From a virus: DNA of 64,000 nt. The DNA lies in the IMG/VR virus record IMGVR_UViG_3300046373_000049, positions 1 to 64,000 of that record; one strand, 5' to 3'. A program made the position numbers and the translations under genes. Under the pieces are notes generated by a model that saw only the letters and a program-made list of their open reading frames with translations, did no database searches and was not told the origin of the DNA. Of this stretch, positions 1 through 64,000 are shown one piece after another. Within the stretch, counting starts at the first letter, position 1. Each line of letters begins with the position of its first letter.

Positions 1-330
1 AGGCGGACACAATCGAGTAAGCAAGGGCCGGGAGTCCCTTCCGAAAATCTGGAAACGAGCCTTTATGGCAGGGAGGAATTAGACTCCCCGCTTGTTGCCT
101 CTCACGAGGCGGCAAGTGAGGCGGCTCCAGCGATACATCCCATTGAAGCTGTGGGGGTTGAGGTGGGATAGTTGGAGCTGCCCCACTTGGAAAGCGGACG
201 AGCTGGCGCAATCCTGCGAGGGGAACGGCCAGTGCCAAAGCGATTACAAGACGATGGAAGCGCGGGATAACGAAAGCGTTACGACCGCCTGATACCTGGG
301 AACCCACAGGCCCGCGCAGTCGTTTATCCA
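1..330 (+). ncRNA. Candidate structured non-coding RNA (left edge)
   Basis: No convincing protein is encoded here, but the plus strand folds strongly. Visible stems are 71-75 with 84-88; 91-101 with 106-116 (11 bp, including two G-U pairs); 120-129 with 173-182 (10 bp, one G-U) enclosing 137-142 with 164-169; 262-265 with 285-288 enclosing 268-272 with 277-281; and 295-300 with 303-310. The G-U pairs would be A-C mismatches on the other strand, so the RNA should be read on plus. The element may begin left of the window. It could be a stand-alone phage RNA, a leader of the KTSC gene, or an intron remnant; I could not match it to a known family. Confidence 0.45.
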
Positions 331-343
331 CTGGAGAAATGAA

Positions 344-580
344 ATGCAAATGAAGCCCGTGAAGTCCAGCAACATCGCAGCAATCGGCTATGAAAACGGC
401 ACGCTCGCTGTGCGCTTCATGGGCAGCAAGACGACCCCTGAAGGCAGCCTGTACCACTACCCAGGCGTGACGCAGGCGCATTACGACAAGCTGATGAAAT
501 CCGAATCGCTTGGCGTCGGCTTCAGCAGCATCATCCGCAACGCATACAAGGGCGTGCAGCAAGTAGAAAAGAAAAAGTAA
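344..580 (+). CDS. KTSC domain protein
   Basis: A 78-residue protein. It begins with the lysine-x-serine-serine pattern (KPVKSSNI), followed by a GY..GTLAVRF strand, a YHYPGV segment and SIIRNAYKG near the end, the order expected of KTSC domains. The family occurs alone or fused to lysyl-tRNA synthetases and in many phages; its biochemical role is unsettled. The second codon after the start is AAA-rich context and a GGAG lies just upstream (TGGAGAAATGAAATG), supporting this start. It is the first gene after the folded region. Confidence 0.8.
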   Translation: MQMKPVKSSNIAAIGYENGTLAVRFMGSKTTPEGSLYHYPGVTQAHYDKLMKSESLGVGFSSIIRNAYKGVQQVEKKK

Positions 581-620
581 TACCTGTTTTACCTCTACCC
601 CACCACATAGAAAGACCGCA

Positions 621-818
621 ATGACCATCATCAAGATACCCGAATTGGGCACGGCGCTTCCAGAACTGGAGCGCGCTGTTGCCCTGCTGGCCCGCGCAAA
701 GCATGAGCTGCGCAAGGCAGCACTTCCCCTTCCAGGTTCCACCTCGTCCACCTATGTGCTGATCGCTCAGATCGACGCATATTTCTCCACACTTAAATCC
801 GTAGGGGTTCCAAAATGA
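621..818 (+). CDS. Hypothetical protein, 65 aa
   Basis: Small, largely helical protein with an Ala/Leu-rich amphipathic stretch (residues 10-35) and no recognisable motif. It overlaps the next gene by ATGA (815-818), so the two are probably translationally coupled. High third-position GC like its neighbours supports real coding. Function unknown. Confidence 0.65.
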   Translation: MTIIKIPELGTALPELERAVALLARAKHELRKAALPLPGSTSSTYVLIAQIDAYFSTLKSVGVPK

Positions 819-1546
819 GCCAAGCACTCGAAAAAGCATTCCACCTCAACGTCAAGCGCTTCCTGACCAAGCGGCTGCAAGGCATGGTGATGGGCGCCTT
901 CCGCGAGGTCATGGGCGCGCAGCCTGTGTTCCATACGCCGGAAGAGGTTGAAATCATCGCTGGCGGCGTCACCCGCTACATGCCGTGTGGCCTGTCCGAT
1001 GGCGGCATGGGCCGCACCAAGGATGGGAAGTGGATCAGCCTGGATGACGCCCTGGAGCTGGCCAAGGCAGAGCGCGAACGCGGCCACGAAGAAGGCGCCA
1101 AGCAAGGCTATGCCGAAGGTAAGAACACGTCGGAACGGCTCGCCAAGGCTATGGATGAAATTAAATTCCAGAACCGCGTGCAGCCGTGGATGATGGAGTG
1201 CTTCGGCCCGGTAATTTCTGCTGACAGGGAAGAGCGGAACCATCGTTTCTTCGAGGAATCCACGGAACTGGTGCAGGCGTGCGGCATGACCGCGAGCGAA
1301 GCCCATCAGCTCGTCGATTACGTCTATGGCCGCCCTGTCGGTGAGCCTGTGCAGGAAGTCGGCGGCGTAATGGTCACGCTGGCGGCCCTGTGCTTGGCGA
1401 ATAGCATGGACATGCACCACGCTGGCGAAGTCGAGCTTGGGCGCATCTGGACGAAGGTTGACGCCATCCGCGCAAAGCAGGCGGCAAAGCCTAAGCATTC
1501 GCCGCTGCCGCAAGCCATCGAACACGACCGCACGGGGGCAGCATGA
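815..1546 (+). CDS. MazG-like nucleotide pyrophosphohydrolase
   Basis: A 243-residue protein with a phage-type C-terminal MazG-like / phosphoribosyl-ATP pyrophosphohydrolase-like domain. Residues 145-151 (FFEESTE) supply an E-E-x-x-E metal-binding set and E181 (QEVGG) lies on the partner helix; the end (residues 225-235, KPKHSPLP) is typical of this phage subfamily. Such all-alpha enzymes hydrolyse NTPs or (d)NTPs to monophosphates and may reshape nucleotide or ppGpp pools during infection. The first 120 residues carry no recognised domain. The usual second acidic ExxD motif appears as ExGG here, so activity is inferred, not certain. It ends in an ATGA overlap with the following gene. Confidence 0.75.
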   Translation: MSQALEKAFHLNVKRFLTKRLQGMVMGAFREVMGAQPVFHTPEEVEIIAGGVTRYMPCGLSDGGMGRTKDGKWISLDDALELAKAERERGHEEGAKQGYAEGKNTSERLAKAMDEIKFQNRVQPWMMECFGPVISADREERNHRFFEESTELVQACGMTASEAHQLVDYVYGRPVGEPVQEVGGVMVTLAALCLANSMDMHHAGEVELGRIWTKVDAIRAKQAAKPKHSPLPQAIEHDRTGAA

Positions 1547-1788
1547 ACGCCCGGCAGCGCAGGAAGGCCCGGCGCGCAGCAGACCGGCTTACCGACTTCG
1601 ACATGGCGCGGACATGCGGCACGCAAGGCTACAGCGGCACCACGTCATACCCTGACCTGATGTGCGTCGATGGCCGGATGCGCGACATGGATGCCGATGG
1701 CTACGATCCTTCGACCTGGGCATCCCCCTGCAAACACTGCCTGCCCGCTGAATACGCGGCATGGCGCAAAGAAATCGAGGAAGAATGA
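1543..1788 (+). CDS. Hypothetical protein, 81 aa
   Basis: Begins with a basic stretch (NARQRRKARRAADR) and ends acidic. Three scattered cysteines (C25, C41, C63) and a late C-K-H-C (63-66) could bind metal, but no known family is recognised. It starts in an ATGA overlap with the MazG-like gene and ends in a TGATG overlap with the next gene, so it sits inside a coupled operon. Confidence 0.6.
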   Translation: MNARQRRKARRAADRLTDFDMARTCGTQGYSGTTSYPDLMCVDGRMRDMDADGYDPSTWASPCKHCLPAEYAAWRKEIEEE

Positions 1789-3023
1789 TGGACATCAAGC
1801 AAATTGAGCGGGCGCGGACAGCCCTGCGCGACATGGACGACTTTGCACGCATGAGCTGCGGAGTAGACGCCTTCGGGCCACGCAAGGTGCTGGAAGACTT
1901 CATCACCGCAGTGGCTGGCGCTGCTGAAGTGCAAAAAGTCTGCCCGTATTGCGGAAGCATTGACGGCACGCACGATGCAAGCTACCCGCATCCTCGTGTC
2001 GCCACTGCGCCTGCCGTGGAAGTGCCGGAAGCCGCACAGCAGAATGGCGGCCTTGTTCGGGCTGCGCTGATCGAATTACTCAGCCCAGCATTAGAGCGCG
2101 CTGCCAGTTCCGGGGCGGTATCGTTCGATTACCAGAGCGAAATCGCTACCATCTTTGCCCGTGGACGGCAGGCGCTCGCGCAGTCAGCTTTCGATGCCGC
2201 GCCTGAATGCTGCGGCTCGACCGAGCATTGCGAGCGCTCGACATGCCCTGCGCCACTCATGGAAGTGTCGGCAGTGTGCCCGCAATGCAATGGCACAGGC
2301 ATGGTCAGCGACGGCGAAACCAACGCTTACCCTGACGGCACGCCGTACATGCACGGCCCCGTGAAGCATGTGAAGGATTGCCCCGCGTGCTCACTGCCAG
2401 CTCCAGGCAGCATCGAAGCCTTGCAGCGCTACGGCGAGTGCTCGACGCGGCCAGGGGTGATGCGCGACCGCAAGGGCGAGTACATCCTGCGCAGCGAGGC
2501 CGTCGCCTGGGCTGATATGGTCAAGAAGTGCAGCGCCAGCGATCAGGCTGAATTCAATCGCAAGTGGACGGAACAGAAGACCCGCGCCGACAAGGCAGAG
2601 GACGAGCGTGATGAAAATCACAAGCTCCTGATGCAATACAAGCGTGAAGCTGATGCTTTGTGGAAGCGCGTGAATAGTGGCGAGGCGGCGTTCAAGAACT
2701 TCCACCGCTCGCTGTGCGCACGCTTCGGCTATGTGCATGACGAAGTGGACTGGAAGCGCGATCAGGTATCGCTGGAAGAGCACATTGCGGCCAAGGTGCA
2801 GCCAGCCGCGCAGCATGACATCGTGAAGGACGCTGTAAATCGCTTCCTTGGCTGGAAGCTGCCAAAGGACTTCGGCCCCGACTGCGGCATTTCGTTCGAC
2901 GGGCGTAAGGACGACGAGTTCAACAAGAACAAATCATGGCCTATCGGCACAAACTTGCTCACTGCGGATCAGGCCAAGGCCATGTTCGAGCACTGCCTGC
3001 TGGTGAAGAAAGGGGGCGTGTGA
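1788..3023 (+). CDS. Zinc-ribbon phage protein, about 411 aa
   Basis: Start chosen at 1788, 7 nt after GAGG; ATG at 1785 is also possible. The N-terminal 40 residues (an ERARTALRDMDDF helix, then LEDFI) resemble the N-terminus of the gene at 3337. A CPYCG motif follows (about residues 50-54), then a CPQCNGTG...CPAC pair (about 180-220) like DnaJ-type zinc fingers, a charged coiled coil (about 255-320), and a C-terminal block with FGPDCGISFDGRKDDEF that looks conserved among phages. Role unknown; zinc or nucleic-acid binding is inferred from the cysteine pairs only. Confidence 0.65.
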   Translation: MDIKQIERARTALRDMDDFARMSCGVDAFGPRKVLEDFITAVAGAAEVQKVCPYCGSIDGTHDASYPHPRVATAPAVEVPEAAQQNGGLVRAALIELLSPALERAASSGAVSFDYQSEIATIFARGRQALAQSAFDAAPECCGSTEHCERSTCPAPLMEVSAVCPQCNGTGMVSDGETNAYPDGTPYMHGPVKHVKDCPACSLPAPGSIEALQRYGECSTRPGVMRDRKGEYILRSEAVAWADMVKKCSASDQAEFNRKWTEQKTRADKAEDERDENHKLLMQYKREADALWKRVNSGEAAFKNFHRSLCARFGYVHDEVDWKRDQVSLEEHIAAKVQPAAQHDIVKDAVNRFLGWKLPKDFGPDCGISFDGRKDDEFNKNKSWPIGTNLLTADQAKAMFEHCLLVKKGGV

Positions 3024-3337
3024 TGCGCGAGCCACTGAGAATCCGCGTCATCATCGAAGGAGGCAGGTTCGGTGAAGTGATTGCCGATGTAGCCTCCATG
3101 CTGTCTCCTGAAATGGACGAGGTGATGACGCCATTGAAACTGTCCGATGGGGCACCATCATTTTTTGACACGCCGCAATCTACCATTCAGCGCGTGATGG
3201 CGATGCGCAGTTTCTCTGCACAAAACCTTGCGCCAGAGGTGGCGAAAGTGCTGATCGAGGCCATGCGCTCCAGGGACACGATCAACGGCTACACGAAGGC
3301 AGAACGCGATGAAATTAACGGGAAAGGCGGGGAATGA
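3023..3337 (+). CDS. Hypothetical protein, 104 aa
   Basis: Start set at ATG 3023, which overlaps the previous stop as TGATG; an upstream in-frame ATG at 2936 would overlap the previous gene by nearly 90 nt. The protein has a strand-rich N-terminus (REPLRIRVIIEGG) and a helical C-terminus, without cysteines or membrane segments. Its stop overlaps the next start. Function unknown. Confidence 0.6.
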   Translation: MREPLRIRVIIEGGRFGEVIADVASMLSPEMDEVMTPLKLSDGAPSFFDTPQSTIQRVMAMRSFSAQNLAPEVAKVLIEAMRSRDTINGYTKAERDEINGKGGE

Positions 3338-3690
3338 TGGACAGCTCGCAGATTAAGGCGGCGCGTGAAGCGCTCGACCGCATAAACGACTTCGGCTACA
3401 TGTGCGAGGGCCAAGCCATCCGCCCTATGTTGAAGGTACTGGATGATTTCATTCGCGCAGCCGAGGAAGCCAAGCCCGTGGCCACGCCATCATTTTATAA
3501 GGGCGACCGTGTGGAAGTCCGTAATCCTTTCGGCCACATTTACAGCGGGATCATCACCAAAGCAGAAACACGGTGGAGTGCGGATAAGCGGCCATACCTC
3601 TATTACCAAGTCCGCGCAGACGGCGAAAAAACTTCAGCTCAAGTTATTCCAAGCCAGATCATAACTATCGCTACTAAGGATGGCGCGTGA
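3337..3690 (+). CDS. Hypothetical protein, 117 aa, SH3-like fold possible
   Basis: The first 40 residues (QIKAAREALDRINDF ... VLDDFIRAAEE) match in pattern the N-terminus of the gene at 1788, suggesting a shared docking or dimerisation module. Residues about 52-115 are strand-rich, with a YKGDRVEVRN opening as in small beta-barrel domains. ATG 3334 is an alternative start. The stop overlaps the small gene at 3690. Confidence 0.6.
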   Translation: MDSSQIKAAREALDRINDFGYMCEGQAIRPMLKVLDDFIRAAEEAKPVATPSFYKGDRVEVRNPFGHIYSGIITKAETRWSADKRPYLYYQVRADGEKTSAQVIPSQIITIATKDGA

Positions 3691-3770
3691 TGTGGGCGCT
3701 GCTGGACGTGCTCCAGTTCATCGTGCTCGTGGGCATCCTGGCTATGTGGCTCAAGGGGCAGAAGCGATGA
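3690..3770 (+). CDS. 26-aa predicted membrane peptide
   Basis: A short reading frame that links its neighbours through TGATG at its start (3688-3692) and ATGA at its end (3767-3770). The product is MWALLDVLQFIVLVGILAMW followed by a basic LKGQKR tail: a single transmembrane helix with positive-inside charge. Precise coupling on both sides and the membrane-like composition argue for translation. Function unknown; it could be a host-interaction peptide. Confidence 0.55.
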   Translation: MWALLDVLQFIVLVGILAMWLKGQKR

Positions 3771-4183
3771 AAGCCATCTACGACTTGGGCGCAGTGCCTG
3801 TGGATGCCAATGCCAGGGAGGTGCTGAAGCCCGGCGACCATTACGACCCTACATTGCGTCCAGACTCGCAGCTTGAATGGGATACGCCACCTCCCGCAGT
3901 AAGCCGCGCACGCGGCAGGCATGAAGTTCCACCAGAAGACTTGACCGGAAGGAAACACGGGAACCTGACCGTAGTATCCTATTGGGGAAGGGGTGAAGGC
4001 GCGCAGCGTGGTGCAGTGGCACAGAAATGGGTATGCCGCTGCCTTTGCGGGCGCTATGTCATCCGCACAGGCAAGAGCATCAAGAATCAGGTACGGCAGG
4101 ATAAGGCTGACTGTTGCCGCGTATGCAACCATCTGTCATCAATTCAGTACCATGACCGAATGAAGCAACTAAAGCAAATTTAA
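3767..4183 (+). CDS. Zinc-ribbon DNA-binding-like protein, HNH-associated N-domain
   Basis: A 138-residue protein starting in an ATGA overlap with the membrane peptide. Residues about 60-125 carry LTGRKHGNLTVVSYW, then WVCRCLCG and CCRVCN. This is the layout seen before the catalytic part of many phage HNH endonucleases (G.L.V...W.C.C.CG). The same layout occurs at the N-terminus of the HNH protein encoded at 45015-45521, but here no HNH catalytic half follows. It is probably a stand-alone zinc/DNA-binding module; role unknown. Confidence 0.6.
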   Translation: MKAIYDLGAVPVDANAREVLKPGDHYDPTLRPDSQLEWDTPPPAVSRARGRHEVPPEDLTGRKHGNLTVVSYWGRGEGAQRGAVAQKWVCRCLCGRYVIRTGKSIKNQVRQDKADCCRVCNHLSSIQYHDRMKQLKQI

Positions 4184-4193
4184 GGGGCGCACC

Positions 4194-4919
4194 ATGAGCA
4201 ACGACGACGACATCCTGGGGGCCGAAGTCCCTATCGTGCGTTCGGGGAAGCGGTACTCGAAGCAGGGCAAGACGACCCCGACGACCAAGGACACGCCGAG
4301 TGGAAGCAAAGCATCATCGCAGCCCAAGGCGAAGCCAAAAGCAAAGAGCAAGGCTAAGGCTCCCACCAAGGGGGTAGCCAAGCCTAAAGCAACAGGCAAA
4401 GTCCCAAGGAAGACCATGAAGGATGCAGGCGTTCAAGTAGGCCCAGGACGCCCCACCCTGTACGATCCCGAGAAGCATCCCCGCCTCGTGCGTAACCTCG
4501 CATTGGTGGGATTCTCCGAGAACCTGATCGCCAATAGTCTCGGTATCAGCGGAGGGACATTTAACAATTGGAAAAACGAGCACGAAGAAATACTAAACGC
4601 CCTACGGGAAGGCAGGGAGGAAGCTGATGGAGCCGTCGCCGCGAGCCTCTTCCAGCGGGCGCTTGGCTACTCACATCCCGACGTGGATATAAAAATGTAC
4701 AAGGGCGATATTATCGAAACGCCAATCATCAAGCACTACCCACCGGATACCCAGGCGGCGATCAAGTGGCTTGAAAACCGGCAGCACGCCAAGTGGCGCC
4801 AGCGCACCATCACAGAGGTGACGGGGCCGGAAGGTGGGCCGATTGAGCAGATCGTGGGCACCACAACCGACTTCGCAAAGCTGCGCGAGAAACTGAAGGC
4901 ACAGAAAGGCACGAAATGA
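4194..4919 (+). CDS. terS: Terminase small subunit
   Basis: A 241-residue protein with a long Lys/Ala/Pro-rich, probably disordered N-terminus (residues 15-75), then a helix-turn-helix (about 100-125, GFSENLIANSLGISGGTFNN), an oligomerisation helix, and the ALGYSHPD...YPPDTQAAIKWLENR block characteristic of phage terminase small subunits. It recognises the packaging start site and delivers concatemeric DNA to the large subunit. The large subunit lies 4.7 kb downstream, separated by small genes. The stop overlaps the next gene by ATGA. Confidence 0.85.
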   Translation: MSNDDDILGAEVPIVRSGKRYSKQGKTTPTTKDTPSGSKASSQPKAKPKAKSKAKAPTKGVAKPKATGKVPRKTMKDAGVQVGPGRPTLYDPEKHPRLVRNLALVGFSENLIANSLGISGGTFNNWKNEHEEILNALREGREEADGAVAASLFQRALGYSHPDVDIKMYKGDIIETPIIKHYPPDTQAAIKWLENRQHAKWRQRTITEVTGPEGGPIEQIVGTTTDFAKLREKLKAQKGTK

Positions 4920-5530
4920 GCGACTACGACCGATACATCGAAACCCGTGACAAATCCCTGCGCGACATCGCCCAGCGCGACGCACGCATCAAAAGCCCGG
5001 CTATCGACGCCCAGGTGAAGGCAGCGCTTGGGCATACACGGGCTGCCGACATTTACCTGCCAAACCACATCGACCAGTTCCATCCGAACGGCGTGGCACC
5101 CAAGCGCACCATCACGGATTCGCCAGTCAGTCAGGTGCTGCGCAGCATCGAAGCGGCGAAGCGCTTGAGGGACGAGCACAAGTTCTGGCCGCGTCTGCGC
5201 CCTGTCACGACCTTCAGCGGCATGACGGAATGGCAGGCTGACTACCATAGCAAGCACGCCCGCAACCTTACCCCTGCTGACGCATACGACTCCCTGGCGA
5301 AATACATGGGCCTGAGCCTGCGCTCGCGGCCAGCTTCATACGGAATACAACGGACGCAGAAGCGGTCTATTGCGCCCCTGCCTCGCGTCGTCGTATGCTT
5401 CCCTACAGGTGCTGCGCGCTGGAAGGCAGAACTGGATGGCAAGAAGTCTTATGGCCCTACGCCCACGGCAGCACTGCGAGCGCTTATGGCTCAGATCGAA
5501 GTGAAGAGCAAGAATGCTGGGAGCTGCTGA
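4916..5530 (+). CDS. Hypothetical protein, 204 aa
   Basis: Starts in ATGA overlap with the terminase small subunit and ends in TGATG overlap with the next gene. It has a charged N-terminus, a central basic region (KRLRDEHKFWPRLRP) and a C-terminal strand-helix segment. No membrane segment, no cysteine clusters and no family recognised. Its position suggests a packaging or head-associated accessory role, but nothing in the sequence proves this. Confidence 0.6.
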   Translation: MSDYDRYIETRDKSLRDIAQRDARIKSPAIDAQVKAALGHTRAADIYLPNHIDQFHPNGVAPKRTITDSPVSQVLRSIEAAKRLRDEHKFWPRLRPVTTFSGMTEWQADYHSKHARNLTPADAYDSLAKYMGLSLRSRPASYGIQRTQKRSIAPLPRVVVCFPTGAARWKAELDGKKSYGPTPTAALRALMAQIEVKSKNAGSC

Positions 5531-5757
5531 TGGGAACAGTAATGGACGTGGGCGTGGGGCTGTACATGATGGCCATAGTCGTGGGCATCATCATCCCCCT
5601 GCTGGTGTACATCCAGCACGACTGTACAAATCTGTACGACGAGTGGAGCGAAGAGAACCCATGCGACCACTTCCGCGTGCTGGCCGCCCTTGGCGACAAG
5701 ACGGGCAAGTGCGTTAAATGCGGGGCCGATGTTGACCTCGACTCTATGAATCCGTAG
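5530..5757 (+). CDS. Small membrane protein with C-terminal zinc motif, 75 aa
   Basis: The start at 5530 overlaps the previous stop (TGATG). One transmembrane helix spans about residues 8-29 (GLYMMAIVVGIIIPLLVYI). The cytoplasmic-like tail ends with CVKCG, which with C33 or C50 could bind zinc. Function unknown. Confidence 0.6.
   Translation: MGTVMDVGVGLYMMAIVVGIIIPLLVYIQHDCTNLYDEWSEENPCDHFRVLAALGDKTGKCVKCGADVDLDSMNP
5624..5637. repeat. Palindrome GTACAa-NN-CTGTAC, one mismatch
   Basis: A copy of the recurring inverted repeat GTACAG-NN-CTGTAC with one arm mismatch (A for G). It lies inside the small membrane protein gene. Alone it would be unremarkable; it is listed because four exact copies occur elsewhere in the window. 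Confidence 0.35.
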
Positions 5758-5788
5758 TGCAACCGTAGTAAAACCAAGGAGTATCACC

Positions 5789-6118
5789 ATGCTGTCTCAC
5801 ATCCGCAAAAACTGGTCGCTGTATGCAGCAGTGGCCTTCTTCATCGTCGGCGTCTTCTTCCTGTTCTCGGGTCATGCCAAGGCCCAGCAGGTTGTACCCG
5901 AAGCAGCCGTGGCCGTTGACACTGGCGGCTATGGCATCATCGGCATCGACGCCAAGGACGCGGCTACCTGCGCCGACAAGGATGCGTGTGTACTGCTGAC
6001 CGAGAAGGCCGCCATGCACATCAGCCACCAGCTCGCCAAGGCTCAGGAACAGGCCGCCAAGTACAAGGCCCAGCTCGAAGCCATCAAGGAAGCCAAGGCC
6101 GCCAGCAAGTGCATCTGA
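5789..6118 (+). CDS. Membrane-anchored or secreted protein, 109 aa
   Basis: Preceded by an AAGGAG ribosome-binding site. Residues 10-32 form a hydrophobic segment (YAAVAFFIVGVFFLFSG) ending in AKAQQ, which fits a signal peptide with Ala-x-Ala cleavage or an N-terminal anchor. The exported part has two cysteines (C61, C67) that could form a disulphide and then a Lys/Ala/Glu helix. It may act in the periplasm or inner membrane; function unknown. Confidence 0.6.
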   Translation: MLSHIRKNWSLYAAVAFFIVGVFFLFSGHAKAQQVVPEAAVAVDTGGYGIIGIDAKDAATCADKDACVLLTEKAAMHISHQLAKAQEQAAKYKAQLEAIKEAKAASKCI

Positions 6119-6156
6119 TGCACTGCATCACGACCTGAAGTCAAAACCCGCGTTTT

Positions 6157-6180
6157 GCCGCACTCTTCATAGGGTGCGGC
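6157..6180 (+). other. Hairpin before small paralog pair
   Basis: GCCGCAC (6157-6163) pairs with GTGCGGC (6174-6180), giving a 7-bp stem with a 10-nt loop. No T-run follows, so it is not a standard intrinsic terminator; it may be a partial terminator, mRNA-processing site or stability element in front of the gene at 6203. Confidence 0.4.
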
Positions 6181-6202
6181 ATCGCAACATAAAGAGGCAA
6201 TC

Positions 6203-6427
6203 ATGTACGAAATTGAGGTCTTCAACGAGCTGAAACGCAACGCTGCCATAGCCCGCGTCAAGGCGCTCGAACTGAAGGGCAAGTACAACACGACATACGG
6301 CGAGGCAACACGTCTCCTGCAACAATGTACGCACCAGGAGACGCTGGCACGCCAGTATGAAGAGCTGGCCGCTATGGTTAATAACTCCAACACAATGACC
6401 GGCGCTTCGCCAGTCACCAAAATCTAA
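6203..6427 (+). CDS. Small helical protein, paralog 1 of 2
   Basis: A 74-residue protein that starts MYEIEVFNELKRNA and ends in a short Ser/Thr tail. The next gene (MYATEVYNLLVKSA...) has the same opening, the same LARQYEELA / VARQYNALA helix and the same length, so the two are tandem duplicates. An AAAGAGG precedes the start. No known family; probable helical bundle. Confidence 0.6.
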   Translation: MYEIEVFNELKRNAAIARVKALELKGKYNTTYGEATRLLQQCTHQETLARQYEELAAMVNNSNTMTGASPVTKI

Positions 6428-6435
6428 GGATCAAT

Positions 6436-6666
6436 ATGTACGCCACTGAAGTCTATAACCTGCTTGTCAAAAGCGCCGAGACAAGCCGCAAGTGGGAACG
6501 GGAGCTGAATGACAAGGCTTTCGCCCTTGAGGTTGAGGCCAAGCGCCACCGTGACAACGCAAACTACCATTCAAGCGTCGCACGCCAATACAACGCCCTG
6601 GCTATCCAGGTCGAGCAAGCCAACATCAAGTTCGGCGCGAATCCTGGCCCAACGACACGCAACTAA
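6436..6666 (+). CDS. Small helical protein, paralog 2 of 2
   Basis: A 76-residue paralog of the gene immediately upstream, 8 nt away. It keeps the MY..EV.N.L opening and the ARQY...A helix, but much of the middle has diverged, so the duplication is not recent. Function unknown. Confidence 0.6.
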   Translation: MYATEVYNLLVKSAETSRKWERELNDKAFALEVEAKRHRDNANYHSSVARQYNALAIQVEQANIKFGANPGPTTRN

Positions 6667-6676
6667 GGAACCCACC

Positions 6677-6940
6677 ATGCTTTCCATTGCCATCAAACGC
6701 GAATTTACCGAGCGCCGCGACATGCTTACCGAAGGTGCAGAGCGTGCCGACATGGACGCCGCGACGTTCCTGTTGCGCCATCAAAGGCAAGTGGCTCTTG
6801 CCGCAGAAATGCGCAGCCAAGCCAGCGAATACCAGCGGCTCCTACACACAATGGAATTCGAGCCAGAGCCAGTTGAAACGCTGGTCGTCGATGGCCGCGT
6901 CGTCAACGCTGACTTCGATCCATACTGCGGTCGCAACTAG
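6677..6940 (+). CDS. Hypothetical protein, 87 aa
   Basis: Start set at ATG 6677, 7 nt after AAGGA. The middle (FLLRHQRQVALAAEMRSQAS) recalls the helix shared by the two preceding small paralogs, suggesting a third, more divergent member. It ends two nucleotides before the following virion gene. Function unknown. Confidence 0.55.
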   Translation: MLSIAIKREFTERRDMLTEGAERADMDAATFLLRHQRQVALAAEMRSQASEYQRLLHTMEFEPEPVETLVVDGRVVNADFDPYCGRN

Positions 6941-6942
6941 CC

Positions 6943-7701
6943 ATGAAATACGCATCCGAGAACTTCATGGACTTGGTGGCGCTTGGCAAAGTGCCCGGCG
7001 TCAGCAGGGTATCAGCCCTTGGCTACAACGTGGACGTGGACACGAGCACCACGCCCGAAGACATCTGGCCGGGCGGCGGCCTGTACCCGTTCAAGACCAG
7101 CGCTGGCATCCTGGAAATACTGTCCAGTAGCGCGAACGACACGGCAGCGGGCACGGGCTGCCGCACTGTGCTGATACGCGGCCTGGATGCGAACTACGAT
7201 CAGATCAGCGAAACCGTGTCGATGAATGGCACGACGGCAGTGCAGACGACTCTGCAATACCTGCGCGTCAACAGCATGACCGGCGATGGCGTCAGCAACA
7301 CGGCCAATGGCACAAGCAACCTTGGCACCATCACGCTGCGCGACACAGGCGCAGGCACGACCAGGGCCATCATGGACATCGGGCGCGGCATGAGCACGGC
7401 AGCGATCTACACTGTCCCTGCTGGCTATACGCTGCTGCCATACGCGGTCGAAGTCTCGATCAACGTGGCGGCGGCAGGCCCGGCCCGCAAGGTCGATGTG
7501 GCCTTCGTGTTCCGCAACGCTGCTGGCTTCGTCCGCACCACACGTGTGGTACAGGCAAGCGATGCCACGCCGACGCTGCTGCCAATCACCACACGCATCC
7601 CAGTGCAGGAGAAGACCGACTTCATCATGCGCTGCCTGACGGCAGACACAGCAAATTCAGCCGTGTCCGCCTCGTGGGAAGCATTGCTCTACAAGAACTG
7701 A
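6943..7701 (+). CDS. Virion structural protein, 252 aa
   Basis: Beta-rich protein. Residues about 35-110 hold EDIWPGGGLYPF, then SSSANDTAAGTG, then a GLDANYDQISETV strand pair and YLRVNSM. This order recurs in structural proteins of marine and T7-like phages as I know them. Residues about 135-160 (IGRGMSTAAIYTVPAGYTLL) fit a virion surface or fibre-attachment fold. No catalytic motif is seen. It sits directly before a second small beta protein. Confidence 0.6.
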   Translation: MKYASENFMDLVALGKVPGVSRVSALGYNVDVDTSTTPEDIWPGGGLYPFKTSAGILEILSSSANDTAAGTGCRTVLIRGLDANYDQISETVSMNGTTAVQTTLQYLRVNSMTGDGVSNTANGTSNLGTITLRDTGAGTTRAIMDIGRGMSTAAIYTVPAGYTLLPYAVEVSINVAAAGPARKVDVAFVFRNAAGFVRTTRVVQASDATPTLLPITTRIPVQEKTDFIMRCLTADTANSAVSASWEALLYKN

Positions 7702-7708
7702 GGCCATC

Positions 7709-8008
7709 ATGCAGTATTCGTTACAGGGCGCTACCGCAGCAGCAACAGGGCGCGGCATCCCATTCAACAGGGGCGGCAAGGGCATCCAGTACAGCGTCGC
7801 AGGCACGGGCGCTGTCACTGCCACGTTCGCCATGGACATAAGCCAGGACGGGATCAACTGGGTCGAGCGCTTCCCGCTGCTGTCCCTGAGCGGCACGAAC
7901 AGCGCAAGCGACGCCATGCAGCTCCCCGAGGACTGGGACTATGTGCGCTTCCGCCTGCTGACCATCACAGGCACCAGCGCTTCTGCTGGCGCTGGAGTGG
8001 GCGCATAA
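7709..8008 (+). CDS. Small beta-rich virion-type protein, 99 aa
   Basis: Composed almost only of short strands with Gly/Ser/Thr turns (SVAGTGAVTATFAMDISQDG, LPEDWDYVRFRLL). The pattern resembles a single jelly-roll-like unit of a head decoration or fibre-tip protein. It follows the 252-residue structural gene by 7 nt and ends in a TAATG overlap with the next gene. Confidence 0.5.
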   Translation: MQYSLQGATAAATGRGIPFNRGGKGIQYSVAGTGAVTATFAMDISQDGINWVERFPLLSLSGTNSASDAMQLPEDWDYVRFRLLTITGTSASAGAGVGA

Positions 8009-8265
8009 TGACTATCACCCAAGTGACGGGCGACCTCATAGGCCGCATCAGGACAGCCGCAGCGACCAACACCAAGCTGACCAATGCCGATCTTCTGCTG
8101 GTCGCCCGTCGCCTGGAAATCATGCAGTCGGAGTGCAAGCATGCGCACCTGATTGCGGCCCCAGGCTGCGAGCCAATGTGCGAGCGCTGCGGCATGGGAC
8201 AAGGCAAGATCAACCGCCTGGAGCTGATGCGCCGGGTAAAGCAAGGGGGCAGGGATGGAACGTAG
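8008..8265 (+). CDS. Small protein with CxxC motif, 85 aa
   Basis: Starts in a TAATG overlap. The N-terminal helix (LTNADLLLVARRLEIMQ) is followed by C45-K-H, then C57 and CERCGM (C61, C64), which together could hold one zinc ion. The C-terminus is basic. Probably a small nucleic-acid or protein-binding zinc module; no family recognised. Confidence 0.5.
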   Translation: MTITQVTGDLIGRIRTAAATNTKLTNADLLLVARRLEIMQSECKHAHLIAAPGCEPMCERCGMGQGKINRLELMRRVKQGGRDGT

Positions 8266-8731
8266 CGCAGTAATATCGGATGACGGCCTTTATCGTTACT
8301 ACCTCTCGCGGCGCTGGGGCGGCGGCAAGAGCATGGTCTTCATCATGTTGAACCCGTCCACGGCAGACGCCAGCGTGGACGATGCCACCATCCGCAAGTG
8401 CATCGGCTTTGCCGAGCGGGCGAACTGCACGGCCATCGAAGTGGTCAACCTGTTCGGCTTCCGCGCCACCAAGCCGAAAGACCTGTGGCTGGCCGACGAC
8501 CCTGTGGGGCCGGATAACCTGCACAATGTCGCCTTCGCCCTGGCGTCGAGCAAAGACTGCATCGTGGTCTGCGCATGGGGCGCGAATGCGAGCAACGAAG
8601 ACAGCGCCGACGTGCGCCTGCTGCTGGCACGCAAGGGCATCCGCGCCAAGTGCCTGGGCGTGACGAGCGGCGGGCAGCCACGGCATCCACTCATGCTGGC
8701 CTACGCCACCAAGCTGGAGCACTTCGTATGA
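8255..8731 (+). CDS. DUF1643 family protein
   Basis: A 158-residue protein matching the DUF1643 pattern: YRYYLSRRW near the start, FIMLNPSTAD at about 29-38, a DDATIRKCIGFA segment, VVNLFGFRATKP, then CAWG and a CLGVTSGGQPRHPL end. The family is widespread in phages and bacteria; its activity is not established, though the fold is predicted Rossmann-like. It overlaps the preceding gene by 11 nt and the next by ATGA. Confidence 0.75.
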   Translation: MERSAVISDDGLYRYYLSRRWGGGKSMVFIMLNPSTADASVDDATIRKCIGFAERANCTAIEVVNLFGFRATKPKDLWLADDPVGPDNLHNVAFALASSKDCIVVCAWGANASNEDSADVRLLLARKGIRAKCLGVTSGGQPRHPLMLAYATKLEHFV

Positions 8732-8880
8732 GCAACGCACGCATCCTCGTATCCCGCAACAAGCGGGAAGGCCGCTTCATTGGTAGGACGGTCTACATAG
8801 CTGTAGTTGTCGCAGTGTATGAAAATTATGCTGGCGTAACGCAGCCGGTAAAGGTTCGCTTACGGGAGCGCACACAATGA
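8728..8880 (+). CDS. Small basic protein, 50 aa
   Basis: Tied to both neighbours by ATGA overlaps (8728-8731 and 8877-8880), which is the main evidence for translation. The product is basic (RNKREGRFIGR, KVRLRERTQ) around a hydrophobic strand (TVYIAVVVAVYE). It may be a small beta protein; function unknown. Confidence 0.5.
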   Translation: MSNARILVSRNKREGRFIGRTVYIAVVVAVYENYAGVTQPVKVRLRERTQ

Positions 8881-9311
8881 CTGTCATCGCATGGGACGGC
8901 AAGACGCTGGCCGCAGACAAGCGCATGACCTACGGCAGCTCGCCCATCACCGTGACGAAGATACACCGCGTCCCGCAAGGGATCGTCGGCATCCACGGCG
9001 GCGCGTCGCATGGGATGGCTATCGTCCTGTGGCTGCGCCAGGGCGCTACTCGTAGCAAGTTCCCCAAGGTCGATGACGCAGACCATAGTGCGGGCGTGCT
9101 GCTTATTACGAAATCCGGCAAGGCATACTCACTCGAAGGCCACACATCCCCTGTGTTCAAGCGCATCGAAGACGCTCGCGTGGCATGCGGCAGCGGCGCC
9201 GACTTCGCTCGCACGGCCATGAGCCTGGGCATGGATGCGCGTGCTGCCGTTGGCATCGCCTGCCAGTTCGACATTTACTGCGGCAATGGTATCGACTACA
9301 TGGAGCCATGA
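8877..9311 (+). CDS. Proteasome/HslV-like Ntn hydrolase
   Basis: A 144-residue protein that opens MTVIAWDGKTLAADKRMT. Removal of Met would expose Thr2 as the N-terminal nucleophile, as in proteasome beta subunits and HslV. The ADKR aspartate (D14) and the TKI lysine (K28) fall where the catalytic Asp and Lys of that fold occur, and a GIVGIHGG segment follows. It is shorter than HslV (about 175 residues). It may cleave peptides or act on a virion or host protein; the substrate is unknown and no HslU/ClpX-type ATPase lies nearby. ATGA overlap upstream. Confidence 0.65.
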   Translation: MTVIAWDGKTLAADKRMTYGSSPITVTKIHRVPQGIVGIHGGASHGMAIVLWLRQGATRSKFPKVDDADHSAGVLLITKSGKAYSLEGHTSPVFKRIEDARVACGSGADFARTAMSLGMDARAAVGIACQFDIYCGNGIDYMEP

Positions 9312-9598
9312 TGGACTGCCCTGTTTGCAAGATCATCGACGCCATCACGACATCGAACCCAGTGGCATACCTGCGCTGGGCCATCCAGGAATGCTACCTG
9401 GAGACAGACGCCATCCCCACGCTGATCGCTGTGCATCCACGGGTCATGATGGCGCTGCTGATGTCGGATGAATGCCTGGAGGACATCAACAACATCCACG
9501 GGCAATGCAAGCAGGTATGGCTCGACGGCGTGCTGGTCATCGAACAGCTTGCTGGCAATGAACTTCTTCGGCGTGATAGTGTGGTTGTAGAATTGTAG
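9311..9598 (+). CDS. Hypothetical protein, 95 aa
   Basis: Start chosen at 9311, 5 nt after GGAG; ATG 9308 is possible. It begins MDCPVCKII, a single CxxC, followed by helices containing VHPRVMMALLMSDECLEDI and a strand pair CKQVWLDGVLVIEQL. The overall order resembles small phage proteins encoded just before terminase genes. Function unknown. Confidence 0.55.
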   Translation: MDCPVCKIIDAITTSNPVAYLRWAIQECYLETDAIPTLIAVHPRVMMALLMSDECLEDINNIHGQCKQVWLDGVLVIEQLAGNELLRRDSVVVEL

Positions 9599-9600
9599 GC

Positions 9601-11295
9601 ATGCTGCTATCCGATGAAGAAATCTTTGCCCTTCACGCCGCGCCATACGAAGACATCCTCGACCTGTGGGAAGAGTATGAGAATCGGTATGGCCCAGGCG
9701 TGCGTAAGGACTTGGGCCTTGTAGACCGCTTCTATCTGCTGGTCGTCCTGCTTCATCGCCTGGACGCGCTGCATCCCTGGCTGTATGCCCGCTGCCGCGA
9801 GGTCGAACTCGATACCGATGGCTACCTCGACCTGTGGGCACGCGAGCACTACAAGAGCACCATCATTACCTTCGCTGGGATCATCCAGGAAATCTTGCGC
9901 GACCCGGAAATCACGGTCGTCATCTTCAGCCATACCAAGCCCATTGCCCGTAAGTTCATGCTCCAGATCAAGCAGGAGTTTGAGACAAACGAAGAGCTGG
10001 TCAAGACCTACCCTGACATCCTGTGGAGCGACCCGCGCAAGGAAGCGCCCAAGTGGTCAGAGGAAAAGGGGCTTGTGGTGCGCCGCAAGTCGAACCCGAA
10101 GGAAGCCACGCTTGAGGCCCACGGCCTGATCGACGGCCAGCCAACAGGCGGCCACTGGACGCTGCGCGTCTACGATGACGTAGTGACCCCTGAATCCGTC
10201 AGCACGCCCGAACAGGTGGCGAAGGCGACCGCTGCATGGGAGCTGTCTGACAACCTGGGCGCACGCTCGCCCGGCGTGGATGTGGCCCGCGCTTGGCACG
10301 TCGGCACGCGGTACAGCTTCGCAGATACCTACAACGACATCATGGAGCGCGGCGCCCTGAAGCCCCGCGTCTACGCCGCCACGAGCAATGGCCTTGCCGA
10401 TGGCATCCCCGTGATGCTGACGCCTGCCGCATGGGCCGCGAAGAAGCTGACGCAAGGCCCGGCCACGATTGCCTGCCAGATGCTCCAGAACCCGGCAGCG
10501 GGCAACGAGGCCATGTTCAAGAAGGAATGGCTCCAGTTCATCGACATCCGCCCGTCCACGCTCAACGTGTACATCATGTGCGACCCTGCCAGCTCGAAGA
10601 AGAAGGGCAGCGACAACACGGCCATGGCTGTCATCGGCATCGACAGCGGCGGCAACAAGTACCTGCTTGACGGATTCCGTCACAAGATGAATCTGCGCGA
10701 GCGCTGGGAGGCCATGCGTGGTCTGCGCCGCGTATGGATGTCCAGGCCCGGCGTGCAGATGGTCAAGGTGGGATACGAGAAATACGGCATGCAGTCGGAC
10801 ATGGAATACTTTGAAGAGCAGATGCAGAAGGACAAGGACGCCTTCGAGATTATCGAGCTGTCGTGGACGAAGGACGGCACCGAGTCGAAGAATGACCGCG
10901 TGCAGCGCCTCGTACCTGACTTCCAGTCGGGCAAGTTCTTCCTGGCCCAGCTATGCGTGCGCAAGGTTCCGCTGCTGGACGAGCACAATCAGCCAGTGAA
11001 GACCAGCGATGGCGAAGTGGTCATGGTCAACGAGCCATACGAGACAGCGAACCAGATCAAGCTGCGCGAGCGGGGCCAGGGCTTCCGCGTCTTCCAGCCG
11101 GTCAAGCGCCGCGACCACGAAGGCAACCTGTACTCGCTCAACAAAGGCTTCCTGGACGAGTACCTGTTCTTCCCATTCTCCAGCAAGAAAGACTTGATCG
11201 ACGCAGTGTCACGGCTGTACGACATGGAGCCTGTCTCCCCTGTGGTCATCGACCAATCTATACTGGAACCTACATCCTATTCAGACGGACTTTAA
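9601..11295 (+). CDS. terL: Terminase large subunit
   Basis: A 564-residue packaging motor. The ATPase part has a Walker-A-like REHYKST at 81-87 and a Walker B TLRVYDD at 187-193. The nuclease part has YIMCDPASSKKKGSDNT from 324 (D328, D338) and a late SKKDLIDAVSR motif. It cuts concatemeric DNA and pumps it through the portal. The length and motif spacing fit terminases of podovirus-like phages. It starts 2 nt after the previous stop and is followed by small genes, then the portal. Confidence 0.92.
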   Translation: MLLSDEEIFALHAAPYEDILDLWEEYENRYGPGVRKDLGLVDRFYLLVVLLHRLDALHPWLYARCREVELDTDGYLDLWAREHYKSTIITFAGIIQEILRDPEITVVIFSHTKPIARKFMLQIKQEFETNEELVKTYPDILWSDPRKEAPKWSEEKGLVVRRKSNPKEATLEAHGLIDGQPTGGHWTLRVYDDVVTPESVSTPEQVAKATAAWELSDNLGARSPGVDVARAWHVGTRYSFADTYNDIMERGALKPRVYAATSNGLADGIPVMLTPAAWAAKKLTQGPATIACQMLQNPAAGNEAMFKKEWLQFIDIRPSTLNVYIMCDPASSKKKGSDNTAMAVIGIDSGGNKYLLDGFRHKMNLRERWEAMRGLRRVWMSRPGVQMVKVGYEKYGMQSDMEYFEEQMQKDKDAFEIIELSWTKDGTESKNDRVQRLVPDFQSGKFFLAQLCVRKVPLLDEHNQPVKTSDGEVVMVNEPYETANQIKLRERGQGFRVFQPVKRRDHEGNLYSLNKGFLDEYLFFPFSSKKDLIDAVSRLYDMEPVSPVVIDQSILEPTSYSDGL

Positions 11296-11298
11296 GCC

Positions 11299-11589
11299 AT
11301 GAGCCACGATCCATTCGCACCAACACCCGCCTTCCTGGAGTGGCTGGACTCGCTGCCGCCCACGCCAAAGGTCATTCTTCGCCGCAAGGTTGAGGCCAAG
11401 GAAGACCGCGCAGAAAAGGCCGCGAAACGCGAGGCCGATATAATTGCGGTACAGCAGCGCATCGCCGCCGAGAAAGCAGCGAAGAAGCTGGCAGGCGATG
11501 GCCGCACGAAGCGGGGCCGGAAGGCCAAGGTGCAGGAAGTCTACCCGAACAGCCGGGTTCATCTGATGGAAGACAGCGACGAGGAATAG
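11299..11589 (+). CDS. Lys/Ala-rich small protein, 96 aa
   Basis: Pro-rich start (DPFAPTPAFLEWLDSLPPTPK), then a long charged helix rich in Lys, Arg, Ala and Glu (residues 25-75) and an acidic end. It follows the terminase large subunit by 3 nt. A DNA- or terminase-binding helper is possible but unproven. Confidence 0.55.
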   Translation: MSHDPFAPTPAFLEWLDSLPPTPKVILRRKVEAKEDRAEKAAKREADIIAVQQRIAAEKAAKKLAGDGRTKRGRKAKVQEVYPNSRVHLMEDSDEE

Positions 11590-11592
11590 ACC

Positions 11593-11769
11593 ATGGCAAA
11601 CGAGAACCTTCCACCGAAGACCAGCACGCGCCTGTGGAGTGAAGAGGTAGGCATGGTCGATCCCGAGGCACGCAGCACGGTGAAGGACATCGCCTACGAG
11701 TGGAGCAGCGGACGCCGCTACCGTGATGGCGAAGGCCCATCGGCTGAAGTGGACGTGCCCACGCCATGA
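11593..11769 (+). CDS. Hypothetical protein, 58 aa
   Basis: A short frame whose stop overlaps the next ATG (ATGATG at 11766-11771). The product is mixed charged with no hydrophobic segment (opening MANENLPPKTSTRLWSEE). Coupled position between terminase and portal supports it; function unknown. Confidence 0.5.
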   Translation: MANENLPPKTSTRLWSEEVGMVDPEARSTVKDIAYEWSSGRRYRDGEGPSAEVDVPTP

Positions 11770-11927
11770 TGAAGGTGCTGGCCGACGCGCTGCTGCCCAA
11801 GGATTACCAGGAGCTTCCTGACATGATCCGCGCCAGCTACTCCCCGCAGGAATGGCTGTGGCTATCCGACCGCGAGAAGGCCATGCTGATCCAGACTGAA
11901 ACCGAACCCGACATTTACATCGACTGA
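11769..11927 (+). CDS. Hypothetical protein, 52 aa
   Basis: Small acidic helical product with a WLWLSDREKAML segment and a TETEPDIYID tail. ATG 11766 is an alternative start. It overlaps the preceding stop and ends 7 nt before the next gene. Function unknown. Confidence 0.5.
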   Translation: MKVLADALLPKDYQELPDMIRASYSPQEWLWLSDREKAMLIQTETEPDIYID

Positions 11928-11934
11928 GGCAGCA

Positions 11935-12294
11935 ATGAGCTTAGAACTTACCGGCCTGGACACTGGCGCAGGCGTGGACATCAGCAGCAACGACTTCATG
12001 ATGTCGCGCACCATCGCAGAGGCGCTGCATGCGCATTACCCTGGGCACTTGTGGGCCGTGACGTGCGAGGGCAAGACCGGCCTTATCACCATCCGCGACC
12101 TGTTCCTGTCGGGCGCATACGGCTACGTGCTGAAGATTGGCGACGTGTTTTCCATCAGCGACCTGGAGCGCAAGGCCATCATGGGAGCTGGTGAAATCCT
12201 CGAACGGTTTAAGATGGAGCGGGGCCGGTTCGACGAGGCCAAGTATCACACGATGAAAACCGACTTCGCAGGCCGACTGGAGTTTGACAAATGA
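11935..12294 (+). CDS. Hypothetical protein, 119 aa
   Basis: Residues about 15-65 form a helix-strand unit (MMSRTIAEALHAHYPGHLWAVTCEGKTGLITIRDLFLSG) that resembles small phage proteins found just upstream of portal genes. The C-terminal helix is charged. It overlaps the portal start by ATGA, so it is likely co-translated with the portal; role unknown. Confidence 0.6.
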   Translation: MSLELTGLDTGAGVDISSNDFMMSRTIAEALHAHYPGHLWAVTCEGKTGLITIRDLFLSGAYGYVLKIGDVFSISDLERKAIMGAGEILERFKMERGRFDEAKYHTMKTDFAGRLEFDK

Positions 12295-14828
12295 CAACCG
12301 AAAACCACGACTGGCTGGCGACGGCCCGCGAGGCGTATGACACGTCCACCACGTACTTCGACGCATCCATCCGCCGCCAAGTGGAAAGCGACATCCGCCA
12401 GTTCCAGGGCCAGCACCCAGTCGGTTCCAAGTATCTGGCCGAGACAGGACGCTCCAAGCTGTTCCGCCCGAAGACGCGCACGACCATCCGCAAGAACGAA
12501 GCCGTGGCCGCCGAGGCATTCTTCACCACGACCGACGTTGTGGCCGTGTCCGCCCAGGACGACAATGACCCGTCGCAGCAGGCGAGTGCCGCGATCATGC
12601 AGGAAATCTTGCAGTACCGCCTCACCAAGTCTATCCCGTGGTTCCTGACCGTCATCGGCGGCTACCAGGACGCGCTGACTGTCGGCATCGTCGCCTCGCA
12701 CCAGTGCTGGGAATACAACGCCAAAAAGCGCATCGACCGCCCATCCATTGAGCTTGTGCCTATCGAGAATCTGCGCTTCGACCCGGCAGCCAAGTGGACA
12801 GACCCTGTGGGCACGTCGCCATACATCATTCACATGATCCCGATGTACGTGAAGGACGTGAAGGCTCGCATGAAAACGGTGGACACGAAGACCGGCGAAG
12901 CCAAGTGGAACAAGCTGTCGGACGAGCAGATCATGATGGGCATCAAGCAGTACGGCGACAGCACGCGGCTCCAGCGCGAGCATGGCCGCACCGACAGCAA
13001 GGATCAGCCCAGCAGCATTGGCGACTACAACATCGTGTGGGTACACCGGAACGTCATCGAAGACGACGGCGAAGACTACCTGTACTACACGCTGGGCACG
13101 GTCGCACTGCTGTCGAAGCCTGTGCCGCTGTCCGACCAGTACGCCCACGGCAAGCGTCCGTATGTCATCGGCAACGCCATCATCGAAACGCACAAGCAGT
13201 ACCCATCCTCGCTGGCGAAGATCAGCAAGGACGTGCAGGCCGAAATCAATGACCTCGCCAATCTGCGCATCGACAACGTGCGCTTCGCCTTGAACAAGCG
13301 CTACTTCGTCAAGCGTAACAAACAGGTCGATCTGCGCTCGCTCGTGCGCAACACGGCTGGCTCCGTCACGCTGATGGACGACCCTGAAGCCGATGTCAAA
13401 ACGGTCGAATTCAACGACGTGACCGGCAGCGCATACCAGGAGCAAGACCGCCTCAACCTGGACTTCGACGATGTGACCGGCAGCTTCAGCGGCGCCAGCG
13501 TGCAGAGCAACCGCAAGCTCAATGAAACCGTGGGCGGCATGCAGCTCCTGGACGGCAGCGCGAACCAAGTCAGCGGCTACCAGCTCCGCACGTTCGTGGA
13601 AACCTGGGTCGAGCCAGTGCTGTCCCAGCTCGTGCTGCTGGAGCAGTATTACGAAACGGATGAAGTCATCCTGGCCCTGGCTGGCAAGAAGGCCGACCTG
13701 TTGCAGAAGTTCGGCATTGACACTGTGACCGATGACTTGCTCACGGAAGAGCTTACGTTAAACGTCAACGTCGGCATGGGCGCCACCAATCCGACCGAGC
13801 AAATGAACAAGTTCACGCAGGGGCTGGCCGCGCTGCGCGACATCCTGGCTGACGGCACGCTTATCAAGTACGGCCTGAAGGTAGAGGAAGTCATTACCGA
13901 ACTCTTCGGCAAGCTGGGCTTCCGCGACGGCGCCCGCTTCTTCGAGCCATCCGACCAGGAGAAGCCGGAAGTCACGGCCCTGAAGCAGCAAGTCCAGGAG
14001 CTGATGCAGCAAGTGGCGCAGAAGACCGACCCACGGCTTGTCGAAGCGGAAATCCGCAAGATCGACGCCGAGATTGCTTCCATGCAGGCCAAGGACGAAA
14101 AGGAACTGGCATCGAAGATCAAGCTCATGGTCGAGGCCCAATTCAGCGCCATGCAGTCCGCCGAGGTGCTTACCGCTGTCCCAGGCGTGGCGCCTGTGGC
14201 CGACGCGCTGATGGTCGCCGCTGGCGCACCCGACCCGAACTTCATCGCTGGCGACAACGCTGCTGGCGCTGTAGGTATCGAGCCGGTCAAGAACAAGCGT
14301 GTGGGCACCGTATTCACTCCAGGCGGCGCCGTGCAGGGCGACACATCCCCGAATACACCGGCAGCGCCAGCAGCGCCTGCAAGCCCTGGCGTGGGCGCTG
14401 CACAGGGCATCGAGACAACGCGGCCTGACAGCGTGGGCTTGGCCGATGGCGGCGAGGTGGGCGATCCTGAAGACGACATGATGGACGGCTACGCCAATGG
14501 CGGCATGATCCAAGGCCCAGGCACCGGCACATCCGATTCGATCCCTGCCACGGTCGCACCGACCGGCGCACCGGCTGCCGTGTCGGCTGGCGAATTCCAT
14601 GTGCCGCAGGCTGTCGTTGACGCCATCGGAGTGGACTTCTTCCAGGGTCTTATTCAGCAGTATCATCAACCAGTAGAAGGCGAGGCCGTGGGCGAGCAAG
14701 CAGCCCCAGGCGCCGACCCGATGCAACTGACGCAGGGCGACTTCATCATCCCTGCCGATGTGGTCGCGGCACTTGGCCCTGACTTCTTCGAGGAACTGAT
14801 GAAACAATACGGGGGCGCACAGCAATGA
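12291..14828 (+). CDS. Portal protein with C-terminal extension
   Basis: An 845-residue portal of the P22/podovirus kind. Residues 1-110 are helical, the body (110-560) has the expected QDALTVGIVASHQCWEY, PIENLRFDPAA, VWVHRNV and YVIGNAIIETHKQYPSSLA segments, and helices near 390-440 (SNRKLNETVGGMQLLD) form the crown-stem region. Twelve copies would form the DNA entry channel. The last 250 residues are Ala/Pro/Gly-rich with two related units, GEFHVPQAVVDAIGVDFF and GDFIIPADVVAALGPDFF. Scaffold and capsid genes follow downstream. Confidence 0.88.
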   Translation: MTTENHDWLATAREAYDTSTTYFDASIRRQVESDIRQFQGQHPVGSKYLAETGRSKLFRPKTRTTIRKNEAVAAEAFFTTTDVVAVSAQDDNDPSQQASAAIMQEILQYRLTKSIPWFLTVIGGYQDALTVGIVASHQCWEYNAKKRIDRPSIELVPIENLRFDPAAKWTDPVGTSPYIIHMIPMYVKDVKARMKTVDTKTGEAKWNKLSDEQIMMGIKQYGDSTRLQREHGRTDSKDQPSSIGDYNIVWVHRNVIEDDGEDYLYYTLGTVALLSKPVPLSDQYAHGKRPYVIGNAIIETHKQYPSSLAKISKDVQAEINDLANLRIDNVRFALNKRYFVKRNKQVDLRSLVRNTAGSVTLMDDPEADVKTVEFNDVTGSAYQEQDRLNLDFDDVTGSFSGASVQSNRKLNETVGGMQLLDGSANQVSGYQLRTFVETWVEPVLSQLVLLEQYYETDEVILALAGKKADLLQKFGIDTVTDDLLTEELTLNVNVGMGATNPTEQMNKFTQGLAALRDILADGTLIKYGLKVEEVITELFGKLGFRDGARFFEPSDQEKPEVTALKQQVQELMQQVAQKTDPRLVEAEIRKIDAEIASMQAKDEKELASKIKLMVEAQFSAMQSAEVLTAVPGVAPVADALMVAAGAPDPNFIAGDNAAGAVGIEPVKNKRVGTVFTPGGAVQGDTSPNTPAAPAAPASPGVGAAQGIETTRPDSVGLADGGEVGDPEDDMMDGYANGGMIQGPGTGTSDSIPATVAPTGAPAAVSAGEFHVPQAVVDAIGVDFFQGLIQQYHQPVEGEAVGEQAAPGADPMQLTQGDFIIPADVVAALGPDFFEELMKQYGGAQQ

Positions 14829-15157
14829 GCCAAGAGCAAGAAGAGCGGGCCGCACTGATCGAGGCCAACAGGGGCCACTATGATGCCATCGACTTCGGCC
14901 TGGAAGTGCGCGGCTTCCTTGGCTCGAAGGTGGGCAAGTACCTCGTGCAGCGCGCCGAGGAAGAGCGCGAGGCCGCCTTGTCGGCCTTGATCGAGGTCAG
15001 CGCCCACGATTACAAGCAGATCGCCAAGCTGCAATCCGACATCAAGCGCGCCGAGTCGATCCAGCTATGGATGGCAGAGCTGATCCAGGAAGGCGTCAGC
15101 GCACAGGAACAGCTCCTGCATCAAGATCAGGTCACACTTCGGGAAGAAGCGGAATGA
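14825..15157 (+). CDS. Helical phage protein, 110 aa
   Basis: All-helical, with an AEEEREAALSALIEV coiled coil and a C-terminal QLLHQDQVTLREEAE. Genes of this size and charge commonly lie between portal and scaffold. It overlaps both neighbours by ATGA. A head-assembly role is inferred from position only. Confidence 0.6.
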   Translation: MSQEQEERAALIEANRGHYDAIDFGLEVRGFLGSKVGKYLVQRAEEEREAALSALIEVSAHDYKQIAKLQSDIKRAESIQLWMAELIQEGVSAQEQLLHQDQVTLREEAE

Positions 15158-15426
15158 ACACGCGCAAAATGTCCCGCTACAAGTGCCACAAGATCGTGCA
15201 TGCCGGGCAGATCACGGCCATGGTGGCAATGCAAGGCGGCTTCCGCATCGACTACACCGGGCGCAATGGCGAGGCCCGCTTCATCAATGTCAAGGACGCC
15301 TGGGCCGCCAAGCATGCGACGGCTGAAGTGGGCGGCTACCTCGTCGTGTACGAGGACGGCTTCATGTCATATTCGCCTAAGAAGGCTTTCGAGGACGGCT
15401 ACAGCCTGGAGACAGATCATGATTGA
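15154..15426 (+). CDS. Small beta-rich protein, 90 aa
   Basis: Start at 15154 in an ATGA overlap; an upstream in-frame ATG at 15067 would run inside the preceding gene. The sequence is strand-rich (KCHKIVHAGQIT, GGFRIDYTGRNGEARFI) with an aromatic C-terminus (YLVVYEDGFMSYSPKKAFEDGY). No family recognised with certainty. Confidence 0.55.
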   Translation: MNTRKMSRYKCHKIVHAGQITAMVAMQGGFRIDYTGRNGEARFINVKDAWAAKHATAEVGGYLVVYEDGFMSYSPKKAFEDGYSLETDHD

Positions 15427-15541
15427 AGTATTCAGCACCACGGTGGCATACGGCATCCTGGCAGTATCGAGTGGCTGTACAGTTCTGTACACATACGATC
15501 TGCTGAAATTCACGACGCACAGCATTTTCAACCGCAGTTAA
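15419..15541 (+). CDS. Small membrane peptide, 40 aa
   Basis: Overlaps the previous gene by 8 nt. The product MIEVFSTTVAYGILAVSSGC, continuing TVLYTYDLLKF, has a hydrophobic segment and one cysteine. A palindrome (15476-15491) lies inside the gene, so part of the DNA may be kept for a regulatory site rather than for the peptide. Confidence 0.4.
   Translation: MIEVFSTTVAYGILAVSSGCTVLYTYDLLKFTTHSIFNRS
15476..15491. repeat. Palindrome TGTACAG-TT-CTGTACA
   Basis: An exact copy of GTACAG-NN-CTGTAC, extended by one more pair. It lies 67 bp upstream of the scaffold gene start, the position of an operator or activator site, though it is inside the preceding small gene. Confidence 0.55.
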
Positions 15542-15558
15542 ACAAGGAGTAGCAAACT

Positions 15559-16656
15559 ATGAGCACCATCCAATCGGACGTGCAGGGCGAGGCCGGTCAA
15601 AAAGAAATTGTGCAGGAGCAAACGACCGATGATAATAGCGCCAAGGTGCGCGAGCCTAGCGCTCGTGAATTGGCGATGGATGCGATTTCCGCCAGCCGCA
15701 ACGAAGCCTTCGAGAAAGAATCGGGCATCAAGCTGGTAGGCGATGAAACGCAAGCTGCATTGCAAGCAGGTGCTGATGAAGCGGCCCGCGTGGCAGCCGA
15801 AGCTGGCGCCCAGGATGACGAGCTGGATGCGCAGCAAGAAGCGCAACAGGCCGCAGCCGCAGCAGCCGCCGCAGCAGCAAAGGTAGTACCGGATGATTTC
15901 CTGAAGCAGAAGGTGAAGGTCAAGATCAACGGCGTGGAAAGCGAAGCGAGCATCGAAGACATGCAGCGCGTCTTCCAGAAGTCCGAATCCGCTGACCGCC
16001 GACTGGCCGAAGCAGCGCGCCGCGAGCGCGAACTGCAAGACCGGGAAGTACAGCTTCAGCAACAGGTAGCTGACTCGAAGAAGGTGACTGAAGCAGCGCC
16101 AGCACCAGTCGATCCAGCGGAAGCAAAAGCATTCGCCGCCGCGATGTTTGAAGGCGACGAAGGCAAAGCGGTAGAAGCATTCAATAAGGCAGTAAGCAAG
16201 GCAGCAGAAGGTGTAGTCGAAGGGCGCTTGAAAGCATTCCAAGCTACCCAGCCCGCGCAAGTGGACATCGACCAGATCACTGCTACGGTGGAACAGCGAT
16301 TCGTAGTCAACAGCGCATTGAAGAAGTCTCAGACTGATTATCCTGAGCTGTATGCTGACCCTGACTTGGAAGAATTGGCAGCCGCGAAAATCCGGCGCAA
16401 GCAGAGCGAAGAAGGTCTTTCGTTTGCTGATGCGCTCGAAGCGACCGGCAGCGAATTGGCAACCAAGTTCGGCTGGCAGAAACCAGGACATCCGGCGAAG
16501 GCAGACACAACCGCCCGTGATAAGAAGCTGGCAGCTAAAGCAGCACTCGACCCAGTAGTGGGAACAGGTGCAAAAACTTCGACAACCGAACCGGCGCCAA
16601 TGACGCATTCGCAGATCATCGCGGACATGCAGAAGCAGCGCGGCCAGAGCGTCTAA
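15559..16656 (+). CDS. Head scaffolding protein
   Basis: A 365-residue, highly charged, Ala/Gln/Glu-rich helical protein between portal and major capsid genes. Residues 60-110 include a long alanine tract; residues about 130-180 (EDMQRVFQKSESADRRLAEAARRERELQDRE) form a coiled coil; the C-terminal basic and helical part should bind the capsid protein. Composition and position fit scaffolds that leave the procapsid before packaging. It has a strong AAGGAG site, as expected for an abundant protein. Confidence 0.8.
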   Translation: MSTIQSDVQGEAGQKEIVQEQTTDDNSAKVREPSARELAMDAISASRNEAFEKESGIKLVGDETQAALQAGADEAARVAAEAGAQDDELDAQQEAQQAAAAAAAAAAKVVPDDFLKQKVKVKINGVESEASIEDMQRVFQKSESADRRLAEAARRERELQDREVQLQQQVADSKKVTEAAPAPVDPAEAKAFAAAMFEGDEGKAVEAFNKAVSKAAEGVVEGRLKAFQATQPAQVDIDQITATVEQRFVVNSALKKSQTDYPELYADPDLEELAAAKIRRKQSEEGLSFADALEATGSELATKFGWQKPGHPAKADTTARDKKLAAKAALDPVVGTGAKTSTTEPAPMTHSQIIADMQKQRGQSV

Positions 16657-16689
16657 GCCAACTGAATTTCAACTTAGGAGTATTACATC

Positions 16690-17634
16690 ATGGCTGGTCA
16701 AGTATGGGTAACGAACTCTTTGGGCGGTTACATGTTTTCGGAAACGCTGTCCAAAGTGCTGCGCATGTCGGTTCAACCGCTGTGCAAATTCCGTCAGTTC
16801 GCTGACATCAAGGACGCCGCTGTTCAAGGTAAGGGCAAGGGCGATACCTTCCACTGGAACGTCTATTCGGACATCGCCACCCAGGGTACTGTCATCCTGG
16901 AAACGAACACGATGCCGGAATCGAACTTCACCATCACCCAAGGCACGATGACGATTACCGAATTCGGTAACTCGGTTCCTTACACCGGCAAACTGGATGA
17001 CCTGTCCAGCCAGCCCGTCAAGGAAATCATCGGCAAGGTGCTGAAGAACGACGCCAAGAAAGCCTTCGATCTGGCCGCCTGGGCGCAGTTCAACGCAACG
17101 CCACTGCGCGTCGTGCCTACTGGTGGCACCGATACCAGCGCCATCACGCTGACGACCAACGGCACCGCCACGCTGACCAACAACGTGGCGCTGGGCAAGG
17201 ATCACGTCAAGTCCATCGTGGACTTGATGAAAGAGCGCAACATCCCACCTTACATGGCGGATGACTATGTGGCGCTGGCCCACCCTACCACGTTCCGCAA
17301 GCTCAAGAACGACCTGGAAGCAGTCCACCTGTACACGGACGCTGGCTTCCAGATGATCTTGAACGGCGAAATGGGTCGCTACGAAAACGTGCGCTTCGTC
17401 GAGCAAACGAACAAAGCCAAGGAAGCCTTCGTCAACGCGAAGTCCAACTGGGCCTTCTTCTTCGGCAACGACACGGTGGCAGAGGGCATCGCCGTGCCAG
17501 AAGAAATGCGCGGCAAAATCCCGACCGATTATGGTCGTTCGCGTGGTATCGCATGGTACTACCTGGGCGGCTTCGGCCTGATCCAAACGCAGCAAGCTCA
17601 AGCCCGCATCGTGAAGTGGGACAGCGCCGCGTAA
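16690..17634 (+). CDS. Major capsid protein (N4 gp56-like)
   Basis: A 314-residue protein preceded by AGGAG. It has the features of the N4 gp56 capsid group: an N-terminal arm, QFADIKDAAVQGKGKGDTFHW, a strand-rich E-loop-like segment (TVILETNTMPESNFT), the spine helix region (KDHVKSIVDLMKERNIPPY) and a C-terminal RSRGIAWYYLGGFGLI. Codon choice shifts towards optimal codons relative to neighbours, consistent with very high expression. A hairpin follows the gene. Confidence 0.88.
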   Translation: MAGQVWVTNSLGGYMFSETLSKVLRMSVQPLCKFRQFADIKDAAVQGKGKGDTFHWNVYSDIATQGTVILETNTMPESNFTITQGTMTITEFGNSVPYTGKLDDLSSQPVKEIIGKVLKNDAKKAFDLAAWAQFNATPLRVVPTGGTDTSAITLTTNGTATLTNNVALGKDHVKSIVDLMKERNIPPYMADDYVALAHPTTFRKLKNDLEAVHLYTDAGFQMILNGEMGRYENVRFVEQTNKAKEAFVNAKSNWAFFFGNDTVAEGIAVPEEMRGKIPTDYGRSRGIAWYYLGGFGLIQTQQAQARIVKWDSAA

Positions 17635-17658
17635 TCCGGCCTGACCGGTAGCACCACA

Positions 17659-17688
17659 ATAACGCCCTGGCCTATGCTGGGGCGTTAT
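17659..17688 (+). terminator. Hairpin after major capsid gene
   Basis: ATAACGCC (17659-17666) pairs with GGCGTTAT (17681-17688): an 8-bp stem with a 14-nt loop, 25 nt after the capsid stop. No T-run follows, so it is more likely a partial terminator or a 3'-end stabiliser of the capsid message than a strong terminator. Confidence 0.45.
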
Positions 17689-17703
17689 CACATGGAGAAT
17701 GAC

Positions 17704-18003
17704 ATGAAAGACAACATGACGCCGATGGCTCACGGCCTGGGCGATGAAGTGAAGGGCACGCATGACGCGACCTATACCTGCGAGCCTACGGCTGATCTTG
17801 CCAAGGGCACTGCCACGCACGGTATGACCTTGAACGGCATGGGCGGCCTGACCGCTGCCGACATCGAAGCTGGCTTCAGCGATGGCGAATACCATCCGCC
17901 GCCACCCCCGACCGATGGCACCATCGCCAATCCGATCATGGACTTGATCGACGACGAGGACACGGGCGGCTTTCTGCACCGCGACCACGGCTGGGCACGG
18001 TGA
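17704..18003 (+). CDS. Small acidic head-region protein, 99 aa
   Basis: Start set at 17704, 6 nt after GGAG; earlier in-frame ATGs lie inside the hairpin. The protein has many Gly, Thr and Asp residues, a PPPPP run at about 64-68 and an acidic end. Similar small genes after capsid genes can encode decoration proteins, but no family is recognised. Confidence 0.5.
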   Translation: MKDNMTPMAHGLGDEVKGTHDATYTCEPTADLAKGTATHGMTLNGMGGLTAADIEAGFSDGEYHPPPPPTDGTIANPIMDLIDDEDTGGFLHRDHGWAR

Positions 18004-18034
18004 AGCGAACCGAATAGGCAGTACACGAGCGATC

Positions 18035-18063
18035 TATAATGGGCCTTTAGACGGCCCTCTTTT
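18035..18063 (+). terminator. Intrinsic terminator overlapping a -10-like box
   Basis: GGGCC (18041-18045) pairs with GGCCC (18053-18057) and is followed by TCTTTT. Immediately upstream is TATAAT (18035-18040), a perfect -10 hexamer, but no good -35 is seen 17 bp before it. The site may end capsid transcripts, start a new one for the gene at 18076, or both. Confidence 0.45.
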
Positions 18064-18075
18064 GAGGAAATTATC

Positions 18076-18441
18076 ATGGCATACGACGATCCAGACTTCC
18101 AAATCCGCCGCGAATCGGCCCACATCACCGTGGCAGGCGCCACTACCGAGGGCGCCAAGTTCCGCCAGTTCCAGGCATTCCGCCTGAAGGCTGTCCACGC
18201 TTGCGTCATCACGGCAGGCACGGCGACTACCCACGGCTACGATGTCTATCACGGCACGACCAGCATCGGCACCATCGCACTGAGCACGGGCGCCGCTGGC
18301 GTCGTGGCTCACTCGGCCACGCTCAACGAGTCCGTGGCCACGATGGAGCAAGTGTCCGTCAAGTCGCTGGCAGATGCGACCGGCGTGGCACATATCGTGT
18401 ACGAGTACGAAACCCTGCCGAGCGCTGCACAAACCGCGTAA
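18076..18441 (+). CDS. Virion-type protein, 121 aa
   Basis: Beta-rich, Ala/Thr-rich protein (HITVAGATTEGAKFRQFQAF; KAVHACVITAGTATTHGYDV). Preceded by GAGG and flanked by hairpins on both sides, so it may be expressed separately from the capsid gene. A head decoration or fibre-related role is plausible; no family recognised. Confidence 0.5.
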   Translation: MAYDDPDFQIRRESAHITVAGATTEGAKFRQFQAFRLKAVHACVITAGTATTHGYDVYHGTTSIGTIALSTGAAGVVAHSATLNESVATMEQVSVKSLADATGVAHIVYEYETLPSAAQTA

Positions 18442-18449
18442 TCACGCAA

Positions 18450-18465
18450 CGGGGCTTCGGCCCCG
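18450..18465 (+). terminator. UUCG-capped GC hairpin
   Basis: CGGGGC-TTCG-GCCCCG forms a 6-bp GC stem with the very stable UUCG tetraloop, 9 nt after the preceding stop. It is followed by CTTCA rather than a T-run. It is a likely transcript end-point, pause or RNase barrier between two head-region genes. Confidence 0.5.
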
Positions 18466-18484
18466 CTTCACCTGGAGAAACACC

Positions 18485-18703
18485 ATGAAATCCACTGACA
18501 TGTATAAGCCTTCGGGCGATCTGCAAGGCGACACGAGCGCCATGCCCGACCGTGGCACCAGCACCGGCATGGTGGACAACACCGACCTGGGCGGCATGAG
18601 CCTCGACCCATCGGCCACGAACAGCAAGGGCGGCATCGGCGGCAGCACCAAGTCCGACGACGAAATGCGCGACATGCCCGACGCTGCCACCGGCAAAGTC
18701 TGA
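18485..18703 (+). CDS. Small polar protein, 73 aa
   Basis: Start at 18485 follows TGGAG. The product is rich in Gly, Ser, Asp and Met, probably disordered, without known motif. It is one of three small genes between capsid and the glycosyltransferase fusion. Function unknown. Confidence 0.45.
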   Translation: MKSTDMYKPSGDLQGDTSAMPDRGTSTGMVDNTDLGGMSLDPSATNSKGGIGGSTKSDDEMRDMPDAATGKV

Positions 18704-18734
18704 TTTTCAACCTGACCCATAAAGGGGAGTATCA

Positions 18735-19088
18735 ATGAAGCTCGACAAATCCAAGCCTTACGGCACAGTCTTCGGTGACAACCAGGGCCGCGTATTCGAC
18801 CAGGATGGCGAATATTTCCGTGGCGACGGTTCGCTGTGGGTTCCGACCGAAGAAGAGCTGGCAGCCGCTTCCGCGCAAGGCGATGAAACGCCGAACGACG
18901 ATCAGAAGGAAGAAGCGGAAACCAACAAGGTGCGCAAGGAAACCGCAGCCAAGGGCGCCAGCAAGGCCAAGGCTCAAGCTGTCGGCAAGGCCAAGGCAAA
19001 GGCCGCCAAGGAGCCTGTCAAGGCCATCCAGGCAAAGCCGCTGTCGGCTGCCGATCAGCAAGTCGCTGACCAACTCACCCAAGGCTAG
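18735..19088 (+). CDS. Lys/Ala-rich small protein, 117 aa
   Basis: Strong GGGGAG site. Residues 1-40 form a short domain (GTVFGDNQGRVFDQDGEYFRGD) and residues 45-110 a Lys/Ala/Glu-rich stretch that recalls nucleoid-like tails. It could bind DNA or capsid; the sequence does not decide. Confidence 0.5.
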   Translation: MKLDKSKPYGTVFGDNQGRVFDQDGEYFRGDGSLWVPTEEELAAASAQGDETPNDDQKEEAETNKVRKETAAKGASKAKAQAVGKAKAKAAKEPVKAIQAKPLSAADQQVADQLTQG

Positions 19089-19092
19089 ACCC

Positions 19093-20556
19093 ATGACCCG
19101 CCCAGCAGACGCCATCAAATACCTGATCGTCCCATTCACACGCGGCGCAGTGCTCGACCTGGGCGCGACCCAGGCCGACAAGCTGTTCCCGCACTTCCTC
19201 ACTGTAGGCGACTTGGGCGATGTCAAGGATGCTCTTGACGACCTGTCGTCGTTCCAGGATGGGAAGTGCGATGCGGTTGTCGCCAGCCATACTGGCGTGC
19301 ATGATGTGATGGGGGCGATGCTGGAATGGTGGCGTGTGCTTGAGGTGGGCGGGCACCTCGTCCTGCATGACGCGCTGGACGAAGCTGATGAATTCCAGCA
19401 AGAAGCCCGCATGAAGGCCGTCACGGAAGCGACGGCTTTTGGCTGGGAGCGCGTATTCTGCACGGTGCAGGAATATGGCGCGCTGTCCGTGTTCAAGAAA
19501 TTATGGGTTCCAGAATGCGGCGAGGGCTGGGATCGCAACGAGAAATCCGTGTGCGTCTGCCGCTTCGGCGGATTCGGTGACATGCTCCAGGCGGCCAACA
19601 TCCTGCCGCAGCTCAAGCGCGACGGCTGGCACGTCACTGTCATGACCACGCCGAAGGGCCAGGACATCATCCGGCACGACCCGCATGTTGACGCATGGCT
19701 GATCCAGGACACTGACCAAGTGCCGAATCATCTGCTGTCCGAATACTGGAAGGTGCAGGCCACGCAGTTCGACCGCTTCATCAACCTGTCGGAATCGGTC
19801 GAAGGCACCATGCTGGCGATCCCTGGCCGCACGAACCATGCGTGGCCCGACAGCGTGCGCCGCGTCGAGCTGAACCGCAACTACCTGGAATGGACGGCTC
19901 AACTGGCCGAGGTCGCCTACTCGAACGAGACACGCTTCTATCCCAGCCTGAATGAAGAAGGCAAGGTGGGAACCTACGTAAGCATGCTGCGCGCCGAGCT
20001 TGACCCGCAGCCGTTCGGCATCATCAACAAGCAGCTCTTCGTCATTACCTGGGCGCTGGCCGGTTCGTCCGTCCACAAGTTCTATCCGTGGCAGGACAGC
20101 GTGATTGCCGCGATCATGAAGGAACTGCCGCAGGCCGTGGTCATCCTGACCGGCGACTTCGCCTGCCAGATTCTCGAACAGGGCTGGGAAGCCGAGCCTC
20201 GCGTGCGCTGCGAATCCGGCAAGATGACGATCCGCGATACGCTGGCGCTGGCCCAGCAATCGCATTGCGTCGTCGGCCCCGAAACCGGCGTGCTCAATGC
20301 CGTGGCTTTCGAGGACAATGCCAAGGTGCTGATGCTGTCGCACAGCTCGCACGAGAACCTGTCGAAGCACTGGACGAACACGACGGCGCTGGAGCCTGTC
20401 GATACGCCGTGCTACCCATGCCACCGACTGCACTACGGCAGCGAGTTTTGCCACATTCATCAAGACACGGGCGCGGCCATGTGCCAGCTTTCGATCATGC
20501 CTGACCGCGTAATGGATGCTATCCGTTCCGCGTACTACAAATGGACAGCACGATGA
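19093..20556 (+). CDS. Methyltransferase-like / GT9 glycosyltransferase fusion
   Basis: A 487-residue two-part protein. Residues 1-145 look like a class I SAM-methyltransferase core: AVLDLGAT at about 19-26 as motif I, then CDAVVASH, VLEVGGHLVLHDAL. Residues 150-487 resemble heptosyltransferases of family GT9: VCVCRFGGFGDMLQAANILP from about 153, and the C-terminal acceptor/donor motif VVGPETGVLNAVAF near 393. The start at 19093 avoids overlap with the preceding gene. It lies between the capsid and head-tail adaptor genes, so it may modify a virion protein or a host surface sugar. Motif I lacks the full GxGxG, so methyl transfer is uncertain. Confidence 0.65.
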   Translation: MTRPADAIKYLIVPFTRGAVLDLGATQADKLFPHFLTVGDLGDVKDALDDLSSFQDGKCDAVVASHTGVHDVMGAMLEWWRVLEVGGHLVLHDALDEADEFQQEARMKAVTEATAFGWERVFCTVQEYGALSVFKKLWVPECGEGWDRNEKSVCVCRFGGFGDMLQAANILPQLKRDGWHVTVMTTPKGQDIIRHDPHVDAWLIQDTDQVPNHLLSEYWKVQATQFDRFINLSESVEGTMLAIPGRTNHAWPDSVRRVELNRNYLEWTAQLAEVAYSNETRFYPSLNEEGKVGTYVSMLRAELDPQPFGIINKQLFVITWALAGSSVHKFYPWQDSVIAAIMKELPQAVVILTGDFACQILEQGWEAEPRVRCESGKMTIRDTLALAQQSHCVVGPETGVLNAVAFEDNAKVLMLSHSSHENLSKHWTNTTALEPVDTPCYPCHRLHYGSEFCHIHQDTGAAMCQLSIMPDRVMDAIRSAYYKWTAR

Positions 20557-21209
20557 ACCTCCGCGACCTGATTGATTTATTCCGCATCGACGTTGACGAC
20601 ACGGTTGAACCGTTTCTGTTTGGCGAAGACGAGGCCATCGAATACGCAAACGACGCGCAGAACGAAGCAGCGCGCCGCTCACGCCTTCTGCTTGACTCGA
20701 CGACTACCGCCATAGCCAACATCGACGTTGTGGCCGCCACGGGCCTGTATGAGCTTGACCCGCGTGTGCTGTTCATTCGCAAGGCCCGCTTCGCCAACAA
20801 GCAGCCGCTGCGCCGCATGAACATGCAGGACATGGAAACCCGCGATCCATACTGGGAAGACGCGAACGCCAGCGAGCCGATGTACTTCATCAGCGACTAC
20901 GAAACCGGCAAGATTCGCCTGCATCCCACGCCGTCCGAAAGCGGCACGCTGCTGCTGACCGTGGTGCGCGACCCGCTGGCGGAAATGAACGACATCGACG
21001 ACGTGCCTGAAATCCCGGCCCGCTATCATCGCAGCCTGCGCTTCTGGATGGCCTTCCGCGCCTACAGCAAGCAGGACGCGGAGGCAAACGACCCAAAAAA
21101 AGCCATCGACAGCCTGTCCATGTTCGAGCAAGAATTCGGCAAGAAGTCCGCTGCCATCGACGAAACCTGGATCAACCGCGAGCAACAGGAAGGCGACGGC
21201 ACCTACTAG
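20553..21209 (+). CDS. Head-tail adaptor / neck protein
   Basis: About 218 residues; ATG 20553 overlaps the previous stop by ATGA (20541 is an alternative start). The order of motifs (NLRDLIDLFRIDVDD, ATGLYELDPRVLFIRKARF, KIRLHPTPSESGTLLLTVVRDPL, EIPARYHRSLRFWMAFRAY) matches adaptor proteins that bind under the portal in short-tailed phages. It would join the portal ring to the tail hub. Confidence 0.7.
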   Translation: MNLRDLIDLFRIDVDDTVEPFLFGEDEAIEYANDAQNEAARRSRLLLDSTTTAIANIDVVAATGLYELDPRVLFIRKARFANKQPLRRMNMQDMETRDPYWEDANASEPMYFISDYETGKIRLHPTPSESGTLLLTVVRDPLAEMNDIDDVPEIPARYHRSLRFWMAFRAYSKQDAEANDPKKAIDSLSMFEQEFGKKSAAIDETWINREQQEGDGTY

Positions 21210-21217
21210 GAACCGAC

Positions 21218-21328
21218 ATGCAAGCAAGACTCAAGAAGAACAGCAACTGCGGCTGCACCCTGGCCGAAGCCTTTTTCATCATCGCACTGTGGAGCTATTA
21301 TGTTGAGCAAATTAAAAGACGCGCTTGA
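21218..21328 (+). CDS. 36-aa membrane-type peptide
   Basis: The product opens with a basic, cysteine-containing segment (MQARLKKNSNCGCTL) and a short hydrophobic helix (AEAFFIIALWSYYV), then basic residues. It overlaps the next small gene by 29 nt in another frame. Small size limits certainty. Confidence 0.35.
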   Translation: MQARLKKNSNCGCTLAEAFFIIALWSYYVEQIKRRA

Positions 21329-21458
21329 TTTCGCACTCGACGTTCTGTTCGAGCTGACCGATCCCGTGGCGGGCGACTGCCCAGTGTGCGCGCTGTGGCG
21401 TGGCATTGCCATCGGCGTCATCGCATGCGTCGTCGTATGGCTGGCGGTCGCGCTGTGA
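21300..21458 (+). CDS. 52-aa membrane peptide with CxxC
   Basis: MLSKLKDALDFALDVLF, then DCPVC, then a C-terminal transmembrane helix (RGIAIGVIACVVVWLAVAL). Its stop overlaps the GTG start of the next gene (GTGA at 21455-21458), which supports translation. Possibly a small inner-membrane protein made with the tail genes. Confidence 0.5.
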   Translation: MLSKLKDALDFALDVLFELTDPVAGDCPVCALWRGIAIGVIACVVVWLAVAL

Positions 21459-22654
21459 AGGACATCGAAATCGGCAGCTTTGCCGGTATCCACAATACGC
21501 TATCTGCCGAGCGCATCAAGACCACGGCCAGCCGCGACGATTCCAGCGTCGATCTGGTCGAGGCCGTCAACGTGGACATCGACAACTCGCAGCGCCTGTC
21601 ACGGCGCCCAGGCCAAACTATGAAGGTCGAGGGCGCCGCACACTCGCTGTGGTCTGAAGGCGCCATGTGCCTGTTCGTGGCCGCTGGCAGCATGTTCATC
21701 ATGAACGAGGGCTACGGCCTGACGGAAGTGGCAGCCGGGCTGTCGAACGCCCGCATGTCCTACATCGCCGTGAATGGCCGCGTGTACCACAGCAACGGCG
21801 GCGTGACCGGCGTGGTGGACGAGGGCCGCGTGCGCGCCTGGGGCACCGACATCAACGACATCAAAGTGCGCGGCATTGCCACTGGTGGCAGTATGCCTGC
21901 TGGGATGTACCTGTACGCGATGACCTTCACGACCCGCGACGGCCAGGAAAGCGGCACCGGCATGGCGCAGCGGATTGACCTCCCATTCGGCGGCGCCATC
22001 GACTTCAACTGGGCCGTGCCCGACGATGCGAACATCGTGGACTGCACCATCTACATCAGCCAGCCGAACGGCGAAGTGATGTACATGGCAGCCAAGCTGG
22101 ATGTCGAGCAGCAGACCTACTACTACAACGGCGGCGAGCGCGTGCTGCCGCTGGCGACACAGTGGCTGGACGCTCCACCAGCAGGGCAGGCGCTGGCGCT
22201 GCACAAGGGCCGCATCTATATCGCCATGGCCGACGTGCTGTACGCCACGACCCCGCTTTCGTATGAGCATTGCGACTTGCGCGACTATCGCGCCTTCGAC
22301 AACACGACCATCAACGTGGTCGCGGCAGTGGAAGGCGGCCTGTTCGTCGGCACCGAGAAAGCCGTTTATTACCTCAACGGTGCATCTTTCGATGATAATA
22401 CGCTGGTGCGCAAAATGGAATTCGGCGCTGTACGTGGTTCGCTCGTGTACGCCGATGGGCAAGCTGTCACAGGTAATCCAGTGCTGCATGGGATTATCGT
22501 AGCGCTGTTCGCTACCGCTGATGGCATTGTCATGGGTATGCCCGATGGTTCGATTAGCAATCTTACCCAGGAGCGTTACCAGATGCCGGAAGGCCAGGGC
22601 GGGGCAGCCGTCTTTATTGCTGGTCAGTACAGCAAATATCTGCTGACGATGTAA
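21455..22654 (+). CDS. Propeller-like tail or neck protein, 399 aa
   Basis: Starts at GTG 21455 in a GTGA overlap; this gives KDIEIGSFAGIHNTLSAERI at the N-terminus, a natural beginning, whereas upstream codons read through the preceding gene. The body is made of repeated four-strand units with GRVYHSNGG, GRIYIAMADVLYAT, and EGGLFVGTEKAVYYLNG signatures, as in beta-propellers. In short-tailed phages such proteins plug or stabilise the neck. No catalytic residues recognised. Confidence 0.6.
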   Translation: MKDIEIGSFAGIHNTLSAERIKTTASRDDSSVDLVEAVNVDIDNSQRLSRRPGQTMKVEGAAHSLWSEGAMCLFVAAGSMFIMNEGYGLTEVAAGLSNARMSYIAVNGRVYHSNGGVTGVVDEGRVRAWGTDINDIKVRGIATGGSMPAGMYLYAMTFTTRDGQESGTGMAQRIDLPFGGAIDFNWAVPDDANIVDCTIYISQPNGEVMYMAAKLDVEQQTYYYNGGERVLPLATQWLDAPPAGQALALHKGRIYIAMADVLYATTPLSYEHCDLRDYRAFDNTTINVVAAVEGGLFVGTEKAVYYLNGASFDDNTLVRKMEFGAVRGSLVYADGQAVTGNPVLHGIIVALFATADGIVMGMPDGSISNLTQERYQMPEGQGGAAVFIAGQYSKYLLTM

Positions 22655-22691
22655 CCTGCCTCGCTTTGGGGCTTAACTTTGGAGAAATATC

Positions 22692-23462
22692 ATGACGTTG
22701 CGACTGTCTACTGGTCTGCGCAATTTTGTCAACGCGGACGGCTCGATCAAGGGCGCGCTGCAAAACGGCGAAATCAAAATCTACACCGGCTCCCAGCCTG
22801 CCACGGCTGATGCCGCACCCACCGGCACGCTGCTGGCGACCATCACTTCCGGTTCGGGCGCCCGCACCGCTGAAGTTCTGGCGACCGGCACTGTCACCCT
22901 GGCTGGCTCCGCTGGCTCCGTCACGGCCCTGACAGTTGACGGCGTGTCGATCATCGACGCCGCCGTGGCATTCAACTCCAGCCTGACGCAAACCGCTGTC
23001 GATCTGGCTGCCATGATTAACAGCTCGCGCAGCGCTCCCGATTACACGGCCACGTCTTCGGGCGCCGTCGTGACGATCATCGCCGCACGCGGCACGGGCG
23101 CATCGCCAAACACGTTCGTTGTGGACGCAACCTGCACGACCATGACCAGCACCGACGTGGCGATGGCGAGCGGCGTCACCGCTGTCAACGGCCTGAAGTT
23201 CGGCACCAGCACCGCTGGCGTGCTGTCGAAGCACGATACCCAGGTGTGGTCTGGTATCGCTGGCGCCACCGGCACTGCTGGCTGGTTCCGCTTCACCGGC
23301 AGCGTGGCCGACAGCGGCGCCTTGGACTCGGCTGCCACCGAAGTCCGTATGGACGGTGCGATTTCGACCAGCGGCGCGCAGTTGAACATGTCGAGTACCA
23401 GCATCACTTCGGCAGCGACGCAGACCATCAGCTCGTTCCCAATCACGTTGCCTACGTCGTAA
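22692..23462 (+). CDS. Tail protein with IYTGSQPATAD domain, 256 aa
   Basis: Preceded by TGGAG. The first 50 residues (LRNFVNADGSIKGALQNGEI then KIYTGSQPATADAAPTGTLL) match in pattern the N-terminus of the gene at 56465. The middle (70-150) is Ala/Thr/Ser-rich with a SAPDYTATSSGAVVTI unit reminiscent of Ig-like virion domains. Probably a structural tail component. Confidence 0.55.
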   Translation: MTLRLSTGLRNFVNADGSIKGALQNGEIKIYTGSQPATADAAPTGTLLATITSGSGARTAEVLATGTVTLAGSAGSVTALTVDGVSIIDAAVAFNSSLTQTAVDLAAMINSSRSAPDYTATSSGAVVTIIAARGTGASPNTFVVDATCTTMTSTDVAMASGVTAVNGLKFGTSTAGVLSKHDTQVWSGIAGATGTAGWFRFTGSVADSGALDSAATEVRMDGAISTSGAQLNMSSTSITSAATQTISSFPITLPTS

Positions 23463-23474
23463 TAGGGGGCCGAC

Positions 23475-25799
23475 ATGGCAACATCGACTCTATGGCGGAT
23501 TAACATCACGGACAACAATGGCGGCAGCCAGTTGGGCGTGAATGATTTCCAATTCCGCGTGGCAGTCGGTGTGCCTGTCGCTTTCCCAGGCGGCACGGTA
23601 TTCGACGCTGATAGCCAGGGTACTAGCGCCAGCTTCGCTTCGGATGGCGACATCCTTGAAGGCTGGCGCACCGTCGCCGCTACCACGGCATCATCGTGGA
23701 GCGCTGAATTCTCCACCACTAAAGAAATCGTTGCCTACGTTATTCGAGGCGACAGCGACATCACGTTCTCGCCACTGGACTTCACCCTGGATTACTGGGA
23801 TGGCGGCTCGTGGGTAACGGTAGACACGCAGACCGCGCAAAGTTCCTGGACGCCGTATCAGGTGCGGGAATACACTGTCGGCGTGGCCGGTTACGACGAG
23901 CATGTGGGCATCTGGAACGAGGCGTCGGATCAGTGGCGCATGGTCATCACGGCGAACAACGGCGATCCAGACATCGGCCTTATCGACTGGAAGATGCGCC
24001 CGCAGACAGATGCTTACGTCTTCATGGACGAAACCTACTTCGGCACGGCGACCGCCTCTTCCGAAGCAGTAAGCCATCCAGCGAGCGATGCCACCGACGA
24101 CGACAATGCCGTATCCTCCTGGCGCACCGACGCCGAGGCAACCGGCACGTTTTATTACACCTTCCCTGACGGCCTGATCTTTGAGCCTATTGCCTATGTG
24201 TTCCGTTCGGAATTCATCGACAACATGCCGCGCAATTTCACGCTGGAGTATTTCGATTACATCACGAACGACTGGGTTATTTGCGACACGCGGATCAACC
24301 AAGGGCCGGATGCTTTCGATGGCACAGACCATTCCTACGTCATTACCCGCGACTTTTCCCCGCAGGGTATCTTAGGTGGCACGCCTGACAACGATTGCAC
24401 ATTTCCAGAACTCACCGTCAACGGATTGCTCAACGTGCCAACAGATACCTACGTGGGCGGCGACCTCGCCATTTCCTCGCTGACGCTTTCCGCGACTCAT
24501 GCGCTTGCAAACGATGGCTCGATCTTCATCACCGCCCTGACTGCTTCAGGTAGCGGAGAATCCGGCGCGCTTGTGACCGGCAACTCCTTCTTCCCCGAAT
24601 TGGAAATGGCGGCTGGCGGCTTCGCTGATGGGATGACCATGCCGAAGTTCTCGCTTGCCGCGACCGGCGTAGCGGGAACCACGGCAGATGGTGATGCCGA
24701 CATCCCTGCATTCCGTGCGGCTGGCGGCTTCGCTGATGGGATTGTCCTGGAAGGCGTAACGCTATCGGCCAGCGGCTTCGCTGGCATCCTGATTAACGGC
24801 GCCGTGTCGATGCCGCTGCTGTCCGTGGATGGCGGCCTTGATGCAGCCCTGGCCCTGGAAGAACTGACGCTGGCAGGGACGATGGTGGCTGGCGCGCTGA
24901 TGACCGGCGATGCCGTGTTGCTGGCGCCGACCGTCGATGCGTCCTTCGCCTTCCAGACTGACATCGTTCTGCCTGAACTGTCCGTGTCCGCCACCGGCTT
25001 CACTGGCGGCGCGTTCGCTGGCAATGCCATCATGCTGGCGCCGACCGTCGATGCCTTCATGTACGAGGACACTACCGCGCAGGGCGACGTGACGTTCTCG
25101 ATCCTGGCCGCCGCTGGCAGCATGTACGGCGGCAACTTCATCGAAGGCAGCGTCACGATCCCGCGTGTCTCGCTTGACGGCGTGGCCGTGGCCGGGAACG
25201 TGGCTACAGCGTCCATCACGCTGCCGTTGCTGTCGGTGGATGCCGAGGGTCACTTCAGCGCCATCGGCACGGCTGACATCGAACTGATGGCCCTGCTGGT
25301 CAATGGCGTGATGTCCAATCCGCAGGAACTGCTGAATCCGACCACGATTGCGCTGAATACTCGCGTGAAGGCGGTGACGACATACGATGGCGTGGCCTTC
25401 AACAGCTTCGCCAACTTCAATGGCGTGACGCTGGCGGCCAGCGCTGACGGCATCGTGGCCCTGACCGGCGCCGACGACCTTGGCGTGCCCATCGCGGCCT
25501 ATGTCCTGTCGGGCGAATCCGACTTCAACACGGAACAGTTCAAGCGCGTCATTACCGGCTATGCTGGCTATCGTGCTGACGGCGACCTGGAGCTGACGCT
25601 CATTACCGACGAGCACCACGAATTCATCTACCGCCTTGCTGCGCGCCAGGGCAGCGGTACGATCCATGCTTCCCGCGTCAAGTTTGGCCGTGGCGTCGAG
25701 GGCAAGTATTGGCAGTGGCGTATGGCGAACGTGGACGGCGGCGACTTCACGCTGGACAGCCTGACCTTGAACGCGCAAGAGCTTGGCCGCCGTGTATGA
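23475..25799 (+). CDS. Fibre-like protein with discoidin-type domains and beta repeats
   Basis: A 774-residue protein. Two similar N-terminal domains (about 1-140 and 145-300) each have W-R-x-x-I-T-x-N-N-G at the start, a SSWR or GWRT strand and a TLDYWDGGSW / TLEYFDYITNDW strand, as in F5/8-type carbohydrate-binding folds. From about 310 to 600 come repeats of roughly 36-38 residues built on PxLSVxAxGxAG. The C-terminus (625-774) has a YRADGDLELTLITDEHHEFIY domain also seen in phage fibre proteins. A role in binding host surface sugars is inferred. Confidence 0.6.
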   Translation: MATSTLWRINITDNNGGSQLGVNDFQFRVAVGVPVAFPGGTVFDADSQGTSASFASDGDILEGWRTVAATTASSWSAEFSTTKEIVAYVIRGDSDITFSPLDFTLDYWDGGSWVTVDTQTAQSSWTPYQVREYTVGVAGYDEHVGIWNEASDQWRMVITANNGDPDIGLIDWKMRPQTDAYVFMDETYFGTATASSEAVSHPASDATDDDNAVSSWRTDAEATGTFYYTFPDGLIFEPIAYVFRSEFIDNMPRNFTLEYFDYITNDWVICDTRINQGPDAFDGTDHSYVITRDFSPQGILGGTPDNDCTFPELTVNGLLNVPTDTYVGGDLAISSLTLSATHALANDGSIFITALTASGSGESGALVTGNSFFPELEMAAGGFADGMTMPKFSLAATGVAGTTADGDADIPAFRAAGGFADGIVLEGVTLSASGFAGILINGAVSMPLLSVDGGLDAALALEELTLAGTMVAGALMTGDAVLLAPTVDASFAFQTDIVLPELSVSATGFTGGAFAGNAIMLAPTVDAFMYEDTTAQGDVTFSILAAAGSMYGGNFIEGSVTIPRVSLDGVAVAGNVATASITLPLLSVDAEGHFSAIGTADIELMALLVNGVMSNPQELLNPTTIALNTRVKAVTTYDGVAFNSFANFNGVTLAASADGIVALTGADDLGVPIAAYVLSGESDFNTEQFKRVITGYAGYRADGDLELTLITDEHHEFIYRLAARQGSGTIHASRVKFGRGVEGKYWQWRMANVDGGDFTLDSLTLNAQELGRRV
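24611..25054 (+). repeat. Identical DNA repeats within fibre-like gene
   Basis: A 24-nt sequence at 24611-24634 recurs exactly at 24719-24742 (108 bp, 36 codons apart), and a 22-nt sequence at 24919-24940 recurs at 25033-25054 (114 bp apart). Identity at silent positions indicates recent duplication or gene conversion and could allow repeat-number change. Confidence 0.7.
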
Positions 25800-27412
25800 A
25801 CGACGACTACATCAGCAACGAGCCGGTCGCAACCGGCTGGCTTCGCACTGAAATCAAGGGCGACAAGCTGGCCGGGATGGCTTACGTCCGCGAGGCGCGC
25901 AAGGCGCTTGGGCACCTCCGCATCATCCACGGCATCAATGACCGCATGTCCGCAGGCGAAGCTGGCGGCTTCTACAAGAACGCCTTCAGGAAAGAAGATG
26001 GCACGCTGATCGAGGTGCTGTCGAATAACGGCATGGATACGATTCGCATCACGACTCAGCAGGAGCAGGAATTCAAGTCGGAGACTGCCGAGGCAAAGCC
26101 TGTGGAAGCGGTCAATATCCGGCCAAGCATCAAACCCACTGAAACCATGTACGAGGCAGAGCCTAAGAAATTTGAAGAGCCTGTGCCCGTCAAGAAAAAA
26201 GAGATCGCCATGAAAAAGGAAGAGCGTGTTGCTTGCCTGTGGGAAGCCGACCAGGAGCACTACTCCCCAGCCGTGTTCGGCTACAACATCAAAGGCCCGC
26301 TGGTGGGGGAAAATACCGATGTCTTCATGGGGGGCGGCATCACGCCGCTGACGCCGTTTCCAGAGTCGGCCCACACTAGCACCATGTTCATGTTCGACAA
26401 GAACACGATGGCAGCCAATGGCAGCTTCGCCTTGCCGAACGCCCCGACGCAGAACCTGGAAATGAGCTGGGACAACATCACCAACAAGTTCTTCATCAGC
26501 GATGTGACGGCAAACATCGGCGTCACTGTGTTCCAGGAATTCGGCCTGTACAAGTTCGGCCAGGGCGATAGCGGCACGCGATACATGCTGCCAACGCTGG
26601 GCGAGAACTCGTTCCAGAATAGCTACCTGGACAGCCAGCAAAGCGTGTCGAAGAACGTGGTGGCAATTACTGGCGGCGTCGGCGGCGCCTACTATCAAAT
26701 CATGGATACGGAGTCGGGCGTCATCGTCAACTCGATCCCCATCGAATTCTTGCAGACCTTCCCAATGGAAAAGGTATGCGTGGCACCGAATGGCGACGTG
26801 ATTACTGCCCGCTCGTGGGAAGGCCCGATTGAAATCGTCCGCCACGGGATTATTGCGCGCAGCTACCCGCAGCCCGGCATCCCAAACAATACCCCTGGGA
26901 ATATCCAGATCGTTGTCTGCAACGACAACACGACCCTGTTTCTTTTCCAGCTCGATCTGTCCAATGTCGGGTCGCTCTACAAATTCACGCAGGCGACAGA
27001 GCTGTGGGAGAAGGTGGAATTTGATGGCGACTTCGGCCCATCATACACAGAGCTGAAATACCTTCCCGTCTATCCTAAGCTCATGCACGACGACGTAAGC
27101 GATGCTGTTGTTGTGGTGCGCGCTGACTCGACCGGCGCCTGGGTATTCAACGCGGTCGATTGCCTGGATCAAGAGCTGGGCGATTTCTTCTTCCCGTTCG
27201 AGAATCCTCCGCAAGAGGAAACCGATAGCAGCGGCGGGATTTTCAACGGCTGCTTCCCACAGATGATTCATGATGGCGCACTTGTTGTGCGCTATATTGT
27301 CGGTTCATCGTCGGCTTCGGTGACTTCGCAGCGCAAGTGCATCGCTGGCCTGTACGTCATCGGCATCCTGCGCCAAACGAAAGATGAAGAATTTACTGAA
27401 GGGGAAGAATAA
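25796..27412 (+). CDS. Propeller-like tail protein, 538 aa
   Basis: Starts in an ATGA overlap. Residues 1-90 form a small domain, 90-140 are a charged Lys/Glu/Pro linker, and 150-538 are strand-rich with repeated signatures such as NLEMSWDNITNKFFISD, GGVGGAYYQIMDTESG, and VVVVRADSTGAWVFNAVD, as in six- or seven-bladed propellers. It lies between a fibre-like gene and the coiled-coil pair, so it is probably an external tail protein. Confidence 0.55.
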   Translation: MNDDYISNEPVATGWLRTEIKGDKLAGMAYVREARKALGHLRIIHGINDRMSAGEAGGFYKNAFRKEDGTLIEVLSNNGMDTIRITTQQEQEFKSETAEAKPVEAVNIRPSIKPTETMYEAEPKKFEEPVPVKKKEIAMKKEERVACLWEADQEHYSPAVFGYNIKGPLVGENTDVFMGGGITPLTPFPESAHTSTMFMFDKNTMAANGSFALPNAPTQNLEMSWDNITNKFFISDVTANIGVTVFQEFGLYKFGQGDSGTRYMLPTLGENSFQNSYLDSQQSVSKNVVAITGGVGGAYYQIMDTESGVIVNSIPIEFLQTFPMEKVCVAPNGDVITARSWEGPIEIVRHGIIARSYPQPGIPNNTPGNIQIVVCNDNTTLFLFQLDLSNVGSLYKFTQATELWEKVEFDGDFGPSYTELKYLPVYPKLMHDDVSDAVVVVRADSTGAWVFNAVDCLDQELGDFFFPFENPPQEETDSSGGIFNGCFPQMIHDGALVVRYIVGSSSASVTSQRKCIAGLYVIGILRQTKDEEFTEGEE

Positions 27413-29730
27413 TGTCTTGCGGCGGCGGATTCATTGTTGGTGATGTCCCGGAAGTTCTGGTCGATCCAGTCCTGCCGGTCGAGCCATATCCAGACCTTCC
27501 CCTGCTGGACGACCTGGAGCCGTTCGGCGGCCTGCCGGAAGTGCCAGCAGCCCAGCCAGCAGAGCCTGCGCTGCCAGCGGCGGAAGTCACCCCACCTGAT
27601 TCGGTATCCGTAGCGCTCGTCGATTCGGCCACGCCCGGCGTCGTCGCTGGCGTCATCACGCAGACTGGCGTGCTGGCCCAGGATTCCCAGGCATCTGCCC
27701 TTGCGACCATTGAGGCGCTGGCGCTGTACGACAATTCGTTCGAGCCTGTGGAAACGCCCGTCATCCCAGTTGGCAGCGTCGTTATCGCACCGCTTGGCGC
27801 CGCGCCGCCAGATACCGACCTGACGCCGAACTTCGCCACAGCACCAGACTCGCCAGTGACGGCTGACATCCCGCTGGCCGACATCGGCATCGCTCCAGCA
27901 TACGACGTGGCCGACATCACGCTGTTTGAAATCCCGCTGCCTGATCCGTTCGACGCGCTGCTGCCGAGCGAAGCCGTGTACGATGCGCTGCCGGTCGCCA
28001 TCGAACCTGACTTCAGCCTGCCTGCCGTGCCGACCCTGATCGAGCTGACCGTGCCCGATGCGCCTGTGCTCGACCTTCCTGTGTTCGATGCGGCGCCCGG
28101 CCTGAAGCCTGAAGCGCCTGAATCGGAATTCCACTATACCCAGGTCGAATACACCACGGCGCTGCTGACCGCTATGAATTCGCGGCTGGCCGATCTGGTC
28201 AGCGACATGACCGCCACCGGCATCGACGAGGACGTGGAGGATGCCATCTGGAACCGGGCTGCCGACCGCGAGGCCATGCTGACGCATCGCGCCACGGATG
28301 AAGCCCTGCGCCTGATGAAGTCCCGTGGCTTCCGCATCCCTGAAGCGTCGCTCGTCCGTATCGTGCAGCAGGCTTTGCAGAGCGGCCTGCAACGCGACGC
28401 CAGCTTGCAGCGTGCTGTGGCGCTGGAGCGCGCAAACCTTCAACAAGCCAACTTCCGCTTCGCCCTGGAAACCACTGTATCGCTGGAGTCGCGCATGATC
28501 GACAAGGCGAACGCGGCCCAGGCCCGAGCACTGGAAGCTGCGAAGGCTACCGTCACAGCGGAAATCCAACTGTTCAACGCCAAGGTGCAAATGTTCTCGG
28601 CTGATGTCCAGGCGTTCGCCATGAAGGCCGAGGTCTTCAAGACCCGCTTGCAGGCGGCGCTGGCCCAGGTCGAAATCTACAAGGTGCAACTGGAAGCGCA
28701 GCGCGCCGTGGGCGAGGTCAACGATCAGAAGGTCGCCATCTACCGTGCGCAGATCGAGGGCGTGCGCGCCATCGTCGGCACGTACAGCACTCGCGTGGAC
28801 GCGGCCAAGGCGCAGATCGCATCGAACAAATCCGTGGTCGAAGCCTACCGCTCGCGCATCGGCGCACTGGAAGCCCAGGTCACGGCGAAGATCACGGAAT
28901 ACGACACGTACAGCGCCCGCGTGCGCGGCCAAGCTGCGAAGGTGCAAGTCTTCAGCAAACAGGTGCAGGCGTACCGCTCCCGCGTCCAGGCGTTCGACAC
29001 GACGGCAAAGGCCAAGGTAGCCGTCCAGGAACTGCGCTTCAAGCAGGCGAACGAGTATCCTCTCGAACTCTACAGCGCCCGCATCGACGCATACCGCATC
29101 GCGGCCACGGCTGAAGCCGAGCGCCTGCAAACCACGGCGTCCGTGTTCAATGCCCGCATCCGCGCCTTCACCGCGCAGGAGGGCGCCAAGGTGGATCACG
29201 TCGGCGCCCAGGTAAAGGTCATGGCCGCCAATGCGGCAGCGCAGATCGCCCAGGCCGAGACATCAATCGATGCCGCCCGGCAGAACTACGCCTCGGCAGA
29301 GAAGGCTTCCAATTCCGCGCAAGGCAACCTCCGTTCGGCTGGTCAGTTGAGCGGCCAGTTGGCTGCCGCCGCCATCGCAGCGCAAAGCGTCACGGCATCC
29401 ATTTCCGAATCCGGCTCGATGTCCTCGTCGAACTCGGAATCGAATTCCGCCACGAACGCACTCAGCTACTCGGCCAGCACGTCCACTGGTTCGTCGTCCT
29501 CGACCAGCACCGCATACAGCTCGACAAGCGGCCAGTCCGTGTCGAACTCGCGCAGCACGAACGAGGGCCGGGCCTACAGCAAGAGCCAGGGCAATTCGAC
29601 TTCGCAACGTCGTTCGGCCAGCAACTCGACGCAGGTTTCCGCAAGCAACGGCAAGTCCGTCGCGCTCAACACTACTGTATCCTTGAGCACTAGCAACGAA
29701 TGCTCCGATGTAACGACGATCAACGAATAG
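27412..29730 (+). CDS. Long coiled-coil virion protein, Ser-rich tail (paralog 1)
   Basis: A 772-residue protein. N-terminal 230 residues are Pro/Asp/Val-rich (PDFSLPAVP motif). Residues about 235-650 form continuous helix with heptad-like Ala/Gln/Lys pattern, including VQAFAMKAEVFKTRLQAALA. The last 110 residues are Ser/Asn/Thr-rich. The next gene is a full-length paralog. Such paired long helical proteins fit tail tubes, fibres or ejected virion proteins; none is proven. Starts in TAATG overlap. Confidence 0.6.
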   Translation: MSCGGGFIVGDVPEVLVDPVLPVEPYPDLPLLDDLEPFGGLPEVPAAQPAEPALPAAEVTPPDSVSVALVDSATPGVVAGVITQTGVLAQDSQASALATIEALALYDNSFEPVETPVIPVGSVVIAPLGAAPPDTDLTPNFATAPDSPVTADIPLADIGIAPAYDVADITLFEIPLPDPFDALLPSEAVYDALPVAIEPDFSLPAVPTLIELTVPDAPVLDLPVFDAAPGLKPEAPESEFHYTQVEYTTALLTAMNSRLADLVSDMTATGIDEDVEDAIWNRAADREAMLTHRATDEALRLMKSRGFRIPEASLVRIVQQALQSGLQRDASLQRAVALERANLQQANFRFALETTVSLESRMIDKANAAQARALEAAKATVTAEIQLFNAKVQMFSADVQAFAMKAEVFKTRLQAALAQVEIYKVQLEAQRAVGEVNDQKVAIYRAQIEGVRAIVGTYSTRVDAAKAQIASNKSVVEAYRSRIGALEAQVTAKITEYDTYSARVRGQAAKVQVFSKQVQAYRSRVQAFDTTAKAKVAVQELRFKQANEYPLELYSARIDAYRIAATAEAERLQTTASVFNARIRAFTAQEGAKVDHVGAQVKVMAANAAAQIAQAETSIDAARQNYASAEKASNSAQGNLRSAGQLSGQLAAAAIAAQSVTASISESGSMSSSNSESNSATNALSYSASTSTGSSSSTSTAYSSTSGQSVSNSRSTNEGRAYSKSQGNSTSQRRSASNSTQVSASNGKSVALNTTVSLSTSNECSDVTTINE

Positions 29731-29738
29731 GAAACAGC

Positions 29739-31871
29739 ATGTCCATTACGCCACCTCCGATTATCGACACTGCATCTGGCATCGTAACTACCGTCCTGGG
29801 CGAGTCGCAAAGCATGGCGCAGCAGGCCATGTCTCGCGGCTTGACCGCGATTCAATCGCTGGGCAGTTTCGATGTGGACATCCCGCCACTGGATACGCCG
29901 GTCTTCGACATCCCGAGCATCGATTTGCTGGATGCTGGCGTGGCTCCGTCCGATCCAGGCAATCTGACAACGCCAGTAATCCCGCTGCCAGCGGAACCTG
30001 CGCAGGGAAATCTGCCTCCGCTGGATATTGGCGAGGCGCCGGAATATACCCTGGCCGCGCCGCTGCTGATCGACGTTCCGCTGCCTGACCCATTCGATGC
30101 GCTGACGCCGACCTCACCAAACCTGCCGGTAGTGTCGGCGCCTGTCGAGCCGGATTTCACGCTGCCTGCCGTACCGACATTTGCAGCACTCAATATCCCA
30201 GCCGCGCCCGTGTTCGACATCCCGCTGTTCGACGACGTGGCGCCGGAAGCGCCAGATGCCATCGACGTGCAATTCGCCTGGGCTGAAACCGAGTACGCAA
30301 GCGACAACCTGACGACGCTCAATGAACGCCTGCTGGAAATTGTCGAAGGTGTATCGACCGGCCTGCCAGTGGAAATCGAAGAAGCCATCTGGCAGAAGGG
30401 CTGCGATGCCGAGGCCATGCTCACGTTCCAGGCCGTAAAGAATGCGCTTGACCTGACGGCAGCACGCGGGTTCAACATCCCAGGCGGCCAACTTGTACGC
30501 ATTGTCCAGGAGGCAATCGAGTCGGGCCTGAAGAGCGATGCCGATCTGTCGCGCCAAGTGATGACGGATCAGGCAAAGCTGGAGCAATCAAACTTCCACT
30601 TCGCCTTCGGCAATGCAATGCAGCTCGAAGGCCGCCTGATCGAGCTGTTCAATCAGGTGCAGGCCCGTGCGCTCGACGCCGAGACTTTCCGCATCGGTGC
30701 GCTGGTCAACCTGTTCAACGCCCGCGTGGCCTTGTACACGGCTGACGTGCAAGCCTTCGGCGTCAAGGCCGAGGTATTCAAGACCCGGCTGCAAGCGGCC
30801 CTGGCCCAGCTTGAGGTCTACCGCGCCGAGCTGCAAGGGCTGAAGATCATCGGCAGCTTGAATGTCCAGTTGGCCCAGCAGTACAGCGCCCAGGTCGATG
30901 GCGTGAAGGCGCTGGCCGATGTCTACCGCGCCCGCGTCGAGGCCGTCAGCCTGACCGTGGAAACAAACCGCAACCGTACAGAACTGTACAAGGCGCAGAT
31001 CGAATCCTATTCCGCCTTGGCGAAAGCGAACGGCGCCCAGGTGCAAGGATACCTGGGCCAAGTCCAGGCCGAGCAGACCAAGGTGGAAATGTTTAGCGAG
31101 CAAGTGCTCGCGTACAACTCCCGCGTGGACGCCTACCGCGCCCTGACCGATGCCAAGCTGGCCGACACGCAGTTCCAGTTCCGCCAGTTGCAGCAGTTCC
31201 CTGTGCAGCTCTATCGCGCAAAGATCACGGGCTACCAAGCGCAGATCAGCGGCGAGGCAGCGCGCCTTGGCGCCACGGCTGAAGTGTTCCGCGCCCGCGT
31301 GGACGCCTATGCAGCGGTCGAGCGCACGCAGGGCCAGCGCGCCTCGGCCCAGGCAGACACGCTCGAAACGACGACGCGCCTGTATTCGACCCAGGCCCGC
31401 ACGCAGCTCCAGGCTGGCATCATCAACATCGACGTGGCGCAACTGAAATCGGAAACGGCCCAGGCCGCGCTGCGGTCAGCCGGGCAACTGGCAACGCAAC
31501 TGGCTTCCGCTGCAATGTCGGCCCGAAATGTGTCGGCATCCATCACTGGCGCCACATCAAATTCGGCTGGAGTCTCGGCATCGAATAGTATGTCGGTATC
31601 GGCAAGCACAGGTTTCAGCAGCAGCAGCAGCACGAGCACGAGCAGCAGCTCGACAACGGGCACGGCAAATAGTGCAAGCGCATCAATTTCTAACTCGCAA
31701 TCGATGTCGCATAACCAGAGCCAGTCTGACTCTTTCGAGCAATCGGTATCGAATTCTGAATCGAACTCTTCGTCGAATGAGACTTCACTCAGCGCCCGTA
31801 ATGCGGCTTCAACAAGCGTAGGCAGCAGCCGACGCCTTACGAATAGCACCGTTTATCGTCACAAGGGATAA
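29739..31871 (+). CDS. Long coiled-coil virion protein, Ser-rich tail (paralog 2)
   Basis: A 710-residue paralog of the previous product with the same order: acidic Pro-rich N-part (PDFTLPAVP), helical core with the near-identical VQAFGVKAEVFKTRLQAALA, the ALRSAGQLATQLA segment (ALR/NLRSAGQL in paralog 1) and a Ser-rich C-terminus. Divergence outside these segments shows an old duplication. The start at 29739 follows GGAAA; an earlier in-frame ATG overlaps the upstream gene. Confidence 0.6.
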   Translation: MSITPPPIIDTASGIVTTVLGESQSMAQQAMSRGLTAIQSLGSFDVDIPPLDTPVFDIPSIDLLDAGVAPSDPGNLTTPVIPLPAEPAQGNLPPLDIGEAPEYTLAAPLLIDVPLPDPFDALTPTSPNLPVVSAPVEPDFTLPAVPTFAALNIPAAPVFDIPLFDDVAPEAPDAIDVQFAWAETEYASDNLTTLNERLLEIVEGVSTGLPVEIEEAIWQKGCDAEAMLTFQAVKNALDLTAARGFNIPGGQLVRIVQEAIESGLKSDADLSRQVMTDQAKLEQSNFHFAFGNAMQLEGRLIELFNQVQARALDAETFRIGALVNLFNARVALYTADVQAFGVKAEVFKTRLQAALAQLEVYRAELQGLKIIGSLNVQLAQQYSAQVDGVKALADVYRARVEAVSLTVETNRNRTELYKAQIESYSALAKANGAQVQGYLGQVQAEQTKVEMFSEQVLAYNSRVDAYRALTDAKLADTQFQFRQLQQFPVQLYRAKITGYQAQISGEAARLGATAEVFRARVDAYAAVERTQGQRASAQADTLETTTRLYSTQARTQLQAGIINIDVAQLKSETAQAALRSAGQLATQLASAAMSARNVSASITGATSNSAGVSASNSMSVSASTGFSSSSSTSTSSSSTTGTANSASASISNSQSMSHNQSQSDSFEQSVSNSESNSSSNETSLSARNAASTSVGSSRRLTNSTVYRHKG
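30976..30989. repeat. Palindrome GTACAG-AA-CTGTAC
   Basis: An exact copy of the recurring inverted repeat, inside the second coiled-coil gene. The codons it covers encode R-T-E-L-Y in a helix, so nothing about the protein demands this DNA symmetry. Confidence 0.5.
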
Positions 31872-31877
31872 GACATC

Positions 31878-33353
31878 ATGGCAAACGAAATCGACGAAAT
31901 CGCCAAGGAATCCAAGCGCTATGTCAACGCGCCGGTAAATCCACCGGCTGCCGTCGTCCAGCCGCGCAATGTGGACATCAGCCGCCCATACGAACAGCGT
32001 ATCGGCAGCGTCCCATACTCGAATCCGAACGTGCAAGGCGGCCTGCTGTCGGCAGAAGCTGCCCAGTTCCAGCAAGAGCGCGGCTTGACGCAGAACCCTG
32101 TGCGTGGTGGCGCATCGCCAATCGCTGCTGCGGCAGCACCAGCAGCGCCAGCAGCAGCACCATCGCCAATCCAAGCAGCAGCGCAAAAAGCTGGCAGCAC
32201 GCTGGGCCGGATGACGACTGGCGCCGCGTCCAGTATTGGCGGCCTTGCATCGAAGGCGGCCCCGTTCATTGCTCCAGTGATGGAAGGTGGGCGCGTGCTC
32301 CAGGTGGCGGTCGATCCGAACACGACGAAATCCCAGGTGGCGCAGCAAGCAGTCGAAGGCGCATCGCGCTGGGGCGCTGCCGCTGGTGGCGCCTCGCTTG
32401 GCGCTGGCCTGGGCGCAATGGCTGGCCCGATTGCCCCAGTGGCAGCCCCTGTTGGCGGCGTCATCGGCGGCATCGGCGGCTACATCGCTGGCGACATGGC
32501 CGTGAATAAGCTGCGCTCGATGCTGGGCCTTGGCGATAAATCCCCTGTGCAGCAAGTGCAGGATCGCAATGCCGCTGCCGCTGGCGAGGCATATCAGCCA
32601 GCACGCCTGACCAATGATGCGCAATCCCGTATCGGCCTGCTTGGCTCGCAAAGCGCCATGAACCCGCAGCCAGCAGCCGCAGCCGCTACAACGCCCGCCA
32701 CGGCGCCGCAATCTGCGCAGGCACCTACCCAGCCGGGCGCTCGCATTCGTGCAGCGGCGGCCCCAGCAGCGCGGCCTGCTGGCCGTTCCCGCATTGCTCA
32801 AGCAGCAGCGCCAGCACAGCCGGGCGAAGATGGCACCGTCCAGGTCATCCGTGGCCTGGAACAAACCGTCGCCATCCCTGGCGTCAACGGCGGCCCGATG
32901 CGTGAAATCCCACTGGCTGCATACGAAGCTGGCAAGACCGACGCATATCAAAGCGCCGAGGCACAGGCTGCCGTCAATTCTGCTAACCCGGATCAGGTGA
33001 AGATGCAATCCAAGCTGGCGGAAATCGCCGCCGAGAATGCAGGCCGCATGGGCGTGGCTGGCATCGGCGCTAGTGCATCGCGCTACAACACGGATGCGAA
33101 CATCGCCGCCCGCCGCGACGAGCTGAAGAACAACGTCATCTACTCGGACGACACGATCACGGATGAATTCGGCAACGCCAAGGTTATCCGCCGTGCGTAT
33201 CGTCCAGACGGCACGCCAATCACTGCGCCTACCCAGGCGAAGCCATCCCTTGATGTTGCCACGCAGCAAGCTCAGAATGCCGTGAAGGCTGGAGCCAACA
33301 AAGATGCCGTCAATGGTATCCTTACAGGCTACGGCTATCCGCCAATCAAATAA
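31878..33353 (+). CDS. Glycine-zipper ejection-type protein, 491 aa
   Basis: Ala/Pro/Gln-rich throughout. Residues about 165-205 carry a glycine-zipper membrane stretch (GAAAGGASLGAGLGAMAG, then APVGGVIGGIGGYIAGDMAV). Two Ala-rich low-complexity regions flank it, and the C-terminal 130 residues are helical. In short-tailed phages such proteins precede the largest virion protein and are ejected to form a channel across the envelope; that role is inferred from composition and position. Confidence 0.6.
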   Translation: MANEIDEIAKESKRYVNAPVNPPAAVVQPRNVDISRPYEQRIGSVPYSNPNVQGGLLSAEAAQFQQERGLTQNPVRGGASPIAAAAAPAAPAAAPSPIQAAAQKAGSTLGRMTTGAASSIGGLASKAAPFIAPVMEGGRVLQVAVDPNTTKSQVAQQAVEGASRWGAAAGGASLGAGLGAMAGPIAPVAAPVGGVIGGIGGYIAGDMAVNKLRSMLGLGDKSPVQQVQDRNAAAAGEAYQPARLTNDAQSRIGLLGSQSAMNPQPAAAAATTPATAPQSAQAPTQPGARIRAAAAPAARPAGRSRIAQAAAPAQPGEDGTVQVIRGLEQTVAIPGVNGGPMREIPLAAYEAGKTDAYQSAEAQAAVNSANPDQVKMQSKLAEIAAENAGRMGVAGIGASASRYNTDANIAARRDELKNNVIYSDDTITDEFGNAKVIRRAYRPDGTPITAPTQAKPSLDVATQQAQNAVKAGANKDAVNGILTGYGYPPIK

Positions 33354-33362
33354 GGGCTGGAC

Positions 33363-36300
33363 ATGGAAAACGATAAAGACCTGGGCGCATTCGCGTCCAC
33401 CGTTCCGCAGAAGCAGAACGACCTGGGCGACTTCGCTTCTGCTGTACCGGCCCCGCCGTCGCCCATCAAGCGCATGGCTTCGGATGTCGGCCTGTCACTG
33501 GCACGCGGTATTGTCGGCGCCCCTGAAGCGCTGATCGGCTTGGCCGACATTCCTTCTGGTGGCGCTGTCGGTAAGCTGGCCGAACAGGCTGGCATCAAGA
33601 CCAAGGAAACAAAAAACATCATCGCGGATTACTACTCGCCAGAGTACAAGGCCGCGCAGGAAAAGGTCAACACGGCTGAAGGCTTTGTGCCGACCGTCGT
33701 TGCCGCTGCACAGAATCCTTCCACTATCGTCGGTAGCGCGGTTGAATCCCTGCCGTCCATGGTGGCAGGCGGCGCCATTGGCCGCGTCGCCCGTGGCGCT
33801 TCAGCCATGAGTCCAGTTCTCGCTGGCGCCATTGGTGAGGGCGCTGTATCTGCTGGTCAGACGGCAGAGCAGGTTCGCCAGTCCACGGCGAATGGTCTGC
33901 TGACGCCTGAGCAAGCCGGGCTGGCTGCCGCATCCGGCGCCGCCACTGGCGCCATCAACCTTGTTGGCGGCAAGATCGCGCAGAAGCTGGGTATTGCCGA
34001 CCTGGATACCATGCTGGCTGGCGGCGCCGGTCAAGCAGGCCGCGCCGGGCTGGCTCGCCGCGTCGCGCAAGGCGCTGTAAGCGAAGGCTTGCTGGAAGAG
34101 GCGCCACAGTCATACCAGGAACAAGTGGCGCAGAACCTCGCCACCGGCCAGCAATGGAACCAGGGCGCGGCCAATGCTGCTGCACAGGGCGCGCTGGCTG
34201 GCGGCCTGATGGGCGGCGGCGCGAACATCCCTGGCCCTATCACTGGCGCGGCCAACAAGGCAGCACCAGAACAGCCTGGAGCATCCGTACCCATCAAGAC
34301 GATGGAAGCGGCACAGGCTCGCGCAAACCGCATGACCACGGAAACCGGCACGCCGTTTGAAGTCACGCCACATCCGACTGTCGGCGGCTCCTTCACCGTT
34401 ACACCAGTCGAGGTGGAAAATGGAAAACCAGGACGAAGCGATGGAACAGGTGATGGAAAACCATCTGGTGCAGCGAACGCTGTCATGGATTCCGCTGTAC
34501 AACCCGCTAACATCATTGCAGATGCTGGAGCTGGTGGACGCGGGACTGGCGACGCCGGACGAAATCAGCCTGTGGTCGAAGGATCAACTGCCGGAACCGC
34601 GCAACAGCCAGATCGAGTATCTGGCGATCCTGCTGACGCTGGACGTGCCGACCTCGCCGGTAATGTAGAAGCCGCTCCATTGGCGCCGCCCGCTGGCCCG
34701 ATTGAAGCCGCCTCGCGCCTCGCGCCGCAAGCACCTGTCGCTGGCGCCGAGGCCGCTGCCGCTCCGCTGGAAGCAGCGGCTGCCGCCGCGCCCGTACAAG
34801 TGGCTCGCCCTGACGGCACCATCGTCGAGGCCACGAACATCGGTGCGAGCAAGGTCAATCCAGCCGATCCTGCAAGCCTGCGCATGGCGACCGGCTTTGA
34901 TCTGTCAGCGCACGACGCCGCGAACTCCCCGCTCAACGAGCGCCGCCTGTCCACGCCAGCCCAGCAGACCGCGAACAATGCCAAGCTGGGCGAGGCAGAC
35001 TTCCAGGGCTTGACCGTCAAGGTGGAAAATCCACAGGGTTCGGTGCGCAGCGGCGTGGCCGAAGATAAGACCCCATGGAATACCCTGATGACTGAGCACT
35101 ACGGCTACATCAAGGGCACCAAGGGAGCCGATGCCGCTGGCGTCGATACCTTCGTCGGCCCATCCGTGGACAGCCCCAAGGCTTTCGTCGTGGATCAGAC
35201 CAGCGCCGATGGCAAGTTCGACGAGCACAAGGTCATGCTGGGCTTCAACACGCTGGACGAAGCGAAGGCTGCCTATTACGACAACTACCAGCAAGGCTGG
35301 CAGGGCGGCGAGAACATCAGCGAAACGACGGTCGATGGCCTGAAGGATTGGCTGAAGACCGGCGAAACCACACAGCCATTCTCCGCGAACCAGACAACAG
35401 CGCCAGCGCAGGAAGCAGCACCAGCATCGCCCGCCGTGGCCCAGGCCCAGGCCGCCAATGTCGTGCCGAAGGAACTGGCCGTGCAGGCGACCGGCACGTT
35501 TTCCGATCAGGCCGCAGCGCAGACCTTCGCCGCCACGAACAAGCTGGATGTCGAGGCCGTGCCGAATCCGAAGGGCGGATTTTCGCTGGCCCCGAAGGTG
35601 GCGCCGGAAACCGCACTGTCCCGCGTCGCTGACGACAAGCGCATCAATGAATTGAATAAGGCCATGGAAAGCGAGGGCGTCAAGATCAGCGTGGTGCGCA
35701 ATGTCACGCCTGAGCAGCGCATCGTGCAGGCCGTGGCCGACAAGGCATTCGGCACGCGCCTGACCTACGTGACCGACAACGATGTTTTCCATGGCGTCGC
35801 ATACAAGGGCGACGTGTACGTGGCGACCGGCGAGAAATCCCCGCTGATCCCCATCACATTCCACGAGGTATCGCACATCCTGCAAATGACTGATAAGAAG
35901 CTGGCGTCAAAGCTGGAAGATTTCGTCGTGCAATACATGAAGCCGGGCCTTGTTCAAAGCCGCATCGACTACGAGAACTCCCGCGCTCCAGCGGAAAACC
36001 AGATCGGCCTTGAGCAAGGTTTCAATGAAACCATGGCAGACATCGGCGGCGCCGTGGCGGTCGATCCGAACTTCTGGCGCAAGATGGCCGAGCACGACGA
36101 AAGCCTGTTCCGCAAGGTGGCATACAAGGTCATGCAGATGCTGACCAAGGCCATCCGCGTGGCAGCCGGTTCGCACTTCGACATCGACCGCATGGTAAGC
36201 GACCGCGCTGCCGTGCAGGAAGCCATCGCAAAAGCCTGGGGCGAGTACAACAGCAACCGCGACAAGGGCGTTTATAAAGGCAAAGAAAATGGAACAGGAT

Positions 36301-39300
36301 CGGATCAAAAAGCTGGAGGACAGCAAACCCTTGCGCGAAAAGTTCAAGAGCCAGCAGGAGTTTCAGGAAAGTCTGAATTACTGGATGCAGCACCAGGGAA
36401 AGATAATCGCGCTATCCCGCTCCGTGGACTCCCCACCTCCGTCATCGTCGATGGCAAAGCCGTAACCTTCGGCCCGTTCGCACCGGCCAAGGAAGCGGCG
36501 GAACGCTACCGCAAAGCGGCAGGCATCACTGCGCCTGTGCAGCGCGACTACGTGAAGGTCGATCCGCAGCGTGCCCGTGGCATCGCCGCAGAATTTGAGG
36601 ACATGAAGCACGACCCGAGCGATCCGAAGGTCAAGGCGTCGTATGCCGCCATGATTAAAGAAACGCTGGCCCAGTACCAGGAAATCAAGAAGACCGGCCT
36701 GAAGATCGAGCTGATTACCGGCGCCGACCCATACGGCAATCCGCGCAAAGCCATTATGGATGTCGTCAACAACAACCACTTGTGGGTCTACCCAACTACG
36801 TCGGGATTTGGCGGCACCGAGTCCGCAGGCGTGGACATCACCGGCAATCCACTGCTGGCGCCAGTGGACGAAAAGATCGGCAAGCACCAGCTTGTAGCGA
36901 ACGATGTTTTCCGCATCGTCCACGATTACTTCGGCCACATCAAGGAGGGCGTCGGCTTCCGCGCCGAGGGCGAAGAGAACGCATGGCAGCAGCACGCTTC
37001 CATGTACTCCGACCTTGCCCGCCCAGCCATGACGACCGAGACTCGCGGCCAGAACTCATGGGTAAATTTCGGCCCGTTCGCTGAATTCAACAAGACGGCA
37101 AACGGCGCCGACACGCAGTACGCTCCACAGAAAGTCGGCCTGATGCCTGAGTGGACGGCGACCAATGAGAAGCCGCAGTTCTCGCGCACGCCGCCCGACT
37201 GGATCAATCAAGTCCCAGGCATGACGCCTGAGATTGCGAAGAAGGTGGGCTTGTGGGTTCCTGAAAAAACCCTGGCAGAACGCTTCAACGAGCTGAAGCA
37301 AGACCTTGGCAAGAAGATGGTGCAGGGCATGGTCGATCAGTTCGCGCCCATCAAGGCGCTGGACATGAAGGCGTACATGCAGGCCCGGCTGTCGAAGGCA
37401 TCCGATGGCGGCCTGGAAGCCATGCTGATGTATGGCAAGCTGGGCCTGGACGCCGATGGCGCCATCACGGTCAGCAATACGGGCGGCTTCATCGACTCCA
37501 TGAAAAAGCTGGGCGTAGAGCAGGAGCGCTTCTTTTCCTGGGTAGCAGGCAACCGCGCCGCCGAGCTGAAGGCGAACGGCAAAGAAAACCTCTTCACCGA
37601 TACCGACATCAGCGCGCTGAAGAACTTGAACCAGGGCGTGAATGCTGACGGCAAAAACCGTACAGCCCTGTACGCCGAGGTGCTGAAGGACTTGAACGGT
37701 TTCTCGAAATCCATCCTGGACATCGCAGAGAAGTCGGGCTTGATCGACGGCAACGAGCGCCACAAGTGGGAGAAGGATTTCTATGTGCCGTTCTACCGCG
37801 TCCTGGAAGATGACGGCAAGGCTGTCGGCCCGCGCAATCTGGCTGGCCTGACGAACCAGTACGCCTTCAAGAAGCTGAAGGGCGGCAAGGAAAACTTGAA
37901 TGACCTGATGCAGAACACGGTCATGAACTGGGCGCATCTGTTGTCGGCATCGCTCAAGAATCAGGCGGCCACGACGACCCTGGACGCGGCACAGAAACTG
38001 GGCGTGGCCCACAATGTCACGTCGTCCACGAAGGGTTCCGTCTTCGTCCTGAAGAATGGCAAGGAAATGCACTACGTCGTTGACGATCCATTCATCACCG
38101 ATGCGATTTCTTCGCTCGCCTTCAGCGGCATGAAGGGCACCATCATCGACATCGCCACCAAGGCGAAGCGGATGCTGTCGTTCGGCGTGACGTTCGGCCC
38201 GACCTACAAAATCCGCAACATCATCCGCGACCAATTGCAAGCCGTGGCCGCGAACCCGATGTCGCTCAACGTGGCGAAGAACCTTGCCACCGGCATCAAG
38301 TATTCGTCGAAGGACAATCCACTGTATGCGCAGATGCTGGCTGGCGGCGGCCTGTTCCGCATGGGCGCTGCCTACGAGGACAACCGCGCACAGCACCTGA
38401 AGAATCTGGTGAAGAAGCTCCCATCTGGCAGCATCGTGGACTCGACGACGAAGCTGCGCGGCGTGGCGAACAAAGCATACGACGCCTGGATGGAACTGGG
38501 CGACCGTGGCGAGACAATCACGCGGGCCGCGATCTACTCGCAGATGATGGCCGCTGGAGCAAGCCATCTGGAAGCCAGCTACAACACGCGGGACAGCATG
38601 GACTTCGGCCTGCAAGGTGCATGGCCTGCCGTCCGCCTGTTGACGCAAACCGTACCGTTCATGAATGCCCGCATGCAGGGTCTGTATAAGCTGGGCCGCG
38701 CAGCCAAGGAAAACCCACGCCGCTTCGCCACGGTGCTGGGCGCCACGTCCATCGCCACGATTGCGCTGATGCTGGCGAGCCGCGACGACGAGGACTGGAA
38801 GCGCCGCGAGGAATGGGATCGTGACAGCTTCTGGTGGTTCAAAGTCGGCGGCAAAGCCATTCGCATTCCAAAGCCATTCGAGATTGGCGCCATGGCATCC
38901 ATTGCAGAGCGTGGCCTTGACATGATCCTGGAAGGCATGGACGAAAAGAGCCGCGACCGTTTCGCCAAGCGGCTGTATCACATCGTCATGGATAACCTGT
39001 CGATGAATCCTGTTCCGCAGCTCGTCAAGCCAGCACTCGACCTGTACGCCAACAAAGACCCGTTCCGCCTGCGCGCCATTGAAACCCCTGGCATGGAAAA
39101 GCTGTCTAAGTCCGAGCGCATCGGCGGCAGCACGACCGGCATGGCCGTGATGCTTGGCAAGGCAGGCGTCCTGTCGCCAGTCCAGATCGACTACATCATC
39201 AGCGGATACTTCGGCTGGCTTGGTTCGCACATCGCCATGGCTGCCGACCCAGTGATGCGCCCAGTAATGGGCATGCCTGAAAAGGCTGAACGGAAGATCG

Positions 39301-39647
39301 ACGACGCCTTCTTCGTGGGCGACTGGGTAAAGGAATTGCCATCGAACCAAAGCCGCTATGTCGAAGAGTTTTATCGCCAAGCTGTCAAGGTGCGCGAAGC
39401 AACGGCTGACATGCAGCACTATAAAAAACTCGGCAATATCGAGAAGGCCCGCGAGATTTTCGAGGAAGACAAGGAGCTGATTAAGCAATCGCCGCGTTTC
39501 AATATGGCAACCACGAGTATCAATAAAATCAATTTACGAATTCAACAAGTACAAGCATCCAGTAAAATGGATGCCAAGCAGAAACGGGTTGAAGTGGATC
39601 GCCTTAGCGCTATGCGAAATAAGATTGCTGAAAGAGTAATGAAGTGA
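33363..39647 (+). CDS. Giant polyvalent virion protein, 2094 aa
   Basis: Probably ejected with the DNA. Segments, by approximate residue: 1-290 Ala/Gly-rich amphipathic region ending EGLLEEAPQSYQEQVAQNLA; 545-650 inorganic-pyrophosphatase-like domain (YGYIKGTKGADA, VDTFVGP, FDEHKVMLGF); 730-930 zincin-type metalloprotease with H834-E-V-S-H838 and a downstream NETMAD glutamate; 1100-1260 conserved phage block with HDYFGHIKEGVGF and TTETRGQNSWVNFGPF; 1550-2094 large C-terminal region like LPD38 (ETITRAAIYSQ, MDFGLQG, PFMNARMQGL), with a hydrophobic helix near 1790. These domains fit the polyvalent proteins of phages and conjugative elements, thought to protect incoming DNA or reshape the host. 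Confidence 0.8.
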   Translation: MENDKDLGAFASTVPQKQNDLGDFASAVPAPPSPIKRMASDVGLSLARGIVGAPEALIGLADIPSGGAVGKLAEQAGIKTKETKNIIADYYSPEYKAAQEKVNTAEGFVPTVVAAAQNPSTIVGSAVESLPSMVAGGAIGRVARGASAMSPVLAGAIGEGAVSAGQTAEQVRQSTANGLLTPEQAGLAAASGAATGAINLVGGKIAQKLGIADLDTMLAGGAGQAGRAGLARRVAQGAVSEGLLEEAPQSYQEQVAQNLATGQQWNQGAANAAAQGALAGGLMGGGANIPGPITGAANKAAPEQPGASVPIKTMEAAQARANRMTTETGTPFEVTPHPTVGGSFTVTPVEVENGKPGRSDGTGDGKPSGAANAVMDSAVQPANIIADAGAGGRGTGDAGRNQPVVEGSTAGTAQQPDRVSGDPADAGRADLAGNVEAAPLAPPAGPIEAASRLAPQAPVAGAEAAAAPLEAAAAAAPVQVARPDGTIVEATNIGASKVNPADPASLRMATGFDLSAHDAANSPLNERRLSTPAQQTANNAKLGEADFQGLTVKVENPQGSVRSGVAEDKTPWNTLMTEHYGYIKGTKGADAAGVDTFVGPSVDSPKAFVVDQTSADGKFDEHKVMLGFNTLDEAKAAYYDNYQQGWQGGENISETTVDGLKDWLKTGETTQPFSANQTTAPAQEAAPASPAVAQAQAANVVPKELAVQATGTFSDQAAAQTFAATNKLDVEAVPNPKGGFSLAPKVAPETALSRVADDKRINELNKAMESEGVKISVVRNVTPEQRIVQAVADKAFGTRLTYVTDNDVFHGVAYKGDVYVATGEKSPLIPITFHEVSHILQMTDKKLASKLEDFVVQYMKPGLVQSRIDYENSRAPAENQIGLEQGFNETMADIGGAVAVDPNFWRKMAEHDESLFRKVAYKVMQMLTKAIRVAAGSHFDIDRMVSDRAAVQEAIAKAWGEYNSNRDKGVYKGKENGTGSDQKAGGQQTLARKVQEPAGVSGKSELLDAAPGKDNRAIPLRGLPTSVIVDGKAVTFGPFAPAKEAAERYRKAAGITAPVQRDYVKVDPQRARGIAAEFEDMKHDPSDPKVKASYAAMIKETLAQYQEIKKTGLKIELITGADPYGNPRKAIMDVVNNNHLWVYPTTSGFGGTESAGVDITGNPLLAPVDEKIGKHQLVANDVFRIVHDYFGHIKEGVGFRAEGEENAWQQHASMYSDLARPAMTTETRGQNSWVNFGPFAEFNKTANGADTQYAPQKVGLMPEWTATNEKPQFSRTPPDWINQVPGMTPEIAKKVGLWVPEKTLAERFNELKQDLGKKMVQGMVDQFAPIKALDMKAYMQARLSKASDGGLEAMLMYGKLGLDADGAITVSNTGGFIDSMKKLGVEQERFFSWVAGNRAAELKANGKENLFTDTDISALKNLNQGVNADGKNRTALYAEVLKDLNGFSKSILDIAEKSGLIDGNERHKWEKDFYVPFYRVLEDDGKAVGPRNLAGLTNQYAFKKLKGGKENLNDLMQNTVMNWAHLLSASLKNQAATTTLDAAQKLGVAHNVTSSTKGSVFVLKNGKEMHYVVDDPFITDAISSLAFSGMKGTIIDIATKAKRMLSFGVTFGPTYKIRNIIRDQLQAVAANPMSLNVAKNLATGIKYSSKDNPLYAQMLAGGGLFRMGAAYEDNRAQHLKNLVKKLPSGSIVDSTTKLRGVANKAYDAWMELGDRGETITRAAIYSQMMAAGASHLEASYNTRDSMDFGLQGAWPAVRLLTQTVPFMNARMQGLYKLGRAAKENPRRFATVLGATSIATIALMLASRDDEDWKRREEWDRDSFWWFKVGGKAIRIPKPFEIGAMASIAERGLDMILEGMDEKSRDRFAKRLYHIVMDNLSMNPVPQLVKPALDLYANKDPFRLRAIETPGMEKLSKSERIGGSTTGMAVMLGKAGVLSPVQIDYIISGYFGWLGSHIAMAADPVMRPVMGMPEKAERKIDDAFFVGDWVKELPSNQSRYVEEFYRQAVKVREATADMQHYKKLGNIEKAREIFEEDKELIKQSPRFNMATTSINKINLRIQQVQASSKMDAKQKRVEVDRLSAMRNKIAERVMK
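37659..37674. repeat. Palindrome CGTACAG-CC-CTGTACG
   Basis: An exact copy of GTACAG-NN-CTGTAC extended by one C-G pair, inside the giant polyvalent gene. The two central bases differ from the other exact copies (CC here, AA or TT elsewhere), so the arms, not the centre, are conserved. Confidence 0.5.
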
Positions 39648-39650
39648 CGC

Positions 39651-39668
39651 GGCCCCGTATCATGGGCC
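39651..39668 (+). terminator. Hairpin between giant gene and lysis cassette
   Basis: GGCCC (39651-39655) can pair with GGGCC (39664-39668); alternatively GGCCA (39665-39669) can pair with TGGCC (39677-39681). The two forms exclude each other. No T-run follows, so termination would be partial; the site may set expression of the lysis genes relative to the virion genes. Confidence 0.4.
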
Positions 39669-39700
39669 ACTTTAAATGGCCTTGATACAGGGGATTAAGC

Positions 39701-40042
39701 GTGGACAATTACGGCGACGAAACGGAACTCACGACGGCAGAATGGCGCGAAAGCATGACCGTCGCGCTGGCGAACCAGCAGGAGCTGATCGAGGTGCTGC
39801 AAAAGCAGAGCGACATTTGCACCGAAGAACTGGCCCAGCTAAAACTTGGCGTGGCAGAGAACAGCGCCATGACGAAGGAAACCCGCGACAACTCCAGCGA
39901 AATGCTGGAAGTGTTTAAGCTGATGAAGGGCGGGATGAAGGTAATCGAATTCATCGGCAAGCTGGGCAAGGTCGTCGCCATGATCGGCGCTGGCTATGCC
40001 GCATATCAGAAACTGAAGCACGGCGAATGGCCGATTAAATAG
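39701..40042 (+). CDS. Putative holin or antiholin-like protein, 113 aa
   Basis: GTG start at 39701, 7 nt after AGGGG. The N-terminal 75 residues are a charged coiled coil; residues 80-103 form an amphipathic, weakly hydrophobic helix (VIEFIGKLGKVVAMIGAGYAAY) followed by a basic end. This layout is common in small genes next to holins. It may be a second holin-type component or a regulator of lysis timing. Confidence 0.5.
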   Translation: MDNYGDETELTTAEWRESMTVALANQQELIEVLQKQSDICTEELAQLKLGVAENSAMTKETRDNSSEMLEVFKLMKGGMKVIEFIGKLGKVVAMIGAGYAAYQKLKHGEWPIK

Positions 40043-40050
40043 GAGCTGTC

Positions 40051-40290
40051 ATGGAACTGATCGACGACAAAAGCAAGCTGATGAAATTCTGGAGCGTGCG
40101 CGCCAGCATCTTCGCCGCGCTCTTCGCGCTGCTGGACTTGCTGTCGCAGATGACGGACGTGCTGCCGTTCGTCAAGGGCATTGTGCCTGACCGCACCTTC
40201 ATGGTCATGTCGCTGGTCTGCGCATTGGCTGCGCCAGTCCTGCGCGCCATCAAACAAGCGAGCCTGCACGATGAATCCGGTCAGCCTTAA
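40051..40290 (+). CDS. Holin, two transmembrane helices
   Basis: A 79-residue protein. Helix one is about 17-36 (VRASIFAALFALLDLLSQ), then a loop with a LPFVKGIVPDR turn, then helix two about 49-66 (FMVMSLVCALAAPVLRAI). Size, topology and position just before the endolysin fit a class II-type holin (DUF7940-like). Its 3' end overlaps the endolysin start by 20 nt. Confidence 0.7.
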   Translation: MELIDDKSKLMKFWSVRASIFAALFALLDLLSQMTDVLPFVKGIVPDRTFMVMSLVCALAAPVLRAIKQASLHDESGQP

Positions 40291-40795
40291 ACAGCTCAAG
40301 GCCATCATGCCGCTGGCCTACGGCAAAGCCGACCTGTTCCTGGGGCCGCTCAATGCAGCCATGGCTGAATTCGACATCAGCACGCCAGCGCGCCAAGCAT
40401 CCTTCCTGTCGCAGATCGCCCACGAGTCGGGCCAACTGCGCTGGGTTCGGGAGCTGGCGAGCGGCAAGGCATACGAGGGTCGCAAAGACCTGGGCAACAC
40501 GCAGCCGGGCGACGGCGTGCGGTTCAAGGGTCGCGGCCTGTTGCAGACCACTGGCCGCAGCAACTACGCCCAGGCTGCCGCCGCGCTGCACCTGGACTGC
40601 ATCAACCATCCTGAGCTGCTGGAGCAGCCGCTCAACGCAGCTCGTGCTGCCGGGCTGTTCTGGAAGCGCAACAACCTCAACGCCCTGGCAGACACCGGCA
40701 ACCAGGAGCGCGTGACGCGGCGCGTCAACGGTGGCGTGAATGGCTTGGCCGAACGACTGGCCTTTTACTCTGTGGCGATGAAGGTGCTGGCATGA
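40271..40795 (+). CDS. Endolysin, GH19 chitinase-like muramidase
   Basis: A 174-residue GH19 lytic enzyme. Key signatures: QIAHESGQ (E52, expected catalytic acid), YEGRKDLGN (E69), then GDGVRFKGRGLLQTTGRSNY, typical of phage GH19 endolysins that cut peptidoglycan glycan strands. There is no signal peptide, so release needs the holin. The start at 40271 lies inside the holin gene; ATG 40181 would give an unnatural N-terminus. Confidence 0.88.
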   Translation: MNPVSLKQLKAIMPLAYGKADLFLGPLNAAMAEFDISTPARQASFLSQIAHESGQLRWVRELASGKAYEGRKDLGNTQPGDGVRFKGRGLLQTTGRSNYAQAAAALHLDCINHPELLEQPLNAARAAGLFWKRNNLNALADTGNQERVTRRVNGGVNGLAERLAFYSVAMKVLA

Positions 40796-41184
40796 ACAAG
40801 ATCGCGGATTTCTTCGGACTGGGCTGGGTCAAGGTAGTTGTCGTCGGCATCGTCCTCGCTGGCTGCTTCAGCGCAGGCTGGGCGACGAACGGATGGCGGC
40901 TTGGCACCGACATAGCCAAAATCAAATTGGAGGCCGCCACGGGCCGCGCAGACGCCACAGAGCTGGCATTGAAGAAGCTGGCTGACGACAGCAAGAAGGT
41001 CAACGAGGCTGCCGTGAAGTCCGCCGCCACCATCAACGGCGTCAACGACAAGCTCGATGCCATTCGGAAGGATATGAAAAATGCGAAACCGCCACCTCTT
41101 CCTGCTGGCTGCCGTCCTGATCCTGTCAGGGTGCGAGCACTTACCGAAGCAGCCGCCGCAGTGGACGCCGCCACAACTCGATAG
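40792..41184 (+). CDS. Rz: i-spanin (Rz-like)
   Basis: A 130-residue protein beginning with an N-terminal membrane anchor (residues 11-31, GWVKVVVVGIVLAGCFSAGW) and followed by a periplasmic coiled coil (45-95). It overlaps the endolysin by ATGA, and an outer-membrane lipoprotein gene is embedded in its 3' part in the +1 frame. It would pair with that protein to fuse inner and outer membranes at the end of lysis. Confidence 0.82.
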   Translation: MNKIADFFGLGWVKVVVVGIVLAGCFSAGWATNGWRLGTDIAKIKLEAATGRADATELALKKLADDSKKVNEAAVKSAATINGVNDKLDAIRKDMKNAKPPPLPAGCRPDPVRVRALTEAAAAVDAATTR

Positions 41185-41332
41185 CAAGCTTGCCGAGCCT
41201 TGCCATAAAAATGGCCTGCCAGCATCGGATGATTACGATGCATGGCAAGCCTGGGTACAGGATAAGGTGCTGCCGAATTACGCGGACTGCGCAATCCGGC
41301 ATAACGCTACTGTCGATGCTTGGCCCAGGTAG
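41081..41332 (+). CDS. Rz1: o-spanin lipoprotein (Rz1-like)
   Basis: An 83-residue lipoprotein with signal peptide and lipobox LILSGC (C18), then a Pro-rich PKQPPQWTPP segment. It starts inside the Rz-like gene in the +1 frame (104-nt overlap) and extends beyond it. Its last 26 nt overlap the 3' end of a minus-strand gene, so transcription is convergent here. Confidence 0.82.
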   Translation: MRNRHLFLLAAVLILSGCEHLPKQPPQWTPPQLDSKLAEPCHKNGLPASDDYDAWQAWVQDKVLPNYADCAIRHNATVDAWPR

Positions 41333-41750
41333 CTTCCAGGGCTTTCTTCTTCGCTGCGCGCCGGGCCGCTGTTTGCTTCAGCACAGGCAAGTCCAGTTTG
41401 GCGCGCACGACATCATACAAGCTGGATTCCTCGCGGTTTATCAATGACTTGTCAGGCTCGTACAGCGTGACGGTGGAAATGCTTTGCGCATCAGTCCTTG
41501 ATAGGGATGCCGGGTGCTCGCTTTTCAACACGATATATCCGATACCCCATCCAACTTCCCGCAGACCGCAGCGCAAGCAAACGCGCTCGTCAGGGTCTGA
41601 TGCTCCATAGTCCGACAGCTTCGGCTTGCACTGGCCGATTTCCTTATGCTTGCAGTAGCGTATGGCGCGGTACTGTGCCTGTGCTACACCGGCCCGCGCC
41701 TCCTTCAGCACTTCATACGCCTTGCGGATTCCAGCGTCCTTCGGTTTCAT
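41307..41750 (-). CDS. Hypothetical protein with zinc motif, about 147 aa
   Basis: Last gene of the leftward operon. ATG 41750 lies 6 nt after GGAG; ATG 41762 is an alternative. Contains C-K-H at about 32-34 and CLRCG at about 57-61, which could bind zinc, and an Ala/Lys-rich C-terminal helix. Function unknown. It meets the Rz1 gene tail to tail. Confidence 0.55.
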   Translation of the reverse strand: MKPKDAGIRKAYEVLKEARAGVAQAQYRAIRYCKHKEIGQCKPKLSDYGASDPDERVCLRCGLREVGWGIGYIVLKSEHPASLSRTDAQSISTVTLYEPDKSLINREESSLYDVVRAKLDLPVLKQTAARRAAKKKALEATWAKHRQ

Positions 41751-41788
41751 ACCGCTCTCCATAGGCCGGGCGAACCCGGCCCGGCCAG

Positions 41789-42100
41789 TTACACTGCCAA
41801 ACGATCCAGCAAGTCCAGGATCGAATGATCCAGGCCCGACACGTAGTTTTCCAGGCCGACCAACTGGCCCGCGTACAACGAAGCGTCAGGGCCGACGACC
41901 GCCAATTCGCTGGACGTGCTGGCCGCCAATTCAGACTGCTGACGCAGAACCGGCTGAAGCCGTGTTGCCAGTTCTTTCAAGTGCCCATGCAGGAAGTCCA
42001 CCGCCGAGCCGAGTCGCTGGAACCGGGAATCCAGTTCCGACAGTGGCAATGGTGCGGCAGAAGTCCCGATGTTGGTTGATGTCGTAGTGCTCGATGCCAT
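41789..42100 (-). CDS. Hypothetical helical protein, 103 aa
   Basis: Ser/Thr-rich start, then PLPLSELDSRFQRLGSAVDF and helices with HLKELATRLQPVLRQQSE, a plausible small coiled coil. Its first 170 nt overlap the 3' end of the winged-helix gene in another frame. The protein-like composition of this frame suggests the overlap is real and that this product is the better conserved of the two in that stretch. Confidence 0.5.
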   Translation of the reverse strand: MASSTTTSTNIGTSAAPLPLSELDSRFQRLGSAVDFLHGHLKELATRLQPVLRQQSELAASTSSELAVVGPDASLYAGQLVGLENYVSGLDHSILDLLDRLAV

Positions 42101-42515
42101 TTTCTTCTTCCTTGATAGTGTTGCTGGGATTCAGCCCAGCGCTGTCTTGCGTTACCGGCCCGAAGAACGCGGCGTCGAGCGGGTCACGATGCGCCGTGCC
42201 GTCCTGCCAGTCCTTCGTAAAAATTCGCAGCTCGTGGTCGTAATCGTCACGACCGAACAGCAGCTCTTCTTCAGTCGGCTGGGCGCCAAGGCTGTACATG
42301 GCGATGTAGCCGCCGCGACGATTGCCAGGGTTATAGCCGCTGATGTGGATCAAGCCGTTCTGTTTCATGAAGGTCAGGTAATGACCGTAGGTTCCTTTTG
42401 GCATGTTCATCTTTTCGCCAATCGAGGATGCCGTAACGAAGCCCATGCCGATAAGCTCTTCGATACGCATGATCCGTGCGATGGCGGTGGGGGTAGTGAA
42501 ATTGTAGCCAGCCAT
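41931..42515 (-). CDS. Winged-helix DNA-binding protein, 194 aa
   Basis: Residues 8-80 read as a winged helix (ARIMRIEELIGMGFVTASSIGEKMNMPKG, then YLTFMKQNGLIHISGYN). The middle carries acidic segments (PTEEELLFGRDDYDHELRIF). The last 55 residues overlap the next gene and look unstructured. It may regulate the leftward operon, but no partner site is known. It starts just after the upstream stop (TAAATG). Confidence 0.6.
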   Translation of the reverse strand: MAGYNFTTPTAIARIMRIEELIGMGFVTASSIGEKMNMPKGTYGHYLTFMKQNGLIHISGYNPGNRRGGYIAMYSLGAQPTEEELLFGRDDYDHELRIFTKDWQDGTAHRDPLDAAFFGPVTQDSAGLNPSNTIKEEENGIEHYDINQHRDFCRTIATVGTGFPVPATRLGGGLPAWALERTGNTASAGSASAV

Positions 42516-42734
42516 TTACGTCACCTTTTTGCAGACAAAATCGCGCCATACATACTGCACGGCAGGGTCGGTTTCCTGGAACACAGGGCCGACAAGGAGG
42601 GAGCCAGCCTTGCGGCAGGCGTCCAGGGTTTTGAAAGGCTGGCCCAGGGCGCCCGGCTCAAGCTCGAACCGCGTGAGAACTGGGGTCAGGCTTTGCGCGC
42701 CCTGGACGAACACGAGGAAAATAAGTGCATACAT
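42516..42734 (-). CDS. Small exported or anchored protein, 72 aa
   Basis: Start at 42734 follows GGAG. The first 16 residues (MYALIFLVFVQGAQSL) form a short signal-like segment; two cysteines (C40 and C69) could pair outside the cytoplasm. An upstream in-frame ATG would run into the preceding gene. Function unknown. Confidence 0.5.
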   Translation of the reverse strand: MYALIFLVFVQGAQSLTPVLTRFELEPGALGQPFKTLDACRKAGSLLVGPVFQETDPAVQYVWRDFVCKKVT

Positions 42735-42736
42735 GG

Positions 42737-43375
42737 TTAGCGCTCCGGTACGGTGTGACGGCGGGCGAATACCCAGCACGGGCCGTCTTCCGTGTCGTGG
42801 ATCGAGAACGTGTGCCACTTGCCGTACTTGTCGGCGGGCGGCGCCTCGGCCTGCCAGCCGCTGTAGTCGGCGCTTTCGCACTCGAAATAATTGATCTTCG
42901 CCTGATTGTCGTCAGGCTCGTCTTCCAGGTGCTCAACGTGCAGCTCCAGACCTTGATCCCGCGTCCAGGCTTTCCAGGCGTCCCAATCGCCTTCGCCTAT
43001 ATCCGGGATGCCTGGATTGGCCCAGCTACCGTCCCGCGTGTCGCGCAGGACGGTGACATCCAGCGGGATCAGATCGGCCTTGGTCGAGGCGCCGCGATTG
43101 AACAGCATCATGGCGAGGTTGAGCACATCAACTGGGTCGCCCTTTTCCACATGGTCGCGCAGCATGTTGCGCAGGGTCTGCGCGCTGCACAGGAGCGGGT
43201 CGTTCCAGCCCGACCGGCCCTTGACGCGGCAGGCGGCCATCTTGCCCTTCATGGCGACAGCAGCCTGATCGATGGCAGCATTGTCCTGATTATGGTCGTG
43301 AAGGAGCTTCATATTTTTTTGTGCCAGCTCGATGCGGTCGATGGACTCTTGCTGGTGTGGGCGTAAGTTACTCAT
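42737..43375 (-). CDS. Conserved phage protein, 212 aa
   Basis: Start at 43375 gives a clean N-terminus (SNLRPHQQESIDRIELAQKN). The N-terminal half is helical with RNMLRDHVEKGDPVDVLNLAMMLFNRG; the C-terminal half is acidic and aromatic (GDWDAWKAWTRDQGLELHVE, SGWQAE). It recalls proteins encoded in early operons of several phages, but no function is known. It is followed 2 nt later by the small exported protein gene. Confidence 0.6.
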   Translation of the reverse strand: MSNLRPHQQESIDRIELAQKNMKLLHDHNQDNAAIDQAAVAMKGKMAACRVKGRSGWNDPLLCSAQTLRNMLRDHVEKGDPVDVLNLAMMLFNRGASTKADLIPLDVTVLRDTRDGSWANPGIPDIGEGDWDAWKAWTRDQGLELHVEHLEDEPDDNQAKINYFECESADYSGWQAEAPPADKYGKWHTFSIHDTEDGPCWVFARRHTVPER

Positions 43376-43764
43376 GATTTCCTCGTTGTGATTGGTGCAT
43401 CTTGAATCTTGAAAAAACGACGGCGGCGCTGACGTGCCACCACAAGGCGACCGAAGCCGAAGGCGGCTCCAGGTACGCATCGCGCTTCATTAATTTCTTC
43501 GCAGGCCATGGAGTACAGGTCGCCAAGGGTAGGGCAGAAGCATTCGCCCATGGATTTAACGTATTCCTCCATATCCAGGCAGGCTGGGCAGGTTTTGTAG
43601 ACCTTAAACTGGCCATCCCACAGGCCGGATACTGAGCGGTACTGGTCGCCGGGCCGGATGCAATCGCAGTTGCACTCGTCGCAGCGATGCACCTTGCGCG
43701 CCGTGTGCCGAGCCTGGGTGCAGAAGGCTGGCATTTCATCCCAGTCGTGGTCACAGCTACACAT
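43372..43764 (-). CDS. Cysteine-rich zinc-binding protein, about 130 aa
   Basis: Start at 43764, 5 nt after GGAG (43767 possible). It has CSCDHDWDE at the start, then HRCDECNCDC and CPACLDMEEY and CFC, enough ligands for two zinc ions. Small phage proteins of this kind may bind DNA, RNA or host proteins; role unknown. It overlaps both neighbours. Confidence 0.6.
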   Translation of the reverse strand: MCSCDHDWDEMPAFCTQARHTARKVHRCDECNCDCIRPGDQYRSVSGLWDGQFKVYKTCPACLDMEEYVKSMGECFCPTLGDLYSMACEEINEARCVPGAAFGFGRLVVARQRRRRFFKIQDAPITTRKS

Positions 43765-43928
43765 CATTTCTCCTTTACCGGCAGGGCCGGTTTGTACTGG
43801 ATGGCATTCAAGTAGAAATCGAGGGCCATGTGGAACGCCTGTCTTTCGGAATACTTCTGGAAGCGGTCGTCGCGCAGCCGGTTGAATTCGGCGTATGCGT
43901 CGTTCTTCTGTGTCGTATTGGCATCCAT
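43764..43928 (-). CDS. Hypothetical protein, 54 aa
   Basis: A short gene with a very strong AAGGAGGGG site. The product starts MDANTTQKNDAYAEFNRLRD and has an aromatic helix (QAFHMALDFYLNAIQY). Its stop overlaps the next gene (TGATG). It is the first gene after the promoter/operator at 43946-43978, which supports expression. Confidence 0.6.
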   Translation of the reverse strand: MDANTTQKNDAYAEFNRLRDDRFQKYSERQAFHMALDFYLNAIQYKPALPVKEK

Positions 43929-43945
43929 GTGGCTCCCCTCCTTGC

Positions 43946-43978
43946 CCAGTATATTAGGACACTTATACTGGATTACAA
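43946..43978 (-). promoter_or_regulatory. Minus-strand promoter overlapped by operator-like palindrome
   Basis: Read on minus: -35 TTGTAA (43978-43973), 16-bp spacer, -10 TAATAT (43956-43951). An inverted repeat CCAGTATA-N10-TATACTGG (43946-43953 and 43964-43971) covers the -10 and most of the spacer, the classic place for a repressor. It would control the genes from 43928 leftward. Confidence 0.6.
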
Positions 43979-43986
43979 GGTTTATT

Positions 43987-45015
43987 TTAATAAGTCATCG
44001 TGATGTGAGGGATCAAGCCCTTCACGATCAGGCTGACGCAGCGCTTCGCCACGGCTTCGTCAACACCAGCTTCCAGCAGCGCATCCAGGGCTTCGCGGTT
44101 GAACTTGGCGCGATGCTGTTCGTCTTCGCTGCGGGCCTTGCTGGCGCTGGCTGCCGCGTCCGCTTCGGACTGTGCGCGGGCACGCTCCGCTTCGACGGCG
44201 GCCTGCTGGTTCGCTTCAGCATTGCGCTGCGCATCTTCTGCTGCGCGCTTGGCGTTTTCTGCCTTCAGGTTCGCTTCAGCCACTTGACGGTCAGCGGCGT
44301 CCTTGTCGGCGCGGGCGCGGTCTTCCGCCGCCTTGGTGGCTGCTGCTGCGGCCTTGTCAGCGATGTCCTTTTCACGGGCGGCGCGTTCCAGGTCAGCGAT
44401 CTTCTGGCGGTTTTCTGCCAGCTCGCGCTGTTCCGCTTCATGCTGGAATGCTGTCTTGTGCAGCTCGCCAAGTTCGGACAGGCGCTGCGCCTTGGCCTGC
44501 TTCGCCGTGGCCTTCTTGTCACCGAAGCTGTCGTCGATTTCCAGCGCGAACAGGGAATCAATAGCGTACTTCAGGTCTTCCGTCGTCGTGGCTTCCTGGC
44601 CGAACGTGACGACGGCATTGATCTTCGCTTCGAGCGCGGCCACGGCTGCGGCTTCACGCGCTTCGATTTCATCCAGCGGTTTCTGATGCACGTCGATCAT
44701 GGCTTCGACGCGGGCCTTGATGCCCTTGGCTTCAGTGTCGATGGCGATACCTTCCAGGCGCGACTTTTCTTTGGCCGCCGTGCGTGCGGCTTCCAGAGCG
44801 GCCTTGGTCTTGCGCAGCTTGTAGATATGGCTGCGGGCGTCCTTGTTGCCAGCCTTGCTTTCGTAGTCGAACACGACGGCAGCATTGTCTTTTTCCAGGC
44901 CAGCCAGTTCCGCATAGAACGGGACATAGGCTGCCACGGCGCTGACCGGCGCATCGACCACTTCGCTGGCGACTTCGACCGGCGCTTCCGCCGCTACTTT
45001 TTTCTTGGCTACCAT
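43987..45015 (-). CDS. Coiled-coil protein of recombination operon, about 342 aa
   Basis: Start at 45015, 5 nt after AGGAG (45018 possible). Residues 30-150 include VPFYAELAGLEKDNAAVVFDYESKAGNKDARSHIYKLRKTK split over a helical domain seen next to RecT and exonuclease genes in other phages; 170-310 are a long Ala/Glu/Lys/Arg coiled coil. A host-nuclease inhibitor or recombination helper is possible. It ends with an EAVAKRCVSLIVKGLIPH unit. Confidence 0.55.
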   Translation of the reverse strand: MVAKKKVAAEAPVEVASEVVDAPVSAVAAYVPFYAELAGLEKDNAAVVFDYESKAGNKDARSHIYKLRKTKAALEAARTAAKEKSRLEGIAIDTEAKGIKARVEAMIDVHQKPLDEIEAREAAAVAALEAKINAVVTFGQEATTTEDLKYAIDSLFALEIDDSFGDKKATAKQAKAQRLSELGELHKTAFQHEAEQRELAENRQKIADLERAAREKDIADKAAAAATKAAEDRARADKDAADRQVAEANLKAENAKRAAEDAQRNAEANQQAAVEAERARAQSEADAAASASKARSEDEQHRAKFNREALDALLEAGVDEAVAKRCVSLIVKGLIPHITMTY

Positions 45016-45521
45016 CATTGCTCCTTGTGTTTTTTATTCCCCAGCCAAGCTGGGCGTCTGTTGTTCGCTTGCTCTTTTGCTGTGGCCCATCGACAATTTT
45101 CTGGTGCGTAATTTCCATTACAGTCGATTCTGTCGATACTTAAATCGCCATCGGGAATCCCCATATCAGCGAGAAAATTTTCAAAGCATTCCCTCCATCG
45201 GTCGCACACAGCAATTCCGCGACCGCCCCAATATTTAAACTCAGGATGCTTTTCGTAGTAGCAGCGATTAAGCATGTTCCTATATATCCTGTAGACGCGA
45301 GTACCAGCCATGCCGTGAGTGGTCATTTTTTTCTTATTAATTTCAACCATAAGACAGCCACATGAAGCTGTGCGTCCAGACCGAAGATGATCTATGCGAG
45401 CGACTGTGCTATGGCCGCATTCACATACGCAATTCCACATCCACTTCCCGCTTTGACGGTAAGCTTCAGAAACGGCTGTCAGCTTATTGAACTTGACGCC
45501 AGCGATGTCTGTCTTTTTCAT
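45015..45521 (-). CDS. HNH endonuclease
   Basis: A 168-residue protein. N-terminal domain: [25 protein letters not shown]. Catalytic region: [39 protein letters not shown], then [19 protein letters not shown], which supplies the Asp-Arg-Ile-Asp and Asn-Cys-Arg-Trp signatures of phage HNH nucleases. Lower GC and odd codon choice relative to NinB and the coiled-coil gene mark it as a possible homing insertion in the operon, yet it keeps ATGA overlaps on both sides. Confidence 0.75.
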
Positions 45522-45976
45522 TTTTCAGACCACTTTATATTCAGCTCAGTGCCGAGCGCATAGAGCCATTCGACAAAGACAGATGCCAGCTTCAGCGAGA
45601 ACTTGCGAGACTGCACGCCGAGCATGACGACGCCAGTGCCATCAAACGCTGGGGCCATTTCGATGCTACCCATACTGGCCCACAGCGGCGCGATGTCAGG
45701 GTCTTTGCAAGTGTCGCGCTTGAACTGGTCAATCAGGATGCGCTTCATGTCGTCCGTGTCCCAGCGCTTCCCGCAATGATCGTATTGCCGCGCAATGTCG
45801 CCAATCATCGCATGATATTTTTGCTCTTGATCGCGGCTCTTTTTCGGTAACGGCCTGTCCAAAATAAAACGGACAGGATTATCCGGGTCTATCGGCGCAG
45901 ATGAAATTGCTTCGATAGCCCGGTCAATCTGTTCCTGGGAACGGATCATGATCGTCCGGTCATTGAAGGTAGCCAT
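45518..45976 (-). CDS. ninB: NinB recombination protein
   Basis: A 152-residue NinB (lambda Orf) homolog: [41 protein letters not shown], then a [24 protein letters not shown] helix. It binds single-stranded DNA and SSB and helps load the recombinase. It sits with the exonuclease and RecT genes and ends by ATGA overlap with the HNH gene. Confidence 0.85.
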
Positions 45977-45977
45977 G

Positions 45978-46274
45978 TTATTTCAGTGGGCCGCGCAGTT
46001 TCTCGATCAGGGATTTCGCTTCGCTGTTCGATTCCAGTAGCAGCTTCAGGTCGCCAGTGATGCCCTGATCCGTCAGCGACAGCAGACCGCCGATAAGCAG
46101 GATGGCCGCCTGATCGGGGCCAGCCGTGCGCGCAAATTGAACAGTAGCAGCCATGATGATGGCCGACCATGCTTCGGCGCGCAGTTCTGGTGGGAACACG
46201 GAAACGACGGTCTGGATATGCGCGGTAAGATCGTCGGCGCTTTGTATTCTTCCGCTGATAGGAACTTGTGCCAT
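45978..46274 (-). CDS. Hypothetical helical protein, 98 aa
   Basis: Start set at 46274, giving MAQVPISGRIQSADDLTAHI; the longer frame lies inside the exonuclease gene. Residues 25-75 are helical and hydrophobic (AWSAIIMAATVQFARTAGP, AAILLIGGLLSLTD) but not a clear membrane segment. It lies between exonuclease and NinB, so it may assist recombination. Confidence 0.55.
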   Translation of the reverse strand: MAQVPISGRIQSADDLTAHIQTVVSVFPPELRAEAWSAIIMAATVQFARTAGPDQAAILLIGGLLSLTDQGITGDLKLLLESNSEAKSLIEKLRGPLK

Positions 46275-46924
46275 TACATCCCCTTGATTTTTGCAACGGT
46301 GGCGGCGACGGTTTCTTCCACTTCCTTGATGAAGACCGAGACAGCATCTTCCATCTTTGCGATCAGCGCTTCGTCGCGGTACAAGCGCTGCGTGTAGAGC
46401 TGCGCATCGTTCGGGCAGCGCGGGTCGAACGATGTGAAGTCCATCCATTCGCGTTCGGTAATCCACAAGCCAGCCTGGACTTGATAGACATGCTTTTCCG
46501 GCATACCTTGCAACCACGTCTGGATGTGGATGGTCGAATCTTTTGGCGACTTATTTTCCCAGGCGCCGAGGTCGTCGATCATGCCGTCCAGCGACACGCC
46601 GACGCCTGGATGCCGGATGTTCTTGATGAAGCCAGCTTCGATGATCGTGTTGCCCGACTGGACTTCATAGGCCGTGCGTGCGAAGGATTCGCAGTCCTTG
46701 CCCCACTGCATAGCGTAGGCATTCACATTGTCCAGCGGGACGCCATTGATGCGTTCCGTGACCAGTTCCCACAGGTAGTTCTCGCGGGCCTGCAACGGCT
46801 TGCCAGTGGTCTTACTGACTTGCATCACATCCAGGATGCGGCTGCCAGTGACGTGCCCGGCGCGGTCTTGTTTCCACTCGTCCGTGCCCTGAGCGAAAGC
46901 GGAGATAATCAGATTGCTATTCAT
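46274..46924 (-). CDS. YqaJ-like viral exonuclease
   Basis: A 216-residue PD-(D/E)XK exonuclease: GTDEWKQDRAGHVTGSRI near the start, E79 in the KDCES helix, D113 in SLDG, E123-N-K125 in WENKSPK and the Q148-V-Q150 helix. It should digest 5' ends of double-stranded DNA to leave 3' tails for the RecT annealing protein encoded just upstream. ATG at 46924 overlaps the RecT stop. Confidence 0.85.
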   Translation of the reverse strand: MNSNLIISAFAQGTDEWKQDRAGHVTGSRILDVMQVSKTTGKPLQARENYLWELVTERINGVPLDNVNAYAMQWGKDCESFARTAYEVQSGNTIIEAGFIKNIRHPGVGVSLDGMIDDLGAWENKSPKDSTIHIQTWLQGMPEKHVYQVQAGLWITEREWMDFTSFDPRCPNDAQLYTQRLYRDEALIAKMEDAVSVFIKEVEETVAATVAKIKGM

Positions 46925-47928
46925 TATGGAAGTCCTGTGGTTGAGGGTACGTCGGCAAATTCCACATCGCTGACATCAGCATCCGTGGCGATCTTTTTCC
47001 AGCGCTCGTGGTCGCCAGCCAGGGCTTGCCGCTGCGCCTTGGTGATGTCCATCCAGGCTTTCTTGTACACGTCCAGACCCTTCTTCGCTGCGGCTTCCAG
47101 CGTGGCCTTGACGGCATTCATTTCCGGCGTGCCAGCGCCAGCTTCTTCAGCGGCTGCGGCCTGCACCTGACCGGCGATGTCAGCGCCGTTGTCGCGCTTG
47201 ATACGCTGGCTTCCACTGATGGCATCGACGTTGCCTTCGTGCTCGTTCAAGATGGCTTCGGCGGCGGCCAGTCGCTCAGTGCGCGGCCAGTTTTTTGAGG
47301 CTCGCTTCATCGCTGCCTTCTTTACCATTTCCTCGAACCATTCCTGCCACGGGCCTGACTTGGCTTTCGACTTCGACTTGATCTTTTTAATTTCGTCCAT
47401 GTCCAGGGTTTCGATGCGGTCGATCCCGTTATGCAGTTTGGCCCAAACGTACACGCCGCGAATTTCTCCGCGCTGTTCGTCATTATCGAACGGGTCAAAC
47501 TTGTGCGTGGGCGGCGCGTATGGGCCGTTGTACTCGAACTTGTCATTGGCCCGCACGATTTCAGCCGCAGCATCCAGGACGCTGCCTGTGTCAGTCGCCA
47601 GCTTCTTCAGGCCGATGTAGCTGATGTCCAGGCAGCACAGGCCATCACGTGGCACCAGATAGGCCAGCTTCATGGCCGGGTTCAACGTCAGGCCGACAGC
47701 CGCCACGTTCGTGATTGCATTGCGGATCGACGCCGTGCTGCACTTTGGCAGGTATTCGGACGCGCTGATAATCTGCACAGCGAACTTGCCTTCGCGCTCG
47801 AAATGCACAAGGTTATCGATGATGGCAATCTTGTTGAAGTCTTCCTCGACTTCAGCGACGATGACTTCCCACTGCGCAGCCTTGGCTTCAGGCGTCTGAG
47901 GCTGGCGGTTATTTTGCTGGGCTGCCAT
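46924..47928 (-). CDS. recT: RecT single-strand annealing protein
   Basis: A 334-residue RecT family protein. Residues 65-130 hold the core: IRNAITNVAAVGLTLNPAMKLAYLVPR, then CCLDISYIGLKKLA; residues 190-225 (PWQEWFEEMVKKAAMKRASKNWP) form the conserved basic helix. The C-terminal third is Ala/Glu-rich and likely flexible. Together with the YqaJ-like exonuclease it forms a recombination pair for repair or concatemer formation. Confidence 0.88.
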   Translation of the reverse strand: MAAQQNNRQPQTPEAKAAQWEVIVAEVEEDFNKIAIIDNLVHFEREGKFAVQIISASEYLPKCSTASIRNAITNVAAVGLTLNPAMKLAYLVPRDGLCCLDISYIGLKKLATDTGSVLDAAAEIVRANDKFEYNGPYAPPTHKFDPFDNDEQRGEIRGVYVWAKLHNGIDRIETLDMDEIKKIKSKSKAKSGPWQEWFEEMVKKAAMKRASKNWPRTERLAAAEAILNEHEGNVDAISGSQRIKRDNGADIAGQVQAAAAEEAGAGTPEMNAVKATLEAAAKKGLDVYKKAWMDITKAQRQALAGDHERWKKIATDADVSDVEFADVPSTTGLP

Positions 47929-48361
47929 GCTGGCTCCTTAATTTTTCGTACAGTGCTGCAAGGGCTTCGCGTGCCTTGCTGACGCTGCCATCGACATTGA
48001 TGATCCTGCTTTTGTCGCCGGAAATCTCGATCAGCTTTTTCACTGAATGCGAAGAGAAGCTGCGCATATGCAGGATATAATCCGCACCGATGCAGGCGGC
48101 CCTGATCGTATGCTTGTTGCCATCGCACGACATGGTACGCAGATCGAACAAGTCATCGAATTCATCATGGATGGCTGTTTCGTGGTAAGCCTTAACCAGC
48201 CCAATGACTAATACCTTTTTCGCAAAACTTTCAGCTTGATGAATGCCGACTTGTAATGGCGACGTTTTCTTGCACGAGCAAAAGCCACTAGAGCTTTTGC
48301 AATCCATGAAGCCCTGTGTACACCGCCCGGTCTTTTCCTGTAACTCATGATGATCTTTCAA
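47909..48361 (-). CDS. Hypothetical early protein, 150 aa
   Basis: First gene of the leftward operon after the divergent promoters. It has a Cys-rich N-terminus (C14, C21, C28, C30) and a Rossmann-like middle (KVLVIGLVKAYHETAIHDEFDD, AACIGADYILHM). It overlaps the RecT start by 20 nt. Lower GC than its neighbours. Function unknown. Confidence 0.55.
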   Translation of the reverse strand: MKDHHELQEKTGRCTQGFMDCKSSSGFCSCKKTSPLQVGIHQAESFAKKVLVIGLVKAYHETAIHDEFDDLFDLRTMSCDGNKHTIRAACIGADYILHMRSFSSHSVKKLIEISGDKSRIINVDGSVSKAREALAALYEKLRSQHGSPAK

Positions 48362-48373
48362 AATTACCTCGTG

Positions 48374-48422
48374 TTGAGTGGATTTACGCTACGTATTATA
48401 AATGGATTAATCTTGAATACAA
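48374..48422. promoter_or_regulatory. Divergent overlapping promoters
   Basis: Plus strand: TTGAGT (48374-48379), 17-bp spacer, TATAAA (48397-48402). Minus strand: TTGTAT (48422-48417), 16-bp spacer, TATAAT (48400-48395). The two -10 boxes overlap by 4 bp, so the promoters cannot both be occupied at once. This is the natural switch between the leftward recombination operon and the rightward regulator operon. Confidence 0.65.
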
Positions 48423-48493
48423 GGGAGCGCTTCTATTGTGTGCAGCAGATGCGGTCTGTTGACGCTATGGATCAACGCCTTTATATTGAACGC

Positions 48494-48730
48494 ATGAAAA
48501 CAGACCTGAGCAAAATCGTGGTGGCTTTGATGCATTCCGGCCTTACGCAGAATCAAATTGCGCAAGCCGTAGGATGCTCGCAGCCTAATATCGCAATGAT
48601 CGCCAGTAAAAAGAGCGGCGCTATTCAGCCCACTCTGAAGACGGCGATGGGGCTGATCGACCTTGCTGCGAAGCACGGCATCACGCCTACCGGCACGAAG
48701 AAGCGTGCCAGCAAGGAGGCATCAGTTTGA
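48494..48730 (+). CDS. Cro/YdaS-like HTH regulator
   Basis: A 78-residue protein with a helix-turn-helix at about 13-35 (LMHSGLTQNQIAQAVGCSQPNI). Its size fits Cro or YdaS repressors, and it is the first rightward gene after the divergent promoters, so it likely binds there. In-frame ATGs at 48449 and 48467 are alternative starts; none has a strong ribosome-binding site. Its stop overlaps the TTG start of the next gene. Confidence 0.65.
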   Translation: MKTDLSKIVVALMHSGLTQNQIAQAVGCSQPNIAMIASKKSGAIQPTLKTAMGLIDLAAKHGITPTGTKKRASKEASV

Positions 48731-49170
48731 ACATGAAACGGACTGGCTTCAGCACGACCACGAAGCGCATGAAACAAGGCGCATTTCTCAAGGGGAAGGT
48801 CGTGGAAAAAAATCCACTAAAACCTGACAAGCGCCCGAAGAAGATGAAAACGAAGCAGCTCCCAAAGACCGCAGAGGATGTGGCCTTTTGGGATCGGCTC
48901 GCCAAGGAAGTGGGATGCGTGGCCTGCCTGAAGGATGGAAACTTTAACCCTCACGTCAGCATCCACCACATCGACGGACGCACGAAACCCGGCTGCCATA
49001 GCCTTGTGCTTCCGCTGTGCGGCCCCCATCATCAGCAGGACGACACTGATCCTGCTGGCCGGGTGGCAGTCCACCCTTACAAGGCCCGCTTCGAGCGGAA
49101 GTACGGAACCCAGGAAGAATTGCTGGCTCAATGCCACGCATTCCTTGCACTCGAATTACCATTCATCTAA
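48727..49170 (+). CDS. Ref-like HNH recombination nuclease
   Basis: A 147-residue protein with a basic N-terminus (residues 1-45) and an HNH-like region: GCVACLKDG, SIHHIDGRTKPGCHSLVLPL, CGPHHQQDD. This matches P1 Ref-type nucleases, which cut DNA bound by RecA. The TTG start at 48727 is 7 nt after AAGGAGG and overlaps the previous stop (TTGA); ATG 48733 is 13 nt away and less likely. Confidence 0.7.
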   Translation: MNMKRTGFSTTTKRMKQGAFLKGKVVEKNPLKPDKRPKKMKTKQLPKTAEDVAFWDRLAKEVGCVACLKDGNFNPHVSIHHIDGRTKPGCHSLVLPLCGPHHQQDDTDPAGRVAVHPYKARFERKYGTQEELLAQCHAFLALELPFI

Positions 49171-49178
49171 GGCGCACA

Positions 49179-50057
49179 ATGAAAGCTAAATTCACACGTC
49201 ACCCCTTGTCCGCGCTGTTTGCGCAGTTCGACATGGGCGACACGGAAATCGCAGCGCTTGCTGCCGACATCACGGCGAATGGTCAGGTCGTGCCCATCGT
49301 CACCACTGAAGGCCAGATTCTCGACGGCTGGAATCGCTACCGCGCTTGCTTCCTGGCGAACATCGAACCTATCACGGAAGAACTGCCTGATGGCCGCGAC
49401 GCCTGGGCCTACGTGTGCGCCGTCAACATGCTGCGCCGCAGCCTGACGCCGAAGCAAAAGGCCGCCGTGTTCCTGCTGCACGAAGAGCTGGTAAGCGGCG
49501 ATGGCGTACAGAATTGTACGCCCAGCGTGCGCGAGGTAGCCGAGACATTCGACATCAGCCACGGCACTGCGCAGAACTTGACGAAGGTAGCCCGCGACGG
49601 CTCCAAGGAACTGAAGACCGCTGTGCTGAATGGCGAAGTGTCGATCAGCAATGCGGCACAGATCGCGGCGCTGCCAGCCGACCAGCAGCCTGCGGCCATC
49701 GTCGAAGATAAGCGCCCGGCTAAGAAGCCAGAAAAAGTAATCGAGCCTGCTGACGATGCGCTGGGCGACTTCGACATCATCGAAGAACTGGAACAACTCC
49801 AGGCCCGTTATGACGAGCTGGAACGCAAGTGCGCCTCACTCGAATCCAGCGACGGCGGCGCCGAACTGGCAAAGCAGATCGCCATGACGAACGGCCTGCA
49901 ATCCCGTTTGAACCAGGAAATCACGAAGAATGCAGAGCTGGACAAGAGCCTGCGCCGCTTCGGTAAAATCCTGGCGGAACTGCGCAAGATCACGGAAGTG
50001 GACGACGATTCCAAGATCGCCAACGTGGTCAAGTTCATGAAGGCTGTTCCGAAATGA
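49179..50057 (+). CDS. ParB-like protein
   Basis: A 292-residue protein. Residues 1-95 resemble a ParB/sulfiredoxin-type N-domain (LAADITANGQVVPIVTTEGQ, then ILDGWNRYRAC), residues 105-165 a helix-turn-helix stretch (SVREVAETFDISHGTAQNLTKV), and 190-290 a coiled coil. It may bind a palindromic site, act as a CTPase clamp or be a nuclease; the genome carries a repeated palindrome, one copy of which lies in this gene. It overlaps the helicase gene by ATGA. Confidence 0.7.
   Translation: MKAKFTRHPLSALFAQFDMGDTEIAALAADITANGQVVPIVTTEGQILDGWNRYRACFLANIEPITEELPDGRDAWAYVCAVNMLRRSLTPKQKAAVFLLHEELVSGDGVQNCTPSVREVAETFDISHGTAQNLTKVARDGSKELKTAVLNGEVSISNAAQIAALPADQQPAAIVEDKRPAKKPEKVIEPADDALGDFDIIEELEQLQARYDELERKCASLESSDGGAELAKQIAMTNGLQSRLNQEITKNAELDKSLRRFGKILAELRKITEVDDDSKIANVVKFMKAVPK
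49503..49522. repeat. Palindrome GGCGTACA-GAAT-TGTACGCC
   Basis: The longest copy: 8-bp arms, with GTACAG-AA-tTGTAC as its core, one mismatch from the exact motif. It lies inside the ParB-like gene, as self-regulating or loading sites sometimes do. Confidence 0.5.
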
Positions 50058-51622
50058 GCGAGCAACTTGATATGCTGTCGTCGCCAGCGATGCAACCAGT
50101 CGCTGCTGCTGTGGCGCAGGCCGTGCCAGAATTGGATGCTGAATTTTGGGATGGCTTGCGTGACTGGCAGCAGCGCTGCATCGGTGAGATACGGCAGCAT
50201 ATCAGGGAAGGAAAGAAGAACATCCTTATCTGCGCCCCTACCGGCGCAGGTAAGACTCGCCTCGCCTCTTACGTCATCAATGAGACAGCGCGCAAGCTGA
50301 AGCGCGCAAACTTCGTCGTCGATAGGATCAACCTGATCGACCAGACGGCAACAGAATTCGATAAGTTCCAGATCAAGTTCGGCGTCCATCAAGCAGACCA
50401 CTGGAAGTTCCGCCCATGGGAGCGCGTGCAACTGTGCAGCGCACAGACCCTTGCCCGGCGCAAGTGGCCTGAAGCTGATGTCGATGTGTTCGACGAAGCG
50501 CATACGCTTTACGACACGCAGAAGAAACGCATGGCTGGCCGCACGCGCATCACGCTGGGCCTGTCCGCTACACCATTCACAAAAGAGCTGGGCTTGTACT
50601 TCGATGCGCTCGTCAACGTGACGACCACGAACGAGCTGATAGGCAAAGGTCTACTTTCCCCTTACAAGATATTCGCCGCGTCCGAACCGGACATGACTGG
50701 CGTGAAGGTAAGCGGCGGGGAGTGGGACGAAAAGGAATCATCGAAGCGCGCCCTGGAAGTGGTGGGCGATTGCGTGGCCGAGTACCTTGCGCACGGCGAG
50801 GGGAAGAAGTTCATTTGCCAAGCCGTCGATGTAGATCACGTCAAGGAATTGCACCGGCAGTTCATGGAAGCTGGCGTCATGTGCGCCACCTATACATACC
50901 TGGACAAAGACGAAGACCGCAAGGAAATCGTGGAAGAGTACCGCAAGCCCGACAGCTTCTATCGCGGCCTGATTACGGTAACGGCTGCCACCAAGGGCTT
51001 CGACGTTCCAGACATCGGCGTGCTGATTATGGCGAAGCCGTACCGCAAGTCCCTGGCCGACGTTATCCAGTTCTTCGGGCGCGGCCTGCGCGTGTCGCCG
51101 GAAACCGGCAAGGAAGTTCTGATCGTGCTCGACCATTCCGGCAACCTGCATCGCTTCTGGAAGCAGTGGACGGAATTCTTCGAGCTGGGCGCGCAGGAGC
51201 TGGACGACGGGAAGAAATCGAAGTCCAAGGAAAAACTGCAAGACCTGGAAGATACTTCGATGAAGTGCCCGAAGTGCAAGCACCTTCACATGGCTATGCC
51301 GAACTGCCCCAACTGCGGCTTCGAGTACCCACGGAAAACCAAGGGCGTGCAGCACAAGGCTGGCAAATTAAAAGAGGTCGCTGCTAATGGCGACCCGAAG
51401 AAAATGAACGCCGAAATCTGGCCCCAGGTTGTCACATACGCGAAAGAAAAGCGCGGACTGGAAGGCGAGAAATATGCGATGGCAATCTACAAGTCCATCA
51501 CAGGCGAATGGCCGCGCTCGACATACCATGCGACCGATGGGAAGCCATTGACCGATGCGATAAGGAAGCGCATAGTAGCGAGCCAGATTCGTTTTGCTAA
51601 AGGTAAGGCTAAAGCTAAATGA
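50054..51622 (+). CDS. SF2 DEAH helicase with zinc ribbon
   Basis: A 522-residue helicase: Walker A APTGAGKT (61-68), DEAH (147-150), SATP (171-174), a motif V-like TAATKGFDVPD (310-320) and motif VI QFFGRGLR (339-346). A zinc ribbon follows (C405, C408, C418, C421), and the C-terminus is basic. It is similar in layout to phage replication or recombination helicases and forms a cassette with the ParB-like and TOPRIM genes. Confidence 0.85.
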   Translation: MSEQLDMLSSPAMQPVAAAVAQAVPELDAEFWDGLRDWQQRCIGEIRQHIREGKKNILICAPTGAGKTRLASYVINETARKLKRANFVVDRINLIDQTATEFDKFQIKFGVHQADHWKFRPWERVQLCSAQTLARRKWPEADVDVFDEAHTLYDTQKKRMAGRTRITLGLSATPFTKELGLYFDALVNVTTTNELIGKGLLSPYKIFAASEPDMTGVKVSGGEWDEKESSKRALEVVGDCVAEYLAHGEGKKFICQAVDVDHVKELHRQFMEAGVMCATYTYLDKDEDRKEIVEEYRKPDSFYRGLITVTAATKGFDVPDIGVLIMAKPYRKSLADVIQFFGRGLRVSPETGKEVLIVLDHSGNLHRFWKQWTEFFELGAQELDDGKKSKSKEKLQDLEDTSMKCPKCKHLHMAMPNCPNCGFEYPRKTKGVQHKAGKLKEVAANGDPKKMNAEIWPQVVTYAKEKRGLEGEKYAMAIYKSITGEWPRSTYHATDGKPLTDAIRKRIVASQIRFAKGKAKAK

Positions 51623-52527
51623 GCGACTTCTTATTTGTCCTTCAGGCCAATGGCTTCATGGTGGATTCCGTGGAGCCTGACGGCAAGTTCCATCGGTGCA
51701 AAACCGTGGAGCATCCAAAGAAAAAAAACGGGTACTACAAGCTCAACTATGATGGGCGCATCGGGTACTATGGCGACTTTTCACGCAGCGGGGAAACGCT
51801 GACATGGAAGGCGTCCGCAGAACAGATAGAACTGCTGCCGCAGCGCAGCCAGGAAGAAATACAGGCTCGCAAGGATGAAGAGCGCCGCGTCAAGGTGGCA
51901 GCAGTCCACGCCGCCCGCGACTACTATGCCCAGGCCAAGCCCATGCAGGGCGGCCATCCATATCTTGAAAGCCACGGCCTTACCGTGCAGGGCTGCGATG
52001 CCGTGCGCGTGGACGGCAAGTGGATGGTCGTGCCCATGTACCGCAACGGCTCGCTCCTGTGCGTCCAGCGCATCGCTGGCGACGGCACGAAGCTGTATTG
52101 GGAGGACGCCATATCGAAGGGAACCTCGCTTGTCCTGGCTCGCCACGACAGCACGCTGACCGTGTACTGCGAGGGCTTCGCCACCGGCCTAGCCATCTTC
52201 CAGGCCATTCCTTTATGCACCGTAGTGGTGTGCTTCACTGCCGCCAATATGCTGTTGGTCGCTACCGAGTCCAAGCCACACGGGATGACCGTTGTGTGCG
52301 CCGACAACGACGTGGCGACAGCAGAGAAATTCAGGCTCACCACGGGCATTGCGACAAATCCGGGGCTGGAGTATGGGAAGAAGGCTGCGGACGCGCTGGG
52401 GGCCGGTTTGGCCTACCCAGTTGGCATTAAAGGCACCGACTGGTGCGACGCATTACTGGAAGGCTGGCCGAAGATGAAGGTGCGGCAGGCGATATTGAAG
52501 CAGGCCAAACCAATCTTCAAGAAATAG
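51619..52527 (+). CDS. TOPRIM primase-like protein
   Basis: A 302-residue protein. The N-terminal 60 residues have a zinc-less primase-like opening (GKFHRCKTVEHPKKKNGYYK). The TOPRIM part carries CEGFATG (184-190) for metal and CADND (227-231), then a KAADALGAGLAYPVG end. This is the layout of phage-type primases without a fused helicase; the helicase is encoded just upstream with ATGA overlap. It could prime DNA synthesis at the phage origin. Confidence 0.78.
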   Translation: MSDFLFVLQANGFMVDSVEPDGKFHRCKTVEHPKKKNGYYKLNYDGRIGYYGDFSRSGETLTWKASAEQIELLPQRSQEEIQARKDEERRVKVAAVHAARDYYAQAKPMQGGHPYLESHGLTVQGCDAVRVDGKWMVVPMYRNGSLLCVQRIAGDGTKLYWEDAISKGTSLVLARHDSTLTVYCEGFATGLAIFQAIPLCTVVVCFTAANMLLVATESKPHGMTVVCADNDVATAEKFRLTTGIATNPGLEYGKKAADALGAGLAYPVGIKGTDWCDALLEGWPKMKVRQAILKQAKPIFKK

Positions 52528-52610
52528 TTTCAAGAATTACCGCAACAAGTCGGGGCCATTAACCCAGCCCAGCCCAACTGTCGATGAAGCAGCGGCTATA
52601 AACGTGTCAC

Positions 52611-52636
52611 AAACCGGACGACATCCGGTTTCCTTT
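52611..52636 (+). terminator. Terminator-like hairpin
   Basis: AAACCGGA (52611-52618) pairs with TCCGGTTT (52624-52631), loop of 5 nt, followed by CCTTT. It lies 84 nt after the primase stop and probably ends the ParB-helicase-primase transcript. Confidence 0.6.
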
Positions 52637-52878
52637 GCGATAGGCCGTGAAAACATCGGATGATCGAAGGTTGACTAGATATACGACTTTCATCAGGCTA
52701 CCTCACCATAATGCTTCGGGTGAGGTTTGGACTTGAGGCAAAGAGAAACTGTGTTTTGATGTTTGCGAATCATTGGCACTTCAGTGGTTCGCAAACGTCC
52801 CTTGGGACGGGGAGTTAGATCAAACACTCCGGTATGCGCCAACGCCCAGCCAGCAGTAAGACTTCGATTACAGTAGAT

Positions 52879-52896
52879 GCGTACAGAACTGTACGC
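52879..52896. repeat. Palindrome GCGTACAG-AA-CTGTACGC
   Basis: Exact core with two further pairs, in intergenic DNA about 85 bp before the gene at 52981. A TATAGAAT sequence (52928-52935) follows about 32 bp later, so a regulator bound here could act on a promoter for that gene. This is the only intergenic exact copy. Confidence 0.6.
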
Positions 52897-52980
52897 AGAA
52901 GCGAACCAAAAAACAACAGTGAATTCATATAGAATGGTGACTCGATCAGGTAACTTATATACCCCACAGAGGAACCAGAA

Positions 52981-53169
52981 ATGCAAGTACACGCAACGCC
53001 ATTCCCAGGCTCGCCGCCTGACTGGCATTTGAACCACAAGACAAAAATGTGCAGGCACTGCAAGCGCCATCGTTCGACGAACCAGTACACGCTGGTCACG
53101 GACGACTTTTGCAAGCAGTGCTCCCTGCGCGGCTACGGCGTCAACCAACAACCGAAAGAAACCACATGA
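52981..53169 (+). CDS. Small zinc-finger protein, 62 aa
   Basis: Follows AGAGGA. Contains CRHCKRH (C24, C27) and FCKQCSL (C44, C47), a likely one-zinc finger, in a basic protein. It ends in an ATGA overlap with the next gene. DNA or RNA binding is inferred. Confidence 0.6.
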   Translation: MQVHATPFPGSPPDWHLNHKTKMCRHCKRHRSTNQYTLVTDDFCKQCSLRGYGVNQQPKETT

Positions 53170-53846
53170 GCCGCATTCATTTACTCGCAGCAGCAAAGTC
53201 CAAGCTGGGCGCAAAGAACGACATTGAATTCGGCAAGGCGCTGGGCTGCGTAAAGTCGTTCATTTCAATGATGCGCTGCGGCCAGAAAAACATCCCGGCT
53301 ACCGTCTTCGACAAGATCGAAGCCGCTGGCATTCCGAAAGAAGAAATTGACCGGCTGATGGGGCTGAATGATGACGACGGTAGCGAACCCGTGCAACCTG
53401 TGCCTGTCGTACAGCGGCATGCACCACATGAAGAACCAGTGCTGCCAAGTGCGGTATCTGGCGGCGATGCCGAAGCTGCACCGGCAACTGCATTACGAGT
53501 CGAAGGTGAAGGAGCTGGGGAAGGAAGCGGTCAACGACCTGATGTTGCTGGTCAACCAGGAGCTGAAGCGGAAGCGGACGTACCTGGAGCTGCTAAAACT
53601 GCGCGGCGGAAACGGAACGACCTGAGCAGCATCGTCCTGCGCGAAGGCTCGATCTACTATCCGAAGAAGGACAGCAAGCACACGCATCGGCGCATCACCG
53701 GCCTGACGCGCAACGGCAAGGCCAGCTATGTCCTGTATTCCATCGGCAGCGACACGATCCACTGCTGCGAGCGCCGCACGTTCCTGGCCTGGATGGACTT
53801 GGCGAAGATCGACAAGCCACAGCCATCGGCAGGGAGCCTTACATGA
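53166..53846 (+). CDS. Cro-like HTH fused to C-terminal domain through an overprinted linker, 226 aa
   Basis: Residues 1-70 form a Cro-like helix-turn-helix (FGKALGCVKSFISMMRCGQKN). Residues 75-150 are low-complexity Glu/Ala/Gly/Pro, precisely where another gene is encoded in the +1 frame. Residues 155-226 are a compact strand-rich domain (SSIVLREGSIYYPKKDSKHT, ASYVLYSIGSDTIHCC). The linker composition suggests read-through of an embedded gene joined two formerly separate proteins. Confidence 0.55.
   Translation: MSRIHLLAAAKSKLGAKNDIEFGKALGCVKSFISMMRCGQKNIPATVFDKIEAAGIPKEEIDRLMGLNDDDGSEPVQPVPVVQRHAPHEEPVLPSAVSGGDAEAAPATALRVEGEGAGEGSGQRPDVAGQPGAEAEADVPGAAKTARRKRNDLSSIVLREGSIYYPKKDSKHTHRRITGLTRNGKASYVLYSIGSDTIHCCERRTFLAWMDLAKIDKPQPSAGSLT
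53368..53625 (+). CDS. Embedded gene in +1 frame, Cys-rich helical protein, 85 aa
   Basis: Entirely inside the preceding gene. The product looks like a real protein: NPCNLCLSYSGMHHMKNQCC, then VRYLA, then helices with HYESKVKELGKEAVNDLMLL and KRKRTYLELLKLR. The C-C-x-V-R-Y-L-A pattern with downstream helices recalls small phage proteins (DUF7696-like). A second ATG at 53371 is in frame. There is only a weak GGGG before the start, so translational coupling is likely. Confidence 0.6.
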   Translation: MMTTVANPCNLCLSYSGMHHMKNQCCQVRYLAAMPKLHRQLHYESKVKELGKEAVNDLMLLVNQELKRKRTYLELLKLRGGNGTT

Positions 53847-54070
53847 CCTACAAGTACAACGCCATCAGCTTGTTGTTTATGATGCCACCAGCTTTCTTCA
53901 ACTTGTGCGCACGGTACATCATGGAAGGCCGCGATCAGTCCATAGAAATGGATGCGAATTACTGCCTTGATGCGCCGAACTACATGCCAGCAGGCGGCTG
54001 CCAAGCGTTTGAAGCCTTTGGCCGTAAAGGTGCGAATTTCGCAGAACAGATCGAGGTGACACGACCATGA
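53843..54070 (+). CDS. Small phage protein, 75 aa
   Basis: ATGA overlap upstream and downstream. N-terminal hydrophobic stretch (AISLLFMMPPAFFNLCARYI) and a Cys-containing C-part (YCLDAPNY, GGCQAFEAF). A membrane or exported role is possible. Function unknown. Confidence 0.55.
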   Translation: MTYKYNAISLLFMMPPAFFNLCARYIMEGRDQSIEMDANYCLDAPNYMPAGGCQAFEAFGRKGANFAEQIEVTRP

Positions 54071-54345
54071 ACCATCCAGACGAGTATTACCTGCAAGACA
54101 GCCGCACCATCTGCGGCAACGACATGATGTTCCACGGGATCATCGGCGGCTACACGAGCGACTTGAATAAGGCCCGCGTTTTCACACGCGAGAAAGCGTT
54201 CAAGTACCACGCGCAGCGCGACACGGACATCCCGTGGCCGAAATCCTACATCGACAGCAAGTCCCGCCCGGCTGTCGATTTCCAGTACGTGAATGCTGAT
54301 GAAGCGGCGGCCAGCTTGAAACCCATCCTCAACTCTATCAAATAA
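54067..54345 (+). CDS. Conserved phage protein, 92 aa
   Basis: Opens NHPDEYYLQDSRTICGNDMM, then a GGYTSDLNKARVFTREKA unit that resembles short phage proteins found in early clusters, with a VFTREKAFKYHAQRDTDIPW helix. No catalytic motif recognised. ATGA overlap with the preceding gene. Confidence 0.6.
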   Translation: MNHPDEYYLQDSRTICGNDMMFHGIIGGYTSDLNKARVFTREKAFKYHAQRDTDIPWPKSYIDSKSRPAVDFQYVNADEAAASLKPILNSIK

Positions 54346-54357
54346 CGGGATCACATC

Positions 54358-55179
54358 ATGACCATCGACACATCATTTACAGAAACCTTCGGCGGCTGTG
54401 GCCTGCCTGAATGCTTGCAAAAATATTTCCAGGCTAAATTTACGAATGGCTTGGCAGTGCATGACAGCTATCAACGAATCGTTGAAGCCATCCACGCACA
54501 CGGCATGGAAATGGCGACGAAATCTGGTGCGGAACAGTCGGCCCGCATCCGCGTCCTGGAAGCCGAGCGCGACAACGAACAGCAGCGCTACGAAATCCTG
54601 CAACGCGAGAACAACCATCTTCAGCACAAGCTGACGGCAGCGCAGCGCATCGTCGATCAAGGCTATCCAGATTTCACCGAATGGCAGCCGACGCCAGCGG
54701 GCGTGAATGCTTTGCCGGAACTGATCCGCCAGTATGTGTGCGGCCTGCAAACCATGGCCGACCCTTCCGGCACCGTGGCAGAAAACACGCTGCTGCGTGA
54801 CCAGACGACCATGCTGGATGCCATGATTGGCCGCCTGAAGAACGATCTGGAAATAGCCAAGGCTGCACAGGTCATCACGCAGCACGAGCTTGCCCGCGCC
54901 GAAGCCAAGGCCGCCGAAGTCATCGCTTATAGCAACGAGCGCGACGACTACGAGCGTTTGCTCATGAAGACCAATGCCGAGCTGACGAAGGAAGTCAGCG
55001 CCGCCCACTTCGCCACGGTAAAGGCCCAGGACGAGCTGGCCCGCATCACGCAGATCAACGACAACACGTCCGAGAAACTGGAAGCCTGCCGCGACGACTC
55101 GAACACGCTGCGCCGCCGCTTCGTCGCAGCCCAGCAGGAGCTGGAAACGCTGCGCACTATTACGGGCACGCAGTCGTGA
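54358..55179 (+). CDS. Coiled-coil protein, 273 aa
   Basis: Residues 55-100 and 145-265 are long charged coiled coils (ARIRVLEAERDNEQQRYEIL; ELTKEVSAAHFATVKAQDEL). An N-terminal region with two cysteines (C14, C19) and a middle segment PDFTEWQPTPAGVNALPELI separate them. A scaffold- or SMC-like accessory role is possible, not shown. ATGA overlap with the next gene. Confidence 0.55.
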   Translation: MTIDTSFTETFGGCGLPECLQKYFQAKFTNGLAVHDSYQRIVEAIHAHGMEMATKSGAEQSARIRVLEAERDNEQQRYEILQRENNHLQHKLTAAQRIVDQGYPDFTEWQPTPAGVNALPELIRQYVCGLQTMADPSGTVAENTLLRDQTTMLDAMIGRLKNDLEIAKAAQVITQHELARAEAKAAEVIAYSNERDDYERLLMKTNAELTKEVSAAHFATVKAQDELARITQINDNTSEKLEACRDDSNTLRRRFVAAQQELETLRTITGTQS

Positions 55180-55379
55180 GCGAGCACTCGAAAAAGCTGG
55201 ATGTGGGGGCGCGTGTCGTCACCACGTTTTCCGGCAAGATCACGCTGCACCACATCACCAAAAAATACATCACGCCGCACTGCCAAAGTGGCGTGATGTT
55301 TGAAGTCGATCCACCAGTGCCTAAGTCCAGCGGCGGCGACGCCAGGATTGATGCAGGGTGGTTCCAGGAGTGGAAATGA
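55176..55379 (+). CDS. Small beta-rich protein, 67 aa
   Basis: A strand-rich product (KKLDVGARVVTTFSGKITLH, GVMFEVDPPVP) resembling a small SH3-like barrel. It is coupled to both neighbours by ATGA. Function unknown. Confidence 0.55.
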   Translation: MSEHSKKLDVGARVVTTFSGKITLHHITKKYITPHCQSGVMFEVDPPVPKSSGGDARIDAGWFQEWK

Positions 55380-55831
55380 CGAACGCTATCCGATGGACAG
55401 ATGAAATGCTGGCCGCCTATGAAAAGCGCCTTGGTCGCAAGCTGAATACGCCAGCCGCCAGGGCTGAAGCCGAAGCCGGAAAACCGGCATCGAAGCCTGC
55501 GGCCAGCAAGTACCACAACGTCAAGGTGGCGACGGCTGATGGCGTCTTCGACTCCAAGCGCGAGGCCGAGCGCTGGAAGCACCTGAAGGAAGGTGAAGCA
55601 CTGGGCTTCATCACGAACCTGATCCGGCAAGTCACGTTCGAGCTGGCCCCGAAGGTCAAGCAGGAAGGTAGCGCACGGGCCACGCCAGCCATGCGCTACA
55701 AGGCGGACTTCATCTACGTCGAGCACGGCCAGCTCGTCGTCGAAGACGTGAAGGGGATGAAGACCCGCACCTACCTGATGAAGAAGCACCTGATGGCGAC
55801 CATCCACGGCATCACGATCAAGGAGACATAA
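55376..55831 (+). CDS. DUF1064 nuclease-like protein
   Basis: A 151-residue protein with KYHNVKVATADGVFDSKREA (E69 in the helix), RQVTFELAP, YKADFIYVEHGQLVVEDVKG and a TYLMKKHLM end. The order E, then D (ADF), then E-D-V-K matches the catalytic set of small Holliday-junction or endonuclease-fold proteins annotated DUF1064. It may resolve recombination intermediates. ATG 55376 overlaps the preceding stop. Confidence 0.72.
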   Translation: MTNAIRWTDEMLAAYEKRLGRKLNTPAARAEAEAGKPASKPAASKYHNVKVATADGVFDSKREAERWKHLKEGEALGFITNLIRQVTFELAPKVKQEGSARATPAMRYKADFIYVEHGQLVVEDVKGMKTRTYLMKKHLMATIHGITIKET

Positions 55832-56184
55832 TGACGAAGCCCATCCCGCCGCTGCTGCACAACTTCCCGCCTGAAGAAGAGGTATCGAAGGAAGAGGTGC
55901 TTGCATTCATGAAGCGCAACATTGGCACATTCTTTTCCAGTAACCAGATCGGCCTGAAGTTCGGCCTGGGGAAGAACGCGGCCCGCAAGCGCCTGGAGCT
56001 GCTGACCGAAGAAGGTGAAATCGAGCGCAGCATGGACAAGCGGCTTGTCAGCTACTTCGTCCCGGCGCCCGCTGGCAGCATCGGCCTGTCACGCGAGCAC
56101 AACATCGACAAGCCGTTGTCCGAAGACTACAAGCGCCGGATGGGCAACATGTACGAGCTGATCGAAGAGCGCCGCCTGAAGTAA
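55831..56184 (+). CDS. Winged-helix protein, 117 aa
   Basis: Residues 18-75 fit a winged helix (EEVLAFMKRNIGTFFSSNQI, GLGKNAARKRLELLTEEGEI, then a wing strand). The C-terminus is basic and helical. It starts in a TAATG overlap and may regulate the genes that follow, where an AGTAT/ATACT inverted repeat lies. Confidence 0.62.
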   Translation: MTKPIPPLLHNFPPEEEVSKEEVLAFMKRNIGTFFSSNQIGLKFGLGKNAARKRLELLTEEGEIERSMDKRLVSYFVPAPAGSIGLSREHNIDKPLSEDYKRRMGNMYELIEERRLK

Positions 56185-56189
56185 GTATT

Positions 56190-56216
56190 TTGCGAAGTCA
56201 AGTATTGATTTATACT
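56190..56216 (+). promoter_or_regulatory. Possible promoter with AGTAT/ATACT repeat
   Basis: A TTGCGA (56190-56195) and a TATACT (56211-56216) are separated by only 15 bp, so the promoter would be weak or need help. AGTAT (56201-56205) and ATACT (56212-56216) form an inverted repeat whose half-sites resemble those in the operator at 43946. It lies just before the small gene at 56257. Confidence 0.35.
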
Positions 56217-56256
56217 GCAAGCTGAAAAGCCGCATCAACCTCACGAGGTCTATATC

Positions 56257-56370
56257 ATGGCAACGAAACCGAAGGCACCGCCACCAGTCCAGATTCCGTA
56301 CACGCCGAGCGAGGCCGATATTCTGCGCCAGCTTGGCTTCGGCATGAAGGACGATGGCCGGGGCCGGTAA
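56257..56370 (+). CDS. Small Pro/Lys-rich protein, 37 aa
   Basis: Start after GAGG. The product MATKPKAPPPVQIPYTPSEA continues with DILRQLGFGMKDDGRGR. Similar short Pro-rich proteins occur in phages, sometimes before tail genes. It is followed by a strong terminator, which marks the operon end. Function unknown. Confidence 0.5.
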   Translation: MATKPKAPPPVQIPYTPSEADILRQLGFGMKDDGRGR

Positions 56371-56413
56371 TGAGTCTCCTTCGTCGGGGGCGTTGACACC
56401 TCCCGGCGCTTTA

Positions 56414-56444
56414 CCCTGGCGCTACTCACGCCAGGGATTTTTTT
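56414..56444 (+). terminator. Strong Rho-independent terminator
   Basis: CCCTGGCG (56414-56421) pairs with CGCCAGGG (56429-56436), a 7-nt loop, then A and seven T. The clearest intrinsic terminator in the window. It separates the early-type operon from the tail-fibre cluster and implies a separate promoter or antitermination for the latter. Confidence 0.85.
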
Positions 56445-56464
56445 ATTAACTTGGAGTAACTATT

Positions 56465-56884
56465 ATGGCACTCAATACCCAGCTCGCAAACGCGACAGTC
56501 AACGCACAGGCAGATGCACTGGCTACGCTGCTGAATAGCGGATACTTGCGCATCTACAGCGGCACGCAGCCCGCCACGGCTGACACGGCCCTGTCGGGCA
56601 ACACACTGCTGGCCGAGCTGCGCTTCAACGCCACGGCGGCGCCTGCTGCATCTGGCGGCCTGCTGACGTTCAACGCCATCACGTCCGATTCGTCGGCGGA
56701 TGCGAGCGGCACGGCTACCTTCTTCCGCGCATTCAAGTCGGACGGAACCACTGTTGTCCTGGATGGCAACGTCGGCACCTCGTCCGCAAACTTGGTCATT
56801 TCGACCACGACCATCACGGCGACTCAGGTTGTCTCGTGCTCGTCCTTCACGCATGACGTGTTGAACGCCAGCACCGGCCTGTAA
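56465..56884 (+). CDS. Tail protein with IYSGTQPATAD domain, 139 aa
   Basis: Preceded by TGGAG. It opens with ALNTQLANATVNAQADALAT, then YLRIYSGTQPATADTALSG, the motif shared with the gene at 22692. The rest is a strand-rich, Ala/Thr/Ser domain. Likely a small structural tail component, placed here with fibre genes. Confidence 0.6.
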   Translation: MALNTQLANATVNAQADALATLLNSGYLRIYSGTQPATADTALSGNTLLAELRFNATAAPAASGGLLTFNAITSDSSADASGTATFFRAFKSDGTTVVLDGNVGTSSANLVISTTTITATQVVSCSSFTHDVLNASTGL

Positions 56885-56895
56885 GGTAGAGCGCC

Positions 56896-57267
56896 ATGAC
56901 CCTCCAGATTGCCGACCGCGTGAAGGAAACGACGACGACCACGGGAACCGGCTCACTTACCGTGGCCGGGGCCATGACCGGCTTTCGCGCTTTCTCGTCG
57001 GTATGCAGCACGGGAGACACGTTCTACTATGGCGTGCAGGCTGTGGATGGCAGCGGCGTGCCGACTGGCGATTGGGAAGTCGGCTTCGGCACGTACAGCG
57101 GCGCCAACACGCTGGCCCGCACGACCATCCTCTCTTCCAGTAATGCTAATGCCGCCGTCAGCTTCGCCGCTGGCACGAAGCAGGTATGGATTGACTTGGC
57201 AGCCGCCCAGCTCAACGCCATCCCAGCCGCCGACTATGTTTCATATACCTTCGCAGGGGGTCTTTAA
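56896..57267 (+). CDS. Conserved tail-module protein, 123 aa
   Basis: The pattern IADRVKETTTTTGTGSLTVA, GFRAFSS, GDTFYYGVQ, WEVGFGTYSGANTLARTTIL and FAAGTKQVW is one I know from phage tail and fibre modules. It is all-beta with no catalytic motif. It probably forms part of the tail tip or a fibre attachment point. Confidence 0.7.
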   Translation: MTLQIADRVKETTTTTGTGSLTVAGAMTGFRAFSSVCSTGDTFYYGVQAVDGSGVPTGDWEVGFGTYSGANTLARTTILSSSNANAAVSFAAGTKQVWIDLAAAQLNAIPAADYVSYTFAGGL

Positions 57268-57269
57268 TC

Positions 57270-57686
57270 ATGCCTACCGCTACTCCAATTTTTCCGCAGA
57301 CCGTCAAGAACTTCGTGGCGCAGGTTTTGCCAGCAGATGCTTCCGGCAAGAAAACCCTCGTCACTGGCGCCGCCAATGGCACGAAGGTTGAAGCCATCCT
57401 CGTGACATCGACCGACACAACCGCCCGCGACCTTCAACTGATTATGACGGTCAGCGCTGTCGATTACATCCTGGCCACGGTTTCGATCCCGATTACGGCT
57501 GGCTTCATCAACAGCGTGCCAGCAGTGGACATCATGCGCAATGCGCAATGGCCGGGCTTGGCCTACGATGCGAACGGCAACAAGGTGCTGTATGTCGCCA
57601 ATGGCGCCGTCCTGAGCGTGAAAACCCTGACAACCGTTACCGCTGCCAAAGAAGTCGATGTCTTTGGCTACGGCGCGGACTTCTGA
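57270..57686 (+). CDS. Tail-module beta protein, 138 aa
   Basis: Strand-rich with GAANGTKVEAILVTSTDTTA, a central VDYILATVSIPITAG and a C-terminal KVLYVANGAVLSVKTLTTVT. It follows the preceding tail protein by 2 nt and shares its composition. Structural role inferred. Confidence 0.6.
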   Translation: MPTATPIFPQTVKNFVAQVLPADASGKKTLVTGAANGTKVEAILVTSTDTTARDLQLIMTVSAVDYILATVSIPITAGFINSVPAVDIMRNAQWPGLAYDANGNKVLYVANGAVLSVKTLTTVTAAKEVDVFGYGADF

Positions 57687-57688
57687 TT

Positions 57689-58720
57689 ATGTTTGGCGAA
57701 ATCGGACAGCGCCTGAAGGGCGGGCTGCAATATCTACTCGTCACGTTCCTGGGCACGACGGTTAATTTCCGTGTGCATCACGGCCAGGACTTGACGATCC
57801 AGGCGGGCGACGCCATTGCGGCTGGCACGGGCAGCACGGGCCGCACCTTGACAATCAAGGGCGGCCAAGCCACGTCAGCGAATGGCGTCAATACTGCAAC
57901 AGGCGGCGCCGTGGCGATTGTTGGCGGCGATCCTCCTGCGCTGTTTGGCTCCAATGGCGGCGGCCCTGGCGGCGCAGTCAATATCACAGGCGGCGCTGGT
58001 CTTGGTGGCGCTGTCGGGAATGGCGGCACCGTTACTATCACGGGCGGCGCTGGCACGGGCGGCAACAACGCTGGCAACGTTGTTATTACGAACGGCGCGG
58101 GCGGCTCGCCCACCATCCAGATCATCGGCGCGGCAGGTACTGCTGGCGCTATCACGATAAAGTCAGGCTCCAGCGGCGGCGCGGCTGGCGGCGCGCTGAC
58201 CATTCAATCCGGCGACGGCACCAGCTTGAACGCAGGCGGCGCCATGATCCTGCGCCCAGGCGACTCCAGCAATGAAGTCGGCCAGCATCTACAGCTTCAA
58301 GGCGCAGCAGCAAGCGGTGGCAACCGCCTGGGCGGCCATGTGAAATTGCAAGGCGGCGCCGCTTCTGGCACTGGCGGATCGGGATGCGTCATTACGTTGA
58401 CGCCGACAGCGGATCAGGCTTACTCGAAGCAGGTTCCCACGACTGGCTTTTCCATCACCATCGCCAACAACATCCGCACGCTGATCCTCGACCCGGCTGG
58501 CACGCTGGCGACTGGAACCATCACGATGCCAGCGACGGCGACTGATGGGCAGAGCGTCCGCATCACTTCGACGCAGATCATCACGGCGCTTACCGTGTCG
58601 GCAAATGCAGGCCAGTCCATCACGAACGCGCCAACAGCATTCAACCCGAACCTGACCGGCGCGCAAGGCTATGAATTCATCTATGTCGCTTCCAATACGA
58701 CGTGGTATCGCTTGCAATAA
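57689..58720 (+). CDS. Gly-rich tail fibre, beta-helix type, 343 aa
   Basis: Start at 57689 (MFGEIGQRLKGGLQ). Residues 35-235 are short repeated units with GG at turns and IT, IQ or IK strands (AVNITGGAGLGG, TVTITGGAGTGG, VVITNGAGG, AITIKSGSSGG), as in parallel beta-helix or triple-helix fibres. The C-terminal 100 residues form a distinct domain (PTTGFSITIANNIRTLILDP) ending in YEFIYVASNTTWYRLQ, a common fibre-tip ending. Confidence 0.7.
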   Translation: MFGEIGQRLKGGLQYLLVTFLGTTVNFRVHHGQDLTIQAGDAIAAGTGSTGRTLTIKGGQATSANGVNTATGGAVAIVGGDPPALFGSNGGGPGGAVNITGGAGLGGAVGNGGTVTITGGAGTGGNNAGNVVITNGAGGSPTIQIIGAAGTAGAITIKSGSSGGAAGGALTIQSGDGTSLNAGGAMILRPGDSSNEVGQHLQLQGAAASGGNRLGGHVKLQGGAASGTGGSGCVITLTPTADQAYSKQVPTTGFSITIANNIRTLILDPAGTLATGTITMPATATDGQSVRITSTQIITALTVSANAGQSITNAPTAFNPNLTGAQGYEFIYVASNTTWYRLQ

Positions 58721-58735
58721 CAACCGGGGCATATC

Positions 58736-59491
58736 ATGGCGCTTGGCTTCGGCTCAATCTCAGAAGTAGCGATTGTTTCCCAGCGTGATGCTGGGGCTTC
58801 TGGCGTTACCTCGACAGGTGCGACATCGCAGGCGCAGACGGCAGCCGCATCAGCAGCCATCAGCGCTGACGCAACAGCATCGACCAGCCAAGCGCAGACC
58901 GCAGCAGCTTCGGCAGCCATCAGCGTATCGGCTGCCACTTCAACGTCGCAAGCGCAAAGCACGGCTGCCACGGCAGACATCGCCACGTCGGCAAGCGCAA
59001 CGACATCCCAGGCACAAACGACGGAAGCCACCGCAGCCATCAGCGTAGCAGCAGGCGTCACAACGTCGCAGGCGCAATCTGTTGCCGCAGTAGCCGACGC
59101 ATCCTTTAGTGCTACTGTAGCGACATCGCAGGCGCAGACCGCTGCGGCTACTGGCGGAATCAGCACTTCAGCAATAGTTGCCACAAGCCAAGCCCAATCT
59201 AACGCGATTACAGGGGCCATAGAGGCGTCCGCAGCCATCCAGGTAGCGCAGGCGCAGACAACCTCCGCAAACGCCAGCGTGGCATCATCCGGCGCGGCAG
59301 CGACGTATCAGGCGCAAACTTGCAGCGCCGTAGGCGATGTCCAGACGGTTGTTGGCACTGGCGCCTTATCGTGCAGCATCAGGGTATCCCCAGCCGTGGC
59401 GCTCCAGGCTCGCACCTGGAAGGCGACCACGATGGAATTTTCTTTACGTGCTGCCGTCAAGGGGCGAACCGATGTGAGGCCCAATCCATGA
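58736..59491 (+). CDS. Repeat fibre protein with nine 20-residue TSQAQ units
   Basis: A 251-residue protein. After a 29-residue start come nine successive 20-residue units, each beginning T-S-Q-A-Q-T/S (VAQAQ and TYQAQ in the last two) and holding an A-A-I-S-like core. The units are encoded by imperfect 60-bp repeats. The C-terminal 40 residues differ and include SCSIRVSP. A solenoid or fibre shaft is likely; phase variation by repeat number is possible. Confidence 0.65.
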   Translation: MALGFGSISEVAIVSQRDAGASGVTSTGATSQAQTAAASAAISADATASTSQAQTAAASAAISVSAATSTSQAQSTAATADIATSASATTSQAQTTEATAAISVAAGVTTSQAQSVAAVADASFSATVATSQAQTAAATGGISTSAIVATSQAQSNAITGAIEASAAIQVAQAQTTSANASVASSGAAATYQAQTCSAVGDVQTVVGTGALSCSIRVSPAVALQARTWKATTMEFSLRAAVKGRTDVRPNP

Positions 59492-59814
59492 GCAACATTC
59501 AAACTTTATATATCAACAACGACAACGTGCTGGAAGTGTCGGCGCTGAAGGACGACGTGACCGGCGAATTCTTGAACGATGCCACGGTAATGGTCACGCT
59601 GACGGATGCGACCACTGGCGAAGAAGTGGATGGTGCGACGTGGCCTGTGGCGATGGATTACCTGGATGAATCGAATGGGGTTTTTCGTTGCTCGCTGACG
59701 CATGAGCTTGACCTACTGGCGGGACGGCAATACAACGCCGTTGTTGTTGCGGATGGTGGGGTGGGGCTGTACGCGAGCTTCACGGTGCTTTGTGTCGCCC
59801 GCGCACGGGTTTAA
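59488..59814 (+). CDS. Tail-module Ig-like protein, 108 aa
   Basis: ATGA overlap with the repeat protein. Strand order (NIQTLYINNDNVLEVSALKD, ATVMVTLTDATTGEEV, GLYASFTVLCVARARV) fits a single Ig-like or Big-type domain often found at fibre bases. Its TAA and the stop of the minus-strand regulator overlap (TTTAA), so the two genes converge. Confidence 0.6.
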   Translation: MSNIQTLYINNDNVLEVSALKDDVTGEFLNDATVMVTLTDATTGEEVDGATWPVAMDYLDESNGVFRCSLTHELDLLAGRQYNAVVVADGGVGLYASFTVLCVARARV

Positions 59815-60023
59815 GGGAATCTGCGGAAGTCGGGATGCTGGTTCGTCTTTATGAGGAACAGCTCCCAGTCGGCTGGCGGCATACTCGTGAGGCCAGTCTC
59901 CCACTCGCTCCAGCGCTGTAGGCTGTTGCGGTAAAGCAGATCGGCTGCCTCTTCCTGAGTCAGCCCGGCGACCTTCCTGGCCGCCTTGATCTGGTCTGTT
60001 GTCGGACTAAGTTCATGTCTCAA
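59811..60023 (-). CDS. XRE-type HTH regulator, 70 aa
   Basis: The start is TTG at 60023, 6 nt after a full AAGGAGG, giving a compact protein: RHELSPTTDQIKAARKVAGL, then TQEEAADLLYRNSLQRWSEW. This is a standard XRE helix-turn-helix with the W-S-E-W end of the fold. The ATG nearest the ribosome-binding site opens only a two-codon frame. It may repress the minus-strand cluster or report on lysogeny. Confidence 0.68.
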   Translation of the reverse strand: MRHELSPTTDQIKAARKVAGLTQEEAADLLYRNSLQRWSEWETGLTSMPPADWELFLIKTNQHPDFRRFP

Positions 60024-60034
60024 AACATCCCTCC

Positions 60035-60418
60035 TTAAACGTAAAGACGCGGTTTGAAAATGCCGCCGACCTCGACAGCCAGAACGTCGAACCATTCGAG
60101 CGCCTTGTGTACCGCGTGCAGGGCGCTGTCGGCAGTGGTGACGAACTTGTGGGCCACGAAGCCGTGCTGGATCGAGTAGACCCCAGGCGCCACTTCCTTG
60201 ACCGTCAGCCAGCCGTAGATCGTCGGCATCTTCGTTTCCTTGCTGGCCTTGTGCTGCTGGCGCGGCCATGCCTTGTGCGACGTGTAATCGTGGAAGGCCA
60301 GCGCCCATATCGAGTAGCCGGTCAGGATCAGCAGCGGATGGGCGACCAGATCATGCAGGATGGCCCAGCCGCGTTTCTCTTCGGCGTTTGCACACGCCTC
60401 GCGTGGATCAGTTTTCAT
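60035..60418 (-). CDS. Hypothetical protein with membrane segment, 127 aa
   Basis: Start at 60418 overlaps the next stop (TAATG). Residues about 20-45 hold a hydrophobic helix (LHDLVAHPLLILTGYSIWAL), followed by basic residues and a beta domain (GWLTVKEVAPGVYSIQHGFV). It may be a membrane-associated phage protein. Function unknown. Confidence 0.55.
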   Translation of the reverse strand: MKTDPREACANAEEKRGWAILHDLVAHPLLILTGYSIWALAFHDYTSHKAWPRQQHKASKETKMPTIYGWLTVKEVAPGVYSIQHGFVAHKFVTTADSALHAVHKALEWFDVLAVEVGGIFKPRLYV

Positions 60419-60720
60419 TACTGCCACACTGGATGGGATTCTTGATTGACGCTCAGGCCGACGATGACGCCTGCATCGTCCAGGCTGATCGTCACGCCGT
60501 TATCTTGCAAGCCGTCCAGGAAGCCTTCCACGAACAGGTGATGCTCTTGCGTGTGGGCGGCGTAACCGGCTGCGATGGCGGCGGCCTTGATGTCCGTGAA
60601 AATCTGGCCCAGGCGCACCGTCGTGACGGCGTGCAGCCCGCGCTGGTAGGCGACCCCACTGGCCTGCTGTTCCAGGATGGTGGCAGTCATTTGCTGAAGC
60701 TCTTGCGTTTGGTTTTTCAT
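60418..60720 (-). CDS. Hypothetical helical protein, 100 aa
   Basis: Downstream of a two-hairpin leader. Helical with a conserved-looking core (AVTTVRLGQIFTDIKAAAIAAG) and an acidic C-terminal part (VTISLDDAGVIVGLSVNQE). No known family. The leader suggests separate regulation of this gene and the one after it. Confidence 0.55.
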   Translation of the reverse strand: MKNQTQELQQMTATILEQQASGVAYQRGLHAVTTVRLGQIFTDIKAAAIAAGYAAHTQEHHLFVEGFLDGLQDNGVTISLDDAGVIVGLSVNQESHPVWQ

Positions 60721-60788
60721 GATGGTGCTCCTTCAGTGGGGTTATCGGGAAAGGCTCCCGTGTATGCGCCCGAAGACGCATACGCTGG
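60721..60788 (-). promoter_or_regulatory. Two-hairpin 5' leader, copy 1
   Basis: On minus: CCAGC, then stem GTATGCG/CGCATAC (60783-60777 with 60768-60762), then ACGGGA-gcctt-TCCCGAT (60760-60746), then GAAGGAG and ATG 60720. It shares layout with three other leaders although the first stem differs in sequence. Confidence 0.6.
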
Positions 60789-60793
60789 CCCTT

Positions 60794-61405
60794 TCAGTCG
60801 GCATGGCGGGATGCCCACGCTGGCGTGTTGTAGTACTTGTCGTTCGCATCTGGACGAAGGCCCATGATGACGCCCGTGAAGCGACCATCATCGAAATTGA
60901 CCACGGCGCGGTCTTTGTCATGGCCAATATAGAGCTGGTTGAATTTGCGCTGTCCGGTCAACATGATGTTGGCCTTTTTGAACGCCTCCAGATATGCCAC
61001 TTCAAGCTGCGCAGGCGTATTGCTTACCGGCTTATTCGGCATCACCTTGGCGTAGTCGGGGAACGTCGCGTCTATCATGTTGAAGGTCTTCGTCACCCTC
61101 GTATAGGCGTCATGCATCGACCATAAATTTCCTGGGCCGTCGTGCGACAGGATTATGGTATGGGAGCCATTCTTTGTCGGCTTGAAAAATTCAATCACGT
61201 CACGCGGGATGATGTACTGGCCCGGCATGAATTGACCAGTGCCTGAAAGTCGAAGCACGCCCATGATGTGCCCGTTCGTTGCGACGAGCCGACTTTCCGT
61301 CTTGCCGATTTCCAGGAGCACGCCGTTCAAGTAGTAGCGGATGTCCTGCTTCGCCGCGAGTAACAGCATGGCGGCGAGGTCGCGCTTTTTGATTTCGTGG
61401 CTCAT
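60794..61405 (-). CDS. Half-length beta-clamp-like protein
   Basis: A 203-residue protein. The start (KKRDLAAMLLLAAKQDIRYY), then LNGVLLEIG, LVATNGHIMGVL and GQYIIPRDVIEFF, match in order the domain pattern of DNA polymerase III beta subunits, where LVAT-D-G-H-R is a hallmark. At 203 residues it is about half a bacterial clamp, so it might form a different ring or act on the host clamp. ATGA overlap with the gene at 61402. Confidence 0.6.
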   Translation of the reverse strand: MSHEIKKRDLAAMLLLAAKQDIRYYLNGVLLEIGKTESRLVATNGHIMGVLRLSGTGQFMPGQYIIPRDVIEFFKPTKNGSHTIILSHDGPGNLWSMHDAYTRVTKTFNMIDATFPDYAKVMPNKPVSNTPAQLEVAYLEAFKKANIMLTGQRKFNQLYIGHDKDRAVVNFDDGRFTGVIMGLRPDANDKYYNTPAWASRHAD

Positions 61406-61695
61406 GATGTTTTGCCCCCAGCTTGCTTGATGGCGCCGATGGCTTGGCTTGGAGCTTCGTTCATTTCGCGGATGGTTTCGGCCTGGAGTGCGCTGTCACG
61501 CAGGTTCACGTCCTTCATCATCATGCGATGCAGTTTGAGCATGCGCTCCAGCGCGGCCAGCAGGCCCGGCGCGGCTTCGTGTACGGCGCGCAGCTTGAGC
61601 TGCTGTTCGTACCAGTCGTCCGTGATGACGATGTGCTTCGGTGGCGGCACAAAGTCGATGGTGACGATGGGGGATGGTTTTCTGTGGTCACTCAT
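61402..61695 (-). CDS. Hypothetical helical protein, 97 aa
   Basis: N-terminal strand segment (PIVTIDFVPPPKHIVITDDW) and a helical C-terminus (LLAALERMLKLHRMMMKDVN). It overlaps the preceding gene by 8 nt and the clamp-like gene by ATGA. A pairing with the clamp-like protein is suggested by position only. Confidence 0.55.
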   Translation of the reverse strand: MSDHRKPSPIVTIDFVPPPKHIVITDDWYEQQLKLRAVHEAAPGLLAALERMLKLHRMMMKDVNLRDSALQAETIREMNEAPSQAIGAIKQAGGKTS

Positions 61696-61990
61696 GATGC
61701 GCTCCCTGTTTTGTGAAGCGTGGCACGAAGAAGTCTTTCAGCTTTCCCGTGTCGCGGTCGATGTGCCGGATGATCCCGCCAACATCGTGTGAAAGATTGA
61801 AGTTATCCGCTTCCAGCAGCTCTTTCAAGCGCAGCGGATTGCCGTGATTATGGACGGCAGTGATGTCCATTTCGACATCCAGTTGATCCAGCTCGACGCC
61901 ATTAGCTCCATACAGATCAACTGCGCGTTTGGCGATTTCCATAATCAGCTTGCGGTCTTCCTTGCTGACCTTCCAGTTTAAGACTGCCAT
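61688..61990 (-). CDS. Hypothetical protein, 100 aa
   Basis: Start at 61990 after AAGGAG, behind a two-hairpin leader. The sequence reads AVLNWKVSKEDRKLIMEIAK, then a DVEMDITAVHNHGNPLRLKE segment and a helical C-part. It resembles small phage proteins of unknown function. It overlaps the next gene by 8 nt. Confidence 0.58.
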   Translation of the reverse strand: MAVLNWKVSKEDRKLIMEIAKRAVDLYGANGVELDQLDVEMDITAVHNHGNPLRLKELLEADNFNLSHDVGGIIRHIDRDTGKLKDFFVPRFTKQGAHHE

Positions 61991-62054
61991 GATATTTCTC
62001 CTTCGTTGCGGGTCAAAGCGCCCGTAACAGCCCACGGGTATGGGCTGTGGCTGG
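61991..62054 (-). promoter_or_regulatory. Two-hairpin 5' leader, copy 2
   Basis: On minus: CCAGC, stem ACAGCCCA/TGGGCTGT (62048-62041 with 62034-62027), then CGGG-N8-CCCG (62024-62009), then AAGGAG and ATG 61990. The first stem has 8 bp and is unrelated in sequence to copies 1, 3 and 4. Confidence 0.6.
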
Positions 62055-62058
62055 AGCT

Positions 62059-62835
62059 TTAGTTGCCAAAGATAGCGCGCAAAACGTCTTGCAGTTCATC
62101 CTCATGCGTGCGTGGCTTGCCGTGCCGTGGATCGGCAATACGGGCAGCCGCTTCTGCCTTGAGGATTTCCGCTGGCGACAGTTGGCCGCGCTTCAGCGTG
62201 AATTTGAACGTCTTCAGATCAACGTCGATCTTCAGCGTGTCTCCAGGCTTCGGGAAATCCCGGCGCGCATCTTTGATAACGGCATCGACAAGCTTGCCGA
62301 AGAGCGTGTCCAGGCCAATATGCCCGAGCTTTTTGTATCGACGTGCTGCCACGCGGTAGCCGATGCGAATCCAGCCACGCACGTCTTCCTTCACGCTGCG
62401 AAACTTTTCAACGTTAGTTACCAACGTTCTTTGTTCGCCGGTTTTGTGCATCGGCGCAGTGTTGGCTGCATTTATTTCAGTGTCGCTCAATAAGGCGCTC
62501 AACATTCTTTCGGCACCAGCATCAAGCGGTTTATTTGCCAGCCCATGTGGGGGCTTCGGCACCTTGTAATTTTGCATCGCAAGGAACACGTCCAAGTCGC
62601 TGGCGCTGGCTTCGTACATGTTTTCCGGGTTCCCGTAAAAGCGCCCGTATAAGGTCACGCCGAAGGCGCGCAGCTCACCATCGAATGCTGACCTGTCGTC
62701 CAGGTGCTCCAGCACGTCATGTGCGACGACGTGGGCCAAGCCTGGATCGAAGTTAGGACAGCAGTTAGGCTTCCAGCCGTCGATGGCTTTCGTCACCGTC
62801 CAGTCGAAGGTGCGCGAGCGGATGTGTGATGTCAT
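62059..62835 (-). CDS. Hypothetical protein, 258 aa
   Basis: Start at 62835 after AAGGAG, behind a two-hairpin leader. Residues about 30-45 contain LAHVVAHDVLEHL, a His/Asp/Glu cluster that might bind metal. The C-terminal half is basic (RVAARRYKKLGHIGLDTLFG) and ends with a charged helix. No known family; could be an enzyme or regulator. Confidence 0.52.
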   Translation of the reverse strand: MTSHIRSRTFDWTVTKAIDGWKPNCCPNFDPGLAHVVAHDVLEHLDDRSAFDGELRAFGVTLYGRFYGNPENMYEASASDLDVFLAMQNYKVPKPPHGLANKPLDAGAERMLSALLSDTEINAANTAPMHKTGEQRTLVTNVEKFRSVKEDVRGWIRIGYRVAARRYKKLGHIGLDTLFGKLVDAVIKDARRDFPKPGDTLKIDVDLKTFKFTLKRGQLSPAEILKAEAAARIADPRHGKPRTHEDELQDVLRAIFGN

Positions 62836-62900
62836 GATTACTCTCCTTATGTTGACCGGGACAATCCCCGAAGATGCCCCGCACGCGAGGCATCTGCTGG
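62836..62900 (-). promoter_or_regulatory. Two-hairpin 5' leader, copy 3
   Basis: On minus: CCAGC, stem AGATGCC/GGCATCT (62895-62889 with 62878-62872), then CGGGGATTGTCCCG (62870-62857), then AAGGAG and ATG 62835. The second hairpin is identical in sequence to that of copy 4. Confidence 0.62.
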
Positions 62901-62905
62901 CGCTG

Positions 62906-63100
62906 TCAGGTGCGTATCTGGAACTGCGCAGGGCAGTATTCATTCCAGATGCGGCCACTGGGATCGAGGCGCTTGCGCGCTTCGGCCAGAGCTTCTTGCT
63001 CACGCTTGCCGCGACGGTATTCACCGTCATCATCAGCGTGGGCGAAATACCAGTCGAAACCCTTGAGCCGGTTTCGGTACTGGTCGAGGTCTTCGATCAT
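62906..63100 (-). CDS. Small helical protein, 64 aa
   Basis: Starts MIEDLDQYRNRLKGFDWYFA, then a charged helix (GKREQEALAEARKRLDPSGR). It overlaps the upstream gene by ATGA (63097-63100). Function unknown. Confidence 0.5.
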   Translation of the reverse strand: MIEDLDQYRNRLKGFDWYFAHADDDGEYRRGKREQEALAEARKRLDPSGRIWNEYCPAQFQIRT

Positions 63101-63369
63101 GCGGGTACTCCTTCAGTTTCACGGAAGCGTTTGCGGGATACCGACAGCGCAATCGGCACGCTGTCGGCTGGGTTTGCAACGATGTCCTCCGGGTCTTCCC
63201 ACTGGACGGGCACCGTGGCAATGTAGTGCGACGGCGGGTCGATGTCTGCCATCGCCTGTTCGCGTGAGTCGTACAGATCGCCAGCGTGGCGGTCTAAGGT
63301 ATTGGGTTTGCCTTCGCGGTGAAACCATCCACTGCGATAAATGTTCATGTAGCAAATTTTGGTAGCCAT
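63097..63369 (-). CDS. Hypothetical protein, 90 aa
   Basis: Start set at 63369 (MATKICYMNIYRSGWFHREG), behind a two-hairpin leader. It has a basic N-terminus, a DSREQAMADIDP segment and an acidic middle. No family recognised. Confidence 0.55.
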   Translation of the reverse strand: MATKICYMNIYRSGWFHREGKPNTLDRHAGDLYDSREQAMADIDPPSHYIATVPVQWEDPEDIVANPADSVPIALSVSRKRFRETEGVPA

Positions 63370-63448
63370 TGGAATTCTCCTTGGTGGGGTCATGGGAGGG
63401 TATCGGGACAATCCCCGTGATAGCGCCCACTCAAGGCGCTATCGCTGG
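63370..63448 (-). promoter_or_regulatory. Two-hairpin 5' leader, copy 4
   Basis: On minus: CCAGC, perfect 9-bp stem GATAGCGCC/GGCGCTATC (63443-63435 with 63427-63419), then CGGGGATTGTCCCG (63417-63404), then a 21-nt spacer, AAGGAG and ATG 63369. It lies right after the DoxX-like gene stop. Confidence 0.62.
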
Positions 63449-63453
63449 TGCTG

Positions 63454-63915
63454 TCAGGAAAGCGGGAAGATCAGTGCGTCGATGCTGTACTGGCCTGTGC
63501 CAGCCAGGACGATGACGGCCAGCAGGAACAGGTACAGCACTTCGGGCAGGTAGAGCCAATCAGCTACCCAGTCGCCGCGATTGATCGGATGGTAGGCCGC
63601 CACCTTAGCCTTCGATTCGCAGCAGCAGGCGACGACGCAGATAATCATCAGCACACCAGCATTGAAGGCCGACAAGAAGCCCAGCGCCAGCAGCAAGCCG
63701 GATGCGAATTCCCATCCAGGCACCCACCACTGCATGAAGCCCAGCGCCGGGATGTGATTCTTGCGCAGGTTCGCCGTCAGCGAGTTATGGCGCCCGACGT
63801 TGAACAGTTTATTGAAGCCCGATATGGCGAAGAACGTGCCGACACAGAGGCGGGTCAGCGCCAGTGCAGCATCGGGGGCAAGCAGGCCGTGGGCCGCGAC
63901 ATTGAGGATATCCAT
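63454..63915 (-). CDS. DoxX-like membrane protein
   Basis: A 153-residue protein with four likely membrane helices (about 18-35, 60-80, 84-98, 125-145) and a TRLCVGTFFAISGFNKLFN opening typical of DoxX and related quinone-reductase-type subunits. It is of host-like metabolic type and unusual in a phage. It might affect respiration or the membrane during infection. Its start follows the stop of the preceding gene by one base, so an upstream promoter likely drives both. Confidence 0.65.
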   Translation of the reverse strand: MDILNVAAHGLLAPDAALALTRLCVGTFFAISGFNKLFNVGRHNSLTANLRKNHIPALGFMQWWVPGWEFASGLLLALGFLSAFNAGVLMIICVVACCCESKAKVAAYHPINRGDWVADWLYLPEVLYLFLLAVIVLAGTGQYSIDALIFPLS

Positions 63916-63916
63916 G

Positions 63917-64000
63917 TCAGCCGTCCGAATCGTTGAAGACCATGACGAGGGCCACGAAGATGACGTAAGCGGCGGCGACTTTCATCAGGAAGCTGTCCGT
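63917..64000 (-). CDS. Partial small membrane peptide at window end
   Basis: Reading continues past the edge. The visible C-terminal part is TDSFLMKVAAAYVIFVALVM, then VFNDSDG: one transmembrane segment. A Met in the visible part could be the start (22 residues), or the gene may begin outside. It ends one base before the DoxX-like start. Confidence 0.4.
   Translation of the reverse strand, partial: TDSFLMKVAAAYVIFVALVMVFNDSDG

Follow-up and report, generated by a model that had tools for sequence, protein, structure and literature searches.

Folded segments between the cistrons of phage operons are usually taken for terminators, processing sites or noise. The repZ pseudoknot is coupled to the leader frame repY through the translation of that frame and its termination. 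In ColIb-P9 this pseudoknot (PK-repZ in Rfam) acts as a switch that controls the translation of both repZ and repY (PMC12370729). A phage mRNA pseudoknot upstream of a ribosome binding site occurs in the gene 32 leader of T4, T2 and RB69, where it forms a single operator that is bound by gp32 in autogenous repression and is joined to the ribosome binding site by an A+U-rich stretch (PMC3014915). Repeats located just upstream of the translation starts of non-structural genes have been described in cluster K mycobacteriophages, in which they are associated with larger-than-usual intergenic gaps: SAS occupies the start site with a fixed sequence of 13 bp, and upstream of the ribosome binding site lies ESAS, a conserved inverted repeat of 17 bp with little support for mRNA hairpins (PMC3203893). 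The put RNA of HK022 consists of two stem-loops set side by side in an early transcript of the phage; it is about 70 nt long, is present in two copies and acts on RNA polymerase, with a minor-groove triplex (PMC9378689), while STAXI (RF01728) is a small pseudoknot found near mobile-element genes, including antirestriction genes, as two or three tandem repeats with UUCG loops (PMC2864571).

The window analyzed here covers positions 1-64000 of a virus record that is 66,459 bases long. Its first-pass annotation had described four minus-strand leaders, each with two hairpins, and all four are present where it placed them, with the stems as it had written them and with a second hairpin that is identical over 14 nt, CGGGGATTGTCCCG, between two copies. 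The two-hairpin plan therefore stands; what it missed is a third helix and a link to the preceding stop codon. The four leaders are part of a larger set, since the 66-kb phage record contains eight copies of the element on the same strand within a single operon, four of them just past the window. A covariance model located the in-window copies at 60747-60797, 62011-62063, 62857-62909 and 63404-63457. In the following list, which gives each copy from P1 to the end of P3, P2 is the first stem of the annotation, P3 its CGGG..CCCG hairpin and P1 the additional helix.

60746-60797, minus strand: element copy 1
60794-60790 / 60754-60750, minus strand: P1 of copy 1, AAAGG / CCTTT
60783-60777 / 60768-60762, minus strand: P2 of copy 1, GTATGCG / CGCATAC
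60760-60757 / 60749-60746, minus strand: P3 of copy 1, CGGG / CCCG
60794-61405, minus strand: beta-clamp-like gene upstream of copy 1, its TGA stop (60794-60796) overlapping P1
60418-60720, minus strand: gene downstream of copy 1, 100 aa, with SD GAAGGAG before its ATG
62009-62063, minus strand: element copy 2
62060-62056 / 62019-62015, minus strand: P1 of copy 2, AAAGC / GCTTT
62048-62041 / 62034-62027, minus strand: P2 of copy 2, ACAGCCCA / TGGGCTGT
62024-62021 / 62012-62009, minus strand: P3 of copy 2, CGGG / CCCG
62059-62835, minus strand: gene between copies 3 and 2, 258 aa, PHROG 7111
62059-62061, minus strand: TAA stop of that gene, overlapping P1 of copy 2
61688-61990, minus strand: gene downstream of copy 2, 100 aa from ATG, PHROG 12453
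62857-62909, minus strand: element copy 3
62907-62903 / 62864-62861, minus strand: P1 of copy 3, GACAG with TTGT plus one shared C
62895-62889 / 62878-62872, minus strand: P2 of copy 3, AGATGCC / GGCATCT
62870-62867 / 62860-62857, minus strand: P3 of copy 3, CGGG / CCCG
62906-63100, minus strand: gene upstream of copy 3, its TGA stop (62906-62908) overlapping P1
63404-63457, minus strand: element copy 4
63455-63451 / 63411-63408, minus strand: P1 of copy 4, GACAG with TTGT plus one shared C
63443-63435 / 63427-63419, minus strand: P2 of copy 4, GATAGCGCC / GGCGCTATC
63417-63414 / 63407-63404, minus strand: P3 of copy 4, CGGG / CCCG
63454-63915, minus strand: DoxX-like gene upstream of copy 4, its TGA stop (63454-63456) overlapping P1
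63097-63369, minus strand: gene downstream of copy 4, 90 aa
64062-64126 of the record, minus strand: tail copy
64705-64757 of the record, minus strand: tail copy, hairpin 2 decayed and start codon not close
65305-65357 of the record, minus strand: tail copy
65643-65696 of the record, minus strand: tail copy

From 5' to 3' the element consists of the first strand of P1 (P1a), C-N-CCAG, the P2 hairpin, the first strand of P3 (P3a, CGGG), a loop holding the second strand of P1 (P1b), and P3b (CCCG), followed by about 20 nt with a Shine-Dalgarno (SD) sequence and then the next start codon. In all four in-window copies P1 joins 4-6 nt just 5' of CCAGC, which overlap the stop codon of the upstream gene, to the loop of the second hairpin. 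Its pairs in this record are AAAGG/CCUUU, AAAGC/GCUUU (also in two tail copies), GACAG/UUGUC (two copies), GAUAG/UUAUC and ACAGC/GCUGU, and GACUG/UAGUC is seen elsewhere. P3, with GGG/CCC constant, forms four pairs in either of two registers, CGGG/CCCG or GGGC/GCCC, around a loop of 6-8 nt, 4-5 of which are paired. The base of P2 often reaches into CCAGC and ends against P3a, so that coaxial stacking would be possible. CCAG, which is unpaired, CGGG and UUGUCCC are conserved, and the helices are otherwise variable. In a variant class (L166, L230, L231 and L237) CNCAC replaces CCAG, with loss of its CC, and P1, P2 and P3 are all kept, P3 with a perfect GGG..CCC. Sequence comparison thus shows three helices, and with P1 the element is either an RNA of pseudoknot type or one that switches between two folds.

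In a 47-sequence alignment 88% of the P1 and P2 pairs were formed, 13 of 17 showed double changes, and the covariation score was 0.508 compared to 0.167 for shuffled and at most 0.086 for slid alignments. Since its members had been selected by a hairpin descriptor that required pairing, these figures prove little alone, and searches were therefore performed in which one strand was left free. When P2 was free (pattern GACAGCNCCAGCN{18,48}GGGNNTTGTCCC), perfect hairpins of at least 6 bp filled 27 of 34 distinct gaps, with 3.2 expected from shuffles, and five of the remaining seven held a hairpin with a bulge or mismatch; the anchored arms were 83% paired compared to about 64% when re-dealt (0/10000). 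When P1a was fixed as TGACAG and P1b was free, the loop was almost always NNTTGT, while a fixed GACAG with a free loop recovered two elements with CGCTGA (CAGCG/CGCTG) and a fixed TGAAAG recovered true elements with CACTTTTA, CGCTTTTG or AATTTT. In the converse search, in which P1b was fixed and P1a left free, pairing was seen in about 35 of 38, GACAA and ACAGT among them. Copies found without any P1 criterion showed GATAG/TTATC, ACAGC/GCTGT, GACTG/TAGTC, GAAAG/TTTTC and GACAG/CTGTC; where the search was also independent of the patterns, all clear elements pair, those of L006, L111 (at 6414) and L215 being imperfect or register-shifted. In an illustrative permutation of 14 hand-picked P1 types, two model-found copies included, all 56 of 56 core pairs were formed, whereas the permuted mean was 46.9 and 56 was reached once in 100,000. 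These one-strand-free searches confirm P1 and P2 from sequence without circularity and uphold, free of selection bias, the covariation that had been claimed for the stems. Moreover, P1 contains 43 G.U and 3 A.C combinations on this strand (column 8, which is unpaired in the GACAG class, set aside), and this excess points to sense-strand RNA. Together with the upstream stop codon inside the element it disfavors the repeated promoter-like unit at the DNA level that the annotation had also considered, whereas its proposal of a conserved cis-acting RNA is well supported by further copies in relatives, by covariation and by its lying in the same orientation as the genes on either side, ahead of a ribosome binding site.

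The element is real and widespread. The covariance model, a search the annotation had proposed, found further copies in this record and in relatives, and pattern scans placed relatives in about 80 IMG/VR contigs. The near relative G003 carries nine copies, most phages only one or two, and a terminase-bearing plasmid of Comamonas thiooxydans (NZ_CP083940), a phage-plasmid, has one at 6060-6113. In one Burkholderiales family, 9 of 401 genomes gave a model match at E <= 0.001, the best two in prophages and some of the nine weak and probably due to chance. The ordinary sequenced relatives BcepIL02, a Yuavirus, KT1 and SM1 had no model match, and a class-level scan of 369 genomes gave none at E <= 1e-5 under strict filters, which is not proof of absence. 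Four pattern-scan matches in genome contigs look like chance, the weak family-level matches L217-L220 look like coding sequence, and a blastn match in a Serratia plasmid had no support from the model at the matching site. Rfam 15 gave no match at the gathering cut-off for the window and 13 further loci, only two irrelevant matches up to E 10 on L003, and in a further scan only sub-threshold matches off the element. This agrees with the annotation, which knew of no named family, and as judged from Rfam 15 and the open-access literature the RNA family is apparently undescribed.

At the level of sequence, the copies share their orientation and are phased to the codons on both sides. The upstream stop codon lies 4-11 nt before CCAG, in or adjoining P1, in 52 of 58 distinct copies, and exactly at -8 in 36 of the 58, so that TGA forms the start of TGACAG. 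UAA and UAG are also used, and where such a stop reaches into P1a (TAAAGC, GATAG), P1b matches the letters of the stop. The next start is mostly 16-22 nt past P3 (38 of 58 copies), with start codons that were chosen automatically and are wrong in some copies. In the operon of the record studied here (G000), counted between the genes at 65626 and 60720 with several starts corrected by eye, all seven junctions with gaps of more than 30 nt carry the element, one of them decayed, and it is absent from all eight junctions that measure at most 8 nt. Matches at 7341 in L133 and in L212 have no obvious downstream SD or start. The genes that follow the element are diverse, their proteins falling into 41 clusters among 76 and including small proteins of unknown function, a beta-clamp-like protein and a candidate ArdC-like protein recognized by eye. 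One upstream family, named DUF7227 after a homologue in L250, precedes four different downstream families; conversely, four upstream families precede one and the same downstream family, and a DUF7227-like gene is also found downstream of the element. These unrelated downstream genes and varied followers of one upstream family show that the element is a portable junction.

By analogy, rather than as a claim of membership, the element would work most like the translational pseudoknots of T4 gene 32 and repZ, and in position it comes closest to the ESAS of cluster K mycobacteriophages. In contrast to SAS/ESAS, its helices covary, a third helix is present and the upstream stop codon lies inside it; the 13-bp SAS, GGGATAGGAGCCC, is absent from the SD regions of the copies (AAGGAG, CGGAG, AGGAG and similar), and membership was rejected for lack of this sequence. 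Compared to a T4 gene 32-type operator, P1, P2 and P3 are each supported about 20 nt upstream of starts, where P1 and P3 may or may not coexist. Neither a stop-codon overlap nor an inserted hairpin is described for the T4 leader (PMC3014915). No SSB gene was recognized among the diverse downstream genes, part of which were scanned against family libraries. The repZ pseudoknot differs in being long-range and under antisense-RNA control, and Rfam scans of the element gave no PK-repZ match. HK022 put suppresses termination through the zinc-binding domain of the RNA polymerase beta' subunit and has no link to stop or start codons; membership was rejected, as one copy per early promoter would be expected and here eight stand at successive operon junctions. 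In the case of STAXI, the best RF01728 score in four element-bearing records was 10.9 bits against a cut-off of 40.5, off the element, and the elements are not in tandem.

On ribosome geometry, a ribosome in termination would shield P1a and the linker as far as the foot of P2, and the footprint of an initiating 30S subunit would start just past P3. Because the element is locked to both codons, stop and start, a role in translation is favored over one in transcription or processing, and the element probably shapes the translation of the next gene. We consider it plausible, if just short of probable, that it is a cis-acting intercistronic phage RNA, phased to the terminating and initiating ribosome, which governs initiation at the next cistron. 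In such a scheme P1, formed by the 5' strand and the P3 loop, would combine with P3 into a kissing-type pseudoknot with P2 inserted, located between the ribosome terminating at the upstream stop and the 30S subunit initiating downstream. The loop size, the constancy of P3 and the retention of P3 in the class without CC argue for this fold, in which P1 and P3 may be formed simultaneously. The ribosome terminating on P1a and the CCAG linker would open P1 while P2 and P3 stay folded, P1 would close upon its departure, and the element would thereby set de novo initiation of the next cistron, either independent of or gated by upstream translation. An effect on translation of either sign would be compatible with this scheme, which would operate without a dedicated ligand. 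Sequestration of the SD by P1b was rejected as a simple mechanism, since this anti-SD pairing (mean duplex -4.00 kcal/mol) is no better than with re-dealt leaders (-4.09 kcal/mol), which speaks against a simple on/off switch. Stop-codon readthrough or frameshifting was also rejected, as all three stop codons occur and, in copy 4, the frame beyond the stop runs for only a few codons before it closes. With more hesitation, we suggest that such stop-to-start connectors may form a new class of cis-RNA in which termination itself signals RNA remodeling and sets the initiation of an unrelated next gene; phages would then draw on this portable connector as a standard part between any cistrons that do not overlap.

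Several other explanations partly overlap with a translational connector, namely a switch, a protein site, and processing or anti-termination. In 54 of 58 copies nested energy models give P1+P2, the nested minimum in most of them, an advantage of about 3 kcal/mol over P2+P3, so that P1 and P3 may alternate instead of coexist. This is what a bistable switch without a pseudoknot would require, with P1 extended by CC/GG into a long hairpin through P2 that excludes P3 until a ribosome on the stop codon flips the RNA to P2+P3, and the perfect complementarity of AAAGCGCC and GGCGCTTT in L005 and L006 is consistent with it. However, the four loci without the CC of CCAG keep P1 and GGG..CCC, the P3 loop of 6-8 nt fits kissing geometry, and pairing of P1b with the SD region does not exceed that of re-dealt leaders, which makes such a switch unlikely. 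That unpaired nucleotides are conserved points to a specific fold or a ligand, and the retention of CCAG, CGGG and UUGUCCC beyond the needs of a spacer hints at recognition by a factor. A site for a trans-acting protein, either a phage regulator or a host protein (ribosomal protein, Hfq, ProQ), that represses or activates accessory genes would explain why unpaired CCAG and P1b/P3 nucleotides are conserved amid variable helices and why eight or nine copies span one operon, and gp32 binding to a pseudoknot upstream of T4 gene 32 offers a precedent (PMC3014915). Yet the copies have no neighboring gene in common (41 downstream clusters among 76), so that any phage regulator common to them would need a gene elsewhere, and we regard this account as similarly doubtful.

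The element also fills the untranslated gap between stop and start, where it could shield the RNA against Rho or RNase E, or act as a put-like signal to RNA polymerase, the put RNA likewise consisting of two stem-loops (PMC9378689). We rate a role in processing, stability or anti-termination as quite unlikely, because a generic shield would not conserve sequence and anti-termination needs neither phasing to stop and start codons nor repetition at successive operon junctions, put being present as putL and putR downstream of two early promoters (PMC9378689). A DNA-level recombination site that joins gene cassettes in the manner of integron attC would account for the finding that an upstream gene with its element precedes different genes, and vice versa. 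It is very improbable in view of the strand-specific G.U wobbles of P1, the coupling to stop and start codons, and compensatory P1 changes at a corresponding junction, with GAAAG/CTTTT in L257, L263 and L268, GACAG/TTGTC in L134 and L135, and a similar gene start after both. An attC site itself was rejected, as the end cores RYYYAAC and GTTRRRY are lacking and the conserved ends are GACAG/CCAG and UUGUCCCG.

Thus a single compact RNA with strong covariation stands repeatedly between genes that are unrelated, in diverse phages and prophages, fixed in place by a stop codon on one side and a start on the other. If it controls initiation, it would offer a modular part of natural origin for expressing several cistrons from one message, and a way to study how phages adjust expression as they shuffle accessory genes. 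This is directly testable in the cultured Alcaligenes phage CASP1 (OR960973), which carries one copy at 11209-11265 on the minus strand, between CASP1_00024 and CASP1_00023.

In the operon that carries the elements, the gene at element copy 1 encodes a protein that matches both Pfam DNA_pol3_beta_2 and a PHROG polymerase processivity factor, and the name of its top PHROG match, 'RusA-like Holliday junction resolvase', is probably a mislabel. Homologues of this protein also adjoin elements elsewhere, namely in L146 and in the prophage L247 (L-numbers denote other sequences examined for copies). The operon further includes a DoxX-like gene, which is a phage gene of auxiliary type.

Window 60794-61405, minus strand: gene for the 203-aa protein with Pfam and PHROG matches
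Window 63454-63915, minus strand: DoxX-like membrane protein gene

Upstream of this operon, beyond the window, approximately 0.75 kb at the record end (record 65.7-66.46 kb) lacks convincing genes and is likely a promoter region.

In a variant class of the element, CNCAC replaces the CCAG linker and the third helix is GGGAAATTGTCCCG.

L166:478-530, variant copy
L231:9047-9099, variant copy
L230:6585-6637, variant copy
L237:2260-2312, variant copy

Among element copies GUGACAG is a frequent apical loop of P2, the inserted hairpin (e.g., record 65643-65696 and L173:4441-4494). The sequence of P1a, the 5' strand of P1, recurs within this loop, which could rival P1a for pairing with P1b.

The pseudoknot scan also returned a long inverted repeat that is unrelated to the element.

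Window 52752-52812, plus strand: GTTTGCGAATC..GGTTCGCAAAC, then TCCC..GGGA

Immediately 3' of an element copy in L133, a below-threshold match to Rfam sX6 (E 0.0013) was observed at 6806-6939 (plus strand).
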